Source of the DNA: Vreelandella lionensis
Lineage (GTDB): Bacteria; Pseudomonadota; Gammaproteobacteria; Pseudomonadales; Halomonadaceae
Assembly (NCBI RefSeq): GCF_002087295.1
Contig: NZ_MWVI01000100.1
Location: forward strand, 1-64,000
Length of the DNA: 64,000 nt
Direction: 5' to 3'
Every line of letters begins with the position of its first letter. Within the stretch, counting starts at the first letter, position 1. Both the position numbers and the translations under genes were made by a program. Below the pieces are notes generated by a model, which saw only the letters and a list, made by a program, of their open reading frames with translations, did not search any database and was not told the DNA's origin. Shown here in pieces: positions 1 through 64,000 of this stretch.

Positions 1-13
1 GCCTGGCGCACCA

Positions 14-46
14 TAAAAAAACCCCGGCCACTGCTGGCCGGGGTTT
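14..46 (-). terminator. Rho-independent terminator of the minus-strand sRNA
   Basis: A 12-bp GC-rich stem (19-30 with 35-46) is followed, on the minus strand, by a seven-T run. On the plus strand the tail is poor in T, so the minus orientation is the functional one. Confidence 0.8.
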
Positions 47-161
47 CATCAGGTCCTCCATAATCCTACTTCACGAACTTCCTGTTCATGCTTCCTTGTG
101 CGCCGCAAGCACTCCCTGCTTGCACTTCCTTGTAACGCCGTCCCTGCGTTATGTGCACACA
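14..161 (-). ncRNA. Candidate CsrA/RsmA-titrating small RNA (RsmY/RsmZ/CsrB type)
   Basis: Read on the minus strand, this stretch holds about eight GGA motifs. Three sit in the loops of clear hairpins: AACGC/GCGTT with an AGGGACG loop (about 134-150), GCAAGC/GCTTGC with loop AGGGAGT (about 105-123), and CATGAAC/GTTCGTG with loop AGGAA (about 72-90). The transcript would end in a GC-rich hairpin (19-46) followed by seven T residues, the normal architecture of RNAs that sequester CsrA/RsmA. A TATAGG -10-like box lies at 168-173, so the start is near 161; no good -35 is seen, as expected for an activator-dependent promoter. A TTTATC/GATAAA inverted repeat (221-236) lies about 67 bases upstream of that start. 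The start point and the family name are inference. Confidence 0.62.
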
Positions 162-309
162 GTGCGCCCTATAGCCGTTGAGTTATCTAACATAGGATAT
201 GAAACGCTAAAAGTTTTTGCTTTATCGGCGGATAAACACACGACACCTTGCAGTTGCTTCAATCAAAAACATACAATCATGCACGTTTGTAACTTATCAG
301 GACATACCC

Positions 310-972
310 GTGACGACGAGCCACTCCCCTTTCACAACCACCACGGCAAAACGCCTCGCCCCCTGGCTAGCGGCTGCGCTGGGCATCGCCTTGGCCACAC
401 CAGCGTTAGCTGATAACTGGGAAGGCACCTTTGGTGCTGGCGCCACCTACGCCCCTGATTACCTGGGTAGCGACGATTACGATATCCAAGCGCTGCCAGT
501 GCTCAATCTTACCTACGGCGACCAGCTCTCCATCAACCTGCGCGACGGTATTGCTTGGCACGCAATTCGCCAGGGCAACTGGACCGCTTCTCCGTTTATC
601 GGCTATACCTTCGGGCGCGATAACGAAGGCGACATCAGCCGCTTTGAGAAAGTCGATGGCGGTGCCACTCTTGGCCTGCGCTTGAGCTATCAACAAGGCC
701 TTTGGCGTTACAGCGTCGCGGGCAGTACGGCGGTGACGGGGGATGTCGAAGGCGCTAACTTCACAGGTGATGCAGCCCTGCGCCTGCCCATGAGCGAACG
801 CACGCTCTTCACTCTGACACCGATGTGAGCTACTCCAATGAAAAATGGACAGAATCGTTCTTTGGCGTCTCGGCACAAGACAGCGCCCGCAGCGGCATAG
901 CGGCTTACACACCTGATGGCGGTTACTGGCGGGCAGGCATTAACCGGCGTATCGTTGACCTACCGCTTCTAA
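310..972 (+). pseudogene. MipA/OmpV-family outer-membrane protein, broken
   Basis: The product resembles MltA-interacting protein (MipA/OmpV), a beta-barrel outer-membrane protein. A GTG at 310 with AGGA seven bases upstream gives a signal peptide ending ATPALA before DNWEGTFGAG. Family sequence follows (YAPDYLGSDDYDIQALPVLN), then a -1 frameshift near 817, after which the 825 frame continues with SYSNEKWTESFFGVSAQ and ARSGIAAY. A second break near 943 leads to GVSLTYRF and a stop at 970-972. The YRF ending is the usual end of the family, so about 40 residues of the last strands appear to be deleted between WRAGIN and GVSLTYRF. The frameshifts could be sequencing errors, but the missing block could not. 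The gene is therefore called broken. Confidence 0.65.
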
Positions 973-990
973 GTTGCAATATAAGGTGGG

Positions 991-1020
991 AAAACGGCGG
1001 GCCCACCACCCGCCGTTTTT
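991..1020. terminator. Bidirectional terminator between mipA-like gene and DJ-1 gene
   Basis: An 11-bp inverted repeat (991-1001 with 1009-1019) with A and T tracts on either side lies between two convergent genes, so it can serve both strands. Confidence 0.75.
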
Positions 1021-1037
1021 ACTATCGAGCCGCTCGT

Positions 1038-1724
1038 TTAGCGTGTCAGCCACGCCATCAGCGCTTCAGCTGTAGGTGCTGAAGAAGGCGGGTTCTGGCC
1101 GGTAATTAGCTGGCCATCTTCACGTACATAGGGCGTAAAGATATCGGCTTTGCTATAGATACCGCCATACTTCTGCAGCGCATCTTCTACCAAGTGCGGT
1201 ACCACATCCGTGAGGCCGACAGCATCTTCTTCACCGTTGGTGAAGCCAGTAACTTGACGACCTTTCACCAGCGGTTCGCCGTTACTGTCTTTGGCATTTA
1301 CTAGCACGATTGGCGCGTGACAAACAGACGCCACCGGCTTGCCCTGGGCAATGAAGGTTTCAATCAGTTTGATGGAGTCTTTGTCATCCACTAAATCCCA
1401 CAGCGGACCGTGGCCTCCGGGGTAGAAGACTGCATCGAAATCGTCCGCTTTCATCTCGCTCAGCAGGTGTGTATTGGCAAGCTCTGCTTGGGCAGCTTCG
1501 TCTTGCTTAAAACGACGCGTTTCGTCGGTTTGGCTATCTTCTGCATCGCTTTTAGGGTCCAGCGGCGGCTGGCCGCCTTTCGGTGATGCCAGCGTGACCA
1601 CAGCTCCCGCGTCTTTAAACACGTAGTAAGGCGCTGCAAACTCTTCCAACCAGAAACCGGTCTTCTCGCCAGTATCGCCTAGCTGATCATGTGAGGTTAG
1701 TACCACTAGAATACGCTTGCTCAT
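1038..1724 (-). CDS. DJ-1/PfpI-family protein (Hsp31-like class I glutamine amidotransferase fold)
   Basis: This 228-residue cytosolic protein belongs to the DJ-1/PfpI superfamily, in the Hsp31-like branch whose members act as glyoxalases, deglycases or chaperones. The nucleophile elbow is visible as SVCHAP with Cys135 followed by His136, and an acidic residue expected to assist it lies near Glu27 in TGFWLEEF. PGGHGPLWDL near residue 103 is typical of the family. The ATG at 1724 has AGGAG seven bases upstream. The gene stands alone, convergent with the broken mipA-like gene. The exact substrate cannot be told from sequence. Confidence 0.88.
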   Translation of the reverse strand: MSKRILVVLTSHDQLGDTGEKTGFWLEEFAAPYYVFKDAGAVVTLASPKGGQPPLDPKSDAEDSQTDETRRFKQDEAAQAELANTHLLSEMKADDFDAVFYPGGHGPLWDLVDDKDSIKLIETFIAQGKPVASVCHAPIVLVNAKDSNGEPLVKGRQVTGFTNGEEDAVGLTDVVPHLVEDALQKYGGIYSKADIFTPYVREDGQLITGQNPPSSAPTAEALMAWLTR

Positions 1725-1900
1725 CTCGATGCTCCTGATAGTGAAGAGTGGGATAGCGTTGTGCGTTACTTTAATTACTTTGGGGCGCTCGTCTAAGGTT
1801 ACAAGCCCTATCTACCATCCGTGTATAAAAAACAATATTCTTCAGATTCATCGTTAACTCTTTGTTTTAATATGGGTAGTTAACATAAACCATCATTTAC

Positions 1901-1964
1901 GTACTATTTAAGTACAATAAACATACAATATTATCTTGTACATCATTTAACCCTACCCTATAGT
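1901..1964 (+). promoter_or_regulatory. Promoter and upstream inverted repeat of the plus-strand sRNA
   Basis: TTGTAC at 1936-1941 and TATAGT at 1959-1964 are separated by exactly 17 bases, a good sigma-70 arrangement with a start near 1971. A GTACT-N5-AGTAC inverted repeat at 1901-1915 is centred about 63 bases upstream of that start, where activators of Rsm/Csr sRNAs usually bind. It does not match the textbook GacA box, so its role is a guess. Confidence 0.45.
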
Positions 1965-1970
1965 TAAAAA

Positions 1971-2136
1971 GGTTCGCGGCAGGGATACCGCGTCACAAGG
2001 GAATGTACGATAAGGATCAGCGAATATTACCCACGGAAGGAGTCAGCTCAGGATGAGCTACGTGACACCACGGAAGGCTAGGTACTAGAAGCATTGGTGC
2101 TTAAAAAAGCGTCCTCATTTATGAGGGCGCTTTTTC
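1971..2136 (+). ncRNA. Second candidate CsrA/RsmA-titrating small RNA
   Basis: No protein is encoded here, but seven GGA motifs occur within about 105 bases. Two sit in the loops of perfect hairpins: CGCGG/CCGCG (1975-1992, loop CAGGGATA) and AGCTC/GAGCT (2045-2059, loop AGGAT). The others (about 1999, 2013, 2033, 2039 and 2072) are in predicted single-stranded AAGGGA, AAGGA or CGGAAGG contexts. The segment starts just after a good promoter and ends at a strong terminator, giving an RNA of about 165 nt. This matches RsmX/Y/Z or CsrB-type RNAs that bind CsrA. A similar element lies 1.8 kb away on the other strand. Confidence 0.55.
2104..2135 (+). terminator. Rho-independent terminator of the plus-strand sRNA
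   Basis: A 15-bp stem including one G-U pair (2104-2118 with 2121-2135) ends in five T residues. Confidence 0.8.
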
Positions 2137-2211
2137 ATGGGTGCAAGGCTGGCTCATCACACCTTGGCCGCGTATCACAAGGCCATTCATGCAGACAGCA
2201 ATAGGTAGAGA

Positions 2212-2994
2212 GTGAGTTTTCACGAACGAACATTTTTCCGCAACGGCCCTTCGCACCGCTTGGAATCGGCCAGCAGTTTTGGCTTGATTCGTCGCCAATT
2301 TGATTTTCGCTCCATCGAGATTGGCCGCTGGGTGACGAGCGCTGAGCGAGATCGGGCAGCGGAGCTATTTCACGATGCGCTTTGCGACCTAATGCTAATT
2401 CTCCAAGTTACCGAAACGCTGATTTCACTAAGGGGCTCTCTCGCGCTGCAATACGGTACTGGTGGCAGACCCGGTGTATCCGCCCACTACGACCCTAGCC
2501 AGCGTAGCTTCGCGCTGGCCAAAAACGCAGGCCCTGGCAGTATTGCCCATGAGTGGTTTCACGCCTTCGACCACTACATTGCGCCTAAATGCTTTCAAGC
2601 CGTGCCGAACAGCGTCTTTGCTTCCGCCGCCTGGCTGGCCGACACCAAGCCTATTCACCACACGTTAAATCAGCGGTTAATCGCCTGCTTCCGGGCCATT
2701 ATGCTTCAGCCAGATGGTCAGCAGCCCAGCCCTCTGTTTCACCACTCTGCGGCGATGGATAAAGTGTTAGGCCAGCTCTACTACAGCAAGCCAGAAGAGC
2801 TATGCGCCCGAGCCTTTGAGGCTTTTGTGCAGGATGCCCCGCTCAAAAATCACTTTTTGGTGAAAGGCACCAAAAGCTCGACAGAAGCCGAACGCGGCTT
2901 ATACCCACAAGGGGAACAACGCGAACAAATTAATAGCGCGTTTAGCGACTACTTCACAGCGCTAGGCGCAGCGCTGAACCACGCACGCGGATAA
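2212..2994 (+). CDS. CLCA_X-family protein with zincin-like HEWFH motif
   Basis: This 260-residue protein is of the conserved CLCA_X type seen in marine gammaproteobacteria. The central HEWFHAFDHY (near residue 113) is a zinc-metallopeptidase-like HExxH helix, resembling that of the LPD1 polyvalent-protein domain, and is preceded by a beta-strand-like SFALAKNAGPGSIA. The C-terminal part contains YYSKPEELCARAFEAFVQD, where the conserved Glu residues could supply the third zinc ligand. There is no signal peptide. The start is a GTG at 2212 with a weak purine-rich site upstream; no in-frame ATG fits better. Function and substrate are unknown, and protease activity is an inference from the motif. 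Confidence 0.7.
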   Translation: MSFHERTFFRNGPSHRLESASSFGLIRRQFDFRSIEIGRWVTSAERDRAAELFHDALCDLMLILQVTETLISLRGSLALQYGTGGRPGVSAHYDPSQRSFALAKNAGPGSIAHEWFHAFDHYIAPKCFQAVPNSVFASAAWLADTKPIHHTLNQRLIACFRAIMLQPDGQQPSPLFHHSAAMDKVLGQLYYSKPEELCARAFEAFVQDAPLKNHFLVKGTKSSTEAERGLYPQGEQREQINSAFSDYFTALGAALNHARG

Positions 2995-3059
2995 AAATGT
3001 GCGAAACCGCTAGCCAGCAGCTAGGCTTAAGGCACACTTATTTCTCAGAGGAAGAGAAC

Positions 3060-3143
3060 ATGCCGTCTACCACTACCATTGTTGTTGTCGTTGTTGTGAT
3101 TGCCGTGGCAATTTTTGGCTTTAGCGGTGGGCTACCGTTTTAA
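3060..3143 (+). CDS. 27-residue single-pass membrane peptide
   Basis: A short reading frame starts at an ATG preceded by a strong Shine-Dalgarno sequence (AGAGGAAGAG). It encodes MPSTTT followed by an uninterrupted run of valine, isoleucine and alanine that would span the membrane once, then GFSGGLPF and a stop. Length and composition fit small inner-membrane peptides that modulate other membrane proteins. It lies 65 bases after the CLCA_X gene on the same strand, so they may share a transcript. No homologue is recognised. Confidence 0.5.
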   Translation: MPSTTTIVVVVVVIAVAIFGFSGGLPF

Positions 3144-3172
3144 AAGTTACCGTTTTAAAGTCAGTAGCTTTA

Positions 3173-4045
3173 CTAACGCGAACGACGCCTTTTCATTCGG
3201 TACATTTTCACGTCTGCATAATTCAGTAGCGTATCAGCATCTTTGCCGTCTTCTGGGTAGTTGGCCACACCCACACTCCAAGGCGGCATGCCGATATCCC
3301 GCATATCCGCCCCTCCTACCTCTGCCGCGAGCGGTTCAGAGAGCACCTCCAGTATTTGGGCAGCTTTTTCGATGGCGGCCTCTTTAGAGTGAACGTCGGT
3401 TAATATCACCGTAAATTCATCGCCCCCCATACGTGCCACCGTATCAGTCTCACGCACGCAGCAACTCAAACGGCGAGCTACCTCGCAAAGCACCGCATCT
3501 CCCACCGCGTGGCCATGCACATCGTTAATTCGTTTGAAGTCGTTTACATCTAAAAACAGCAGCGCAAAACGGTTTTGATAGCGCCTTGCCGTACTTAACG
3601 CCGCCTCCAAACGATCGTAAAACAGTGAACGATTGGTCAGTTTGGTGAGCGGATCGTGATGTGCCAGAAAGCGCAGGTCGTCTTCCGCTTGCACCTGTGC
3701 GGTTACATCTCGAGCAACGCCAATTCTTACTTGCTCTTCATCCGACCAACGAGCCGACCAAAGCACATACACCACGCTGCCATTTTTATGCAGATAACGG
3801 TTACGAAAATCGAGATGGGGCTGCCCATTCATGACTCGCTTAATAGAGGCTTTGGTAATAGCCAGATCTTCCGGGTGCATATAGTGAGTAATTAGCGTGC
3901 CTACCAGCTCATCGGCACGGTAGCCCAGCAGCGATTCGCAGGCATCGCTGACAAAAAGAATCTGATGATCCGCATCCACGACGAACACAGTGTCGAGCAT
4001 CAAGTGAATCAGCTTAGGATAGAGCGCCTGCAAATCAACGGACAT
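3173..4045 (-). CDS. PAS-GGDEF diguanylate cyclase
   Basis: The product (290 residues from the ATG at 4045) is a soluble diguanylate cyclase making c-di-GMP from GTP. A PAS sensor domain spans about residues 10-118 (LDTVFVVDADHQILFVSDA, then the PAC-like RNRYLHKNGSVVYVLWSA). The GGDEF domain spans about 125-290, with DPLTKLTNR near 131-139 and the intact active-site GGDEF at 207-211. An inhibitory I-site RETD at 198-201 lies the standard five residues upstream, so product inhibition is expected. An open frame extends upstream of 4045 but runs through the tRNA-Ser terminator and the island end, so the shorter start is preferred. No membrane segment is seen. Confidence 0.9.
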   Translation of the reverse strand: MSVDLQALYPKLIHLMLDTVFVVDADHQILFVSDACESLLGYRADELVGTLITHYMHPEDLAITKASIKRVMNGQPHLDFRNRYLHKNGSVVYVLWSARWSDEEQVRIGVARDVTAQVQAEDDLRFLAHHDPLTKLTNRSLFYDRLEAALSTARRYQNRFALLFLDVNDFKRINDVHGHAVGDAVLCEVARRLSCCVRETDTVARMGGDEFTVILTDVHSKEAAIEKAAQILEVLSEPLAAEVGGADMRDIGMPPWSVGVANYPEDGKDADTLLNYADVKMYRMKRRRSR

Positions 4046-4181
4046 GGACAGCCTAGTTGGGTGGCTTTTCTCGAGTATAGACGGATCGAGGGTTGCCTGG
4101 ACAACTCTTATGGTGGTGAGAGGGGAATTCTGCACGCTGAGGCATGAGCACTGTTTGTTTATTCGCGAAAATCTCAGACAC

Positions 4182-4217
4182 AAAAAAGCCCGCTGATTGC
4201 TCAGCGGGCTTTTTTTA
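4182..4217. terminator. Original tRNA-Ser terminator, now displaced by the island
   Basis: A 15-bp inverted repeat with A and T tracts on both sides lies just left of the left attachment repeat. In the unoccupied chromosome it would directly follow the 3' end of the minus-strand tRNA-Ser gene. Confidence 0.8.
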
Positions 4218-4224
4218 AATTCTG

Positions 4225-4241
4225 TGGCGGAGAGGGAGGGA
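4225..4241. repeat. Left attachment repeat (copy of tRNA-Ser 3' end)
   Basis: The 17 bases are identical to 11552-11568. They correspond to the CCA end, the acceptor 3' strand and part of the T-arm of tRNA-Ser, the usual crossover target of tRNA-using tyrosine integrases. Confidence 0.88.
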
Positions 4242-4300
4242 CTATCTGATTTTCTACCTAACCCGCTGAAATGCTTGATATACGACGATATCTTGCTATT

Positions 4301-4324
4301 TTGGGACAAATCTTTGGGACAAAT
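4301..4324 (+). promoter_or_regulatory. Paired arm-type repeats near the left end
   Basis: TTGGGACAAAT occurs twice (4301-4311 and 4314-4324) with a 13-bp period, between the left core and the integrase start. The same pair with the same period occurs near the right end (11477-11500). They are likely integrase arm-binding sites; this is inferred from position and symmetry. Confidence 0.5.
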
Positions 4325-4337
4325 TAGCGGAAAACGT

Positions 4338-5858
4338 ATGGCTGATAATCTAATTTTGAAAGGCTCCACTTGGCATGTTCGGTTGGAATTGCCTAACGAT
4401 GTTCGTCATGCGTTCGGAAATCGTAGGAAGCTAACTAAATCTCTCAAAACAGGAAACAAAGCCGAGGCACACGCTAGAAAACTGCCAATCCTAGCGGAAT
4501 GGAAATCAGTTATAACAAAAGCACGAAACGGAATAACTGCTGAAGAGCTTGAAAATGAGTTGCATCTTCTAAAAAACACAAGTGAACATCTCAGAGGTTT
4601 TTTTGAATCCACACTTATAAAACATATACGTGGCGAAAAAATATTTACAAAAGAAAATGCTTTGAGCCTTATCAAGACCTTTGATAAAGACATTTCAACA
4701 ATATTTAAAAACGATACAGAAAAAGCTAAAATTTGGCGTCATCGGTTTTACCAAATGGGTAGCGATTTTTACGACCAAAGTGATGATAAGCCCAAAACAG
4801 ATTTAGTTGCCGATTTTTTAAAAGCAGTAGAAGAATTTGTTGTTATTAAAAATGATTATATATCAAAAACCAAAGGTTACAGCAAAGAGCAAACAGAAAC
4901 AATCACCCGCATTTTTAATAAGCCTGAAACCTATTCTCCAAAATCTCCGTTTACACCACAACGGCTTGAAGCCTTCGCCAAGCACCAAGTAGAAGTTAAG
5001 GGGCTTGCACAAAAAACCGTGGATAGTTATGTTTCCAAACTAAAGATTTTAAAAAAATATCTTGAAGAGGAAAAGCTAGAATTAACTTTTGAAATCTATC
5101 AACAGTTTTTGGACAGCTTAAGTAGTATTCAAGCAAAAACAAAGCAAAACCATATCCATGCTGGCTCGGGTTTTCATAAATGGGCTTCAAAATACGATTT
5201 AGACTATAAAAATCGCTATGATACGAGAATCAACCCATTTTTAGGCCATGAGTTACCCAATAGTAAGAAAAAAGGCAAAAAGAAAGAAGATAAAAGACTT
5301 GCTTTTAAAAACGAAGAAATTAAAAAACTTTATGAGTTTGCTATATCGAAGCAAAAACATCAAGTGGCGTATGCTGTCAAAATAGCTAGTTTAACGGGCT
5401 GTCGCATTGAAGAGGTATGTAGGCTCACAAAAAGGCATATCGTTGCTGAAAATGGGATTTTAAGCCTATATATTGAGGAAGGAAAGACAGATGCTAGCAT
5501 TAGAAAAATTCCGATTCATCCAAGCTTGAAACCGCTTGTTGAGCAGTTGGTAAAAAATGCCGACTCCGAGGGCTATCTAATACACTCATCGGGCGGTAAT
5601 AAATATGGAATCCGTTCAGACTCAATAAGCAAAGCTTTTGGCCGATTAAAAAAAGAACTTGGCTACGATTATCGTTATGTTTTTCATAGCATACGAAAAA
5701 CGGTAATAACCACTCTACAGCATAATGATGTTAAACCACTGATAATTGCATCAATCGTCGGTCACGAAACTGGAACCATCACTTTTGATATATATAGTGA
5801 CGGAGCCAGCCCACAACAAAAACTAGAAGCGATAAAGACATTACCGAGACTTGAATAA
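4338..5858 (+). CDS. Tyrosine site-specific integrase
   Basis: The product (506 residues from the ATG at 4338) would catalyse integration and excision at tRNA-Ser. The N-terminus (MADNLILKGSTWHVRLELP) is the short arm-binding type seen in DUF6538-like integrases, with a core-binding SAM-like region near 225-310. The catalytic domain shows Arg356 (TGCRIEEVCRL), Lys383 (EEGKTDASIRK), His450-x-x-Arg453 (FHSIRK), His476 (VGHETG) and the nucleophile Tyr486 (FDIYSDG), so all key residues are present. An open frame begins at 4197 but would pass through the attachment core and arm repeats, so 4338 is preferred. The gene is AT-rich and lysine-rich, unlike the host genes. Confidence 0.93.
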   Translation: MADNLILKGSTWHVRLELPNDVRHAFGNRRKLTKSLKTGNKAEAHARKLPILAEWKSVITKARNGITAEELENELHLLKNTSEHLRGFFESTLIKHIRGEKIFTKENALSLIKTFDKDISTIFKNDTEKAKIWRHRFYQMGSDFYDQSDDKPKTDLVADFLKAVEEFVVIKNDYISKTKGYSKEQTETITRIFNKPETYSPKSPFTPQRLEAFAKHQVEVKGLAQKTVDSYVSKLKILKKYLEEEKLELTFEIYQQFLDSLSSIQAKTKQNHIHAGSGFHKWASKYDLDYKNRYDTRINPFLGHELPNSKKKGKKKEDKRLAFKNEEIKKLYEFAISKQKHQVAYAVKIASLTGCRIEEVCRLTKRHIVAENGILSLYIEEGKTDASIRKIPIHPSLKPLVEQLVKNADSEGYLIHSSGGNKYGIRSDSISKAFGRLKKELGYDYRYVFHSIRKTVITTLQHNDVKPLIIASIVGHETGTITFDIYSDGASPQQKLEAIKTLPRLE

Positions 5859-5966
5859 AGTTAAATATCAGGATTATCGGCAGGCACACGGAGAGCTTCG
5901 AGCTACATCAACCGCTTTTGAGAGATTTTGGGATCAAAAATTATAATGATTTAGGGGTTAAATAAT

Positions 5967-5995
5967 AAAAACGCCAGCTTAATTGCTGGCGTTTT
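5967..5995. terminator. Terminator between integrase and secreted-protein operon
   Basis: AAAACGCCAGC pairs with GCTGGCGTTTT around a six-base loop. It sits two bases beyond the stop of the small minus-strand gene and about 110 bases after the integrase, so it can serve both directions. Confidence 0.8.
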
Positions 5996-5997
5996 AT

Positions 5998-6144
5998 TTA
6001 GTTGGCGGTATTGTATCCGTTATTTTTACACCATTGATAATTCTCAGTTTCAGCAAAAATGGGTTTTTTCTCCATTTTTCTTCCGATGTAAGTATAATCT
6101 TCTTTTGGTATTATTTCATAAAAGTGATCCCTGGTTTCCGCAAT
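5998..6144 (-). CDS. Small hypothetical protein with probable ATT start
   Basis: A 48-residue frame runs on the minus strand and ends at a TAA just before the terminator at 5967-5995. Its composition is protein-like (DHFYEIIPKEDYTYIGRKM, then ENYQWCKNNGYN). An in-frame TAA lies immediately before codon 1, and no ATG, GTG or TTG in this frame fits. AAGGAG overlaps the stop codon of the upstream gene and lies eight bases from an ATT, the ideal spacing for initiation at ATT. A frameshift hiding a normal start is the main alternative, given the indel-prone sequence. It is probably translationally coupled to the secreted protein gene upstream. Function is unknown. Confidence 0.45.
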   Translation of the reverse strand: MAETRDHFYEIIPKEDYTYIGRKMEKKPIFAETENYQWCKNNGYNTAN

Positions 6145-6156
6145 TTACGCTACTCC

Positions 6157-6546
6157 TTAATCCCCCCTAATAAATAGAGAGTTATCAACCCTTTTGCCGT
6201 CAACATGGGGTCTAGGGTAAGCCTGACCAGCCGGGTATGCTGAACAGTTTTGAACTTGCCAATATGTGCCAAAATCTTTATTGTATACAGGAACTCCTGC
6301 CTCCAAAGTTATTTCAACATTATATATTATTGTTTCCTCATGCTCTCCTGTTTCGAATACACCTTCATTTGAGCACATTTCTACATTACTTAAATGTTCT
6401 TGTTTCTCTTGTTCAGTCATCCCAAAAGTGGGGCTCGCATCTACCCCTTTAAGCTGTTGCCTATAAGCAAACTTCCCTTCTGCTACTGCCAATGATGATG
6501 AAGCAACCAACCCTATTGCTAAAACTGTTTTTAAAATTCTCTTCAT
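6157..6546 (-). CDS. Secreted hypothetical protein (island cargo)
   Basis: This 129-residue protein begins with a classical Sec signal peptide (MKRILKTVLAIGLVASSSL, cleavage after AVA), giving a mature periplasmic or secreted protein of about 107 residues. Two cysteines in the mature part (in EMCSNEG and QNCSAYP) could form a disulfide. There is no lipobox. The ribosome-binding site (AAAGGAGG) is very strong. The stop codon overlaps the Shine-Dalgarno of the small gene at 5998-6144, so the two form an operon closed by the 5967 terminator. I do not recognise the family. AT-rich codon use matches the island. Confidence 0.7.
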   Translation of the reverse strand: MKRILKTVLAIGLVASSSLAVAEGKFAYRQQLKGVDASPTFGMTEQEKQEHLSNVEMCSNEGVFETGEHEETIIYNVEITLEAGVPVYNKDFGTYWQVQNCSAYPAGQAYPRPHVDGKRVDNSLFIRGD

Positions 6547-6747
6547 AAAAGCCTCCTTTTATTTTTTATATTAAGTATAACACAGGTTAACCAATTAGAA
6601 TAAATAGGTAATATGAAAACTGATTTTTACGGATTAAAATGGCTTTAAAAAATAGTGTGCTTTAATCAATCACATTCAATAACTAAGCCCAAACAAGGCT
6701 TGCCATATAAGTATGTTATAATGTTTAAAGTTAGTTTTTGGGTAGAA

Positions 6748-6818
6748 GCGAGCATACACAGGGGGCACTCGCTTCGCTCATTTCCCTGTGATACTCGCAA
6801 AGGGGCTACCGCCCCCTT
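6748..6818 (+). other. Candidate origin of transfer (oriT) upstream of mobC
   Basis: Just upstream of the mobilization genes lies a cluster of hairpins. A long imperfect inverted repeat has arms of about 15-16 bases at 6748-6763 and 6784-6798, enclosing CTCGCTTCGCTC. A second hairpin, AAGGGG/CCCCTT, is at 6800-6818. ColE1-type plasmids carry oriT directly before the mobC homologue, so position and structure both fit. The nick site cannot be assigned from sequence alone. Confidence 0.45.
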
Positions 6819-6897
6819 GACCCCCGAAAACCAAACCCCAAAACCAACCCCAAACCGGCGACCGATGGAGGGTAATTTATTCTTAAGGAGGATTAAA

Positions 6898-7257
6898 ATG
6901 AAGGTGGAAAAAAGAACAAAAATCGTAAAATCTCGTTTCAACGAAACGGAGATTGAGCTATTGAGAACGAATGCAAATGGCGAACCGCTAGGTGCATTTT
7001 TGAGAAATGCTGGGCTCGGCAATACCATCAAAGAAGTTTACAAAATAAAAAAAATATATACGCCAGTTGACCCAGATTTAATTTTTGAGCTTCAAAAATT
7101 GGGGATAAATTTAAACCAGATTGCAAGAAAGGTAAACCAAGATTCGAAGTCAGGAATGCCCCTTGAATTATTCCATATTTTATCTGAGCTCACAAAAATA
7201 ACAGAATCATTAAACGAGATTAAGGAGGCTCACACTTATGATCGTAAAGTTTTTTAA
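6898..7257 (+). CDS. mobC: MobC/MbeC-type relaxosome accessory protein
   Basis: This 119-residue DNA-binding protein assists the relaxase at oriT. The N-terminal part (RTKIVKSRFNETEIELLRTN) is a ribbon-helix-helix-like segment, and the hallmark LGINLNQIARKVNQ of the MobC family lies near residues 67-81. The ATG at 6898 follows AAGGAGG by five bases; longer upstream frames pass through the candidate oriT and are discounted. The end overlaps the relaxase start by 20 bases, so the two are translationally coupled, as in ColE1 mbeC-mbeA. Confidence 0.85.
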   Translation: MKVEKRTKIVKSRFNETEIELLRTNANGEPLGAFLRNAGLGNTIKEVYKIKKIYTPVDPDLIFELQKLGINLNQIARKVNQDSKSGMPLELFHILSELTKITESLNEIKEAHTYDRKVF

Positions 7258-8647
7258 ATACGGGAAAAATACGAACAATCCCGCGAAGTCGGTAAAACAA
7301 GCAGTTGGCTATCTCTACAGTGAAGTGGATTCAAACAAAATACAGCGTTCTGTTAAGCCTGAAACTGTCAGGGGCGACCCACAAGGATTTTCAGATATTG
7401 TGGCTTACGGGAACCATGCGGGACGCTACACAAGTGGTGTTTTGAGCTTTGCAGAGAGCGACATTGACGAAGATTTACAAGAAAAAATCATTGATGATTT
7501 TGAAAGCGTGTTGTTGCCAGGTCTTGAGTTTGACCAGTATTCCAGCTTGTGGGTAAGACATAGAGACAAGGGGAGGCTAGAACTTCACTTTATGTTTGCT
7601 GGCGAGGAACTACACACAAACAAGCGTTTAAATGCTTACTATCACCGAGCCGATAGCACAAGAATAAATGCGTGGAAAGAAGCAATAAACGTTGAGTATG
7701 GATTCAAAGATCCAAACCACCCAAGCAACAAAGAAAGAATCTCGTATGCCAGTAATTTACCAAAGGGAAGAAAGGAAATTGTCGAAGCATTAAGCGCTAT
7801 ATGCTTGAAATGATTGGAAAAGGAGCAATAGAACCAAGCAGAGATGGCATTTTAAAATGGATTAAAACAATTAAAATTGGAGGTGTCGCGTGAAACAAAC
7901 AAATCAATCTCAATCAAAGACCCCGCAGGAGGGCAAAACATCCGACTCAAAGGCTCACTATGGGAGCGAGATTTTAGACCGGATAGACACACGGAAGAAG
8001 CTGTTAGAAGAAGAAGCGAAGATTATGACCGCAGGAATCAGGAAAGAGCTAGAAACGCTAGAAACCGAGTTAAGGAACTATGTGAAAGGCGTGAAAGGCT
8101 TAACAGGACAAAATATGCGAAGCCTGACCCTGTGGCGCATATACGCCCCGATAACAGCCCTGCTAGTCGTATTGACGCTAGGAATAGCCTTGGGAGCGGT
8201 AGCGATGTACTACCTAGAAAACAAAGCCATCGTAACGACCCACCCCGACCACCGGAACCTTATCCAGTGCCAGGAGTTTTACGAAATAAAAAACCAGAAG
8301 TTTTGCCAACTATAAAAAAGGAGACAGAAAGCGATGCAGACACAAATAGAAAAAGAAATAATGCAACTTATGAAGAATTTCTCGAAAGAATACGAAGAAA
8401 AAGAAGAAGCCTTAAACGTATTCTTGGAGGAATTCTCCAAACGGCTAGAACAAGTCTTGGAAAATCAAAAGAATATGGAGAAAAATTACAGCACGATAAC
8501 CGAATCTTACGAGATAATCTTGAAAAACTACGAGAGTTTGAACGAGAGAGTGAAAATCATCGAAAAGACTCACAAAGAATTGCTAACAAGCTAAAACAAA
8601 AAAAGCAAAACAACTACCCAAGAATGGACTATCATCCAAAATATTGA
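7238..8647 (+). CDS. mobA: MobA/MbeA-type relaxase (two compensating frameshifts)
   Basis: The protein would nick oriT and lead the transferred strand. The N-terminal relaxase domain (about residues 1-185) contains RLELHFMFAGEEL followed by TNKRLNAYYHRAD, matching the H-E-N type active site of ColE1-like MOB-P relaxases, which use His/Glu/Asn instead of a Tyr-HUH core. A stop at 7811 breaks the frame. The other frame continues MLEMIGKGAIEPSRDGILKW from 7801, and the first frame resumes near 7875 with VSRETNKSISI and NIRLKGSLWERDF, both typical of the family. A -1 indel near 7798 and a +1 indel in the A-run near 7875 restore about 469 residues. The basic C-terminal half overlaps mobB and mobD in another frame. 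Confidence 0.78.
7890..8315 (+). CDS. mobB: MobB/MbeB-like membrane mobilization protein nested in mobA
   Basis: This 141-residue frame lies wholly inside mobA in a different frame, the same arrangement as mbeB in ColE1. It starts at a GTG with GGAGG six bases upstream. The N-terminal half is charged and probably coiled-coil (SEILDRIDTRKKLLEEEAKI). One hydrophobic segment near residues 87-110 (ITALLVVLTLGIALGAVAMYY) would anchor it in the inner membrane. MobB proteins are thought to link the relaxosome to the membrane and helper system. The overlap, the start signals and the transmembrane segment together argue that the frame is real. Confidence 0.7.
   Translation: MKQTNQSQSKTPQEGKTSDSKAHYGSEILDRIDTRKKLLEEEAKIMTAGIRKELETLETELRNYVKGVKGLTGQNMRSLTLWRIYAPITALLVVLTLGIALGAVAMYYLENKAIVTTHPDHRNLIQCQEFYEIKNQKFCQL
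8334..8594 (+). CDS. mobD: MobD/MbeD-like coiled-coil protein nested in mobA
   Basis: An 86-residue frame 18 bases after mobB, in the same frame as mobB and therefore also nested in mobA. An ATG follows AAGGAG. The product is nearly all charged helix (EKEIMQLMKNFSKEYEEKEE), with heptad-like leucines and valines. In ColE1, mbeD occupies the same place and has the same composition. The role of MbeD is poorly defined (mobilization, entry exclusion in related plasmids), so only the positional homologue is claimed. Confidence 0.6.
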   Translation: MQTQIEKEIMQLMKNFSKEYEEKEEALNVFLEEFSKRLEQVLENQKNMEKNYSTITESYEIILKNYESLNERVKIIEKTHKELLTS

Positions 8648-8654
8648 TTGATTT

Positions 8655-8683
8655 AAACATCCCGTTGAAATAACGGGATGTTT
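8655..8683. terminator. Terminator after the mobilization genes
   Basis: A perfect 12-bp stem (AAACATCCCGTT with AACGGGATGTTT) with a five-base loop follows the mobA stop and faces the convergent gene ending at 8707. The T tract is short. Confidence 0.6.
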
Positions 8684-8706
8684 AACCACGTTTCATCCCT
8701 TAATAC

Positions 8707-9530
8707 TTAGCCATTATTTTTATCAAAGATAGCTTTTTGAAATGCGTCAAATATCAGTATTATTTTCAGTGCATTTTCTGCCGTACCATAATCTACATTA
8801 TTCCCATGAAAGATTCGATGTCTGCTCAGAACGTCCTCTTTTTCATCGCCCCAAACAAAACCTGACCATAAAATATTTTCGTAGAACTCCCTAGAAATAC
8901 CATCCTCCATAAAAGCAAAAAAATCATTTATGAAAGGTTTGATATTTCCTTTTCTTATCTTTTTCAACTCTTCTTTGTCATCTTCTTCGTCAAGCACTTC
9001 AAGCAGACGCTCTACCACGAGACCCTCTATGTGAGGGAGAATAATTGCAACACAACTTGAAATCGTTTCTCCCGGTAGTTCAACAATCCCTCTTTAAGTA
9101 TGCACATTCGATTAGATAGAAAGGGGTTTTTAGACCACCGATCTTCTATTTCATCTATTCTCTCATTATCATAAAAGTCAATGAAAACCTTGCTCATTTC
9201 TTTTATGAATTTATCTATATGCCTCGTCTCGTTTTCTAATATATTTAAAAAATCATCCATTAATTTGTCCAGTTGGCTAGCTGGAAAATCAAGGGGAGGA
9301 GGCCAGCCTGCCTTTAGAAATAAGATTGGGGTAGCTTCGTTTCGTTCTTTAAGGTAATGAGCAACTTCGGTTATCCAGTTTGATTCGTCTAGCAACCGAT
9401 TACATCCATCTTGAAAAGGCTTATGAAAGGGCTCAGTTTCGGATCGAAATTGTTCAAATTGGCGTTGCAGAGGGTTATTCAAAATCTTGTTTAGTGCTTC
9501 TTTGTTTATGATGCTTCGATTTATATTCAT
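8707..9530 (-). CDS. HEPN-like hypothetical protein, split by a frameshift
   Basis: Two adjacent frames (9027-9530, then 8707-9018) join into one protein of about 270 residues if one base is corrected near 9025. The joined sequence reads PHIEGLVVERLLEVL, which resembles a conserved hypothetical family with a central 'IEG' helix. The C-terminal part holds SRHRIFHGNNVDYGT, an R-x4-H motif in the position of the RNase site of HEPN proteins, followed by helices. The N-terminal 160 residues are helical and charged. HEPN proteins are common in defence, abortive-infection and toxin systems, and cargo of small islands often serves such roles. A defence function is inference, and catalytic competence is not shown. 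Confidence 0.5.
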
Positions 9531-9956
9531 AACTATTCACTCCGTTTTAAGCTTTATTGATTGAGTAAGAGAGTATGGTTCTCACATCTCTAGTTTCCTG
9601 TTGTTGCTATTTCCACTGCATAAATGCAGATAAATTGACAGTCTTACAGTATAGAAGGTTCAATGAAATTGTGTTGTTCACAAATAATATTTGGCAGAAG
9701 ATAGAGTGGCGTTAATCGTAATCATAGGACCGCAGAATCGTTCATAGATTCACTACAAGGGGAACGTCAATTGTAGGGGATTAGAAAAGCCTGGAAAGGC
9801 CGAGGGTGCGGATTTTGACCCCGTTCAGGAGCCTACCACCAGAGACGATATGTATTTTTTAGAAATTAAAAAGTATGCGAAGGAACAGATAGCGGAACAG
9901 CTTGAAAATTGGTAGCAAATATAGGCCAGCAACTAACTGGCCTGTTTTACTCTTTT
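9531..9956. other. Non-coding stretch with a possible gene remnant
   Basis: No gene with a proper start is seen. The frame 9748-9915 (plus) is open for 55 codons and ends in a protein-like DDMYFLEIKKYAKEQIAEQL, but it lacks a start codon and a ribosome-binding site and may be the tail of a deleted gene. A hairpin, GGCCAG/CTGGCC (9924-9942), is followed by a T-rich tail on the plus strand and lies just past the repL stop. Confidence 0.3.
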
Positions 9957-9960
9957 TTAT
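9924..9960. terminator. Terminator near the end of repL
   Basis: A six-bp GC-rich stem (9924-9929 with 9937-9942) is followed on the plus strand by TGTTTTACTCTTTTTT. It may also close the convergent repL transcript. Confidence 0.5.
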
Positions 9961-10457
9961 TTCTTAAACTCACCTTTCACAACTCTTTCACCATTCTCTG
10001 TGTAAGTTACTGTTAGCTCGAAATTTTCTCTTCTTTTTCGAACATCATTCCAGTCACCTTTAGCAAAATAGTGAGGGTTAAACTCATAATACCCTCTGCT
10101 TATCTGCTTGATTATACCTGATTTTTTTAATTTCATTAGCGCATTATCAAACATTTGGGTTGGTCTAGCTTTAGTCGGCTTGATGCCTAGCCTTTCCATA
10201 ATTTCTAGCTTAACGTAGCTGTTTAAAATCACAGTTCCTTCATAATTCATCTTCTTAACTAACTCAAAAAGAATATTTGATGTTGAGTTAGGAAGGTTAT
10301 GTATTGCTGTCAAATCCTGTATATACAACTTAATGAAAGGAGGTTCAGAAGGCATCTTATATACTTTGCATTCTTCTGATTCTGTTACCTCTCCCGTCCC
10401 AGGATTAAAGCGCGTATGTTTGCTAATCATTGTGACTTTTTTCTTTGCATTTGCCAT
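9957..10457 (-). CDS. repL: RepL-type plasmid replication initiator
   Basis: The product (166 residues) is a RepL-family initiator with a winged-helix DNA-binding core. The key stretch FIKLYIQDLTAIHNLPNSTS and the end NPHYFAKGDWNDVRKRRENF are characteristic. I start at 10457 because the ATG has a strong GGAGGA seven bases upstream. The 24 codons before it (to 10529) run through the AT-rich promoter. The gene reads away from a block of 22-bp-spaced iterons, and TTAGAAA half-sites in inverted orientation (10472-10480 and 10532-10540) flank the promoter, which suggests autoregulation. RepL is best known from Firmicute plasmids, so its presence on a halomonad island is notable. Confidence 0.83.
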   Translation of the reverse strand: MANAKKKVTMISKHTRFNPGTGEVTESEECKVYKMPSEPPFIKLYIQDLTAIHNLPNSTSNILFELVKKMNYEGTVILNSYVKLEIMERLGIKPTKARPTQMFDNALMKLKKSGIIKQISRGYYEFNPHYFAKGDWNDVRKRRENFELTVTYTENGERVVKGEFKK

Positions 10458-10471
10458 TTTTATTCCTCCAC

Positions 10472-10540
10472 TTTCTAACTTTTTATTGTTTGCGATAATA
10501 TTATTATAACATAATAAAACAAACTTCAAGAAGTTAGAAA
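10472..10540 (-). promoter_or_regulatory. repL promoter flanked by iteron half-sites
   Basis: Between TTTCTAACT (10472-10480) and AGTTAGAAA (10532-10540), which are reverse complements over nine bases, lies an AT-rich block with several possible -10 boxes (TATAAT on the minus strand). The half-sites match the iteron core, so RepL may repress its own gene here. Confidence 0.4.
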
Positions 10541-10585
10541 GAAATATTTTCCAATGCGTATTTATGGGCTTAAAAATGGCGTTAA

Positions 10586-10920
10586 GTTTCTAATCACTGC
10601 GGTTAGAAACTTATGCATAAAATACGGTATTTTTAGAGTGTGCGTTATTGACTGCAATATTTAAGCTATAGAGCTTTAAATAAGGCGTTTTTATTTTTTA
10701 TACCAGATATCGCAATACCCTAGTTTCTAATCAGGGTGATTAGAAACTCTAACCCCGGTGATTAGAAACTCTAACCCCCCTGATTAGAAACTTTTAATCA
10801 AAAAAACGTCATATTTATAGGTCTTTTGCGTTGTTTTTGACATTATTTTTTGAAGTCGCCCCCTCTATTATATTTAGCACCTATTTTCTAACCACTGCGA
10901 TTAGTTTCTAACGATTAGAA
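10586..10920. repeat. Iteron cluster: probable replication origin
   Basis: TGATTAGAAACT occurs at 10737, 10759 and 10781, exactly 22 bp apart (two helical turns), and its inverse AGTTTCTAATCA lies at 10722-10733. Further copies of the same motif form inverted pairs at 10586-10610 and about 10885-10920. This is the arrangement of iterons bound by a plasmid initiator and lies just upstream of repL. Confidence 0.75.
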
Positions 10921-11476
10921 ATTCCGATGTTGAAAATAACCCGCAAAGCTCGCTTCGCTCCCTTGTTTTATTGTTTTTAATTACTCCCGCCCTTCGGTTG
11001 GGGTTATTGAGCAAGGAGGTATTAGTTTTCTTAGAACAAAGAGAACAGCAAAAGTCTAACCATCACGCCTACCCAACTGCTAACTGTGACAGTTAGCAAA
11101 TCTAATCACGGCAGTTAGTTTTTACGAATTAAAGTGGTTGTTGCATATTTTTAAAGAACGATTCTCATTTTCTTTACTTGCTTAGGTGGTTTCATACGTC
11201 TGCCCACATGAGAAATTGCTAAATCAAAGCAAAAGGAAGGAGAAGTGAGCATATTATTTATTCAATGTCAAGCATTATTTGCGAGAAAATCGGTTTTCCG
11301 CCTGCACGGCTTTCTAAGGCGTTTAGGGTGCCTGGGGCTACATCGCCCTAGGGCAGAGGGGTAGAACGGCTGTAAAGGCGGTTTTTTTAGCTTTTGGCGG
11401 GGCTTTATATCGGGGTATTAGCTAACTGGGCACGTCTATCAATTGAACAGTGCTAAGTTGTGTTTTATGAAAAGCT
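10921..11476. other. Gene-free right part of the island with secondary structure
   Basis: No convincing protein gene is present. A perfect 8-bp inverted repeat GCTAACTG/CAGTTAGC lies at 11079-11097. The stretch 11285-11395 can form several GC-rich hairpins and ends near a seven-T run. A 39-codon GTG frame (11245-11364) overlaps it and has a purine-rich upstream sequence, but its basic product looks unconvincing. The region may belong to the origin or encode a structured RNA. Confidence 0.3.
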
Positions 11477-11500
11477 TTGGGACAAAATATTGGGACAAAT
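11477..11500 (+). promoter_or_regulatory. Paired arm-type repeats near the right end
   Basis: TTGGGACAAAA (11477-11487) and TTGGGACAAAT (11490-11500) repeat the left-end pair with the same 13-bp period and orientation. They are probably integrase arm sites. Confidence 0.5.
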
Positions 11501-11508
11501 CTGAAAAC

Positions 11509-11546
11509 AAAAATCCCCGCAATCTATTGATTTACGGGGATTTTTT
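11509..11546. terminator. Island-supplied terminator for tRNA-Ser
   Basis: AAAATCCCCG pairs with CGGGGATTTT, with further T residues. It lies immediately beyond the 3' end of tRNA-Ser but inside the island, and replaces the host terminator that was moved to 4182-4217. Confidence 0.75.
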
Positions 11547-11551
11547 AATTC

Positions 11552-11639
11552 TGGCGGAGAGGGAGGGATTCGAACCCTCGAAGCCTTTCGACTTACACAC
11601 TTTCCAGGCGTGCTCCTTCGACCACTCGGACACCTCTCC
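11552..11639 (-). tRNA. tRNA-Ser(GGA)
   Basis: The minus strand folds as a class II tRNA: acceptor GGAGAGG pairs with CCTCTCC, followed by G and an encoded CCA. The anticodon loop CTGGAAA gives anticodon GGA (serine codons UCC/UCU). The long variable arm and the T-loop GTTCGAATC are present; length is 88 nt with CCA. The last 17 bases are the island attachment core, so the gene's 3' end is supplied by the element. Confidence 0.96.
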
Positions 11640-11689
11640 ACATTTTAGCTCTGCTGTTAGGCGCTGCCTTTCTCAACAGAACGGCGCAT

Positions 11690-11718
11690 ATTCTATGGTC
11701 TAAGCCGTGAAATAGCAA
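11690..11718 (-). promoter_or_regulatory. Promoter of tRNA-Ser
   Basis: On the minus strand TTGCTA (11713-11718) and TAGAAT (11690-11695) are separated by 17 bases, about 50 bases upstream of the tRNA. Confidence 0.6.
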
Positions 11719-11731
11719 GCCTTTTTCCTGC

Positions 11732-12238
11732 CTAGGCGTTTGGCAGCACGGCGTAGCGGCCTATGGCTTCTAGGCAGAGCGAATCTCCGCAGTAGAGCTG
11801 ATGCGTTAGCTCGATGCTGCCCTTACCTCGTTCACTGAGTTTAGCAGCAAGCTGTGCAGGGCCATCCGGATGGCTAGGGGCACAAGTCATGCGATAATCA
11901 CCCGTGACTGGGGCAAGAAAGCGTTGGCTGGCTTCAGCAACCACCACATCCTGCGCCCTGCCCTGCTGGCGTAGCCAGAGGGTGACCCAGCACCAGCCTT
12001 GTAGCGTGGCTTGTGCACTCAGCGCGCCGCCAAAGCCGGTACCTTTGTCGTTGAGGTTGGGCGTAAGCGCCAGTTGCCACGTGAGCGCGCCGTTGGCTTG
12101 GCTCATGCGAGTAATGCCCAGCGCCTCTACCATAGGAATGGCCGCCTCCAGCCAGCGCTGAAAGGCAGCTAGGTCCTCCTCGCCTTCCGGTAGCGGCAGG
12201 CGGGGATGTGGAATACCGGGTTGGCGGGGCTGACTCAT
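11732..12238 (-). CDS. Hotdog-fold thioesterase-like protein (YiiD C-terminal type)
   Basis: This 168-residue protein resembles the thioesterase domain found at the C-terminus of E. coli YiiD. The central hotdog motif NDKGTGFGGALSAQATLQGW is well preserved near residues 62-81. Such proteins hydrolyse acyl thioesters or serve in fatty-acid metabolism; the substrate is unknown. The ATG at 12238 has a perfect AAGGAGG site, so the longer frame is rejected. It is the last gene of a closely spaced minus-strand run (yadG, yadH, queF, ydjA, this gene), 32 bases after ydjA. Confidence 0.8.
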   Translation of the reverse strand: MSQPRQPGIPHPRLPLPEGEEDLAAFQRWLEAAIPMVEALGITRMSQANGALTWQLALTPNLNDKGTGFGGALSAQATLQGWCWVTLWLRQQGRAQDVVVAEASQRFLAPVTGDYRMTCAPSHPDGPAQLAAKLSERGKGSIELTHQLYCGDSLCLEAIGRYAVLPNA

Positions 12239-12270
12239 GGCGACCTCCTTGGCATTACAGGGGCTTAGGT

Positions 12271-12831
12271 TTAATCCCAACGCTCGACAAAATCCGCACT
12301 GTTGTGGGTTGCTACTGGCTTGTGGCGGCCCGCTAGGCTGCCCAAATAGGTAAAGGCAACGACTTTGTCATCTTCATCCAGACCCAGGCCTTTGCGCACC
12401 ACGGGATCAAACGCGTATTTGCCGCTGCGCCACATGGCTCCTAGACCTAGCGCGTGGGCCGCCAGCAAAATGCCGTGAGCGGCACAGCCTGCTGAAATCA
12501 CCTGCTCGATTTTAGGCACTTTGGGAAGGTCCGGCGTCACCTTGGCAATCACCGCGATAATCATCGGTGCACGCAGGGGCTTTTTGCGCGCGGAGTTTAG
12601 CGTGTCGTCACTGGCGTGGGGGTCTTCCTGAAATTCGGCTTCAGCAAACAGCTCGCCCAGGCGCTCCCGGCCTTCGCCGGAGAACTCGATAAAGCGCCAC
12701 GGGCGAAGCTCTTTGTGATCAGGGGCGCGTAGGGCCGCTTGGTATATGGCGCTGAGCTGGTCGGCGCTGGGGGCAGGCTCGGTGAGCTTGCCCATGGAGC
12801 TACGTTCGTGAAGCAGTGCGAGTGCGTCCAT
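12271..12831 (-). CDS. ydjA: YdjA-type nitroreductase-family flavoprotein
   Basis: This 186-residue FMN oxidoreductase is very like E. coli YdjA. It shows MDALALLHERSSMGKLTEPA, then RAPDHKELRPWRF, which binds the FMN phosphate, and a C-terminal SAGCAAHGILLAAHALGLGA. It would reduce nitro- or quinone-type substrates with NAD(P)H in the cytosol; its physiological substrate is not known. The start at 12831 was chosen by the YdjA N-terminus and the upstream GGAGAAG. It lies 29 bases after queF. Confidence 0.87.
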   Translation of the reverse strand: MDALALLHERSSMGKLTEPAPSADQLSAIYQAALRAPDHKELRPWRFIEFSGEGRERLGELFAEAEFQEDPHASDDTLNSARKKPLRAPMIIAVIAKVTPDLPKVPKIEQVISAGCAAHGILLAAHALGLGAMWRSGKYAFDPVVRKGLGLDEDDKVVAFTYLGSLAGRHKPVATHNSADFVERWD

Positions 12832-12860
12832 GATAACTTCTTCTCCATTAAAGGTGAGCG

Positions 12861-13694
12861 TTACTGCCGTGCTAAGCGCAGCGGGCTGGGGGGCGCAAGA
12901 CCCGGCGTTGCACGCCAAGGGCTGATGTCCAAGCCACCACGGCGAACGTAGCGGGCCAATACCAACAGCTCTTCTGGCTTCGCTTGCTGCATTACGTCAG
13001 TAAAAATATGTTCGACGCAGTGCTCGTGAAAATCCTGGTGCTGGCGGTAGCCAATTAGGTAGCGCAGTAGCCCTTCTCGGTCGAGCTTGGGGCCTTTATA
13101 GCGAATCAAGACGCTTCCCCAATCCGGCTGACCGGTCACCGGGCAGTTGGATTTTAGCAGATGCGAATGCAGCGTCTCTTCGACGATCTCATCACTGGCA
13201 GTAAGGTGCGTGGCACTTGGCGTGTAGTCGCTAACCTCGATATCCAGGTCGTCTAAGCACTCCCCCGGCAGGCGCTGAGGGGCCAGTTCACTATCATCCA
13301 CCCCCAGTAGCTCAACGCTCACGCTGGCACCGGCAGCGCTGTTGAGGTCGCGCACTAGCGTCTTTTCTACTTCAGCTTGGCTAGCAAAGCGAGTTTGGTT
13401 GAGGCTGTTGAGGTAGAGCTTCCAGGATTTGGACTCAATCAGATGGGGCGAGCTTGCTGGCAGACGGAAGCGTGCCACGGCGACGATCGGCTTGCCGCGG
13501 CCATTGAGCCAGGAGACTTCAAACGCGTGCCACTCATCTTCGCCAACAAATGGCAGTGCGCCCTCTTCAATGCCCAGCGGCGCACGATTGGCCGCACGGG
13601 GAATGGGGTACAGCAACCCTGCATCGTACTGCTCGGGGTAAGCGGAATCGCGCCCCAGGGGCGCGTGTTCTAAAGTGTCGGGGCGATGTGCCAT
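12861..13694 (-). CDS. queF: NADPH-dependent 7-cyano-7-deazaguanine reductase
   Basis: QueF reduces preQ0 to preQ1 with NADPH in queuosine biosynthesis. The 277-residue length is that of the long, two-domain type. Cys184 in KSNCPVTGQPDWG is the nucleophile that forms the thioimide, and Asp191 is the general acid. The family signature ESKSWKLYL lies at 87-95. The C-terminal HQDFHEHCVEHIF is also conserved. It lies in the middle of the yadG-to-thioesterase run, 54 bases after yadH. No preQ1 riboswitch is visible. Confidence 0.95.
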   Translation of the reverse strand: MAHRPDTLEHAPLGRDSAYPEQYDAGLLYPIPRAANRAPLGIEEGALPFVGEDEWHAFEVSWLNGRGKPIVAVARFRLPASSPHLIESKSWKLYLNSLNQTRFASQAEVEKTLVRDLNSAAGASVSVELLGVDDSELAPQRLPGECLDDLDIEVSDYTPSATHLTASDEIVEETLHSHLLKSNCPVTGQPDWGSVLIRYKGPKLDREGLLRYLIGYRQHQDFHEHCVEHIFTDVMQQAKPEELLVLARYVRRGGLDISPWRATPGLAPPSPLRLARQ

Positions 13695-13748
13695 GGAAAC
13701 TCTCTCAGTCGTGCTAGTTCAATAAGGGCATTGCAGTCAGGCCGTGAA

Positions 13749-14522
13749 TTAGCTGCGAATGCCCTTACCGCGCTCTAGCATGGTCAGCGCGACCATAAAC
13801 AGGACAACAATAAAGGCGAAAATAGCCGCTAATGCCCAGACTACCGGAATATCAGAGACGCCCAAAAAGCCGTAGCGGAAGACGTTCACCATATACAGAA
13901 TCGGGTTGAGCATCGAGACGCCCTGCCAGAAATCCGGCAGCATCGAAATCGAGTAGAACACACCGCCCAAGTAGGTCAGCGGCGTCAGAATAAACGTCGG
14001 CACGATGGAGATATCGTCAAACTTGTTCGCCAACAGGGCGTTGATAAAGCCGCCAATGGAGAATAGCGGCGAGGTGAGCACCACCACCAACACCGTGAGC
14101 AGCGGATGCTCAACCGTTAAGCGAGTGAAAAACAGCGACACCAGCGTCACAATCAGCCCGACGCCCAAACCCCGCGCCATGCCGCCCAGAATAAACCCGG
14201 AAAGGATCACGCCATTGGGCATGGGTGACACCATCATCTCTTCGATGGAGCGCTGAAACTTGTTGGAGAAGAAGCTGGACGCCACGTTGGAGTAGCTGTT
14301 GGTGATCACCGACATCATGATCAGCCCTGGCACGATAAAGTCCATGTAGCTGAAGCCGTCCATATCACCAATGCGCGTCCCAATCAGGTTGCCAAAAATG
14401 ATGAAGTACATGGCCATGGTGATGGACGGCGGTAGCAGGGTTTGCGGCCAGATTCGGGTGAAGCGCTTGATCTCTTTAAGTACTAGCGTCCATAAAGCCA
14501 CGAGGGTTTGCATTGCATTCAT
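13749..14522 (-). CDS. yadH: ABC-2 type transporter permease YadH
   Basis: This 257-residue inner-membrane permease has six hydrophobic segments and is close in length and sequence to E. coli YadH. The landmark SNKFQRSIEEMMVSPMP lies between segments 2 and 3. It pairs with the ATPase YadG: its ATG overlaps the restored yadG stop as ATGA, so the two are translationally coupled. The exported substrate is unknown. Confidence 0.92.
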   Translation of the reverse strand: MNAMQTLVALWTLVLKEIKRFTRIWPQTLLPPSITMAMYFIIFGNLIGTRIGDMDGFSYMDFIVPGLIMMSVITNSYSNVASSFFSNKFQRSIEEMMVSPMPNGVILSGFILGGMARGLGVGLIVTLVSLFFTRLTVEHPLLTVLVVVLTSPLFSIGGFINALLANKFDDISIVPTFILTPLTYLGGVFYSISMLPDFWQGVSMLNPILYMVNVFRYGFLGVSDIPVVWALAAIFAFIVVLFMVALTMLERGKGIRS

Positions 14523-15480
14523 GCGCGGGCCTCCTGCTTTTCACGCTGGTCGATGGCCTGCTGACTGCTCTCTACCATGGAAACAGAACATCTCCTCTAA
14601 GCGGTTGGCACGGTTACGCATGGATACCACCTGAATGCCCTGCGCGCTTAACGCACTGAACACATCGTTCAACTGCTGGCCACGATGAATCACCAGCGCC
14701 AGCTGGGAGGACTCGATTTGCTGCAGCTCAAAGCCTTCAATGGTGGGCACTTGCTCCACCGGCTCGGCGAGATCCAGCAGGAAGGTTTCGGTGTCCAGCT
14801 CCGCCAGCAGCTCTCGCACGCTGGTGTTCCGAACGATTTCACCATGATTAATAATGGCGATATTACGGCACAGGCTCTCGGCTTCTTCGAGGTAGTGCGT
14901 GGTCAGAATGATCGTGGTGCCTTCATCGCGGTTAATGCGGCGCATGTACTCCCACATGCTGCGGCGCAGTTCGATATCGACCCCGGCAGTGGGCTCGTCG
15001 AGAATCAGCAACTTGGGTCGGTGCATCAAGGCACGCGCAATCATTAGGCGGCGCTTCATACCTCCTGAGAGCATTCGCGCACTGCCGTTGCGCTTTTCCC
15101 ACAGCCCTAAATCGGTCAGCAGTTGCTGGCGCGAGGCAATGCTTCGCTGCGCTTCATGCCGTAGTAACCCGCCTGGGCCAGCACGATATCCAGCACTTTC
15201 TCGAACTGGTTGAAGTTAAACTCCTGCGGCACCACGCCCAGCTGGTACTTGGCTTTAGCGAAGTCTTTATCAATGTCGATTCCAAAAATCGACACTTTAC
15301 CCGCCGTTTTCTGTACCAGCGAGCAAACGACGCCAAGGGTGGTGGACTTTCCTGCGCCGTTGGGGCCCAACAGCGCAAAAAAATCGCCCTGCTGGACGTC
15401 TAAATAATACCTTTTAACGCTTGGAAGCCGTTGCCATACACCTTGGTAAGGCCACGGATCGACAATGCCGGTTCGGCCAT
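14519..15480 (-). CDS. yadG: ABC transporter ATPase YadG (three frameshifts)
   Basis: The ATPase partner of YadH. From the ATG at 15480 (MAEPALSIRGLTKVYGNGF) the frame breaks near 15400 (one base missing before LDVQQGDFFALL), near 15133 (one missing before QLLTDLGLWEKRNG) and near 14592 (one extra, restoring FVSMVESSQQAID). The mended protein is about 320 residues. It has Walker A GPNGAGKST, the signature LSGGMKRR, Walker B LLILDEPT, the D-loop AGVD and a switch His in LTTHYLEEAE. Three separate one-base errors in an otherwise perfect ATPase point to sequence error rather than decay. Confidence 0.87.
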
Positions 15481-15666
15481 GAATATGTCCTGTCAGCAAG
15501 TGGGAGCACAAAAGAGCTAGAAGGGAGGATATCGGGGCATGCATATATTTTTTCAAGTTAGCGGCTTATAACGCTTGAACACCTACCGCCATGCCCCTGA
15601 TTTCCCTCTATTTCGCACTACATTAAGTGACACTTTGCCACGCTATTACTGAGGTAACTCACTATT

Positions 15667-15682
15667 TAATACTTTAGTATTA
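15667..15682. promoter_or_regulatory. Palindrome in the yadG/mcp intergenic region
   Basis: TAATACT-TT-AGTATTA is a perfect 7-bp inverted repeat about 75 bases before the chemoreceptor start and between divergent genes. It could be an operator; no family is recognised. Confidence 0.25.
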
Positions 15683-15757
15683 GTTGCGCGCCGCTCCTCC
15701 CCCTCCTCCTAGCGGCACCCCAAGAAGCACCCTTTTTAATAAGAGAACTCACCAATA

Positions 15758-17436
15758 ATGAGCACTACTACTATTACTCCGTCTTTAGGCATGAATGCCT
15801 ATACCTCAACGCCATCTTCATCAGGAAATGCTCATAAAGGGCTTGCCGCTTTGCCACTGCGCCGACAGCGGCTGCTAGGCATCGCCATCTTGTGGCTGAT
15901 CCTTGCCGTTATGATCGCGATCAACGCGTTTCAAAGCCGTGCGCTGCTCTACACCGAACGCGAACAGCGCATGGTGACCGCTGTCGATATCGCCATCTCA
16001 ACCCTGGAGCACTTTCACCAGCTAGCCGAACAAGGCCAGCTCTCCAACCAGGAAGCACAGCGACAAGCCTTTAACACGCTGCGCGACGTGCGTTTTGGCG
16101 AAGAGGACAATTACCTATTCGCTTTTAATGACAGTCTACACATACTTGCCCACCCTAAACGGGAAGTGGGTGAGGATGTTTCCCAGGTAAAAGACCCGGA
16201 AGGCACGCTGATATTCCAAACCATGCTGGAGAATACCCAGGCAACGGGCAGCGGCTTTACCGAGTATTTCTCTAACTTCGCTCGGGGCGGTGATGCCCAA
16301 CCGCAGGTTCGCGCCTACTCTGCCGCCTTTACCCCGTGGGATGCCTACGTTGCCAGCAGCGTTTTTGTGGGCGATGTGAGCAGCACCATCCTGAAACAGC
16401 TAATCGAGAGCGTCCTGGTCGGCATTTTGGCGGGAGCGCTGGTTACGCTAGCCTTCTGGGGCATGGTCTCGTTGATTCTGCGTCGTTTAGGCGGCGAACC
16501 CGACTATGCCGCTAGCGTGGTATCGCGCATTGCTCAAGGCGATTTAACAGCCCCCGTGATACTGCAGCAAAACGACACCAACAGCCTGCTGTATGATATT
16601 CGCCACATGCGCGATAAGCTGCGCGATTCCATGCAAGAAATCCAAACGACTAGCGCTGCGGTTGACCACAACGCAGCGGATATTGCCGAGGGCAACCAGG
16701 AACTCTCTTCGCGCACCGAACAGCAGGCTGCCGCACTGCAGCAAACCTCCTCCAGCATGGAAGAAGTAACCGCGACAGTGCGCCAAACCGCCGATAGGTA
16801 GAGCAAGCGAAAGAGCTGGTACGCAGCGCAGGGGAAACGTCTCAAGCGGGCCAGAAAGCCATTGGCGATGCGGTAGCCTCTATGCAAGAGATCACTGCGG
16901 AAGCAGACAAAATCACCGATATCGTCACGCTGATCGATAGCATCGCCTTCCAGACCAATATCCTGGCCCTTAATGCATCGGTTGAAGCGGCTCGCGCTGG
17001 GGAACATGGCCGCGGTTTTGCAGTGGTGGCCGGGGAGGTTCGCCAGTTAGCCAACCGCTCGGCCAGTGCCGCTCATGAGATCAAAGGGCTGATCAACGCG
17101 TCGAACACCCAAGTGAGCAACGGCGCCACGTTAGTAGATACCGCCAAGCAGCGTATGCAGGATATTGATCAGCGCATCCAACGGGTGAACGACCTGTTTG
17201 CAGACATCACCGCCGCCACCCACGAGCAAACCCGTGGCATTGAGCAAATTAATGTGGCCATCGCCCAGTTGGATCAGGCGACCCAAGACAACGCCTCGAT
17301 GGTGCAGCAAACAGCCACAGCCGCCCAAAACCTTAAGCAAGTAACAAGCTATCACTCTACAAACTACTTACCATCGGAATGGCGTCCCATAAGGGGTTCG
17401 AACCCTTGTGCTCACGGTCACTTAACAGCGTGGTAG
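15758..17436 (+). pseudogene. Methyl-accepting chemotaxis protein, frameshifted and truncated
   Basis: A transmembrane chemoreceptor. Residues 38-57 and about 217-240 are membrane segments. Between them lies a single-Cache-type periplasmic sensor (EEDNYLFAFNDSLHILAHPK). HAMP and the signalling helices follow (RTEQQAAALQQTSSSMEEV, then [20 protein letters not shown]). A one-base deletion at about 16796 causes a stop at 16799; the other frame continues directly with [20 protein letters not shown]. The C-terminus is also lost: after NLKQ (near 17340) the sequence becomes unrelated, and a 29-bp tRNA-Glu fragment lies at 17380-17408. The frameshift may be a sequence error, but the lost end looks like real rearrangement. 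Confidence 0.8.
17380..17408. repeat. tRNA-Glu 3'-end fragment (old attachment scar)
   Basis: These 29 bases are identical to the 3' end of tRNA-Glu at 17725-17753 (CCA, acceptor strand and T-arm), but no anticodon or D-arm follows. Such displaced tRNA ends mark former integration of a genetic element. It sits where the chemoreceptor gene loses its homology. Confidence 0.7.
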
Positions 17437-17613
17437 GCCACTTCACGTTGGTGGATTAACCCTACAGCGCTCAGGCCTTACGCCTGGGCGCTATCATTAG
17501 CGCCGCCCAAACGGCACGCACGCAAAAACGCCGCTATTGATAAGCGGTGGATAGCAATAACTAAATTAGGGATCAGGCAATAAGGATTTCAGACTTCAGA
17601 AAAGAGGTTTGCA

Positions 17614-17689
17614 TGGAGCGGGAAAAGAGATTCGAACTCTCGACCCTCGCCTTGGCAAGGCGATGCTCTACCACTGAGCTATTCCCCGC
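17614..17689 (-). tRNA. tRNA-Gly(GCC)
   Basis: A 76-nt cloverleaf on the minus strand: acceptor GCGGGAA-like arm, anticodon loop CTTGCCAAG giving GCC, T-loop GTTCGAATC, and an encoded CCA. It lies 35 bases downstream of tRNA-Glu in the same transcript. Confidence 0.95.
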
Positions 17690-17724
17690 AACGCAAACAA
17701 TACAGCGATGTTTTATAAAGTGAG

Positions 17725-17800
17725 TGGCGTCCCATAAGGGGTTCGAACCCTTGTTACCGCCGTGAAAGGGCGGTGTCCTAGACCACTAGACGAATGGGAC
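17725..17800 (-). tRNA. tRNA-Glu(UUC)
   Basis: A 76-nt cloverleaf on the minus strand: acceptor GTCCCAT pairs with ATGGGAC, the anticodon loop CCTTTCACG gives UUC, the T-loop is GTTCGAAC, and CCA is encoded. Its 3' end is duplicated at 17380-17408. Confidence 0.96.
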
Positions 17801-17828
17801 GTTTCATTGCCTCGTCGAGGTGGCGCGT

Positions 17829-17857
17829 ATGTTACCCAGACCTCATCTAGCTGTCAA
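17829..17857 (-). promoter_or_regulatory. Promoter of the tRNA-Glu/tRNA-Gly operon
   Basis: On the minus strand a perfect TTGACA (17852-17857) and TAACAT (17829-17834) are spaced by 17 bases, upstream of tRNA-Glu. Confidence 0.75.
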
Positions 17858-18076
17858 GCACTCTGATATCAAAACGTTGATTGGATGACGATTTGAGGAT
17901 TTATCATCGCGCGCCTTGCGTGCGCAATCATAGTGCCGGGCGCTGCTTTTTTCACCTCTATCTCGCATCATTGCGGTGCATCGGCTTTTTCCAATGTCAG
18001 CTGCGGTTAGGTAATCCCCTCTCTAAAGTAACGACAAACCGCTAAAAATCTTTCATTTTGAATAAAATCGATTTTT

Positions 18077-18093
18077 TGGCACGCCCCTTGCAA
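18077..18093 (+). promoter_or_regulatory. Sigma-54 (RpoN) promoter of the TRAP operon
   Basis: TGGCACG-CCCC-TTGCAA matches the -24/-12 consensus at every conserved base, with GG (18078-18079) and GC (18090-18091) separated by the required ten bases. The start would be near 18103, about 60 bases before the dctP start codon. An enhancer-binding activator must exist but is not encoded in the window. Confidence 0.82.
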
Positions 18094-18163
18094 CTTCGTT
18101 AGTGAACAAACGACGTGTCTTATTTGCTAACCCTCGTTTACTCCTGACTGCTTGAGGTGCCTT

Positions 18164-19267
18164 ATGTCCTTTACCCGTCGCAAATTCCTCACCACCGCTG
18201 CGCTCACCTCCACCGCTGGCTTGGTGCTGGGCGCACCCTCTATTGCGAAAGCCCAGTCTTACAAACGGTTTAACTGGCGCATGACCAACGCCTACAGCCC
18301 CGGCTCACCTTTCTATGTAGAAGGCCCCGGCAGCCCCACCGATGTGATTGCCAAAATTAACGCCATGTCTGGCGGGCGTTTAAACATTCAGCACTTTTCT
18401 GCGGGTGAACTGATTCCTGCATTGGAAGGGTTCGAGGCGGTGCAAAGCGGCACGATTCAAATGAACGCGGCCAACAGCTACTTCTGGTCGGGCACTACGT
18501 TCGCTGCCCAGTACTTCACCACCGTGCCCTTCGGTATGAGTTTTATGGGCCACATGGCCTGGCTGTACCACGGCGGCGGCTTGGAGCTATGGGAAGAGGT
18601 CTACGCGCCCTACGGCATGATCGCTCTGCCGCTCAACAACACCGGCGTGCAGATGACCGGCTGGTTCCGCGAGCCGATTGAAGACATCGGCCAATTGAAC
18701 GGCCTGCGCATGCGCGTACCCGGCCTGGCAGGCAAGGTGTACTCAGCGCTGGGGGTCGATGCCCGTGTACTGCCCGGCGGTGAAATTTTCCCAGCGCTGG
18801 AGCGTGGCGTGATTGACGCCGCTGAATTCGTTGGCCCTTACCAGGACCGCCGCATGGGGCTGCAAAATGCGGCCAAGTTCTACCACACCACCGGCTGGCA
18901 CGAACCTTCCACCACCGGCGAGCTGCTGATTTCCAAGCAGCACTGGGACGAACTGCCTGATGACCTGAAGATGATCGTGAAGAGCGCCTGTATGGCAGCC
19001 TGTCTGGAAAGCGTGACGTGGTCAGAAGCGGTGAACGGCGAAGCAATGACCGACCTTGTTGATAACCACGGCGTGACCGCCAGCATGCTGCCGGAACCCG
19101 TAGTGAGCGCCCTGCGCGAAGCCACCATGGACACACTGGCCACAGAAGCCAACGCCGATCCACTGGTGCGCAAAGTACACGATAGCTACATGGCCTTTAA
19201 GGCCAACCATGACCGCTGGGCAGGCGCCAGCGAACGTGCTTGGTTAAACGACATTATCGGGGTGTGA
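18164..19267 (+). CDS. TRAP transporter substrate-binding protein (TakP-like)
   Basis: This 367-residue periplasmic binding protein captures an organic acid for the TRAP permease. The N-terminus SFTRRKFLTTAAL is a twin-arginine signal, with cleavage near AKA-Q at residue 28. The family Arg that binds the substrate carboxylate is in LNGLRMRVPGLAG, and EFVGPYQDRRMGLQNAAKFY resembles the 2-oxo-acid-binding TakP group. The start at 18164 was chosen because the Tat motif should be at the N-terminus; a GAGGTG site precedes it. It is the first gene of a TRAP operon behind the sigma-54 promoter. The true ligand is not known. Confidence 0.9.
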   Translation: MSFTRRKFLTTAALTSTAGLVLGAPSIAKAQSYKRFNWRMTNAYSPGSPFYVEGPGSPTDVIAKINAMSGGRLNIQHFSAGELIPALEGFEAVQSGTIQMNAANSYFWSGTTFAAQYFTTVPFGMSFMGHMAWLYHGGGLELWEEVYAPYGMIALPLNNTGVQMTGWFREPIEDIGQLNGLRMRVPGLAGKVYSALGVDARVLPGGEIFPALERGVIDAAEFVGPYQDRRMGLQNAAKFYHTTGWHEPSTTGELLISKQHWDELPDDLKMIVKSACMAACLESVTWSEAVNGEAMTDLVDNHGVTASMLPEPVVSALREATMDTLATEANADPLVRKVHDSYMAFKANHDRWAGASERAWLNDIIGV

Positions 19268-19268
19268 T

Positions 19269-19778
19269 ATGCAAGCCGTGGAACGTGTTGTCCACGGGAT
19301 CGAGGCGGTGGTCCGGCTGTTTGGCTGGATCGCCGCTTGGACCTGCGTGGTACTAGTGGCCCTGGTCGCAGGCGATGTGGTGATGCGCTACTTTTTCAGC
19401 ATTGGTGCCGTATGGCTTCAAGAGCTGCAGTGGCACTTAATCTCCCCCATTGCTCTGTTTGGTATGTCGTATCTGCTGTTTATGGGCGAACAGGTGCGGG
19501 TCGATGTGTTTTATGAGCGCTTCCCAGTGGCGCTACAGCGGGTAATTGAAGTGATTGGTGGCCTGCTGCTGCTCGCCATGGGGCTGTATATCGCTTGGCT
19601 CACGCTGCCCTGGGTGGAACAGTCCTACCTACGTAACGAAGCTTCCCCCAACCCTGGCGGCCTTCCGCTTCGCTGGGTGCTCAAAGCCCTGATCCCCTTT
19701 GGCTTTCTCTTATTGGCAATGCAGGGCTTGGCCCACGCGCTGCGCCAAGGGTTTGCCCTTCCAAGCCGAGGTGAATAA
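19269..19778 (+). CDS. dctQ: TRAP transporter small permease (DctQ)
   Basis: This 169-residue inner-membrane protein has four hydrophobic segments and the DctQ signature of a conserved WLQELQWHLISP stretch after the second. It forms the small membrane subunit with DctM. It begins one base after the dctP stop, with tight coupling, and ends four bases before dctM. Confidence 0.92.
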   Translation: MQAVERVVHGIEAVVRLFGWIAAWTCVVLVALVAGDVVMRYFFSIGAVWLQELQWHLISPIALFGMSYLLFMGEQVRVDVFYERFPVALQRVIEVIGGLLLLAMGLYIAWLTLPWVEQSYLRNEASPNPGGLPLRWVLKALIPFGFLLLAMQGLAHALRQGFALPSRGE

Positions 19779-19781
19779 CGC

Positions 19782-21108
19782 ATGTCTCCTAATGAGTGGC
19801 TCGCGATCGGTATGATCGCCGCCTTTTTTGTGCTGCTGATCATTGGTATACCGGTGGCCATCAGTATTGCCGTCACCGCCTTTGTGTTTGGCTATTTGGG
19901 CTTTGGCCCAATGCTGTTCAACCTGTTGCCGTCACGCATTTATGGGGTAGTGACGAACTACACCTTTATGGCGATACCGCTATTCGTATTTATGGGGGTC
20001 ATGCTAGAGAAGTCGAAACTGGCCGAAGAGTTAATCGATGTGATTGGCCACCTGTTCGGCGGGATTTCCGGCGGTATGGGCGTGGCGATTATTTTCGTTG
20101 GGTGTACTGTTAGGAGCGGCCACCGGTGTCGTGGGTGCCACCATCGTCACACTTGGCCTGCTCACCCTGCCTACCTTGCTGCGCCGCGGCTATCCCAAAA
20201 CCTTGGCCACCGGCATGATCTGCGCATCAGGTACGCTGGGGCAAATTATCCCTCCTAGTTTGGTACTGATTCTCTTAGCAGAAATCCTCGGCGAATCTGT
20301 TGGTACTATGTTTGCCGCCGCGATGGTGCCTGGCTTGGCGCTGGCAGGCATCTGCATCGTGGCAATTTTAGTGGTAGCCCAACTCTACCCTGGCATGATG
20401 CCGCCCATTCCCGCTGAAGAGCGGGCCCAGCTCAGCAAGAAACGGCTGCTGTATAAATCGGTCCCCGTGGTCGGCCCCCCGGTAGGGCTAGTATTCGCGG
20501 TCTTGGGTTCCATCATTGGCGGGATTGCCGCCCCAACCGAAGCCGCCGCAATGGGCGCGCTGGGGGCGCTTGTGTTTGTTGCCTGCTCGGGACGCTTAAC
20601 CGTATCGCTGTTGAGCGAAGTGGCCAAAGCCACCTTGGTGATCTCCGCCATGGTGTTCTTTATTTTGATCAGCGCTCAGGTGTTCGGCCTCGCGTTCCGG
20701 GGCTTGGGCGGCGAGCACTTGGTCGCACGGATGTTTGAGTGGGTGCCCGGTGGAGAAGTCAGCGCCCTGCTGTTCATGCTGCTGCTGATGTTTGTACTTG
20801 GCTTTTTCCTGGACTGGATTGAGATTAGCTATATCGCCCTGCCGCTCTTTTTACCCTTCTTCGGGCAGATGGGCGTGGATATGGTGTGGCTGGGCATTTT
20901 GGTGGGGCTGGTGCTACAAACGTCGTTTCTTACTCCACCGTTTGGCTGGTCGCTGTTTTTCTTGAAAGGCGTGGCGCCTAAAGAAGTCTCCACCCTAGAT
21001 ATCTACAAAGGGGCGCTGCCGTTTATCGGGCTACAGTTTTTAGCCGTGGCGCTGGTGTTTATCTTTCCAAGCATTGCCACGTGGCTGCCTAACGCCATTG
21101 GCTGGTAA
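19782..21108 (+). CDS. dctM: TRAP transporter large permease (DctM), one frameshift
   Basis: The large TRAP permease subunit imports the substrate with sodium ions. From the ATG at 19782 the frame is correct through GGMGVAIIFVG, then breaks at a GGG run (20099-20102). Removing one G gives VLLGAATGVVGATIV and continues to 21108, about 441 residues with a dozen membrane segments, normal for the family. Conserved family features such as SGTLGQIIPPSLVLILLAE remain intact, which supports a sequencing error. Confidence 0.9.
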
Positions 21109-21135
21109 CCACAACCAATAACAAAGGACTTTTCA

Positions 21136-22760
21136 ATGCTCCATACCCAACGTAGTTACGGCGGCAGCTGTGTCGCGCCGCACCACCTTGCCGCGAGCCC
21201 CGGTCGGATGTATTAAAGCAAGGCGGCAATGCCGTCGAAGCCATGGTCGCCGCGGCGGCGGCCATCGCCGTGGTCAACCCGCATATGAATGCCTTGGGGG
21301 GCGATGGCTTTTGGCTGATTCACGAGCCAGGCAAAGCACCAGTGGCCATCGACGCCTGCGGCCCTGCCGCCCAACTCGCCAACCGTGATTTTTACGCAGG
21401 CGAGTCGCAGATCCCTGAACGTGGGCCAAAAGCCGCGCTTACCATGGCGGGCACTACTAGCGGCTGGCAGGAAGCGCTCAACGTAGCGGCAGGCTGGGGT
21501 AAAGCACTGCCGCTGCCCACGCTGCTGGCCGATGCCATTCGCCATTGCGATGAGGGCATTGCTGTTTCTCAAAGCCAGGAAACGCTCACCGCCAAACACC
21601 TGGAACGCCTGAGCCAAAGCCCCGGCTTTAGCGATGCGCTGCTGCTTAACGGCCAAGTTCCCCGTGAAGGCGAGCGCCTGCGCCAGCCGCGCTTGGCCAA
21701 TACGTTAAAGCGCTTGGCCAGTGCCGGGCTGGATGATTTCTACCGTGGCGAGCTTGCCGCCAGCATGGCGAAGGATTTAGAGGCTCTAGGCAGCCCGCTG
21801 CGCCTAGACGATTTTCACGCTTACCGCGCTCAGCAAGTCACACCGCTGCACGTACAACTCAATGACGCTACGCTGTATAACCTGCCCGCACCGACGCAAG
21901 GCATGGCGTCGCTGATGATTTTGGGCATTTACGAGCGCATTAAAGCCGCCGAGCCCAACGGCTTTGACCACCTGCACGGGTTAATTGAAGCCACCAAACG
22001 CGCCTTTATGCTGCGCGACCGCTACGTCACCGACCCACACCGAGTGCCCACGCCGCTGCAAGAACTGCTCAGCGAAGAGCGCATTGGTGCAGAAGCCGCC
22101 GAAATTAACCCTGCCCAGGCGCTGCCTTGGCCCTATGAACCCGCGCCCGGCGATACTATTTGGATGGGCACTATCGACAGCGAAGGCCGCTCGGTGAGCT
22201 TTATTCAGAGCATCTACTGGGAGTTTGGTAGCGGCGTGGTGCTGCCTGAAAGCGGCGTGCTGTGGCAAAACCGCGGCATTAGCTTTTCTCTCAACCCAGA
22301 CGATTTACGCGGCTTAGCCCCTGGTCGCAAACCCTTCCATACGCTTAACCCGGCGCTGGCGCTGTTTAACGATGGTCGCACCATGGTGTACGGCACCATG
22401 GGCGGCGAAGGCCAGCCACAAACCCAGGCAGCGGTGTTCTCCCGCTACGCGCTACACGGCATGCCGCTGCAGCAGGCAGTCACCGCACCGCGCTGGCTAT
22501 TAGGCCGCACCTGGGGAGAGTCCAGCACCAACCTGAAGTTAGAAGAGCGCTTTGATGACCGCTTAGTGAGCGCACTTGCCACCGCAGGCCACGACGTAGA
22601 AGTACTGCCCGAGGCCTTCAGCGACACCATGGGCCACGCAGGCGGCATTGTGCGCCACCCAGACGGGCTGATTGAGAGCGCTCACGACCCTCGCAGCAAC
22701 GGCGGTGCTGCGAGCGTTATAAAGCCCACTGGCGGATTTTTCCACTTCCGCACATGCTGA
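21136..22760 (+). CDS. Gamma-glutamyltransferase-family hydrolase, one frameshift
   Basis: This protein is an Ntn-hydrolase of the gamma-glutamyltranspeptidase family, in a subgroup that includes oxamate amidohydrolase. The start is at 21136 (MLHTQRSYGGSCVAPHHLAA). A base is missing near 21207, after which DVLKQGGNAVEAMVAAAAAI continues, giving about 541 residues. The region of autocleavage reads PGDTIWMGTIDSEGRSVSF, placing the nucleophile Thr in GDT, and GTMGGEGQPQTQAAVF is the conserved loop. No signal peptide is seen. It follows the TRAP genes by 28 bases, so the imported substrate may be hydrolysed by this enzyme. The substrate is unproven. Confidence 0.83.
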
Positions 22761-22869
22761 ACTTGGGCAGGCAGCCTATTGTCATTAGCCATAAGACGGC
22801 CTAACGGTGATAGGCTAGTCTGCCAAGTAAGCCTCTGGTTAACGGTAACCAGAGGGAGAGGAGACCCCC

Positions 22870-23268
22870 ATGGCGAAAATAGAAAAATCCCCCGACGAAT
22901 GGCGCAAGCAGCTCACCCCAGAGCAGTACCGGGTTGCACGGGAGAAAGGCACCGAACGGCCGTTTACCGGTGACTACCAAGTGAGCGATGCCCAAGGTAT
23001 CTATCACTGTGTTTGCTGCCACGCGCCGCTATTTGAAAACGAGCACAAATTCGATGCGGGCTGCGGTTGGCCAAGCTTTGACCGCCCGTTAGGTGCCCGC
23101 AGCGTAGAAGAGAACCGCGACACCACCCACGGCATGATTCGTACCGAAGTGGTGTGTTCCCACTGCGATGCCCACCTAGGCCACGTATTTCCCGATGGAC
23201 CGCCAGACACCACCGGCTTGCGCTACTGCATCAACTCGGTCTCGTTAGAGTTTCACCCTGACGAGTAA
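22870..23268 (+). CDS. msrB: Peptide-methionine (R)-S-oxide reductase
   Basis: MsrB repairs methionine-R-sulfoxide. The 132-residue protein contains the zinc pairs Cys47/Cys50 (HCVCCHAP) and Cys96/Cys99 (VCSHCDAH), the GCGWPSF motif, and the catalytic Cys120 in RYCINSVSL. The gene has a GGAGAG site and stands alone ahead of a terminator. Confidence 0.96.
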
Positions 23269-23291
23269 CCCCTGAAAGGAAGCACGGCAAG

Positions 23292-23328
23292 GCGGGCACC
23301 ATCTGCTAGAATGGTCGCCCGCTTTTTT
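23292..23328 (+). terminator. msrB terminator
   Basis: GCGGGC plus ACCAT pairs with ATGGT plus GCCCGC (one bulge), followed by six T residues at 23323-23328. Confidence 0.8.
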
Positions 23329-23361
23329 ATGCTTGTATTTTTGCGCTTGTAGGAGAAACCC

Positions 23362-24315
23362 ATGCTCGGCTGGTTCCCCGGACATATGAACAAGGCCCGC
23401 CGCCAGATCAAGGACGCGCTGCCGGAAATTGATGTGGTGATCGAGGTGCTCGATGCGCGCCTGCCCTACTCCAGCGCAAATCCCATGCTGGCCGAGCTGA
23501 CCCGCCATAAGCCGGTGCTGAAAATTCTTTCCCGCGCCGACTTGGCAGACCCCGCCCGTACCGACGAGTGGGTGGCCTTTTTTGACGCCCAGGAAGACAC
23601 TCGCGCCCTGGCGATTACCACCACCAATACCCGCGAGCTTAAGAAGATTCCTAAGCTTTGCCACGAGCTGGCAGGGGCGGTGCGCGCCGACCGCGACGTG
23701 CGCGTAATGGTGATGGGCATTCCCAACGTAGGGAAATCGACGCTGATTAACGGCCTGGCCGGGCGCAAAATTGCCAAAACCGGCAACGAGCCTGCGGTGA
23801 CCAAGCGCCAGCAAAAAGTGCGCATTGATGGCCGAGTAGCGCTGATCGACACCCCTGGAGTGCTCTGGCCCAAAATCGAAGACCAAGCCAGCGCCTACCG
23901 CTTGGCGGCCAGCGGCGCGATTCGCGATACCGCCATTGAGTATACCGATGTGGCTATTGTGGCCAGCGCGGAGCTCGCCAAACGCTACCCTGCCGAGCTA
24001 ACCGCCCGCTACAAGCTGAAAGAACTGCCCACCTACGAAGCCCCCGTGGTGGAGGAAGTCGACGCCGACGGCCCGAAGAAGCCTGATTTCCTTACTATTG
24101 CCGGGTTTGACGGCCACGCCATTCTCAAAGAGATCGCCGGAAAACGCGGCGGCCTGCGCCCTGGCGGCGAAGTAGACCTGCACCGCGGCGCGGAAGTACT
24201 GCTGCATGAGTTACGCGATGGCAAGCTTGGCCGCGTCACGCTGGAAACCCCGGCAGATATTCCACCGCCGCCAGCGCAAAACGACCAAGACAGCCCGGCC
24301 TCATCCGACGCATAA
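23362..24315 (+). CDS. rbgA: Ribosome biogenesis GTPase YlqF/RbgA
   Basis: A circularly permuted GTPase of 317 residues that acts in late large-subunit assembly. The order of motifs is permuted as expected: G4-like SRAD at 57-60, then G1 GIPNVGKSTL at 119-128, then G3 DTPG at 163-166. The N-terminal WFPGHMNKARRQI is the YlqF hallmark. A good AGGAG lies upstream. In gammaproteobacteria the family is less studied than in Bacillus, so the exact step is inferred. Confidence 0.92.
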   Translation: MLGWFPGHMNKARRQIKDALPEIDVVIEVLDARLPYSSANPMLAELTRHKPVLKILSRADLADPARTDEWVAFFDAQEDTRALAITTTNTRELKKIPKLCHELAGAVRADRDVRVMVMGIPNVGKSTLINGLAGRKIAKTGNEPAVTKRQQKVRIDGRVALIDTPGVLWPKIEDQASAYRLAASGAIRDTAIEYTDVAIVASAELAKRYPAELTARYKLKELPTYEAPVVEEVDADGPKKPDFLTIAGFDGHAILKEIAGKRGGLRPGGEVDLHRGAEVLLHELRDGKLGRVTLETPADIPPPPAQNDQDSPASSDA

Positions 24316-24370
24316 TGAGCCACACGTCAAACACTTCCACGGCACTGGACACTTTTGGATAACGCACCCC

Positions 24371-25618
24371 ATGGACACCCCGCAGCCTAGAGAATCACAC
24401 ACGCTGAAAAAATCACACAAACTGCACAACGTTTGCTACGACATTCGCGGCCCGGTACTCGACCACGCCAAGCGCCTGGAAGAGAAAGGCCAGCGAATCT
24501 TGAAGCTCAACATTGGCAACCCGGCCCCGTTTGGCTTCGAAGCGCCGGAAGAGATTCTGCAGGATGTGATGCGCAATCTGCCCACCGCACAGGGCTCCTG
24601 TGATTCCAAAGGCCTCTACTCCGCCCGTAAGGCGATTATGCAGGAGTGCCAGCGTAAGCAGATTCCTGGGGTGGGTATCGAAGATATCTATATTGGTAAC
24701 GGCGTTTCCGAGCTGATCGTCATGGCCATGCAGGCGCTGTTAAACGACGGCGACGAAGTGCTGATCCCCGCGCCGGATTACCCGCTCTGGACCGCAGCCG
24801 CCCACCTTTCCGGCGGCCATGGCGTGCACTACCTGTGCGACGAGCAGGCCGACTGGGCACCGGATATGGCCGATATTCGTGCCAAATTCACCAGCCGTAC
24901 CCGCGCCATTGTGATCATCAACCCCAATAACCCCACCGGTGCGGTCTACCCACCGGAAGTGGTGCGGGAAGTGCTGGATATCGCCCAAGAGCACAATCTA
25001 GTGGTGTTCTCCGATGAGATAGACGACAAGATTCTCTACGACGGGGTTGAACACACCGCTACCGGCGCGCTGGCCGACGATGACCAACTGGTGATCACCA
25101 TGAACGGGCTGTCTAAAAGCTACCGCTGCGCGGGCTTTCGCTCTGGCTGGATGACGATTGCCGGCACTCTAGCGAAACAGCGGGCGAAGGACTTTATTCA
25201 GGGCCTGACCATGCTGGCCTCGATGCGACTATGCGCCAACGTTCCTGCCCAGCACGCCATTCAAACGGCGCTAGGCGGTTATCAGTCGATCAACGATTTA
25301 ATTCTGCCGGGCGGGCGTTTGCTGGCCCAGCGCGACATTACCGTTGAGAAGCTCAACGCAATTCCTGGGGTCTCCTGTGTAACGCCCAAAGGCGCGCTCT
25401 ACGCGTTCCCGCGTTTAGACCCCAAAGTGTTCAATATTAAAGATGACCAGCAGTTGGTGCTGGACTTGCTCCTGCAGGAAAAAATTCTGCTGGTACAGGG
25501 CACCGCCTTTAACTGGCCAGAACCCGATCACGTGCGCATTGTCACGCTGCCCTGGGCCGACCAGCTCGGTGACGCGCTTGACCGCTTTGCCAATTTCTTG
25601 TCTCGCTATCGCCAGTAG
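24371..25618 (+). CDS. alaA: Alanine transaminase AlaA (PLP aminotransferase)
   Basis: AlaA makes alanine from pyruvate and glutamate. The 415-residue protein follows the E. coli sequence closely: NVCYDIRGPVL, NIGNPAPFGFEAP, LIPAPDYPLWTAA, and NPNNPTG at 184-190. The Schiff-base Lys249 is in NGLSKSYRCAGFRSGW. One oddity is FSDEIDDKILYDG, where the family normally has DEIY; the Tyr that contacts the PLP ring is replaced by Asp. A single T-to-G change would explain it, so a sequence error is possible. The start is at 24371; the longer frame has no homology. Confidence 0.93.
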   Translation: MDTPQPRESHTLKKSHKLHNVCYDIRGPVLDHAKRLEEKGQRILKLNIGNPAPFGFEAPEEILQDVMRNLPTAQGSCDSKGLYSARKAIMQECQRKQIPGVGIEDIYIGNGVSELIVMAMQALLNDGDEVLIPAPDYPLWTAAAHLSGGHGVHYLCDEQADWAPDMADIRAKFTSRTRAIVIINPNNPTGAVYPPEVVREVLDIAQEHNLVVFSDEIDDKILYDGVEHTATGALADDDQLVITMNGLSKSYRCAGFRSGWMTIAGTLAKQRAKDFIQGLTMLASMRLCANVPAQHAIQTALGGYQSINDLILPGGRLLAQRDITVEKLNAIPGVSCVTPKGALYAFPRLDPKVFNIKDDQQLVLDLLLQEKILLVQGTAFNWPEPDHVRIVTLPWADQLGDALDRFANFLSRYRQ

Positions 25619-25732
25619 TTATCGGCAGCAGCTATCGACACTCAACCAGCGACTTGAAACTGACATGAAATGCACGTATCTAAGCCATCATTCCATTAAC
25701 ACTTGTTATGACCTTGAGGGAGATCTTCATCC

Positions 25733-26637
25733 ATGATGCGAATCGTGCTGTTTTTAGCCACTAACTTAGCGGTGTTGCTGGTCGCCAGCATTACGCTGCG
25801 GCTGTTTGGCGTTGAGAGCTATCTCAACAGCCAGGGTATTAACTTCACCAGCCTGCTGATCTTCTGCTTTGTGTTTGGCATGGCGGGCTCGCTGGTATCG
25901 CTGTTTATCTCTAAATGGATGGCGAAGCGCTCAACCGGCACGGTGATTATCGAAAACCCGTCGAACTCCACCGAGCAGTGGCTAGTGGATACCGTGGCCG
26001 AGCTGTCTCGGGAAGCGGGCATTAAAACTCCGGAAGTAGGCATCTTCCCCGCCCAGCAGTCCAACGCTTTTGCCACCGGCTGGAATAAAAACGATGCCCT
26101 GGTAGCGGTATCGGCGGGCTTGCTCAACCGCATGCGTCCTGAAGAAGTTCGCGCGGTGCTGGCGCACGAAATTGGCCACGTGGCTAACGGTGACATGGTG
26201 ACGTTGGCGCTGATTCAGGGCGTAGTGAACACCTTTGTTATGTTCTTTGCCCGCGTTGTCGCCCACTTGGTCGATAGCTTCCTGAAAAGCCGCAGCGACG
26301 GCGAAGGTGGCCTGGGCTTTATAGGCTATTTTGCGGTGGTGATGGTGGCAGAAATTGTGTTTGGCATCGTCGCTTCCGCGATTGTGGCTTGGTTCTCCCG
26401 CTACCGCGAGTACCGGGCTGATGAAGCGGGTGCCCGCTTGGCAGGCACCGGTGCGATGGTCAACGCCCTGGCACGCCTGAAGGCTGAAACCGAGATGCCC
26501 GACCAAATGCCGGCACCCTGCGTGCGATGGCCATCACCAAAGGCCAGACCCGCTCACTGGTGGAGCAGTTGTTCGCCAGCCACCCGCCGCTGGATGAGCG
26601 TATTCGCGCCCTAAAAGAAGCCGCGTACCGTCAGTAA
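25733..26637 (+). CDS. htpX: Membrane zinc metalloprotease HtpX, one frameshift
   Basis: HtpX degrades damaged inner-membrane proteins. Two N-terminal hydrophobic segments lead to the catalytic HEIGH at 145-149. Two further segments follow, then the third zinc ligand in [11 protein letters not shown] missing base near 26511 breaks the frame after EMPDQMP; the other frame continues [15 protein letters not shown] and [18 protein letters not shown] to a stop at 26635-26637, giving the usual family length and C-terminus. Confidence 0.92.
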
Positions 26638-26662
26638 GCTGTGAGCGCTCAATAAAATACGC

Positions 26663-26686
26663 CAAGGCCCGCCAATTCGGGCCTTG
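26663..26686. terminator. Hairpin between htpX and pdxB
   Basis: CAAGGCCCG pairs perfectly with CGGGCCTTG between convergent genes. T tracts are short, so it is a moderate terminator. Confidence 0.5.
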
Positions 26687-26713
26687 TGCGTTTCGGCAAG
26701 CCCATAAGGTGGG

Positions 26714-27859
26714 TTAGCCGCAGCGCACCTGAAAGCCTGCTGCCTGAAGCGATGGCTGCAATGACACCGCATCGTTCTCCAGGTAAACGGTCAGCGTGGC
26801 GAACTCGCGGCGCAGCGGGTAGTTGGCGCGGCAGCTATCAAAGCCCTTGGCAATCCCCTGGAGCATCACCTGACGCTGCAACGCATCGTGGTCACGGCGC
26901 ACGTCATACACGGCCCGCACACACAGCCGAAGTGCCTCTTCCACCGGCAATGCGCTCTGCAACGTTAGCGTGGCCAGGGCTGGTGACGGGCAAAGCTCGC
27001 TAAACGGCATACCGCTGGGCTGGTTTAACTGCGCTGCCAACGCCTGTTGAATCATCCAGGTGCCGCGCAGCTTACCATCCAGACTATGTCCGGCAATATG
27101 CGGCGTTGCTAAAGCAACCAGATCACGCAGCCCCGCATCAATGCCCGGCTCGTCTTCCCAAACGTCTAACACGGCGGTGATATCGCCCTTCCCCGCCAAA
27201 CGGCTGCGCAGCGCTAGGCCATCAATACAGTCGCCTCCCCCGGCGTTTAACAGCAGCGTGCCAGGGGCCAGCTCGTTGATGCGCTGAGCATTCAGCAGTT
27301 GATAGGTGGCGTGAGGGCCAGCCTTCACCAGCGGGGTGTGCAGGCAAATCACGTCGCACTCATCAATCAGCGTATCGAGTGATACAAACCCACTTGCGCC
27401 CTCTTGTTCCGCCCTGGGGGGGTCACACACCCGCACCGCCACACCGAGCGCCTTTAAGCGACGCTGCAAACGGCTACCCACATTGCCTGCCCCAACAATA
27501 CCCACGGTTCGCTCCAGCAGCGGCCAGCCTTCTCGCTCGCTCACCGTCAGCAGGCTACTGAGCACATAATCGACCACCGCCTCCGCATTGCACCCCGGCG
27601 CGCTGGCAAAGCCAATATTGCGCTCTTTGAGATAATCGAGATCAATATGGTCAGTGCCAATGGTGCAGGTGCCCACAAAACGTACCGGGCTGTTCGCCAG
27701 CAGTGCGCGATTCACCTGGGTGATAGAGCGCACGATCAGCGCATCGGCGTTTTGCAGGTCAGTCGCTCGGATCTCGCGGCCCGGCAGGCGGTGCAACGTA
27801 CCCACGCCCCCAAAACAGGCGTCGGCGGCGGGGATATTAGCGTCGATAACAAGTTTCAT
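26714..27859 (-). CDS. pdxB: Erythronate-4-phosphate dehydrogenase
   Basis: PdxB oxidises 4-phosphoerythronate in the DXP-dependent pyridoxal phosphate pathway. The 381-residue protein has the D-2-hydroxyacid dehydrogenase fold: the NAD motif TVGIVGAGNVGSRL near 116-129, GTCTIGTDHIDLDYL, and the catalytic His in ATPHIAGHSLDGKLRG. The unique PdxB C-terminal domain (about 290-381) is present. It is divergent from the WGR gene. Confidence 0.95.
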   Translation of the reverse strand: MKLVIDANIPAADACFGGVGTLHRLPGREIRATDLQNADALIVRSITQVNRALLANSPVRFVGTCTIGTDHIDLDYLKERNIGFASAPGCNAEAVVDYVLSSLLTVSEREGWPLLERTVGIVGAGNVGSRLQRRLKALGVAVRVCDPPRAEQEGASGFVSLDTLIDECDVICLHTPLVKAGPHATYQLLNAQRINELAPGTLLLNAGGGDCIDGLALRSRLAGKGDITAVLDVWEDEPGIDAGLRDLVALATPHIAGHSLDGKLRGTWMIQQALAAQLNQPSGMPFSELCPSPALATLTLQSALPVEEALRLCVRAVYDVRRDHDALQRQVMLQGIAKGFDSCRANYPLRREFATLTVYLENDAVSLQPSLQAAGFQVRCG

Positions 27860-27943
27860 AGGCGTTTTGGTATCCGGGCTTTACAATACGCCCGCAATGG
27901 CTTGCTGTGCAGGCATGATCAAGAAGTTGTTAAGGAGATGGGT

Positions 27944-28225
27944 GTGATCGTACGCTGGGAAACCGACCATGACTATGTGTTGGTGCATATTCACCAGGAT
28001 ATGTTCGGCGACTGGATTTTCAGCCGCGCCTGGGGGCAAATCGGCACCCAGTTTGGCGGGCTGAACCACCAGCTGGCGGATAGCCTGGAGCAAGCACAGA
28101 TGTGGTTGGAGGATGAAACAACGATTCAATCCTCCCGCGGATTCCGCAAGGTGCTGGAAGCCGCCGACCACACACCGGAAGGCCAGGAAGCGATGCGCCA
28201 GCTGTCGCTATTAGACGCACTCTGA
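27944..28225 (+). CDS. Small WGR-domain protein
   Basis: A stand-alone 93-residue protein with the WGR fold. It shows the core pattern: an early RWE, then DYVLVHIHQDMFGDW, then FSRAWGQIGTQFGG and a late SSRGFRKVL. WGR domains occur in PARPs and in bacterial proteins linked to nucleic acids, but the small version has no assigned role. I choose the GTG at 27944 because AAGGAG lies six bases upstream; an ATG at 27938 abuts that site. It is divergent from pdxB. Confidence 0.7.
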   Translation: MIVRWETDHDYVLVHIHQDMFGDWIFSRAWGQIGTQFGGLNHQLADSLEQAQMWLEDETTIQSSRGFRKVLEAADHTPEGQEAMRQLSLLDAL

Positions 28226-28258
28226 CGCATCACCTGTTAGCCGGATTCGCCCGTTTCG

Positions 28259-28594
28259 TTAACCTAAGAAGCGCCGCCCATTGCGCTGATGCACCCCCAC
28301 AGGGGACGCTTTTTCCGGCGGCGTGGTCAGCGCGGCACGTGCCGCCTCATCCAACCAGCCCCGCTCGTTCAACCAGTGGCTTAAACGCTCCACATCGAAG
28401 CCGCGATCCAGCTCAACCCCGTTGGCATCCACCAGTACCGGAATCCGCGTGCCGTATTGCTCCACCAGCGCGTCGTCGTCGCTGATTTCGATGTGGTGCA
28501 ACCTCACCTCTTGATTAGCCAGTGTGGCCACCAGCGCCTCTAGCTGGGCGCACAAATGGCACCCCAGCGTCGTGTAAATCGATAGTTCAATCAT
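28259..28594 (-). CDS. Glutaredoxin-like (DUF836) thioredoxin-fold protein
   Basis: A 111-residue cytosolic thioredoxin-fold protein. It starts IELSIYTTLGCHLC, a CxxC redox motif (Cys12/Cys15), and has the cis-proline in TRIPVLVDANG. Such proteins are annotated as glutaredoxin-family or DUF836; partner and substrate are unknown. Its start lies about 35 bases downstream of the restored rlmKL stop, so both may be co-transcribed. Confidence 0.82.
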   Translation of the reverse strand: MIELSIYTTLGCHLCAQLEALVATLANQEVRLHHIEISDDDALVEQYGTRIPVLVDANGVELDRGFDVERLSHWLNERGWLDEAARAALTTPPEKASPVGVHQRNGRRFLG

Positions 28595-28628
28595 CGCCCT
28601 TGCTCTTTATCGGCTCCGGAGGAGTGGC

Positions 28629-30838
28629 TCACGAAGAGTGGCGCAGCAAAAACACGTGGTGCAGATTGGTGCGCCGCTGGAAATCCGGGTCGAAGGTGCG
28701 CGTGGTGATCTCCTCTACCGCGTAGCGCTCGCTCAGCGCTTCATCCAGCTTAAGCGCCGCTGATTGTTGGAGAACACCAGCGTACCGCCGGGGGCTAGGC
28801 GTGCCATGGCCAGTTCCACTAAGCGCGGATGGTCGCGCTGCACATCCAGCGTGTCGCGCATCTTTTTCGAGTTCGAGAAGGTCGGCGGCTCCATAAAGAT
28901 CAGATCAAACTGCGCGTTGGCGGCTTCCAGCCAGCGGAAGCAGTCATCCCGCACCACACGGTGCAGCCTAGGGTCGAGCTTGTTGAGCGCAAAGTTGTCC
29001 CGCGCCCACTCCAAGTAGGTGTTGGACATATCCACGCTAACGCTGTCGCTCGCCCCGCCCAGCGCGGCTTGCACAGTGGCCGTCGCGGTATAGCAGAACC
29101 AGTTGAGAAAGCGCTTGCCGCTGGCCATCTCGCCGAGCATCCGGCGTACCGGACGGTGATCCAGAAACAGGCCGGTATCCAAGTAATCGCGCAAGTTGAC
29201 CCATAACCGTGCGCTGCCCTCCTGCACTTCAAAACGCTCTCCGCTGGCATCGCGCTTTTGGTACTGGGCAGCGCCGGTTTGCCGCTCGCGGCGCTTGACG
29301 TAAATCTTGCTGGGGTCGACACCCAGTGCCTCGGGCAGCACTTCCAGGGCATCGAACAGCCGTTTTTGCGCCTGCGCCGGGTTAATAGAGCTGGGCGCGG
29401 CGTACTCCTGCACATGCACGCGGTCGCCGTAACGATCCACCGCCAGCGCGTATTCCGGCATATCGGCATCGTAAATGCGGTAGCAGGTCTCACCGCTCTG
29501 CTTCAGCCACTTTTTCAGGCGTTTCTGGTTTTTCGCTAGACGATTGGCAAACATCTGCGCATTTTCCGACACCGCCGGTTTTGCAGTGCTGCTTGCCTGG
29601 GGCGCCACGCCCGCTTCTGACGGCTCACCGCTCTCCTGAGGCGCAGGGCGGACGCTGCCAATCTCCATTAACAGCAGTTTGGCATCCAGCGCGCCGTTTT
29701 TTAGCGCGTACTGTTTATGGGCACGCAGGCCTAAGCGGTGGCCAAGATCCGGATTGCCGGTAAACATCGCCAGCGTCCAACCGGGGAACAGCGCCTTAGC
29801 TTTTTCACCGAGCTGGGCGTAAAGCTGCACCAGCTCAGGCAGCTCGCCCAAGCGTTCGCCGTAGGGCGGATTGGTGATCAATAGCCCCTGCTCGGCGGTC
29901 AGGGTCTCTGGCCGGGTCAGTTGAGCAAGGCTCTGGCCGTGGAGCGTTATCAGCGCAGGAATGCCCGCCCGCATGGCGTTAGATTTCGCGGCGGTCAGCG
30001 CTGCCGGGCTTTGATCAAAGCCCATCAGTTCCGTTTTGCAGCGTTTGCGGCCAATCGAGGCGCGTGCTTCAGCTTCGCGTTTTAATTCACTCCACACCGC
30101 GTCTTGATGGCCTGCCCAGCCGTGAAAGCCAAACCGCTCGCGGTTCAGGTTAGGGGCTTGGTCAGCCGCCATCAGCGCCGCCTCAATCAGCAGCGTACCC
30201 GCACCGCATAGAGGGTCAATCAGTGGCTCGCCCGCTTTAGCCCGCTCTGGCCAGCCGGCCCGCACCAGCAGCGCTGCCGCTAGGTTCTCTTTAAGCGGCG
30301 CGTGGCCCACATCGCGGCGGTAGCCACGGCGGTGCAGGCTCTCGCCAGAGAGATCAATCCCTAGGCTCAGGTTGGCCCGGTGCAGGTGGGCGTAAATACG
30401 CAGGTCGGGGGTTTTAGTATCGACATTGGGCCGTTCTTGACCGGCCAGCTGCAGCGCATCCACCACGCCATCTTTCACCGTTTGTGCGCCAAACCGCGTG
30501 TGGCGAATGTGGTCGCTGCGGCCATGAAAATCCACGGCCAGGGTCTTGCCGGTGGCAAGGTGCTGGCTCCAGGAGATGCGTGCAACCACATCGCGCACCT
30601 GCTCTGCGGTCTCTATCATCGCTTCACGCGCCAATAGCAAAATCACGCGGTTCGCTAAGCGAGACCACAAACATACCCGATAGGCAGTGGCTTGGTCGGC
30701 AGAAAAATAGACCCCTGCCACGGTGGTTTTACCCGGCGCGGCGCCCAGGGCTGTCAGTTCGTCCGCTAGCAGGCCTTCAATGCCTTTAGGGCAGGTCGCC
30801 AGGAGGTTTAGGGGGGCAGTTTGGCTCAGCTCGGTCAT
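28629..30838 (-). CDS. rlmL: 23S rRNA methyltransferase RlmKL, one frameshift
   Basis: This bifunctional enzyme makes m2G2445 (RlmL half) and m7G2069 (RlmK half) in 23S rRNA. THUMP lies near residues 45-160. The RlmL domain shows DPLCGAGTLLIEAAL and NPPYGERLGEL. The RlmK domain shows FLNWFCYTATATVQA and FMEPPTFSNSKKM. A T is missing in a T-run near 28753; the repaired end reads RRFKLDEALSERYAVEEITT and PDFQRRTNLHHVFLLRHSS, for about 736 residues. Confidence 0.94.
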
Positions 30839-31228
30839 GGTGATCGCCGCGCGTAACCGCGCGTTATTCCTATATATGGCAAATGAGTTTACGTATTATG
30901 ACAATTTGATGGTCGACAAGTGACCCCATCATGGTCTAACAATAAGAGGGTAGCTACTAAAAACGCATGCGTTGCTTGTCTGGGTCATTATTGTGCATGT
31001 TTCATAACACCGGTAACGACCCATGGCTTGTTTGAGTTTGCCGCTTCGCCCGTTCAGCACGTGAGTGCTAGGCATTAGCGCAGAGGCAGCAACTCACTCT
31101 TGAACTTGAAGTCACCTCTCGAAGTAGAGTTGGCCATTTTGGTGAGGCGCGCCCTAACAGGCATGCTTATACCATGTCGCCTTACGCCCTGCTTCTTATC
31201 AAAGGCTTTCATGCAAAGAGGTTAGCCA
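30839..31228. other. Intergenic region upstream of rmf
   Basis: This 390-base stretch between divergent rlmKL and rmf holds no gene I can support. It must contain the promoters of both, but no motif is decisive. An AGAGG ribosome-binding site precedes rmf. Confidence 0.4.
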
Positions 31229-31438
31229 ATGAAACGACAAAAACGTGATCGCTTCCAACGGGCTTATGTTCACGGCTACAAAGCTGGTATTACGGGTCGC
31301 TCCCGTGATGATTGCCCCAGTCAAGATGTCAATTTACGCGAGTATTGGATGAGCGGTTGGCGTGAAGGTCGCGGCGACCAGTGGGATGGGATGACCGGCG
31401 TTTCCGGTATCCATAAAAACCCCATGGTCATGACCTAG
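31229..31438 (+). CDS. rmf: Ribosome modulation factor
   Basis: RMF dimerises 70S ribosomes into inactive 100S particles in stationary phase or stress. The 69-residue basic protein shows the family pattern KRDRFQRAYVHGYKAGITGR and YWMSGWREGRGDQWDGMTG. It is a single gene with a strong AAAGAGG site and its own terminator. Confidence 0.95.
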   Translation: MKRQKRDRFQRAYVHGYKAGITGRSRDDCPSQDVNLREYWMSGWREGRGDQWDGMTGVSGIHKNPMVMT

Positions 31439-31475
31439 TTTATTTACCTTTTTTACCCAAACATTTGGAGAACGG

Positions 31476-31500
31476 AGCCCGCTGCCAGGCGGGCTTTTTA
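31476..31500 (+). terminator. rmf terminator
   Basis: AGCCCGC pairs with GCGGGCT around a six-base loop, followed by a T run at 31496-31499. Confidence 0.85.
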
Positions 31501-31520
31501 TTGCCACACCGCCAGCCGCT

Positions 31521-32537
31521 TCAAGCGCTCTGCTTAAGCGCCTGTGCACACTGCTTCACCAGCGCAGGCCCTTGGTAAATCAAGCCCGAATAGAGCTGCA
31601 CCAAGTCCGCACCGGCGGCAATTTTCGCCTTGGCCGCTTCACCACTATCAATACCGCCTACCCCAATAATCGGCAGCGTGGGAAGATGAGCGCGCAACAG
31701 ACGAATCACCGTATTGGAGGCCTCAAATACCGGCTTACCGGAAAGCCCGCCCGCTTCTTGGGCCTGCGGATCATCTTTTACCGCTTCCCGAGAAACGGTG
31801 GTATTGGTGGCGATTACGCCATCCAGCTCATTACGGGCAATACTGCCTGCCACAAGCGCCACCTCTTCTTCGCTCATATCCGGCGCGATTTTCACCAGTA
31901 GCGGCACCTTACGACCGGTCTGGGTATCCAGCTCACGGCTTTTTTGCCGAATAGGCCCTAACAGCGCATCAAGCTGCTCGCCGAACTGCAGCGTGCGTAG
32001 CCCTGGCGTGTTAGGCGAGGAGATATTCACCGCAATATAGTCCGCCGCGCCGTGTACCGCGTTGAGGCAGGCCAGGTAATCGTCCAGGGCGTGTTCTACA
32101 GAGGTACTCAGGTTCTTGCCGATATTAATGCCCACAATACCGTTGTAGTGACGCTTTTTAACCTGGGCAACAAGATGCTCTACCCCTTTGTTGTTGAACC
32201 CAAAGCGGTTAATGATCGCTTCATGCCCGGCTAGGCGAAATAGACGCGGCTTAGGATTACCCGGCTGTGCTTTAGGGGTCACGGTGCCCACTTCCACAAA
32301 GCCAAACCCCAGCTCTCCCAGCGCATCAAGGTGGTCGGCGTTTTTGTCCAGCCCGGCGGCCAGCCCGACCCGGTTAGGAAAGCGCAGCCCCATGAGTTCG
32401 ACAGGATCACTCACCGGCTCGCCATACACACGCTTAATGCCGCCCACCTTGTGCAGCGCGTCAAGCGCGTTCAACGCCATGCCATGGGTGGTTTCGGGGT
32501 CCAGGCGGAACAGCAGCGAGCGGGCAATTGGATACAT
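31521..32537 (-). CDS. pyrD: Dihydroorotate dehydrogenase (quinone), class 2
   Basis: PyrD oxidises dihydroorotate to orotate, passing electrons to quinone at the inner membrane. The amphipathic N-terminal helix MYPIARSLLFRLDPETTHGM marks the class 2 enzyme. FMN-site motifs GLAAGLDKNADHLDALG and GVGGIDSGEAA are present, and the catalytic Ser is in VNISSPNTPGL. The ATG at 32537 is preferred over a TTG six bases upstream. Confidence 0.95.
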   Translation of the reverse strand: MYPIARSLLFRLDPETTHGMALNALDALHKVGGIKRVYGEPVSDPVELMGLRFPNRVGLAAGLDKNADHLDALGELGFGFVEVGTVTPKAQPGNPKPRLFRLAGHEAIINRFGFNNKGVEHLVAQVKKRHYNGIVGINIGKNLSTSVEHALDDYLACLNAVHGAADYIAVNISSPNTPGLRTLQFGEQLDALLGPIRQKSRELDTQTGRKVPLLVKIAPDMSEEEVALVAGSIARNELDGVIATNTTVSREAVKDDPQAQEAGGLSGKPVFEASNTVIRLLRAHLPTLPIIGVGGIDSGEAAKAKIAAGADLVQLYSGLIYQGPALVKQCAQALKQSA

Positions 32538-32617
32538 CGGCAAGACTCTCCTGAGCGGTGGGCGAAGTGCGGGGCGGGCGCAGTATAACGCACATCGCCC
32601 CCTCTTCGCAGAATGAA

Positions 32618-32653
32618 AAAAGCCGCGTCTTGGTCTCCCAGGGCGCGGCTTTT
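32618..32653. terminator. Bidirectional-looking terminator after gdhB
   Basis: AAAAGCCGCG pairs with CGCGGCTTTT. On the minus strand a T-rich tail follows, so it ends gdhB. Confidence 0.75.
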
Positions 32654-32691
32654 CGTTAGAACGTAGCTTTTCTCATAGAACCCGTAAGGGC

Positions 32692-35600
32692 TTATGCTTC
32701 GCTATCGCTCTCCGCTAAATCCACCAGCTCGCGAACCGCGACGGCAAACAGCGCGAACCCGCCTTCGCTTCCGCCACGCACTTCGTCGATCAAGCGGCAC
32801 CAGCGGCGGTGTAGTTCAGCGTGCTGCTCCAACCACTGGGCCACGCGCTCCTGGGTATCGCGACTGCCCGCCTCCAGCTTCAAGACGCTTGTCGTCAGCG
32901 CCAGCTGCTGGCGGTCGATATCATCGCGGAAGGTTTCCCGCGCCTGGGCCTGCCAGGAGTCGCGTACTTCCAGATGCGTGACCTGCCGGATCATCCAGGG
33001 TAGCTCTAGGCGGCTGCCGATTTCGTAGAACACCTCGGCCACCCTCTGGGGCTTCTCGTTGGTGATCCGTGCCGCTTGAATGATCCCCAGGCCAGCGTAA
33101 AGGCTGGGTGCGGCCGCCACGGTGGCGGCCAGGGCTTCGGGCACGCCAGCGGCTTGCAGCTCGTCACAGCGCTTGCGCCACGCGGCCTGCTCTTCACCGC
33201 TGAGCAGCTCGCCAATACTCTCTTGTAACTGCGCCAAACGCGGGCCAAAGTACTCGATGGTGTCCTGGGTCGAGAGACCCAAATGCTGGCGCAGGAACCA
33301 GCGCGTTGCGCGGCGGATCATGCGCATCAGGTCCAGCATCATGTAGTACTGCACGCGGCTGGACACCTGGTTATCCAACGCTTCAATCTGCGCCCACAGC
33401 GCGGGCAGATTGAAGGCATCCCGGGCGACGACGTAGGCGCGGGCGATATCCGCACGGCCAGCACCGGTGGAATCCATCAAGCGGCGTACAAACACGATCC
33501 CCATATGATCGACAAGGTCGTTGGCCACCTGGGTGGCAACAATCTCACGCTTCAGGCGGTGGTCGTACATCTCGGTCTGATAGCGCTCGGTGAGTACGGC
33601 GGGGAACAGGCGCTCCAAGTGACGGTGAATATACAGATCGTCCGGCACGTCGGAGTTGATCAAGTCGCCTTTCAGGGGACTCTTAGCGTAGGAGATCAGT
33701 ACCGACAGCTCCGGCAGATGCATTCCCTGATTGCTGCTGGCACGCTCTTTGAGTACGTCATCGGCAGGCAGGAATTCAAGCTCGCGGTCGATTTGGCCAG
33801 CGGACTCCAGCCCGCTGATAAAGCGACGGTACGGCCCCATGCCCTGGTGGGAAAGAATTTCCGACAGATCAAGCGCCTGGGTCTGGCGGTAGTTATCTAG
33901 AATCACCAGGTCGGCAACTTCTTCGGTCATGTCGGCCAGCAGCTGGTTACGCTGCTTGTCGGTCATATCGCCACGCTTGACCACTTCATCGATCAAGATT
34001 TTGATATTGACCTCGTGGTCCGAGCAGTTCACGCCGCCCGCATTGTCGATAAAGTCGGTGTAGACGCGCACGCCGTTGGCGGCGGCTTCCATCCGGCCAC
34101 GCTGGGTCAGGCCCAGGTTACCGCCCTCGCCGACCACTCGGCAGTTTAGCTCTTTACCGTTGATGCGCAGCGCGTCGTTGGCTTTATCGCCCACGTCCGC
34201 ATCGGTCTCTTCAGAGCTTTTCACATAAGTGCCGATACCGCCGTTCAAATCAGATCCACCTTCGCCTTGAGCATGGCGCGAATCAGATCGTTAGGAGACA
34301 GGCGGGGCTCTTCGATACCAAACACCTGCTGCATTTCCGGCGTGATGGTGATCGATTTGGCGCTACGGTTAAAGACACCGCCGCCCTGGGAAATCAGCTC
34401 GGCGCTGTAGTCTTCCCAGCTGGAACGCGGCAGATCAAACAAGCGCTTACGCTCGGCAAAGGCCGCCGCGGCATCGGGGTTCGGGTCGACAAAGATGTGC
34501 AGGTGGTTAAACGCACCGACCAGCTGGATCTTGTCAGAGAGCAGCATGCCGTTGCCGAACACGTCACCCGCCATATCGCCCACACCTACCACGGTGAACA
34601 GGTCTTCTTGGGTATTCACGTCCAGATTTTTGAAGTGACGCTTCACAGATTCCCATGCGCCGCGGGCCGTAATCGCCATCTTCTTATGGTCGTAGCCGTT
34701 TGCGCCACCTGAGGCAAAAGCGTCGCCCAGCCAGTGGCCATACTCCACGGAAATCGCGTTGGCGATATCGGAGAAGGTCGCGGTGCCTTTATCTGCGGCA
34801 ACCACTAAGTAGGTGTCATCTTCATCGTGACGCACCACGTTTTGCGGCGGTACCACCTCGCCACCCACGAGATTATCGGTGACATCCAGCCGCGCGCGAA
34901 TGAAGATTTGGTAGCACGCGATGCCTTCTTTCTGCTGGGTTTCGCGGTCGGCGTTTTCCGGCATGCGTTTGCACACAAAGCCGCCTTTCGCACCAACGGG
35001 CACGATGACCGCGTTTTTCACCTGCTGCGCTTTAACCAGCCCCAGCACTTCGGTACGGAAATCTTCAAGACGGTCCGACCAGCGCAGGCCGCCACGCGCC
35101 ACTTTGCCACCGCGCAGGTGAACGCCTTCGACACGCGGCGAGCAGACAAAGATTTCAAACGCCGGGCGCGGTTTGGGCATACCCGTTACTTTCGACGGTT
35201 CAAGCTTGTAGGAGATGTAATCCTTAAAGCGGCCATCGTCAGTTTTCTGGTAATAATTGGTGCGCAGGGTCGCTTGGATCAGCTCCATAAAGCGGCGCAG
35301 CAGCTGGTCGTCATTGAGGCTGGCAACGCCTTCCAGGTGCTCGTTAAGGCGTGCTAAGCAGTCGTCTAGGTTACTGGGCTGTTGGGCCGGGTCGAAACGT
35401 AAGCGGAACAGCTCTACCAGGGTTTGGGTGATGGCCGGATAGTTGGCCAGCGTTGCGGCGATGTAGTCCTGGGACATGCCGAAGCGGATCTGCTTCAGGT
35501 AGCGGGCATAGCCGCGCAGCATAGCCACTTCACGCCAGTCCAGGCCAGCACCGATAATCAGGCGGTTAAAGGCGTCATTATCGGCCTCGCCTGCCCAAAT

Positions 35601-37513
35601 GCGCTTGAACGCTTCACTGAAGGTGTCGCGCATTTCGCTCAGGTTGACGCCTTCGCGGCTATGTTCCAGCTCAAAGTCGTGAATCCAATAGCGCTGCTGC
35701 GGCGCATTGATATCGTAGGGGCGCTCGCCAATCACGCGCAGGCCGAGATTTTCCATCATCGGCAACACATCAGAGAGCGGAATTTGCGATTCGCGGTGGA
35801 ACAGTTTCAGGTTCATGCCGCCTGCCTGCTCTTCCAGCGGGCGGTAGAGCGATAGCGACAGGTCATCGCCACTATCCAAGGTTAACAGGTGGTGAACGTC
35901 AAATACCGCCGTGCGGGCATTGAAGTCTTCCCGGTAACTAGCGGAGAACGCATCGTGGAACTGATCGATCAGGTGGTTAGCACGCTCTTCGCCAAAACCT
36001 TCGACCATGGCTGCCTGCAGCTCGTCGCGCCAGCTGCGCGCCAAGCGGGCGACTTTGCTCTCCAGACGCTTCAGGTCGTACTGGCTGGGGGCATCGCCGT
36101 TGAAACGTAGAATGAGCTGGATACGCGCCAGCACCGACTCAGACAAGTAAGTATTGAAGTCGCCAAAGTGGGCATCCAACTCATCACACAGCATGCCCTG
36201 AATGCGCTGGCGCAGGTCGGTGGAGAATACATCCCGTGGTACAAACACTAAGCAGGAGTAGAACTTACCGCTGACATCCGCGCGGATGAACAGGCGCACC
36301 TGACGGCGTTCACGAATATTGAGAATACCCAACGCGGTGCTGGCCAGGGATTCCGTGCTGATCTGGAACAGGTCATCGCGGGGGTAGACTTCCAATACCT
36401 GCAGCAGCTGCTTGCCGTTGTGGCCCTGGGGGTTGAAGCCAGCAATATCCATCACGGCCTTGAGCTTGCGGCGCAGCAGCGGAATATTGCGCGGCGACTC
36501 GTTGTATACCGTGGCGGTGAACAAGCCAAAGAAACGACGCTCGCCGATCACATTGCCGTCATCGTCGTAGCGGTCGACGGTGATGTAGTCTGGATAAGTG
36601 GGGCGATGCACGCGGGAGTGGTGCGCGCTTTTGGCGAACGAGAGCAGTTGCGGCACCAGCACGTAGTGGTCGTGCTCGTCGATGCCCTCTTCGGTACGGA
36701 TACGCTCACGGTAGCGCGGCTGATCTAGGCGGAATACACCCAGCACGCTGTTAGGATCGCGCTGCAGCTCGTTACCGTCCAGTAGGTACTCGTCGTAGCC
36801 TAGGAAGGTGAAGTTATCCTTCAACAGCCACTCTAGGAAGGCAATGGCTTCTTCGTGGTCATCCGGGTCAATTTGCGGTGGGCAGTTCTTTTCCAGCTCT
36901 TGAATGGCGGAAGTAATCTGACCGCACATGGCATCAAAATCGCCCACGGCGGTGCGCACATCGCGCAGCACTTCATGCAGATTGCGCTCAATTTTCGCCA
37001 GGGACTCGGCGTCGGTGTGGCGATCTACTTCGATCACAATCAGCGATTCACGGGCGTCCGGTGCGTTCTCATCTTTGGGAGAGGTCAGCGCCTTCAATTG
37101 ATGCTGGCTATCACGCGCCACGGCGAACACAGCGTTTTGAATGGCGTGTACCGTTAGGCCGCGACGGTTGAGTTCAATGCTACGGAGTCGACCAAAAACG
37201 GCATATCTTCATGGAGCACCGCCACAAAGGTGTGGGTCGACTGCCAGCCATGCTCTTCAAAGTCCGGGCTAAAAATACGCACTTTGGGGCTTTGCGGGTC
37301 ATGGTGCTGTAAAAACTGCCAGATGGAGAGCGTCGCGCCGTAAAGGTCGTCCAGCCGACGGTCTACTAGGTCTTCCACTGGTACCGTGGCGTAAAAGTGG
37401 CGCGCAAAGGCTTCGATGGCGGCCGCCCTTGCTGGCTCCAGTCGCGCTTCCAATCGCTCTTGTAGCTGCTTTAAAAGATCCCGCCGACTCTCTTCAATCG
37501 CAACGTAATGCAT
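32692..37513 (-). CDS. gdhB: NAD-specific glutamate dehydrogenase (large GDH-2 type), two frameshifts
   Basis: A very large catabolic glutamate dehydrogenase making 2-oxoglutarate and ammonia. Three consecutive frames join with one missing base near 37178 (SVAL to LNRRGLTVHAIQNAVFAVA) and one missing G near 34246 (VDLI to WNGGIGTYVKSSEETDAD). The result is about 1607 residues, the size of the Pseudomonas and Streptomyces enzymes. The catalytic core lies around the second junction (LRWSDRLEDFRTEVLGL, VPVGAKGGFV, VGDMAGDVFGNGML), with long regulatory ends. No other gene shares the unit. Confidence 0.94.
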
Positions 37514-37690
37514 CCATCACCTCGACTGCCTGGGGCCACTACATAGGCCAAAAAAACGAAGGACAATAGGCCTTTAGGCCACTCTACCTGTTAGCTTACG
37601 CTACCCAGGACCGCCACCCTAACCATCTGACAGGTTATTCATGGAGTATGCCGCTTGTGCATCATAAGCACTATTGACAAGTTCAGCGTA

Positions 37691-38817
37691 TCAACTTTGT
37701 GAGGGCGCTTCTGGCTGCCGACGGGTCAGCAATACGCCACACTCACAGTGGTGGGTAAACGGGCACTGGTCAAATAGCGCAAAACGCTCAATATCGTGAG
37801 TCTTAGTCAGTAGCGTTAAGTTTTCGGCAAGCGTGGCCGGGTTGCATGAAATATAGACGATTTGAGCGTATTCGCTGATTTGATGGCAGCTTTGTTCATC
37901 CAGCCCGGCCCTGGGCGGGTCTACTAAAACGGTTGAAAAGTCATACTCGTCCAGCGCCATCTCGGCCACGCGCCGGCCCTCTTTTTCCCCTTTCAGTGCC
38001 AGTGCAAACTCTTCCGCCGACATGCGGGCCACGTGGGCATTGGTCACGCCATTGGCTTCAAGGTTGACGTTGGCGCTAGCGACAGAGGTACGTGAAATCT
38101 CGGTGGCCAGCACGCGGCGGAAGTTCTCAGCCAGCGCAATGGTAAAGTTGCCGTTGCCGCAATATAGTTCCACCAGATCTTCTGTTTGGCGGCCTTGCGT
38201 GGCTTCTTTGGCCCAGCTCAGCATGGTTTGGCAAATATGCGCGTTGGGCTGGGTAAAGCTGTTCTCTACCTGCTGGTAGTGCAGCGTGCGCCATCCACCG
38301 TGAGCCGCTCCCATACGTGATCCTGGGTCAGTACCAGGCGCTGCTTACGCGAACGGCCAATGATCATGATATCTAGGGCTTTTTCCAGAGCGCGGGCTTC
38401 GGCTTCCCAGGCATCGCCCAGCGGGCGATGGTAGATCAACGTGACCAGCGCTTGCCCCGAGAGCGTGGTTAAAAACTCCACCTGGAATAGACGACGGCGC
38501 AACTCGTCGCTGGCGAGAAAGGCGTCGCGCAGCTTAGGCATGAGCTCGTTGATATGGGCGCTGGCCACCGGAAACTGATCTAAGCGAATCACTCGTTTGT
38601 TTTTGGAGTTTTCCGGGTCGACCTCGAACATGGCGTAAAAGAGGTCATTCTCTTCATGCCAAATGCGAAATTCACAGCGCTGGCGATAGTGGCTGGGCGG
38701 CGAGGGGTACACCTCTAGCGCAGGCGTATCAAACGCTGCAAACGTGCTCCCCACATAGGCTTGCTTCTCAGCCACCTGTTCGTCGTAGCGTGCTGGATCT
38801 ACTGTAGGGATCGCCAA
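37691..38817 (-). CDS. trmA: tRNA (uracil-5-)-methyltransferase TrmA, one frameshift
   Basis: TrmA makes m5U54 in the T-loop of all tRNAs. The N-terminal half (VYPSPPSHYRQRCEFRIWHE) and the C-terminal half (RTLHYQQVENSFTQPNA) join if one base is added near 38290. Together they give about 375 residues. SAM motif LVELYCGNGNFTIALAE, DPPRAGLDE, and the nucleophile Cys in YISCNPATLAENL are all intact, with the final Glu in HHCECGVLL. Confidence 0.94.
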
Positions 38818-38874
38818 GGTGGCTCCTCATCACTAAGTATTAAAATAGGAAAAAAGACGTTTATTCACCGCCGC

Positions 38875-39672
38875 CTAGCGGGCGCCGGGCAGTACGAGCG
38901 GCCGTGGTTCATGAAAGCCGTAGCGGGCGAAGCCATCGGTAAGCGCCTGAGCAGGCGCCGTGGTGAAGCAACGGCCATCGTGTGCACTGCTCACCAGGGT
39001 AGTGGCCACCTGCCCCACCCGGCGGGCAATGGCATCACCGGAGTCTACCCATGCGATAGGCGCTGGTGCCACGCGGACTAATAGTGGTTGCAGCAACGGA
39101 AAGTGGGTGCAGCCAAGCACGACAGTATCTAGCGCGGGGCTCTCTTGGGTGGCTTGCCATAGCGGCGCTAGCGCTTGCTGAATGCGCGGTGCGTTGAGCG
39201 GCGTTCCGGCTAGCCACGCTTCAGCTTCGGTAACCAGGGCATCTGCCGCTATTTTGGTCACCACGCAGTCGCTGGCAAAGCTGTCGATTAGCCCCTGGGT
39301 ATAGGGGCGATTCACCGTAGCCGTCGTGGCCAACAGGCCAATATGGCGCGATGTGCTCATCAGCGCTGCCGGTTTAATCGCGGGCACGGTACCAATGACA
39401 GGAATTGAGAGCGTTTGGCGCAGCCCTTCTAGGGCAAGGGTGCTGGCAGTATTACAGGCAACCACCAGCACGCTGGCTTGGCACGCTTGGACTGCCGCCT
39501 GGCAAACCATCACAATCCGCTTAGCGAGGGTCGCATCGTCGCGAAGGCCGTAAGGTAGCCAAGCGTTGTCGCAGGCGTAGCACAGGGCAGCCGGTGGATA
39601 GTGCTGGCGCAGCGCACGGGCAACGGAAAGCCCGCCCACGCCGGAATCAAAAATCAGTATAGGCCCTGACAT
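38875..39672 (-). CDS. murI: Glutamate racemase
   Basis: MurI supplies D-glutamate for peptidoglycan. Residues: Asp9-Ser10 in LIFDSGVGGLSV, the first catalytic Cys73 in VACNTAST, and the second Cys188 with His190 in LGCTHFPLL. Length of 265 residues is normal. A GTG directly before the ATG could also start translation. It lies about 58 bases downstream of trmA on the same strand, so the pair may be co-transcribed in reverse order. Confidence 0.95.
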   Translation of the reverse strand: MSGPILIFDSGVGGLSVARALRQHYPPAALCYACDNAWLPYGLRDDATLAKRIVMVCQAAVQACQASVLVVACNTASTLALEGLRQTLSIPVIGTVPAIKPAALMSTSRHIGLLATTATVNRPYTQGLIDSFASDCVVTKIAADALVTEAEAWLAGTPLNAPRIQQALAPLWQATQESPALDTVVLGCTHFPLLQPLLVRVAPAPIAWVDSGDAIARRVGQVATTLVSSAHDGRCFTTAPAQALTDGFARYGFHEPRPLVLPGAR

Positions 39673-39774
39673 CACCCTTCACCTGCACAGTCCGCTATGT
39701 TGAAACCCACCCCATTAATAGTGGCGCTACTGGCAACGGCCACCACGCAATGACTCAGCTTTTCAGCCGCCCAA

Positions 39775-39806
39775 TAAAAACGGGGCGCCAGTTTAACACG
39801 CCCCGT
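39775..39806 (-). terminator. Terminator of the hemerythrin-like gene
   Basis: ACGGGGCG pairs with CGCCCCGT, followed on the minus strand by a five-T run. Confidence 0.8.
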
Positions 39807-39837
39807 TCGGCTCTGAAGGATTCACATTTGACAGGAG

Positions 39838-40383
39838 TTACAGTGCTGGAACTTCCGCACCGCATAGTTCAGCGTAAAGCTCTGGGTAGGCGAGTTGCAG
39901 ACGCTCCAGCTCTTTTTCGGCCCCTTCGGGCAGGGCCTGACGTAGCTCTTCCATATCCTCTTCGCTGAAGTGCTTATCGATCAGCGGGAAAAGCCCCTCG
40001 CGCTCGTGACGCAGATAGCCGCGGTGGGCTTCCAGGTACGCTTTGAGATCTTCGGCAAAGCGATCCATGGGCAGGATGTTGTCCATCAGGATCATATCGA
40101 TATCTTGGGACAGACGCATTAAGCGCGGCTTTAGCTCGCGATAGTCGTTAGCCATTTGCTCCATCAGCGGGAGGTGCTCTGGAGCCTGGGTTTTGAGCCG
40201 TTCAACGCAGATGCGCTCAAGGGGCGTAGCAAAACCATCCATGTAGGACAAAATGTAATCGACCACCTCACGCATCAGTTGAAAGTCGGGCCGCTCGCCG
40301 TTGGCCAAGGTTTTATGCTTTAGCTGCAGCACATGGAGCATTCGCGCCATGTTGGCATGATCTAGACGCAGTTGGTTTAACAT
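39838..40383 (-). CDS. Hemerythrin-domain protein
   Basis: A 181-residue, all-helical protein of the hemerythrin/HHE type. It starts LNQLRLDHANMARMLHVLQ, where His of DH is an expected metal ligand, and has YLEAHRGYLRHEREGLFPLID, with several His/Glu candidates. Such proteins bind a di-iron centre and respond to oxygen, NO or iron. The ATG at 40383 has AAGGAGA upstream; the longer frame has none. Metal binding is inferred. Confidence 0.82.
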   Translation of the reverse strand: MLNQLRLDHANMARMLHVLQLKHKTLANGERPDFQLMREVVDYILSYMDGFATPLERICVERLKTQAPEHLPLMEQMANDYRELKPRLMRLSQDIDMILMDNILPMDRFAEDLKAYLEAHRGYLRHEREGLFPLIDKHFSEEDMEELRQALPEGAEKELERLQLAYPELYAELCGAEVPAL

Positions 40384-40621
40384 CGTGCCGTCTCCTTCGT
40401 AAGTGTCATGCCTGCCGCTCTCCCTACGGAGCATTAGGCACGCGATCATGAGCTGGGTTCTACTACACTAGCGTTAATCCTTGCCTTGCGCCTCTAAGAT
40501 TACTAACGCTGGCGGGCGCTTCTTATTGTTATGCCACAAGGTAGTCTGACGTTACCCTATTTACCACAGACACTTATTAAGCGTTAGTTGTTCAACGCCT
40601 CGATTTACAACGGAAGTTTAT

Positions 40622-41947
40622 ATGGATCTTTTTGAAGCCACTCCAGGTGAAGACGCTCCGCTTGCCTTTCGCATGCGCCCTTTGACGCTTGATGACTACA
40701 TTGGCCAGCAGGCGCTTGTGGGGCCGGACAAACCGCTGCGCCGCATGGCGGAGTCGGGCGTAGTGCGCTCTATGATCTTGTGGGGGCCACCGGGCGTAGG
40801 CAAGACCACCCTGGCAGAGCTGTTAGCACGTGCGTCTGAAGCGCATCTTGAGCACCTAAGTGCGGTGATGGCTGGCGTAAAAGAGATTCGTGCGGTGGTA
40901 GAGCGCGCTCGCCAGCGCTCCTCGCCCACGCTTCTCTTTTTAGATGAGATTCACCGTTTGAACAAGAGCCAACAGGACGCCCTGCTGCCTCATGTGGAGT
41001 CCGGCCTGTTAACGCTGATTGGCGCCACCACTGAAAATCCCTCCTTCGAGGTGAACTCAGCGCTGCTCTCACGCGCGCGTGTTTATGTGCTAAAGCCACT
41101 GACCCAGCAAGAGCTCATTCAGGTGATGCAGCAAGCATTGGCACATGACCAGCGCGGCCTGGGCAAGCGACCAATTGACATAGAGCCTGGCGTACTGGAA
41201 GCCCTCGCCCACGCTAGCGCGGGGGATGCCCGGAGAGCCTTAGGGCTACTGGAAACGGCTTGTGATTTTACCGAACAGCAAGATGGTCGCGAGGTGCTAC
41301 GCAAAGCGGTACTGGCGGATGTAGTCGGCCATCAGTCCAGCGCGTTTGATAAGCAGGGCGATGCTTACTATGACCTGCTGTCCGCCATCCATAAATCGAT
41401 CCGATCGTCGCGCCCTGATGCCGCACTTTTGTATATGGCGCGCTTTATCCAGGGCGGCGGCGACCCATTGGATATCGTGCGGCGCTTAACCGCCATTGCC
41501 TCGGAAGACGTGGGCAATGCCGACCCGCGCGCCCTGCCGCTCGTCATCGCCGCCTGGGATGCCTATTTGCGCCTGGGCGATTATGAGGGCCAACGGGCGA
41601 TTGCCCATGCGGCGATTCATCTGGCAGTGGCACCTAAAAGTAACCGCATTGACCGGGCCTGGAAAAGCGCCCAGCAGTTTGTCCAGCAGCAGCCCCAGGT
41701 GGAAGTACCCACCTACCTGCGCAACGCACCTACCAAACTGATGGAGCAGCTAGGCCATGGCGAGGGCTACCGATATGCTCATAACGAAGCGGATGGCTAT
41801 CCAGCGGGCAGCGCTCACGACTGTTGGCCGGAAGGCGTGCCGAAAACACGCTTTTACGAGCCGAGTCCGTTTGGCCAGGAGAAGCGGTTTGGGGAAATCA
41901 TGGCGTGGCGGGAGCAGCGGGATCAGGAAGCAGATCAGGCACCCTAA
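40622..41947 (+). CDS. rarA: Replication-associated recombination protein RarA (MgsA)
   Basis: A 441-residue AAA+ ATPase acting at stalled replication forks. Walker A GPPGVGKT is at 55-62 and Walker B LLFLDEIH at 104-111; the sensor motif [18 protein letters not shown] follows. The C-terminal tetramerisation part ([15 protein letters not shown]-like [21 protein letters not shown]) is typical. It is convergent with lolA. Confidence 0.95.
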
Positions 41948-41993
41948 AGTGCCTGATAAACTGCGTTAACACGGTGAAGTAACCGCCAGAGAT

Positions 41994-42650
41994 TTAAAGC
42001 TCTTCGCGGATAACGTCGGTGCCTTCAGGAATCTGGAAATCAAATAGGCCACGATCAATGCTGCCATTGCGAGTAATGTCGCTGAAGGTGATGGCGGTGC
42101 GCTGGCCAGTGCTGTCCATCATCCACAGCTCGGTCAGGGTCTGGCCTTCAAAGACCATGCTCAACTCTTCAAATAGCGTGTCTGCCAGCGTAGGAATCAG
42201 CGTAAACACGTCATCGCCGTCCTGCTGCTCGTAAAACACATCGTAACTGGCGGTTAGCTCATCGGCGCTACCTGACAGCAATATCACGGGCGTGTGGGTA
42301 ACACGGTCATCCATCGCTTGCACGGTCACTTGCTCAAGATCTGGATCGTAAAGGTAGACATCTTCACCATCAGAGACCACGGTTTGCGAATACGGAGCTT
42401 CAACTTCCCAACGCAGCATACCCGGGCGCGCTAACCACATTTCCCCACGGGCACTCTGAAGACGCTCACCGCCACCATCCAGAATCTGCTGTTCAAAAGT
42501 CGCGTGGTAGTTTTCCAGAGGATCCAAGCGCTCGGTAAGCCGCTCTGCGGCCTCATTGGCCCACGCTGTCATCGGTGCAGCAAAGGTTAACCCGAGCGCA
42601 CTGGCGGCAAGTACCAAAGCAGGTGAGCGACGGTTAGAGGGTTCCCGCAT
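41994..42650 (-). CDS. lolA: Outer-membrane lipoprotein carrier protein LolA
   Basis: LolA carries lipoproteins across the periplasm from LolCDE to LolB. A Sec signal ends APMTAWA before NEAAERL, and the mature part has the incomplete-barrel pattern YHATFEQQILDGGGERLQS, RPGMLRWEVEAPYSQTVVSDG. The start at 42650 follows a GGGAGA site. It lies downstream of ftsK, as in many relatives, but a terminator sits between them. Confidence 0.93.
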   Translation of the reverse strand: MREPSNRRSPALVLAASALGLTFAAPMTAWANEAAERLTERLDPLENYHATFEQQILDGGGERLQSARGEMWLARPGMLRWEVEAPYSQTVVSDGEDVYLYDPDLEQVTVQAMDDRVTHTPVILLSGSADELTASYDVFYEQQDGDDVFTLIPTLADTLFEELSMVFEGQTLTELWMMDSTGQRTAITFSDITRNGSIDRGLFDFQIPEGTDVIREEL

Positions 42651-42730
42651 GTTCTTTCTCCCTAGGCATTCATTGCCGAATAGCGGACGAGGCAAGGAGC
42701 GATAAGACGTTCCGTATGCCTCTCAGACGT

Positions 42731-42761
42731 AAAAAGCGCCGCAGGGTTTCGCCTGCGGCGC
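42731..42761 (-). terminator. ftsK terminator
   Basis: A perfect 10-bp stem, GCGCCGCAGG with CCTGCGGCGC, is followed on the minus strand by five T residues. Confidence 0.85.
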
Positions 42762-42798
42762 GACTTTCACGCTTATTGCATGATTGGTGAGGCCACGC

Positions 42799-45700
42799 TT
42801 AGTGACCAACCGGTGGCGGTGCCATCACTTCGCGAGCGCCGTTGGTGCCCATAGAGGAGACAACGCCTGCGCCCTCCATGGCTTCAACTAAGCGTGCCGC
42901 TCGGTTATAGCCAATTTTAAATCGCCGCTGCACGGCAGAAATCGAGGCCTTACGGGTCTCGGTCACAAACTGCACCGCTTCATCGTAAAGCGCATCCTGC
43001 TCGGCATCGTCGCCATCGCTCCCTTCCGCTTCAAGCCCAGTCAGTGCATCCGCAGAAACACCGCCGGAAAGAATCTCCTCAATGTACTCAGGCTCGCCGC
43101 GACGCTTCCAATCATCGACCACCCGATGGACTTCATCGTCGTCCACGAAGGCACCGTGAACCCGGTTAGGCGGCCCGGAACCGGCGGGCAGGTAGAGCAT
43201 ATCCCCGTGTCCCAGCAGGCTCTCTGCCCCACCTTGATCCAGAATGGTACGCGAATCGATTCGCGAGGAGACCTGGAAGGCCATTCGCGAAGGAATGTTC
43301 GCCTTGATCAAACCAGTCACCACATCCACCGATGGACGCTGGGTGGCAAGAATCAGATGAATACCGGCAGCCCGCGCTTTTTGTGCCAGACGTGCGATCA
43401 GCTCTTCGACCTTTTTGCCGACGATCATAAACATATCGGCAAACTCATCGATGACCACCACGATGTAGGGCAGCTTCTCCAGCACCGGCGGCGTTTGGTG
43501 CATCTCCCAGGGCTGCGGCTCCCATAATGGGTCGGCCACCTGGGCACCGGCACGCTCGGCTTCGTCTAGGCGGGCGTTAAAGCCGGCAATATTACGTACG
43601 CCCATCGCCGCCATCAGCTTATAGCGACGCTCCATTTCCGCCACGCACCAGCGCAGGCTGTTGGCCGCCTCTTTCATATCTGTGACCACCGGCGCCAGCA
43701 GGTGCGGAATACCGTCATACACCGATAGCTCCAGCATCTTGGGATCAACCATGATCAGCTTGAGCTCATCGGGTTTAGCCTTGAGCAGCATGGAGATCAG
43801 CATCGCGTTGACCCCCACCGATTTACCCGAACCGGTCGTACCGGCCACCAGCAGGTGGGGCATTTTGCCTAGGTTCGCGACCACCGGCCCACCGCCAATA
43901 TCTTGGCCCAGCGCCATCGTCAGCGGTGAGCTCTCCTGCTGATAGCGGTCAGAGTCGATCACTTCACGCAGGCGAATCATCGCGCGGTGCGGGTTAGGAA
44001 TTTCGATCCCCACCGTTGGCCGACCGGGAATGACCTCTACTACGCGAACGCTTTTCACCATCAGCGAGCGGGCAAGGTCTTTCGCCAAATTGCTGATCTT
44101 AGAAACTTTCACCCCAGCGGCCGGCTTAATCTCAAAGCGCGTAATCACCGGGCCAGGCCAAGTATCAACGACTTCCGCTTTGACACCGTACTCCCGCAGC
44201 CGCACTTCGAGAAGCTCGGCCATGTCCGCCAGCTGTTCATCGGTATAGTTAGGCTGATGCGGCTCTGGGGGCGTTAACAGCTGCAAACTGGGCACATCGC
44301 CTTCAGGCTCGGACAGCGTTTCAAACGCTGGGCGCTGGCTCTGCAGATGCTCCACCGTCCACAGCGTGGGGCCGCTATCTGTCTCTTCTTCTACGGGCTC
44401 GGTAGAGAAGGTTGGCTCATGGCGCGAGCTGGCAGTAGCAGATGCGACAGGCCTGACGGATAACTCATCGTCATCTTCGTCATCCCACACTGGCTCTGGC
44501 ACTACTTCCGGCACTCGCTCCCGGCGCGGTTCAGCCGCTATGGAGGGGGCTTGGTAGGCTGGCTGGCTGTCTTCACTGCGCAGCGTTACTGGTTCGGGGT
44601 GCTCTGACTCCGGCTCTGGGAGGCTCGTAAACGCGGTGGGTGCTGATGGCTCAGTAGCTTCCGGTTCCCGCTCATCGCGCGTTGCACGCAGCGGTACAGA
44701 AGCTGCATAGAGCTCACGCTCCTGCTCATCTTCAACCCGCAGCGGTTTATTGCTACCCAATTCATGGGTAGGCACCGGCTCGGGTGTTTCAGTTGGCGCG
44801 GGTGTTTCAGGCTTAGGCGCTGGAACTTTTTCAACTGCAGACTCTGGCTGTTGCGTTGGCTCCGGCTCTTTAGCGGATAACGACATTAGTGGTTCACTGG
44901 GCGCTTCTGGCTCCTGCGTCTTGGCAGGCGCTGGCGGAGTCGCTTCTGGCGCGGCCGTCCGAGGCTCTGAGGTGCTTTGCGGCTTCGCTCCATGGCGTTC
45001 GCTCAGTACAGCGGCTGCCTCCCAAGGAATGGAGGTATCCGTAGTAGATGTCTCTTCTTGCGTCTCTTCTGCAGGTGCTGAGAAGCTTGGCTCACGCCGC
45101 TCGCGACGACTTGATGGTGAACGCTCACTAACGGCAGGGCGCTCATGCTGCGCAGGCGATTCACTGGCGCGAGGTGCAGCATTGACGGCTGGCGTCTCTT
45201 CTTCCTCATCTACAGCGTCCGTACTGGTATCGCTAGGCTCTGCCCAGGAGCGCTGCTTCACTTTTTTAGACGCCGCTTTAGCAGCCGCACGCACGGCAGC
45301 GCGCTCAGCACGCTTTTCGCGACCTTTAGCACGGCGAGCGCTAAACCATCCGCCGATACGGCACAGCTTGCGTCCAACTTCATCGGCCACCTGTAACCAC
45401 GACATGCCGCGGAACAACGGGAAGCCAATCAGAATTAGCGCGGCGGCAATCAAGCCCACACCACCGCTACTCACCAACGGTTTCAGCGTACCGACGAGCC
45501 CTTCGCCTAAAATACCGCCTGAGGCATAGGGCAGAATGCTATCTGGATGATAAAAGTGCAGTGCGCCCAGCATGGTCGTACCGAACATTAGCAACACCAA
45601 ACCGCCTGCACGCACGGCAATAGCGACGGGGTCTAACTCAAAGCGCACCTGGCGTGAGCGCATCAGCCACCAAGCGGCGTAACCAAACATTCCCGGCCAC

Positions 45701-46026
45701 CACAGGGCACTGGCCCCGAGCAGTGAATAGAGCACGTCGGCCAGCCATGCACCAACCGGGCCCATCCAGTTACGCACATCGGTTTCAGGCCCTTGGTACG
45801 ACCAGCCGGGGTCGGCTGGATGGTAGCTAAACAGCGCCAATAGCAAAAAGACGCAGAGCGCCAGCATCACAACCACCACCCCTTCACGGGCGGATCCTTG
45901 CAGGCGCAAGCCAAATCGGCGCGCCTTATCCTTCGCGGCATTCACCCGCGTCGATGAATTAGAACTATATGGTGACTGACGCGACTGTCGCTGCGTTCGC
46001 TTGTCTACCGCCTTATTTACTTTCAA
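42799..46026 (-). CDS. ftsK: DNA translocase FtsK
   Basis: FtsK couples cell division to chromosome dimer resolution at dif. The 1075-residue protein has four N-terminal membrane segments (about 50-210). A long proline/glutamate-rich linker spans about 230-590. The RecA-like motor has Walker A GTTGSGKS near residue 730 and Walker [12 protein letters not shown] near 857. The C-terminal winged-helix gamma domain ([20 protein letters not shown]) reads KOPS sequences. The frame is intact despite its length, in contrast to many neighbours. Confidence 0.96.
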
Positions 46027-46143
46027 GCGATTCTCCCTTTACACCACACGGTGTCTTTAATCCACTGGCGAGTTTGCATCATACCGAGCATCCTTCCGCC
46101 GTCACAGCGCTTCTATAGAAGCTATCAGCAACAGGAGCAAGCG

Positions 46144-46892
46144 ATGCTACCTTGGCTCTCATCGCCACACCCTTCATTTCCATCTACCGAACAGGCATAG
46201 AGTCTCCCAACGGCCTCCTAGCCGCCGGTGGAGAGCTTACACCAGCCTGGCTGGTAGACGCTTACCGGAAAGGGATATTTCCTTGGTATAGCGACGAGGT
46301 CCCCATTTTATGGTGGAGCCCTGACCCGCGCATGATACTGCTGCCTGCTCAGTTTAAACGACGCCGCAGTCTAGCTAAACGGCTGCGACATGGTGGTTTT
46401 AGCGTGACACTAGATCAACAGTTCACCCAGGTCGTTGAGGCATGTGCTGCTCCCCGTAAAAATGAACCGGGCCTTTGGATTAACCCGGATATGCGTCGCG
46501 CCTATCAGCGCCTTCACGAACTTGGCATCGCCCACAGCATTGAGGTACACCGTGACGGCGAGCTGGTCGGCGGGCTGTATGGGCTGGCCATGGGGCCAGG
46601 GTTCTTTGGTGAGTCGATGTTTTCACGTCAACCCGATGCTTCCAAAATTGCGCTGGCCTACTTGGCAGGCGCCATGCAACGCCATGGTGGTGCACTCATC
46701 GACTGCCAAATGCACACGCCGCATTTAGCCAGCCTGGGTGCGACAACAGTCGCCCGTAGCACGTTCATCAACTATCTTGAACAATGGTTGCCAGAAAAGG
46801 CTTTTCGCTTATCACCACCTGCTCATCAGACGCCATCCGTGCCTGCCTCACCATGGCTGGCGGCGATACCTTCAGGCGCTGAAGCAGAGTGA
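46144..46892 (+). CDS. aat: Leucyl/phenylalanyl-tRNA-protein transferase, one frameshift
   Basis: Aat attaches Leu or Phe to N-terminal Lys/Arg, making N-degrons. The true start is the ATG at 46144, with AGGAG upstream and the family N-terminus MLPWLSSPHPSFPSTEQA. One base is missing near 46198; the frame then continues ESPNGLLAAGGELTPAWLV. The motif WINPDMRRAYQRLHELGIAHS and GESMFSRQPDASKIAL follow. About 249 residues. It is 30 bases before bpt. Confidence 0.93.
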
Positions 46893-46922
46893 CCGCGCCG
46901 TTTTTCACCAAGGAGGCAAGCC

Positions 46923-47657
46923 GTGAGTAGTAACGCTCCTCGCCGCCCTGTGCGGGATTTGCGCTTCTTCCTAACCGTTCCTCATGCCTGCAGCTATCTT
47001 CCTGGCAAAGAGGCAACAACACTGTTTCTGGACCCTCAGGAGTCGCCGGTGCCTGGGGTGTACGACTCACTGTCTCTGCTTGGCTTTCGACGCAGCGGAC
47101 GCCACTTATACCGCCCTCACTGCGAGGGTTGCAATGCCTGCCGTTCGGTACGCATTCCAGTAGACGAATTTAGCGCCAACCGCACCCAGCGCAAACTTTG
47201 GCGACGCAATGCCGATATTGAGACCCGGGTGATTGCCGCACGCTTCGATGCGGCCCACTATGCGCTGTACGCCGACTATATTCGTCAGCGTCATGCCGAT
47301 GGCGATATGTACCCCCCTAGCCGCGACCAATACCGTACCTTCTTAACGCTAGAAGAGCCCTATGCACACCTACTGGAGATGTATCTAGAGGGCGAACTGG
47401 TGGCCGTGGCAGCGTTTGACCAGCTAGAGCATGGTCTTTCGGCCATTTATACGTTTTTCAAAGTGGATGAGTCGCTTGAAAAGCGCTCGCTGGGCACCTT
47501 TGCTATCTTAAAGTTGATTGCGCTCTGCCAAGAAAAAGCGCTGCCGCACCTTTATCTCGGGTACTGGATTGAGGAGTGTCGTAAGATGCGCTACAAGCAA
47601 GCTTTTTCACCGATTGAACTGCTGGATGGACGGCACTGGCGACCTATAATTCGTTAA
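46923..47657 (+). CDS. bpt: Aspartate/glutamate leucyltransferase (Bpt)
   Basis: Bpt attaches leucine to N-terminal Asp or Glu so that ClpS can recognise the protein. It has 244 residues and a GTG start behind AAGGAGG. The conserved CSYLPGKEATTLFLDP and the double-Cys HCEGCNACRSVRIPV are present, as is YTFFKVDESLEKRSLGTFAI. It is functionally linked to aat before it and to clpS/clpA across infA. Confidence 0.94.
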   Translation: MSSNAPRRPVRDLRFFLTVPHACSYLPGKEATTLFLDPQESPVPGVYDSLSLLGFRRSGRHLYRPHCEGCNACRSVRIPVDEFSANRTQRKLWRRNADIETRVIAARFDAAHYALYADYIRQRHADGDMYPPSRDQYRTFLTLEEPYAHLLEMYLEGELVAVAAFDQLEHGLSAIYTFFKVDESLEKRSLGTFAILKLIALCQEKALPHLYLGYWIEECRKMRYKQAFSPIELLDGRHWRPIIR

Positions 47658-47795
47658 ACTGGTCAGCTTTTTTGCCTTGACGGCGGGCTTACGGCACAAT
47701 ATAGCGCTGTTTCTTAGGCGAGCAGGTTTGTGCCAACGCTTATTGAAACAATCATTCGACCAACCACGATGTAAAATAAGTGAGGATCTGCCTAT

Positions 47796-48014
47796 ATGGC
47801 ACGCGAAGATCATATTGAAATGGAAGGCGTTATTGTTGATACCCTTCCCAACACCATGTTCCGGGTTGAGCTGGAAAACGGTCACGTTGTGACTGCCCAT
47901 ATCTCTGGCAAAATGCGTAAAAACTACATCCGCATTCTGACCGGCGACAAGGTTAAGGTAGAGCTGACGCCTTACGATCTCTCCAAAGGCCGTATTGTTT
48001 ACCGCTCGCGCTAA
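47796..48014 (+). CDS. infA: Translation initiation factor IF-1
   Basis: IF-1 binds the ribosomal A site during initiation. The 72-residue S1-fold protein ([20 protein letters not shown], then [19 protein letters not shown]) is nearly invariant across proteobacteria. It stands 138 bases after bpt. Confidence 0.98.
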
Positions 48015-48190
48015 GCCTTGAAACACCTTCAAGCAATGAACGTCTGTTCGCGCGTGTACGTCGGATGGCTGGCTGTGAATAGTGCGTAATTACGGCGCCG
48101 CTCCCTGAAAACGACAACGCCCCGTCGAAGACAGGGCGCTGTGCGTTAGCGGGTAATTGAGTCAGAGCTTGCGGGTACTTAGCGCCCTTC

Positions 48191-50467
48191 TCAGGGCGCG
48201 TCTGCCATTTCCGACGCAGCTGTCAGGTGTAGCTCACCCTCCTCTAAGCTGACATGCCCAATCCCACCGTGCTCCGCTAATTCACCGAACAGAATCATCT
48301 CTGCTAGCGGCTTCTTGAGCTTCTCTTGGATCAGGCGAGCCATTGGCCTTGCGCCCATATCCGGGTCGTAGCCTTTCTCTGCCAGCCAGTCTCGCGCCGT
48401 GTCGTCTACATCTAGCTGTACTCGCTTCTCGTCTAGCTGTGCCTGTAGCTCGATCAGGAACTTATCGACAACGTTACGCACCACCGTGGTGGGCAGCGCA
48501 TGGAACTGGATAATGCCGTCCAAGCGGTTGCCGGAACCTTGGCGAGAAGGTGCGGCGAATCACTTCCATGGCATCGGTAGAGTGATCCTGATTCTGGAAG
48601 CCAATAGAGCGACGTGATACCTGCTCTGCCCCTGCGTTAGAGGTCATAATCAAAATCACGTGACGGAAGTCCGCTTCGCGGCCGTTATTATCGGTCAGGC
48701 GGGCATGATCCATGACCTGCAGCAGCAGGTTAAAGACTTCCGGGTGGTCCTTCTCGATCTCGTCAAGCAGCAGTACACAGTGCGGCTGCTTGGTGACTGC
48801 TTCTGTTAACAGACCGCCTTGGTCATACCCAACATAGCCAGGAGGCGCACCGATCAAGCGTGATACGGTGTGACGCTCCATGTACTCAGACATATCAAAG
48901 CGGACGAGCTCAATGCCCATGATATGCGCAAGCTGTTTGGCGACTTCCGTTTTACCCACCCGGTTGGCCCGGCAAACAAGAAGTTACCCACGGGTTTGTC
49001 TGGCGACTTCAGACCCGCACGGGAGAGCTTGATGGCGGCAGACAGGGAGTCAATGGCTTCATCCTGCCCAAACACCAGCATTTTCAGATCGCGGTCTAGC
49101 TTTTCAAGCTGCTTGCGATCCGAGCTCGACACGCTCTTCGGTGGAATGCGGGCAATAGAGGCCACTACCGCTTCTACCTGCTCCACATCAATCGTGTTAG
49201 TGCGCACTTCCGGTGGCAGCATGCGCTGATGGGCGCCTGCTTCATCAATGACATCAATCGCCTTATCGGGCAGGAAGCGATCATTGATATAGCGATCCGC
49301 CAAGCGAGCAGCACTTTCTAGTGCACCATCGGTGTACTTAAGCTCGTGGTGCTCTTCAAAGCGCGAGCGAAGCCCTTTGAGGATCTTGATGGTGTCTTCA
49401 ACAGACGGTGCAAGCACATCGACTTTTTGGAAACGACGCGCCAGCGCACGATCTTTTTCGAAGATACCGCGAAACTCTTGGAACGTCGTCGAACCGATGC
49501 AGCGCAGCTCGCCAGATGACAATAGCGGCTTCAGCAGGTTAGAGGCGTCCATTACGCCACCCGATGCAGCACCCGCACCAATCACGGTGTGAATCTCATC
49601 AATAAACAGCACAGCATTGGGCTGTTTACGCAGCTCGCTTAGCAGGCTCTTGAGGCGTTTTTCAAAATCGCCTCGGTACTTGGTGCCTGCCAGCAGTGCG
49701 CCCATATCCAGTGAGTAAACCACCGCGTCGGCAATGACTTCCGGCACGTCTTCTTCGACGATGCGCTTGGCTAAGCCTTCGGCAATAGCGGTTTTACCCA
49801 CACCCGCTTCACCCACCAGGAGTGGGTTATTTTTACGACGGCGGGCCAGAATTTGCACAACGCGCTCAAGCTCATGGTCGCGGCCAATCAGAGGGTCGAT
49901 TTTACCCTGACGTGCCTGCTCATTGAGGTTGGTGGCGTAGCCGGTCAGCGGATGAGCAGCGCCTTCAGCGCTCCCCTCTTCTGCGTCGTCACTCTCTTGA
50001 GAGGCAGGTGATGGCGACGGGCCATGACCAGAGACTTTAGAAATTCCGTGGGCGATGTAGTTCACCGCGTCTACCCGCGCCACGCTTTGTTGTTTAAGGA
50101 AGTAAACCGCTTGACTCTCTTGCTCGGAAAAGATGGCCACCAGCACATTAGCGCCAGTCACTTCGCTTTTACCGGAAGATTGAACATGGAATACAGCACG
50201 TTGCAGCACGCGCTGGAAGCCCAGCGTTGGCTGCGTTTCACGGTCACCCTGACCTTCTGGGATCAGCGGTGTGGTCGAGTTAATGAAATCCTGCAGATCG
50301 GACCGCAGCTTGTCGAGGTTTGCCCCACACGCCTTCAGCACATCCACCGCAGAGGCATTGTCTAGCAGCGCCAGAAGCAGGTGCTCTACGGTCATGAATT
50401 CGTGGCGCTTTGAGCGAGCCACGGTGAAGGCCGTGTTCAGGGTCAGTTCAAGTTCTTTGCTCAGCAT
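48191..50467 (-). CDS. clpA: ATP-dependent Clp protease ATPase subunit ClpA, two frameshifts
   Basis: ClpA unfolds substrates for ClpP. Three frames join: a missing G near 48961 (GPTG to [10 protein letters not shown]) and an extra G near 48533 (SPRFR to [12 protein letters not shown]). The mended protein has 758 residues, as in E. coli. Two AAA modules have Walker A GEAGVGKT near 220 and GPTGVGKT near 500, with Walker B VLFIDEIH and [10 protein letters not shown]. The N-domain that binds ClpS is intact. Confidence 0.95.
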
Positions 50468-50621
50468 GGCAGTCCCCTTTTCGCTACTACCTAGGGCATA
50501 TCGCCACCTAGGGCTTGCGTCGGATCAGTTTAATCGACCGGCACTTTCAACATCGGGTACAAATGGCGTGGTTGCAAGCCCCTGTGCTACTTTTTTTCAA
50601 CGCTACTCATTTTAAATAGGC

Positions 50622-50945
50622 TTAATCAGCAGCTTCGATGTCACTCATTAGCGGGTGCTCGCATTCACGGGCATACTCATTCACTTGATAACTTTTAGTT
50701 TCAGCAATATCCCGGGTAAAAATGCCGCAAGTGGCTTTCCCCTGGGTGTGTACCGCCAACATCACCTGCACGGCTTTTTCGCTATCCATATTAAAAAAGC
50801 CTTGCAGCACTTCGACAACAAACTCCATGGGAGTGTAGTCGTCATTATGCAATACCACCTTGTACAGCGGCGGCTGTGCCACTGCTGGCTCAGCTGACTG
50901 TACTGCTAGGTCATCGTCATGCTCAGGCATGCCAGGGCGTGTCAT
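50622..50945 (-). CDS. clpS: ClpS adaptor protein
   Basis: ClpS delivers N-degron proteins to ClpA. The core [21 protein letters not shown] contains the NDD pocket residues, and [21 protein letters not shown] is typical. The start is uncertain: the ATG at 50945 gives a normal length of 107 residues, but upstream ATGs at 50969 and 50993 are in frame and no Shine-Dalgarno decides. It lies 154 bases ahead of clpA. Confidence 0.9.
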
Positions 50946-51213
50946 GCCTGCATTTAAGGTGGCCACCATATATAGGCTTTCTGTATTAGGCATAAGCAAC
51001 AAGGATCATCTTCTCTCGGCTGACAGGCGATGTCTTACACGAAGGTATTACAGCACTGTGCTCGCCCAACATTATGCTTGGCTAATACTAAGCTCAGGCA
51101 ACACTAGGTGCTGTTAACACTGGGCTCGGTTGTACACACATAATCTGCTGTATAAGACGCGCGCCATCAACAAGGGTTCATGAAAAACTCAAAATTATCA
51201 CACTGGGCCAAAC

Positions 51214-51244
51214 AAAAAACCCCTGCCCGCAAAGCAGGCAGGGG
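51214..51244 (-). terminator. icd terminator
   Basis: CCCCTGCC pairs with GGCAGGGG, followed on the minus strand by a six-T run. Confidence 0.85.
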
Positions 51245-51280
51245 GTGTAGCAGCACTCAATTTACGATTGAGTGGGGCAA

Positions 51281-53828
<2,548 letters not shown>

Positions 53829-54536
53829 ATGAGCACCTTATATTTACTGCACAAACCCTACCGTATGCTCTCCCAGTTTACCGATAGCCAGGGCAGGGCC
53901 ACCTTGGCAGAGGTGATTCGCGCCCCAGGGGTGTACGCCGCTGGCCGCCTTGATTTTGATTCTGAAGGCCTGCTGCTACTCAGTGATGACGGGGGCCTTA
54001 TTCACCGCATTGCCCCCCCCAAACACAAGCAGCCAAAAACCTATTGGGTGCAGCTTGAAGGCCACATTACCGATGAAGCCATCCGCGCGCTCAAATCAGG
54101 CATTACGTTAAAAGATGGCCCGACCCTACCCGCCAAAGCGCGCCGTATAGCGCCGCCTGCTATTGCTGAACGTGACCCGCCGATCGACCCTAAGCGCCAC
54201 CCTCTCACCACCTGGCTAGAACTCACTATTAGCGAAGGCCGCAACCGCCAGGTGCGCCGTATGACTGCCCACGTAGGCTTTCCTACCCTGCGCCTGATTC
54301 GTGCGGCCATTGGCCCCTGGCAGCTTGGCGACCTGGCACCTGGAGAATGGCGTAAAGAAACCCTGCACGCACCGCGCCCGGGCAACGCCAAGCAGCCTCG
54401 CGCCGTGCCAAAAAAGGCTAAGCCAAAAAACGCCAAGCCGAAAAGCGCCTCACCAAAAGGCTCAGGTACCAATAAAGCGCGTGCCGCAAAAGCAGCCCCC
54501 AAACGAAGCACCAAATCCAGAGGCCCTAAAAAATGA
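53829..54536 (+). CDS. rluE: 23S rRNA pseudouridine synthase (RluE-like)
   Basis: An RsuA-family enzyme that probably modifies 23S rRNA U2457. The catalytic Asp is in AAGRLDFDSEGLLLL near residue 43, and LTISEGRNRQVRRMTAHVGF carries the RNA-contacting conserved Arg residues. The protein ends in a 45-residue lysine/alanine/proline tail of repeated AKPK-like units, likely disordered and RNA-binding. The start at 53829 begins the family sequence TLYLLHKPY. Its TGA overlaps the nudJ start as ATGA. Confidence 0.9.
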   Translation: MSTLYLLHKPYRMLSQFTDSQGRATLAEVIRAPGVYAAGRLDFDSEGLLLLSDDGGLIHRIAPPKHKQPKTYWVQLEGHITDEAIRALKSGITLKDGPTLPAKARRIAPPAIAERDPPIDPKRHPLTTWLELTISEGRNRQVRRMTAHVGFPTLRLIRAAIGPWQLGDLAPGEWRKETLHAPRPGNAKQPRAVPKKAKPKNAKPKSASPKGSGTNKARAAKAAPKRSTKSRGPKK

Positions 54537-54997
54537 ATACGCCTTCTCCTACTGTTCGGCCAACCATTCGCAGCACGGTGGCCTGTGTAATTCAGCAGGG
54601 CGAGCATTTTTTAATGGTGGAAGAGGATAAAGGTGGTGCCCACACGCTCTTTAATCAGCCAGCCGGGCATGTGGAACTTGGCGAAGGGCCGGTAGCCGCC
54701 ATACAGCGCGAGGTGCAAGAGGAAACGGCGTGGCAGGTATTGCTCACCGGCTAATTAGGGTTGTACGTTTTTCACACCCCAGAGGGAGAAACGTTTCATA
54801 GCCATGGATTTACCGGCGTCCCTGAACAGCCGCTCACCACGGCGATTGACCCGGCCATTGTGGCTACCCATTGGTTAACACGCGATGAGATCGTCGCACT
54901 CGCGGCCGCGCAGCGGTTAAGAAGCCCGCTGGTGCTGAAACGCATTGACGATGCCCTGAACCACCGTCACTTCCCGCTTTCGGTGATCCAAGAGTGA
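54533..54997 (+). CDS. nudJ: Nudix hydrolase NudJ-like, with an in-frame stop
   Basis: A Nudix phosphatase of the NudJ type, normally next to mnmA as here. The Nudix box GHVELGEGPVAAIQREVQEETAW lies near residues 45-67, with Ala in place of the usual Gly after EET. A TAA at 54752-54754 interrupts the frame; the same frame continues LGLYVFHTPEGETFHSHGF and RSPLVLKRIDDALNHRHFPL. One substitution would account for it, unlike the indels elsewhere. It may be a true nonsense mutation or a base-calling error. Confidence 0.78.
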
Positions 54998-55064
54998 AGC
55001 ACTCGAAGCATCGAGCCCCCATCGTGTATAATCGCCGCCCAATTGCACACCACTTCAACTGAGG

Positions 55065-56225
55065 ATGCCAATGACATCCACCGATGGCACAGCCACCCAG
55101 GACGCGTCAGACACCCACACCGCTGCCACTGGTAAAGTGATTGTCGGCATGGCCGGCGGCTTCGACTCCTCCGTTTCTGCTCTCCTTCTGCTCCAACAGG
55201 GGTACGAGGTCGAGGGCCTGTTTATGAAAAACTGGGATGAGGACGACAACACCGAGTACTGCACGGCGAAGGAGGATCTCGCCGATGCCGAAGCGGTGTG
55301 CGCCAAGCTAGGGATCAAGCTGCACACGGCTAACTTCGCCGCCGAGTATTGGGACAACGTGTTCGAGCACTTCTTGGCAGAGTACAAAGCAGGCCGTACG
55401 CCCAACCCTGACATCCTGTGTAACCGGGAGATCAAGTTCAAGGTCTTCTTAGAGTATGCCGAGATGCTCGGTGCGAACAAAATTGCCACCGGCCACTATG
55501 TGCGCCAGGGCATTCGCGATGGCCTACCGCGCCTGCTGAAAGGCTTGGATGGCAATAAAGACCAAAGCTACTTCCTGCACGCCGTACCGGAAGCCGCCAT
55601 TGCTCGCACGCTGTTCCCGGTCGGCGAGCTTGAAAAACCCGAAGTACGTGCCCTGGCAGAGCAGCACGACCTCATCACCGCGAAGAAAAAGGACTCCACA
55701 GGCATCTGCTTTATCGGTGAGCGTCGTTTCCGCGACTTCTTGCAGCAGTACCTGCCCGCCCAGCCGGGCACCATCGAGACCCCTGAAGGCGATGAAATTG
55801 GCCAGCACATGGGCTTGATGTATTACACCCTGGGGCAGCGTCAAGGGTTAGGTATTGGCGGTTTGGCCAACTACTCCGAAGACCCCTGGTGCGTGGCGGC
55901 AAAAGATCTCGAGCGCAACGTGCTGATCGTGGTGCAAGGCAAGCATCATTCGCTGCTTTACACCAATGCACTCGCCACCGAGGCGATGGACTTGGGTCGC
56001 TGAAAAGCCGCCGGTTCAGCAAGGCCGCTTTACCGCCAAAACCCGCTACCGCCAAAGCGACTGCCCCTGCGAAATTGTCGCCCAGGCCGATGGCAGCGTT
56101 GAGGTTATTTTTGACGACCCGCAGTGGTCGGTCACGCCCGGCCAGTCGCTGGTGCTTTACGATAACGACATCTGCTTAGGCGGCGGCGTTATTCGCGCCA
56201 CCTGGAATGCCTCGGAGACCGCTGC

Positions 56226-56229
<4 letters not shown>
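55065..56229 (+). CDS. mnmA: tRNA 2-thiouridylase MnmA, one frameshift
   Basis: MnmA puts sulfur on wobble U34 of tRNA-Lys, -Glu and -Gln. A T is in excess near 55994 (AMD to [19 protein letters not shown]); the mended protein is about 388 residues. Catalytic Cys residues are in [12 protein letters not shown] and [12 protein letters not shown]. The PP-loop, normally SGGVDSS, reads AGGFDSS (near residue 30), with two replacements at an ATP-binding motif that is usually invariant. Its stop overlaps the hflD start. Confidence 0.93.
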
Positions 56230-58304
<2,075 letters not shown>

Positions 58305-58354
58305 ACGACGCTCTACGACACTGACGTAGCGCTCACTTGAACTAGGATAACGCC

Positions 58355-59535
58355 ATGAGTCATCACGATAAGCCACTCACCCTGCTAGGCGATTTAACGC
58401 CTGCAGACTTCTTGGCCAACTATTGGCAGCAGAAGCCACTGCTGATTCGTGGCGCTATCCCTGATTTCGTCAGCCCTATCGACCCCGATGAGCTGGCCGG
58501 GCTTGCCTGCGAGCCTGGAGTAGAGGCTCGGCTAGCGGAAGAGAACGGCCCTGATGGCCCTTGGCAGGTCTCCCATGGGCCGTTTGATAACGCCACCTTC
58601 GAGCGCCTTCAAGAAGGCCACTGGAGCCTGCTCGTTCAAGCGGTGGATCACTATGTGCCCTCTATCGCTGCGCTGATGGAAGAGTTTGATTTCCTGCCCA
58701 GCTGGCGGTTAGACGACATCATGGTGAGCTATGCGCCTCCTGGCGGAAGCGTAGGCCCCCATATTGATCAGTACGATGTGTTTCTGCTGCAAGCCAGCGG
58801 GCACCGTCGTTGGCAGCTAGGGGGCAAGCAGCCGGATAACGCCGCCATTATTCAGGGCATTGACCTGCGCATTCTGGAGTCTTTCGAGATTGAAGCAGAT
58901 TCCGACTGGACGCTGGCACCGGCGACATGCTCTACCTCCCCCCCGGCTGGGCACATCACGGTGTTAGCCAAACCGACGACTGCATGACGATTTCGGTGGG
59001 TTTCCGGGCGCCCTCTGCGGACGAAGCGATCACTTCTTACGCCGATTACATTGGCGAGCAGGTCTCGGACTCCTATCGCTACAGCGACGCGGGAATGACA
59101 GCGGCTGAAGAGTTAGGCGAGCTCGACGATGCCGCTGTTGAGCGTATGCGCCAGTTTATTCTCTCCACCCTGGATAACCCTGAACAGGTTGCCCAGTGGT
59201 TTGGCCGAGTGATGACCCAGCCAAAATATATCGATCAAGTCGTGGCCCTTGAGGAGCCGATGAGCGAAGCCGACCTTGTTGCTCAACTACAAGACGGTGA
59301 GCCACTGTTCCATATGCCGGGTTCTCGCTTTGCATGGCGCAGCGATGCGTCAGGCACCACGCTATTTGTCGATGGCGACGGGCATACCTGCTCAGAGACT
59401 CTGGCAAAACGCCTCGCTGACCCAACGCCGATGTACGAAGAGGTGCTGGAAATTGACGGCGCTAAAGCGCTGATTACACAGCTCATCAACAGCGGCAGCC
59501 TTGGTTTTATGGGCGAAGGCGACGACGAGGAGTAA
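58355..59535 (+). CDS. roxA: 50S ribosomal protein L16 arginine hydroxylase RoxA (YcfD), one frameshift
   Basis: A JmjC-type Fe(II)/2-oxoglutarate oxygenase that hydroxylates an Arg in L16. Iron ligands: His136 and Asp138 in GPHIDQYDVF and a His in LPPGWAHHGVSQ near 198. A G is missing near 58921 (TLAP to GDMLYLPPGW); the repaired protein has about 393 residues, with the C-terminal winged-helix-like part intact. It follows purB by 50 bases. Confidence 0.92.
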
Positions 59536-59538
59536 GGC

Positions 59539-59961
59539 GTGGAAGCGGTAACGGTAAAAAGTGGTAGTTGGGCATTACTGGGTGAGCCAGCCTCGCTGAT
59601 TCGCCGAATCGTCTTTATCGACGAGCAGCAAGTTCCTCAAGAGGAAGAGTGGGATGGCCGCGATACGGAGTGCATGCACTTTTTAGCCACTCTCAATGGC
59701 GAGCCGGTAGGCACCGCGCGACTGCTGCCCGATGGCCACATTGGCCGCGTTGCGGTACTTAGCAGCGCCCGAGGCACGGGCATTGGCTACCAGCTAATGG
59801 AGGCGGCCATTAAAGCCGCCCGCGAGGCCGGCCACCCTCATGCAGCGCTTAGCGCCCAGTTACATGCCCTCGCTTTCTATGAACGCCTGGGGTTTGTTGC
59901 CCATGGCGATGTGTTTATGGATGCGGGGATTCCCCATCGTGAGATGGAGCTCGCCCTGTAG
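59539..59961 (+). CDS. GNAT-family N-acetyltransferase
   Basis: A 140-residue acetyltransferase of the YjcF/ElaA-like group. The acetyl-CoA loop is RVAVLSSARGTGIGYQLME (R-G-T-G-I-G) near residues 75-93. The C-terminal LHALAFYERLGF is the usual motif B. The substrate is unknown. A GTG start lies three bases after roxA's stop, so the two are coupled. Confidence 0.88.
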   Translation: MEAVTVKSGSWALLGEPASLIRRIVFIDEQQVPQEEEWDGRDTECMHFLATLNGEPVGTARLLPDGHIGRVAVLSSARGTGIGYQLMEAAIKAAREAGHPHAALSAQLHALAFYERLGFVAHGDVFMDAGIPHREMELAL

Positions 59962-59982
59962 CCTGCCTTTGCCTGCCCTGCC

Positions 59983-60010
59983 AAAGCGCCACCCTGTGTG
60001 GCGCTTTTTT
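59983..60010 (+). terminator. roxA/GNAT terminator
   Basis: AAAGCGCCAC pairs with GTGGCGCTTT and is followed by a seven-T run. Confidence 0.87.
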
Positions 60011-60342
60011 TATGCCAATGTTTATTCCTATGACGAAAAACGACTACACAAACAGGGCGTTTGGCGTAGTCGCTGTCGTCGGACTACAACGCCGTGTGCC
60101 CCCAAGTGACAATTGTTGATTATCCTCGCCTAGTTGATAGTTATTGCACTGCAGCGTTAGTGAGCACCTCTTCGGAGACATTGACGCTGTGTGAAGCGAA
60201 GCGCCAAGCCGCGACGTTTTACTTAGAGACGATTGGCGTAGAGACAGCGCCGCGAAATTGAACAATGCTGGAATCTATCTCGCAGGTGCAGCATAAGAAT
60301 AAGCTAACGTGCGAACGACGATAACCCCGGAGGAAACAGCTC
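60011..60342. other. Regulatory region upstream of aceA
   Basis: This gene-free stretch of 332 bases holds an inverted repeat CGACTAC (60041-60047) with GTAGTCG (60066-60072) and a strong GGAGG site before aceA. Control of isocitrate lyase by acetate or growth phase would act here, but no known operator is recognised. Confidence 0.4.
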
Positions 60343-61941
60343 ATGTCAGGACTGCTCGACGATATCAAAGCCATGGCCCAACTGCGCGAAGCTCAAGGCG
60401 GCAAGTGGTCAGCGATCAAACCTGAATACGCCGCCCGCATGCGTGCTCAGAACCGTTTCCACACTGGCTTGGACATTGCCCGCTACACGGCCAAGATTAT
60501 GCGTGACGACATGGCCGCCTACGATGCCGACACCTCACAGTACACGCAATCTCTGGGCTGCTGGCACGGCTTTATCGGCCAACAGAAGCTGATCTCTATT
60601 AAAAAGCACTTCGGCACCACCAAGCGCCGTTACCTCTACCTTTCCGGCTGGATGGTGGCCGCACTGCGCTCCGAGTTCGGCCCGCTGCCCGACCAATCCA
60701 TGCATGAGAAAACCTCGGTCGCGCACCTGATCGAAGAGCTCTATACCTTCTTGAAGCAAGCGGATGCCTGGGAGCTTAACCACCTGTTCCGCGCCTTGGA
60801 TGACGCTAAAGCCGCAGGTGATAGCGCTAAAGAGCAAGAGCTGACCAGTAAAATCGACAACTACGAAACCCACATCGTGCCGATTATTGCCGACATCGAC
60901 GCTGGCTTTGGTAACGCTGAAGCCACCTATCTGCTGGCCAAAAAATTCATTCAAGCAGGTGCTTGCTGTATCCAGCTTGAAAACCAAGTATCGGATGAGA
61001 AGCAGTGTGGCCACCAAGACGGTAAAGTCACCGTTCCCCATGAAGACTTCCTCGCGAAGATCAACGCCGTGCGTTACGCCTTTCTAGAGCTAGGCGTAGA
61101 AGATGGCGTGATTGTAGCCCGCACCGACTCTCTGGGCGCTGGCCTGACCCAGAAGATCGCCGTCACCAACGAGCCGGGTGACCTGGGCGACCAGTACAAC
61201 AGCTTCCTGGATGGCGATGTCATTGAGAACGCCGACGATATCAATAACGGCGACGTGGTGATCAAGCAAAACGGCAAGCTGGTGAAGCCCAAGCGCCTTG
61301 CTTCTGGGCTCTATCAGTTCAAACCCGGGACAGGCGAAGACCGCGTGATACTGGACTGTATCACCAGCCTGCAAAACGGTGCCGACCTACTATGGATCGA
61401 AACTGAGAAGCCCCATGTTGGCCAAATTGCCAGCATGGTAAACCGCATCCGCGAAGTAGTGCCGGATGCCAAGCTGGTGTACAACAACTCGCCTTCCTTC
61501 AACTGGACTTTGAACTTCCGCCAGCAGGTATTTGATGCCTGGGAGAAAGAAGGTAAGGATGTCTCGGCTTACCAGCGCGACAAGCTGATGAGCGTGGAGT
61601 ATGACAACACCGAACTTGGTCAATTGGCCGACGAGTGGACGCGTAACTTCCAGCGCGACAGCTCTCGCGAAGCAGGTATCTTCCACCACCTGATTACACT
61701 GCCCACGTACCACACCGCAGCGCTCTCTACCGACAACCTGGCTAAGGGCTACTTTGGCGACGAAGGTATGCTGGCCTATGTGGAAGGTGTGCAGCGTCAA
61801 GAGATCCGCCAAGGTATCGCCACTGTTAAGCACCAGGACATGGCAGGTTCTAACATCGGTGACGATCATAAAGAGTTCTTCCATGGCGACGCAGCGCTGA
61901 AAGCGGGCGGCAAAGACAACACCATGAATCAGTTCGGTTAA
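60343..61941 (+). CDS. aceA: Isocitrate lyase
   Basis: Splits isocitrate into glyoxylate and succinate in the glyoxylate bypass. The 532-residue length and sequence match the long pseudomonad type rather than the 434-residue E. coli enzyme. The catalytic Cys222 is in KQCGHQDGK, with metal-binding DIDAGFGNAE before it and WIETEKPHVGQIASM after. The frame is intact. No glyoxylate shunt partner (malate synthase) is in the window. Confidence 0.96.
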   Translation: MSGLLDDIKAMAQLREAQGGKWSAIKPEYAARMRAQNRFHTGLDIARYTAKIMRDDMAAYDADTSQYTQSLGCWHGFIGQQKLISIKKHFGTTKRRYLYLSGWMVAALRSEFGPLPDQSMHEKTSVAHLIEELYTFLKQADAWELNHLFRALDDAKAAGDSAKEQELTSKIDNYETHIVPIIADIDAGFGNAEATYLLAKKFIQAGACCIQLENQVSDEKQCGHQDGKVTVPHEDFLAKINAVRYAFLELGVEDGVIVARTDSLGAGLTQKIAVTNEPGDLGDQYNSFLDGDVIENADDINNGDVVIKQNGKLVKPKRLASGLYQFKPGTGEDRVILDCITSLQNGADLLWIETEKPHVGQIASMVNRIREVVPDAKLVYNNSPSFNWTLNFRQQVFDAWEKEGKDVSAYQRDKLMSVEYDNTELGQLADEWTRNFQRDSSREAGIFHHLITLPTYHTAALSTDNLAKGYFGDEGMLAYVEGVQRQEIRQGIATVKHQDMAGSNIGDDHKEFFHGDAALKAGGKDNTMNQFG

Positions 61942-61963
61942 TCAACCTTACTCGCAATACCTC

Positions 61964-61990
61964 CAGGAGGCTTCGGCCTCCTGTTTTTTT
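61964..61990 (+). terminator. aceA terminator
   Basis: CAGGAGGC-TTCG-GCCTCCTG, a UUCG tetraloop hairpin, is followed by seven T residues. Confidence 0.92.
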
Positions 61991-62214
61991 GCCTTCCGTT
62001 TAATACTTTGCAATTAACCCAAACGCGTGCAAAATTTTTGCACACTGCTTTCTTAATGCCTGCCTACACTCTACTTTATGACCTTTTTTCTGGATGGCTG
62101 GTCAAAGCTGTACGATTCCGTTATCTTTTAACGAACGCTGTTCTAAAATAAATTGTACGCAACGCCTTGCGACCGATTCACGGCCATAGATGCTGATACC
62201 CACTGGAGGTTTTA

Positions 62215-62682
62215 ATGAAACGTTTACTACCTGTTGCCGCGTTAAGCATTCTCACACTGGCTGGCTGCGCCAACACTGCCCCCTACTCTGGTGATGTATA
62301 CCGTGGCAATCAAGCGCAAACGGGCCAGAGCGTCAGCTATGGCACTATCGTGGCTATTCGTCCGGTACAGATTCAGGCCGACAGCCGTACCGGAAACCTA
62401 CTAGGCGGTGGCGGTGGTGCCATCATTGGCGGCCTGCTAGGTAGCCAAATCGGCGGCGGCTCAGGGCGTCAGCTCGCCACCGTAGCAGGGGCGCTAGGTG
62501 GCGCGGTGGCGGGTACCGCTACTGAAGATCGCGCTAACCGTGTGAATGCACTGGAAATGGAAATCCGTCGTGATGATGGTACCGATGTGGTGGTGGTGCA
62601 AAGTGCTGATCGTCAGTTCCAGGCAGGTCAGCGGGTTCGCCTAATTGGTAGTGGTGCTAATCTGAGCGTAGCGCCGTACTAA
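62215..62682 (+). CDS. slyB: SlyB/Pcp-family outer-membrane lipoprotein
   Basis: A 155-residue lipoprotein. Signal peptide with lipobox LAGC puts the lipid on Cys18. A glycine zipper (LLGGGGGAIIGGLLGSQIGG, GALGGAVAGTA) spans residues 62-101. In enterobacteria SlyB is a PhoP-dependent envelope-stress protein; regulation here is unknown. A GGAGG site is present. Confidence 0.9.
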   Translation: MKRLLPVAALSILTLAGCANTAPYSGDVYRGNQAQTGQSVSYGTIVAIRPVQIQADSRTGNLLGGGGGAIIGGLLGSQIGGGSGRQLATVAGALGGAVAGTATEDRANRVNALEMEIRRDDGTDVVVVQSADRQFQAGQRVRLIGSGANLSVAPY

Positions 62683-62751
62683 ATCGTGGCCTACTAAGGT
62701 CTAGCTCGTTAAGTAAAAGCACTATCTACGCAGCTGACACTATGACAGTTG

Positions 62752-62800
62752 CCAAACACACAGCCGCCCGGCCAAATTGGCCGGGCGGCTGTGTGTTTGG
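62752..62800. terminator. Perfect 24-bp palindrome, bidirectional terminator
   Basis: Bases 62752-62775 are the exact reverse complement of 62777-62800 with one central base. This long hairpin lies between convergent slyB and a membrane-protein gene. T tracts are weak, but stem strength makes termination on both strands likely. Confidence 0.72.
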
Positions 62801-62815
62801 AGCAACAAATCGCGT

Positions 62816-63097
62816 TTAGTGAGCGACTTTACTGCTTGCCCAGTTGGCAAGTTTCATCACTACCAATGCAATCACCGCGAGCAAAATCGCCACCAGCAGC
62901 ACATCTACAGGGCGAATCAAAGTTGTAGCACCCAATACGGCCAACGCAACCACCCACAAATAGCGGTTGTCGCCATGGCTTTTCAGCACGCTTGGCAGCA
63001 TTTTATCTAGCCCCTGGCTAACGCCGCTTTCCCAACGCTTATTAGCAAAATAAGCAATCAGTACAAAGGCGATAACCCAAATTAAGAAGATAGTCAT
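62816..63097 (-). CDS. Small membrane protein, unknown function
   Basis: A 93-residue protein with three hydrophobic stretches (about 2-17, 47-58 and 66-83) separated by a basic loop (NKRWESGVSQGLDKML). No family is recognised. The frame has an ATG behind a GGAGCC-like site. It is convergent with slyB and divergent from slyD. Confidence 0.7.
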   Translation of the reverse strand: MTIFLIWVIAFVLIAYFANKRWESGVSQGLDKMLPSVLKSHGDNRYLWVVALAVLGATTLIRPVDVLLVAILLAVIALVVMKLANWASSKVAH

Positions 63098-63274
63098 AAC
63101 AGGCTCCGGTGAGTGTTATTTTAAGAGAAAAATTAATTGCTGTAGGGTATCCCTGCACACCCCCCGGCGCAATAGCGCTAAAGGCGTGGAGGTGGAAAAA
63201 GCCCGCTTACCCCCTGACAAGCTGGCCCACACGCGTTACCATGTTGGGACATGCACTCACCGAAAGGTTATTCA

Positions 63275-63757
63275 ATGCAAATTGCGCAAAACTCGGTTGT
63301 CGCGTTCCACTACACCCTGACCAACGATGCAGGTGAGGTGCTAGACAGTTCTGAAGGCCGCGAGCCGCTGACGTATCTCCACGGCGCTGGCAACATCATT
63401 CCGGGCCTGGAAAAAGAGCTTGAAGGTCGTGCTGCTGGGGACAAACTGAACGTTAAAGTTTCCCCTGAAGAGGGTTACGGCGAAGTTCAAGAGCAGCTGA
63501 TGCAAGAAGTACCGCGTGATGCATTCCAAGGCGTTGAAAGCATTGAGCCGGGTATGCAGTTCCAAGCGCAAACCCAAGGCGGCCCGCTCATGGTTACCGT
63601 CAAGAAAGTTGAAGTCGACACCGTTGTGGTTGATGGCAACCACCCGCTGGCGGGTCAGCACCTCAACTTTGACGTTGAAATTGCTACCGTACGCGAAGCA
63701 AGCCAGGAAGAAGCCGAGCACGGCCACGCGCACGGCGAAGGCGGCGTAGAGCACTAA
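63275..63757 (+). CDS. slyD: FKBP-type peptidyl-prolyl isomerase SlyD
   Basis: A 160-residue prolyl isomerase and chaperone with the FKBP/IF-insert architecture: HYTLTNDAGEVLDSSEG, YLHGAGNIIPGLEKELEG, then the insert-in-flap EEGYGEVQEQLMQEVPRDAF. The C-terminus EHGHAHGEGGVEH is short but His-rich, fitting nickel binding in E. coli SlyD. It is convergent with nikR. AAAGG is upstream of the ATG at 63275. Confidence 0.94.
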   Translation: MQIAQNSVVAFHYTLTNDAGEVLDSSEGREPLTYLHGAGNIIPGLEKELEGRAAGDKLNVKVSPEEGYGEVQEQLMQEVPRDAFQGVESIEPGMQFQAQTQGGPLMVTVKKVEVDTVVVDGNHPLAGQHLNFDVEIATVREASQEEAEHGHAHGEGGVEH

Positions 63758-63772
63758 GCTCTTGCATGCCAC

Positions 63773-63800
63773 AAAGGGCGGCCAATGGGCCGCCCTTTTT
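63773..63800. terminator. slyD terminator
   Basis: AAAGGGCGGCC pairs with GGCCGCCCTTT around four bases, followed by T residues. It also closes convergent nikR. Confidence 0.87.
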
Positions 63801-63803
63801 ATT

Positions 63804-64000
63804 TTAATGGCCGCTATGTGATGCTGACTCTTCTGGAATCAACACAAGTTGGCCATAACGCACGCTACGCGACGATGTCACCTCATCGGCAAACTGCTTC
63901 AGTGCACTCCCCTGCCCCTTTAAGAGTGCGACTTCCAAGCAGCTATCGTGATTGATATGCACATGCAGCGTTGAGAGCGTTAAATCGTGATGGTCATGAG
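63804..64000 (-). CDS. nikR: Nickel-responsive regulator NikR, C-terminal part (partial)
   Basis: Only the last 65 codons are in the window. They read HDHHDLTLSTLHVHINHDSC, with the ACT-domain nickel ligands (His residues of LHVHINHD and Cys of DSCLEV), then FADEVTSSRSVRYGQLVLIPEE. The ribbon-helix-helix DNA-binding domain lies beyond the window. NikR represses nickel uptake genes when nickel is plentiful. Confidence 0.9.
   Translation of the reverse strand, partial: HDHHDLTLSTLHVHINHDSCLEVALLKGQGSALKQFADEVTSSRSVRYGQLVLIPEESASHSGH

What the first reader, a model, noticed from the sequence alone, without database searches (positions are those of the whole stretch)
14..161. CsrA-sponge small RNA gene read on the minus strand at the window start
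A stretch without a gene holds about eight GGA motifs; three lie in hairpin loops with perfect or wobble stems, followed by a strong terminator. This is the design of RsmY/RsmZ/CsrB RNAs, but the sequence does not match any one I can recall in detail, so it may be unannotated in this genus. The broken mipA-like gene is on the opposite strand.
Basis: partly seen in the sequence, partly recalled or inferred. Interest (0 to 1): 0.6.

Follow-up and report, generated by a model that had tools for sequence, protein, structure and literature searches.

The report
CsrA-sponge small RNA family of Halomonadaceae
A stretch without protein genes at the window edge very probably makes a small RNA that soaks up the global regulator CsrA; it belongs to an uncatalogued family of such RNAs found in salt-loving bacteria of the Halomonas group, some of which carry about ten copies.

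Summary
Window 14-163 (minus) has eight GGA motifs, three in hairpin loops, and a strong terminator. A covariance model finds it in 135 of 275 Halomonadaceae genomes. Of 123 distinct copies, 120-121 keep GGA in each of the three loops; all 28 modelled pairs show compensatory change. No Rfam family reaches threshold. The host (probably Vreelandella) encodes one CsrA and a GacA orthologue. A CsrA-sequestering RNA of CsrB/RsmZ type is by far the best reading; transcription and binding are untested. (2) Four of 30 chosen genomes carry 10-11 hits of at least 45 bits. (3) The same genome holds further candidates: window 1970-2138 (+) and two beside GacA sites. A review lists the sRNA of Halomonas anticariensis as unknown. 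New member of a known kind.

The parts
14..163 (-). CsrA-sponge small RNA gene, about 150 nt; 5' end inferred from the -10-like hexamer, 3' end from the terminator T-run
   Evidence: R1 covariance model 168.4 bits over 13-169 (the window copy is one of the 40 the model was built from); structure and GGA conservation in 123 copies
188..199 (-). conserved palindromic promoter box TATCCTATGTTA (family consensus TAACCTAGGTTA)
   Evidence: 2 mismatches here; at most 3 mismatches in 46 of 54 own-genus copies and 42 of 69 others, shuffles 8.9% and 4.3%
168..173 (-). putative -10 hexamer TATAGG
   Evidence: sequence; TaTAAgG in the own-genus consensus of 54 copies; not found by the sigma-70 scan
134..150 (-). 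hairpin H1, loop AGGGACG
   Evidence: 78.0% of cells paired, all 5 pairs with double changes; GGA in 120 of 123 loops; not found by RNAalifold on the unfitted alignment
105..123 (-). hairpin H2, loop AGGGAGT
   Evidence: 86.0% of cells paired, all 6 pairs with double changes; GGA in 121 of 123 loops
72..90 (-). hairpin H3, loop AGGAA
   Evidence: 98.5% of cells paired, all 7 pairs with double changes; GGA in 121 of 123 loops
14..47 (-). intrinsic terminator, 13-pair stem and T-run
   Evidence: 94.1% of cells paired in its 10 modelled pairs
1970..2138 (+). second candidate Csr-type small RNA in the window, 7 GGA, hairpins CGCGGCAGGGATACCGCG and AGCTCAGGATGAGCT, terminator about 2104-2135
   Evidence: weak R1 match, 14.6 bits; fold and GGA count; relatives with GGA kept and a variable number of repeat modules
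1912..1941 (+). conserved promoter region of the second RNA, with GTACAA...TTGTAC; -10-like TATAGT at 1959-1964
   Evidence: alignment with L153-L158

Best explanation
Window 14-163 (minus) is a stand-alone small RNA gene of the Csr/Rsm type. RNA polymerase starts about 6 nt after a TATAGG -10 element, probably helped by a factor that binds the palindromic box centred near -32, and stops at the terminator. The roughly 150-nt RNA shows three GGA hairpin loops and several single-stranded GGA sites, so each RNA can hold several CsrA dimers and free their target mRNAs. Shown: sequence, structure conservation, covariation, presence of CsrA and of a GacA orthologue. Inferred: transcription, CsrA binding, effect on targets, the bound factor. 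Own-genus copies appear not to be driven directly by GacA, because the GacA site seen in many copies of other genera is missing.
For: Stable fold, z -4.65. Homologues by BLAST in 26 of 36 genus relatives (one of them, G007, only by 28 bases). R1 hits at E 1e-4 in 135 of 275 family genomes. 90.7% of cells paired against 74.0% after shuffling and 30-45% after sliding; 28 of 28 pairs with double changes; 587 double-change cells against 188.5. GGA in 120/121/121 of 123 hairpin loops, 5-10 GGA per copy. One CsrA, one residue different from the published Halomonas hydrothermalis CsrA. One UvrY/GacA orthologue, 55% identity to E. coli UvrY. Stand-alone: in other genera the same RNA sits at several different places of a genome. 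UAS and box statistics.
Against: No transcript or binding data. A2 was fitted to the R1 structure, which inflates the pair counts; RNAalifold on the unfitted alignment A1 found part of H2, H3 and the terminator, not H1. The 14-174 minimum-energy fold lacks H3. GGA number alone is near what composition allows (517 of 5000 plain shuffles reach it). The sigma-70 scan found no promoter here. 15 of 82 own-genus genomes gave no R1 hit. The box-binding factor is unknown, and lack of a GacA site does not exclude indirect GacA control.
Confidence: 0.92

Rival explanations
1. A Csr-type sponge that is still under direct GacA control through a degenerate site, so that its circuit is the ordinary Gac-Rsm one and the TAACCTAGGTTA box is only an auxiliary element.
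For: In other genera 38 of 69 copies have a GacA-like site, 18 of them exactly 8 bases upstream of the usual place of the same box; GacA orthologue present.
Against: 0 of 54 own-genus copies have a site with 3 or fewer mismatches, below the shuffle rate of 6.1%; 0 of 74 matches (duplicates included) with 2 or fewer in a wider upstream stretch. The same genome does hold perfect GacA sites beside other GGA-rich RNAs.
Confidence: 0.25
2. A 5' leader or attenuator of a downstream gene rather than an independent small RNA.
For: A structured element ending in a terminator; the contig stops 13 bases after it, so the downstream side cannot be read here.
Against: In the relatives read, the sequence after the terminator differs from copy to copy and copies lie at different places of the genome. 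Downstream genes were not annotated systematically.
Confidence: 0.03
3. Chance GGA-rich intergenic sequence with a terminator of a neighbouring gene.
For: GGA count is only moderately above shuffles (23 of 2000 dinucleotide, 517 of 5000 plain).
Against: Conservation and covariation over 123 copies, and a promoter box at a fixed place.
Confidence: 0.01

Closest known systems
RsmY (Rfam RF00195), RsmZ/PrrB and RsmX of Pseudomonas
   Same: 100-150 nt (recalled), GGA in hairpin loops and between them, intrinsic terminator, several copies in one genome; RsmY is the only Csr-type Rfam model listed for this stretch up to E 10
   Different: 22.1 bits against a gathering score of 57, so membership is not shown; own-genus copies lack the GacA upstream activating sequence and have another palindromic box
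CsrB/CsrC of Enterobacteria
   Same: many GGA motifs in loops that sequester CsrA (general knowledge)
   Different: about half the length or less (recalled lengths); no CsrB or CsrC match in the window or in 20 loci of this family
RsmZ1-7 and RsmY1-2 of Azotobacter vinelandii; RsmX1-5 of Pseudomonas syringae
   Same: expanded sets of Csr sponges in one genome (PMC7366521, passages)
   Different: whether these are related in sequence to the present family was not tested; some Halomonadaceae genomes reach 10-11 hits of one family

Membership tests
Csr/Rsm CsrA-sequestering sRNA (functional class) | multiple GGA motifs, several in hairpin loops | tested here: met
   8 GGA, 3 in loops; loops keep GGA in 120-121 of 123 copies
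Csr/Rsm CsrA-sequestering sRNA (functional class) | conserved secondary structure and intrinsic terminator | tested here: met
   part of it also on the unfitted alignment
Csr/Rsm CsrA-sequestering sRNA (functional class) | does not code for protein | not tested
   no coding-potential test was run; only the covariation pattern speaks for an RNA
Csr/Rsm CsrA-sequestering sRNA (functional class) | CsrA encoded in the same genome | tested here: met
   one CsrA, PF02599 92.8 bits
Csr/Rsm CsrA-sequestering sRNA (functional class) | binds and titrates CsrA | not testable with these tools
   needs gel shift or pull-down
Csr/Rsm CsrA-sequestering sRNA (functional class) | transcribed as a discrete RNA | not testable with these tools
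   needs Northern blot or RNA-seq
GacA-activated Rsm sRNA genes | upstream activating sequence TGTAAG-N6-CTTACA (consensus recalled) | tested here: not met
   0 of 54 own-genus copies with 3 or fewer mismatches; 0 of 74 matches with 2 or fewer
Rfam RsmY RF00195 | score at or above the gathering threshold of 57 bits | tested here: not met
   22.1 bits
Other Csr/Rsm families held in Rfam 15 (CsrB, CsrC, RsmZ and the like) | score at or above gathering threshold | tested here: not met
   no match among 4227 families in this stretch or in 20 loci; none listed up to E 10 for 1-420, where overlapping matches of one clan are collapsed to the best

The most novel reading that the evidence does not exclude
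Halomonadaceae expanded one Csr-sponge family to about ten copies in some genomes, many read from a two-part promoter (GacA site plus a dedicated TAACCTAGGTTA box); in Vreelandella the surviving copies dropped the GacA site and answer to the box-binding factor alone, and a neighbouring sponge (window 1970-2138) answers to yet another factor. CsrA would then integrate at least three separate signals through differently wired sponges in one cell.
Probability: 0.45. Interest if true: 0.7.

Novelty: new member of a known kind. Interest (0 to 1): 0.5.

Why it matters
Halomonas strains are engineered as production hosts (PMC13414033, passage on H. bluephagenesis), and GacS/GacA regulates quorum sensing in H. 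anticariensis (PMC4187203, passage), yet a review table lists its Csr/Rsm sRNA as unknown (PMC7366521, passage). This family would fill that gap, and the contrast of copies with and without a GacA site makes the rewiring of a global regulator testable.

Tried and rejected
Rfam with a permissive threshold: best hit by bits NsiR1 (26.7, gathering 39), then RsmY (22.1, gathering 57); neither reaches its threshold, and the NsiR1 match lies mostly on the terminator. RF00195 over the own genome at E 10 gave 25 weak matches, the window not among them, and rang in 13 of 14 control genomes, so it is uninformative here.

R1 outside the family: in 390 order genomes (stricter filters, 7 candidates scored per genome) the hits of at least 45 bits were all in the own family; the 21 outside genomes with hits reach at most 39.6 bits. 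I read eight of those outside hits: by eye seven look like coding tails plus a GC-rich terminator, one (G523) is GGA-rich. I therefore count copies at 45 bits or more.

Box as a wider regulon: TATCCTAGGTTAGATAA with up to 3 mismatches occurs in the own genome only here (1 mismatch) and at one other place (3 mismatches), against one for the reversed control pattern; no regulon or factor could be named.

Leader of a downstream gene: not favoured, because the sequence after the terminator varies.

Literature: eight full-text searches (one search found nothing; one search listed 15 of 40 papers, one search listed 8 of 884, none of these 8 with the word Vreelandella, so that one says little). I saw listings, plus passages of PMC12889724, PMC7366521, PMC13414033, PMC5568370, PMC11882849, PMC3715671 and PMC4187203. 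None of these passages describes a Csr/Rsm sRNA of Halomonadaceae. Most subscription journals are not in the library; Tahrioui 2013 itself was not read.

Rows dropped: for A1, L030 and L031 (short matches), L033 (duplicate of L009), L025 and L027 (longer variants with extra hairpins), and BLAST hits ending before query base 280. One search kept 123 of 129 A2 rows (duplicates, or too little upstream sequence).

Full report
What is there. The minus strand of window 14-163 holds eight GGA motifs, three of them in the loops of short hairpins (read), and a 13-pair terminator stem with a T-run. The fold of 14-174 is better than all 200 dinucleotide shuffles (z -4.65), although it replaces the third hairpin by another helix. 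Folded from the likely start, all three hairpins form; the third has pair probabilities near 0.75. The number of GGA alone is weak evidence (reached by 23 of 2000 dinucleotide and 517 of 5000 plain shuffles), so the case rests on conservation.

Conservation. By BLAST, 26 of 36 relatives in the genus match (G007 only by 28 bases), and one of 21 other order genomes by 38 bases. I aligned 40 copies (A1) and built a covariance model with three hairpins and the terminator (R1). R1 finds the RNA at E 1e-4 or better in 135 of 275 genomes of the family: 67 of 82 in the own genus and 68 in others, 11 of 24 genera (ten candidates scored per genome). In 390 genomes drawn from the order, 33 have hits at E 0.001; the 12 in the family include every listed hit of at least 45 bits, and the 21 outside reach at most 39.6 bits. 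Seven of eight outside hits that I read look like chance by eye. An exact pattern over the GTDB contig collection found 37 stretches, all in records named Vreelandella, Halomonas, Litchfieldella, Modicisalibacter or Halovibrio. Contig lengths tie own-genus handles to Vreelandella records (G008:C13 to V. titanicae, G022:C2 to V. zhanjiangensis, G004:C2 to V. nigrificans), so the window's host is most likely a Vreelandella (inference).

Structure test. R1 aligned 129 matches from 88 loci (A2). Over 123 distinct rows, 90.7% of cells form standard pairs (shuffles 74.0%, slid controls 30-45%), all 28 pairs show at least one change on both sides, and 587 cells do (shuffles 188.5); none of 500 shuffles reaches any of the five measures. 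A2 is fitted to the structure, which helps these numbers; on the unfitted A1, RNAalifold found part of H2, H3 and the terminator, with double changes in 15 of 21 pairs, but not H1. GGA is kept in 120, 121 and 121 of 123 loops of H1, H2 and H3; six of the eight window GGA lie in the same column in 97-122 of 123 copies, the other two in 16 and 20.

Rfam. In the whole window only three tRNAs reach a gathering score, and nothing does in 20 loci of the family, own and relatives. RsmY scores 22.1 bits against 57.

Partners. The genome encodes one CsrA, which differs in one residue near its end from the published Halomonas hydrothermalis CsrA, and one clear UvrY/GacA orthologue at 55% identity. GacS was not sought.

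Promoter. Upstream of the RNA lies a palindromic box with family consensus TAACCTAGGTTA, about where a -35 element would be. With at most 3 mismatches it is present in 46 of 54 own-genus copies and 42 of 69 copies of other genera (shuffles 8.9% and 4.3%). Of the matches with at most 2 mismatches, 33 of 33 own-genus ones and 11 of 20 others start at the same place, -34 counted from four bases inside the model. The GacA site TGTAAG-N6-CTTACA (consensus recalled from the Pseudomonas and E. coli literature) is present with at most 3 mismatches in 38 of 69 copies of other genera, 18 of them starting at -60 on the same count, that is 8 bases before the usual box, but in 0 of 54 own-genus copies (shuffles 4.2% and 6.1%). 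A check of a wider upstream stretch found none with 2 or fewer mismatches in 74 matches, duplicates included and some cut short by contig ends. The own-genus consensus reads ATAtC.tAGGTTAGATAA and then TaTAAgG. I infer that own-genus copies lost direct GacA control and keep a second input; the factor is unknown, and the box has one other weak match in the genome.

Copy number. In a more thorough search of 30 genomes that I chose (not a random sample), 26 had hits at E 0.001; own-genus genomes had 0-4, the others 1-13. Counting only hits of at least 45 bits, four genomes (G207, G212, G140, G151) have 10 or 11; G151 is a single contig. Some of these copies are scattered, others lie in clusters. 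All 28 hits printed from G151, G212, G248 and G207 have 6-9 GGA, and by eye they end in a GC-rich hairpin followed by a T-rich tail of varying quality. Azotobacter vinelandii is listed with RsmZ1-7 and RsmY1-2 and P. syringae with RsmX1-5, RsmY and RsmZ (PMC7366521, passages), so expansion as such is known.

Other candidates in this genome. (a) Window 1970-2138 (+): seven GGA and a terminator hairpin, two hairpins with GGA loops, weak R1 match of 14.6 bits. BLAST finds it in 8 of 57 other genomes, strongly in two and in two only by 23-30 bases. An alignment with six of them shows GGA kept, most clearly in the 5' half, a variable number of repeat modules, and another conserved promoter region with GTACAA...TTGTAC. 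(b) Contig C25 near 43000: one perfect and one imperfect GacA site, then a GGA-rich stretch with terminator; matched in 33 of 36 genus relatives. The GGA-rich part lies some 200 bases after the sites with another hairpin between, so that this site drives this RNA is an inference. (c) Contig C17 near 2000: two GacA-type sites, one perfect, before a GGA-rich stretch; matched over its length in one relative (G031), elsewhere only at the sites. None of (a)-(c) has an Rfam gathering hit in the eight loci scanned. Of the three further perfect GacA sites (C5, C43, C71), C71 has a GGA-containing stretch beside it; at C5 and C43 I saw no obvious one.

Mechanism and status. The most likely role is titration of CsrA, as for CsrB/RsmZ. 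Shown: conserved structure and GGA loops, CsrA in the genome, different genomic places of the copies, promoter statistics. Inferred: transcription, binding, titration, GacA independence.

Literature. PMC7366521 lists H. anticariensis with GacS-GacA, [CsrA] and sRNA 'Unknown' (passage). Searches for Halomonas, Vreelandella or Chromohalobacter with Csr/Rsm/GacA or small RNA terms gave no paper whose listing or passages, as far as shown, describe such an RNA; the library lacks most subscription journals.

Noticed in passing
window 1-14 and loci L002, L003, L004, L005, L068, L124, L189, L252: The contig begins inside a repeat GTGCGCCAGGCATGGC... that sits a few bases after terminator T-runs here, at four other contig ends of this genome, and in other genomes. 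Its start GTGCG and the stretch GGGGGTGAAAGTCCCC... look like the 5' end of a group II intron of the class that inserts after terminators (recalled); no Rfam gathering hit.
   Followed up: partly
window 1970-2138 (+): A second GGA-rich, terminator-ended RNA candidate with its own conserved promoter region and a variable number of repeat modules in relatives.
   Followed up: partly
L096 (own contig C25:42700-44200) and L097 (own contig C17:1400-3000): GGA-rich stretches after GacA-type sites; the C25 one, which appears to lie downstream of an enolase gene (recognised by eye only), is matched in 33 of 36 genus relatives.
   Followed up: partly
window 310-1020 (+): mipA-like gene with an early stop; homologues of its N-terminal part lie close to the small RNA in 12 of the 29 loci L006-L034, one of the 12 a duplicate.
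   Followed up: partly
window 4197-5858 (+): Phage-type integrase next to a PAS-GGDEF protein (3173-4369 -) and an LPD1-domain protein (2212-2994 +), suggesting a mobile element close by.
   Followed up: no
L025 and L027: Longer variants of the small RNA with extra GGA hairpins of the type GCAAATAAGGA...TTTGC, i.e. growth by repeat modules.
   Followed up: no
window about 28053-28211 (+): The only place on the plus strand of the window with 8 GGA in 134 bases; not examined, possibly coding.
   Followed up: no
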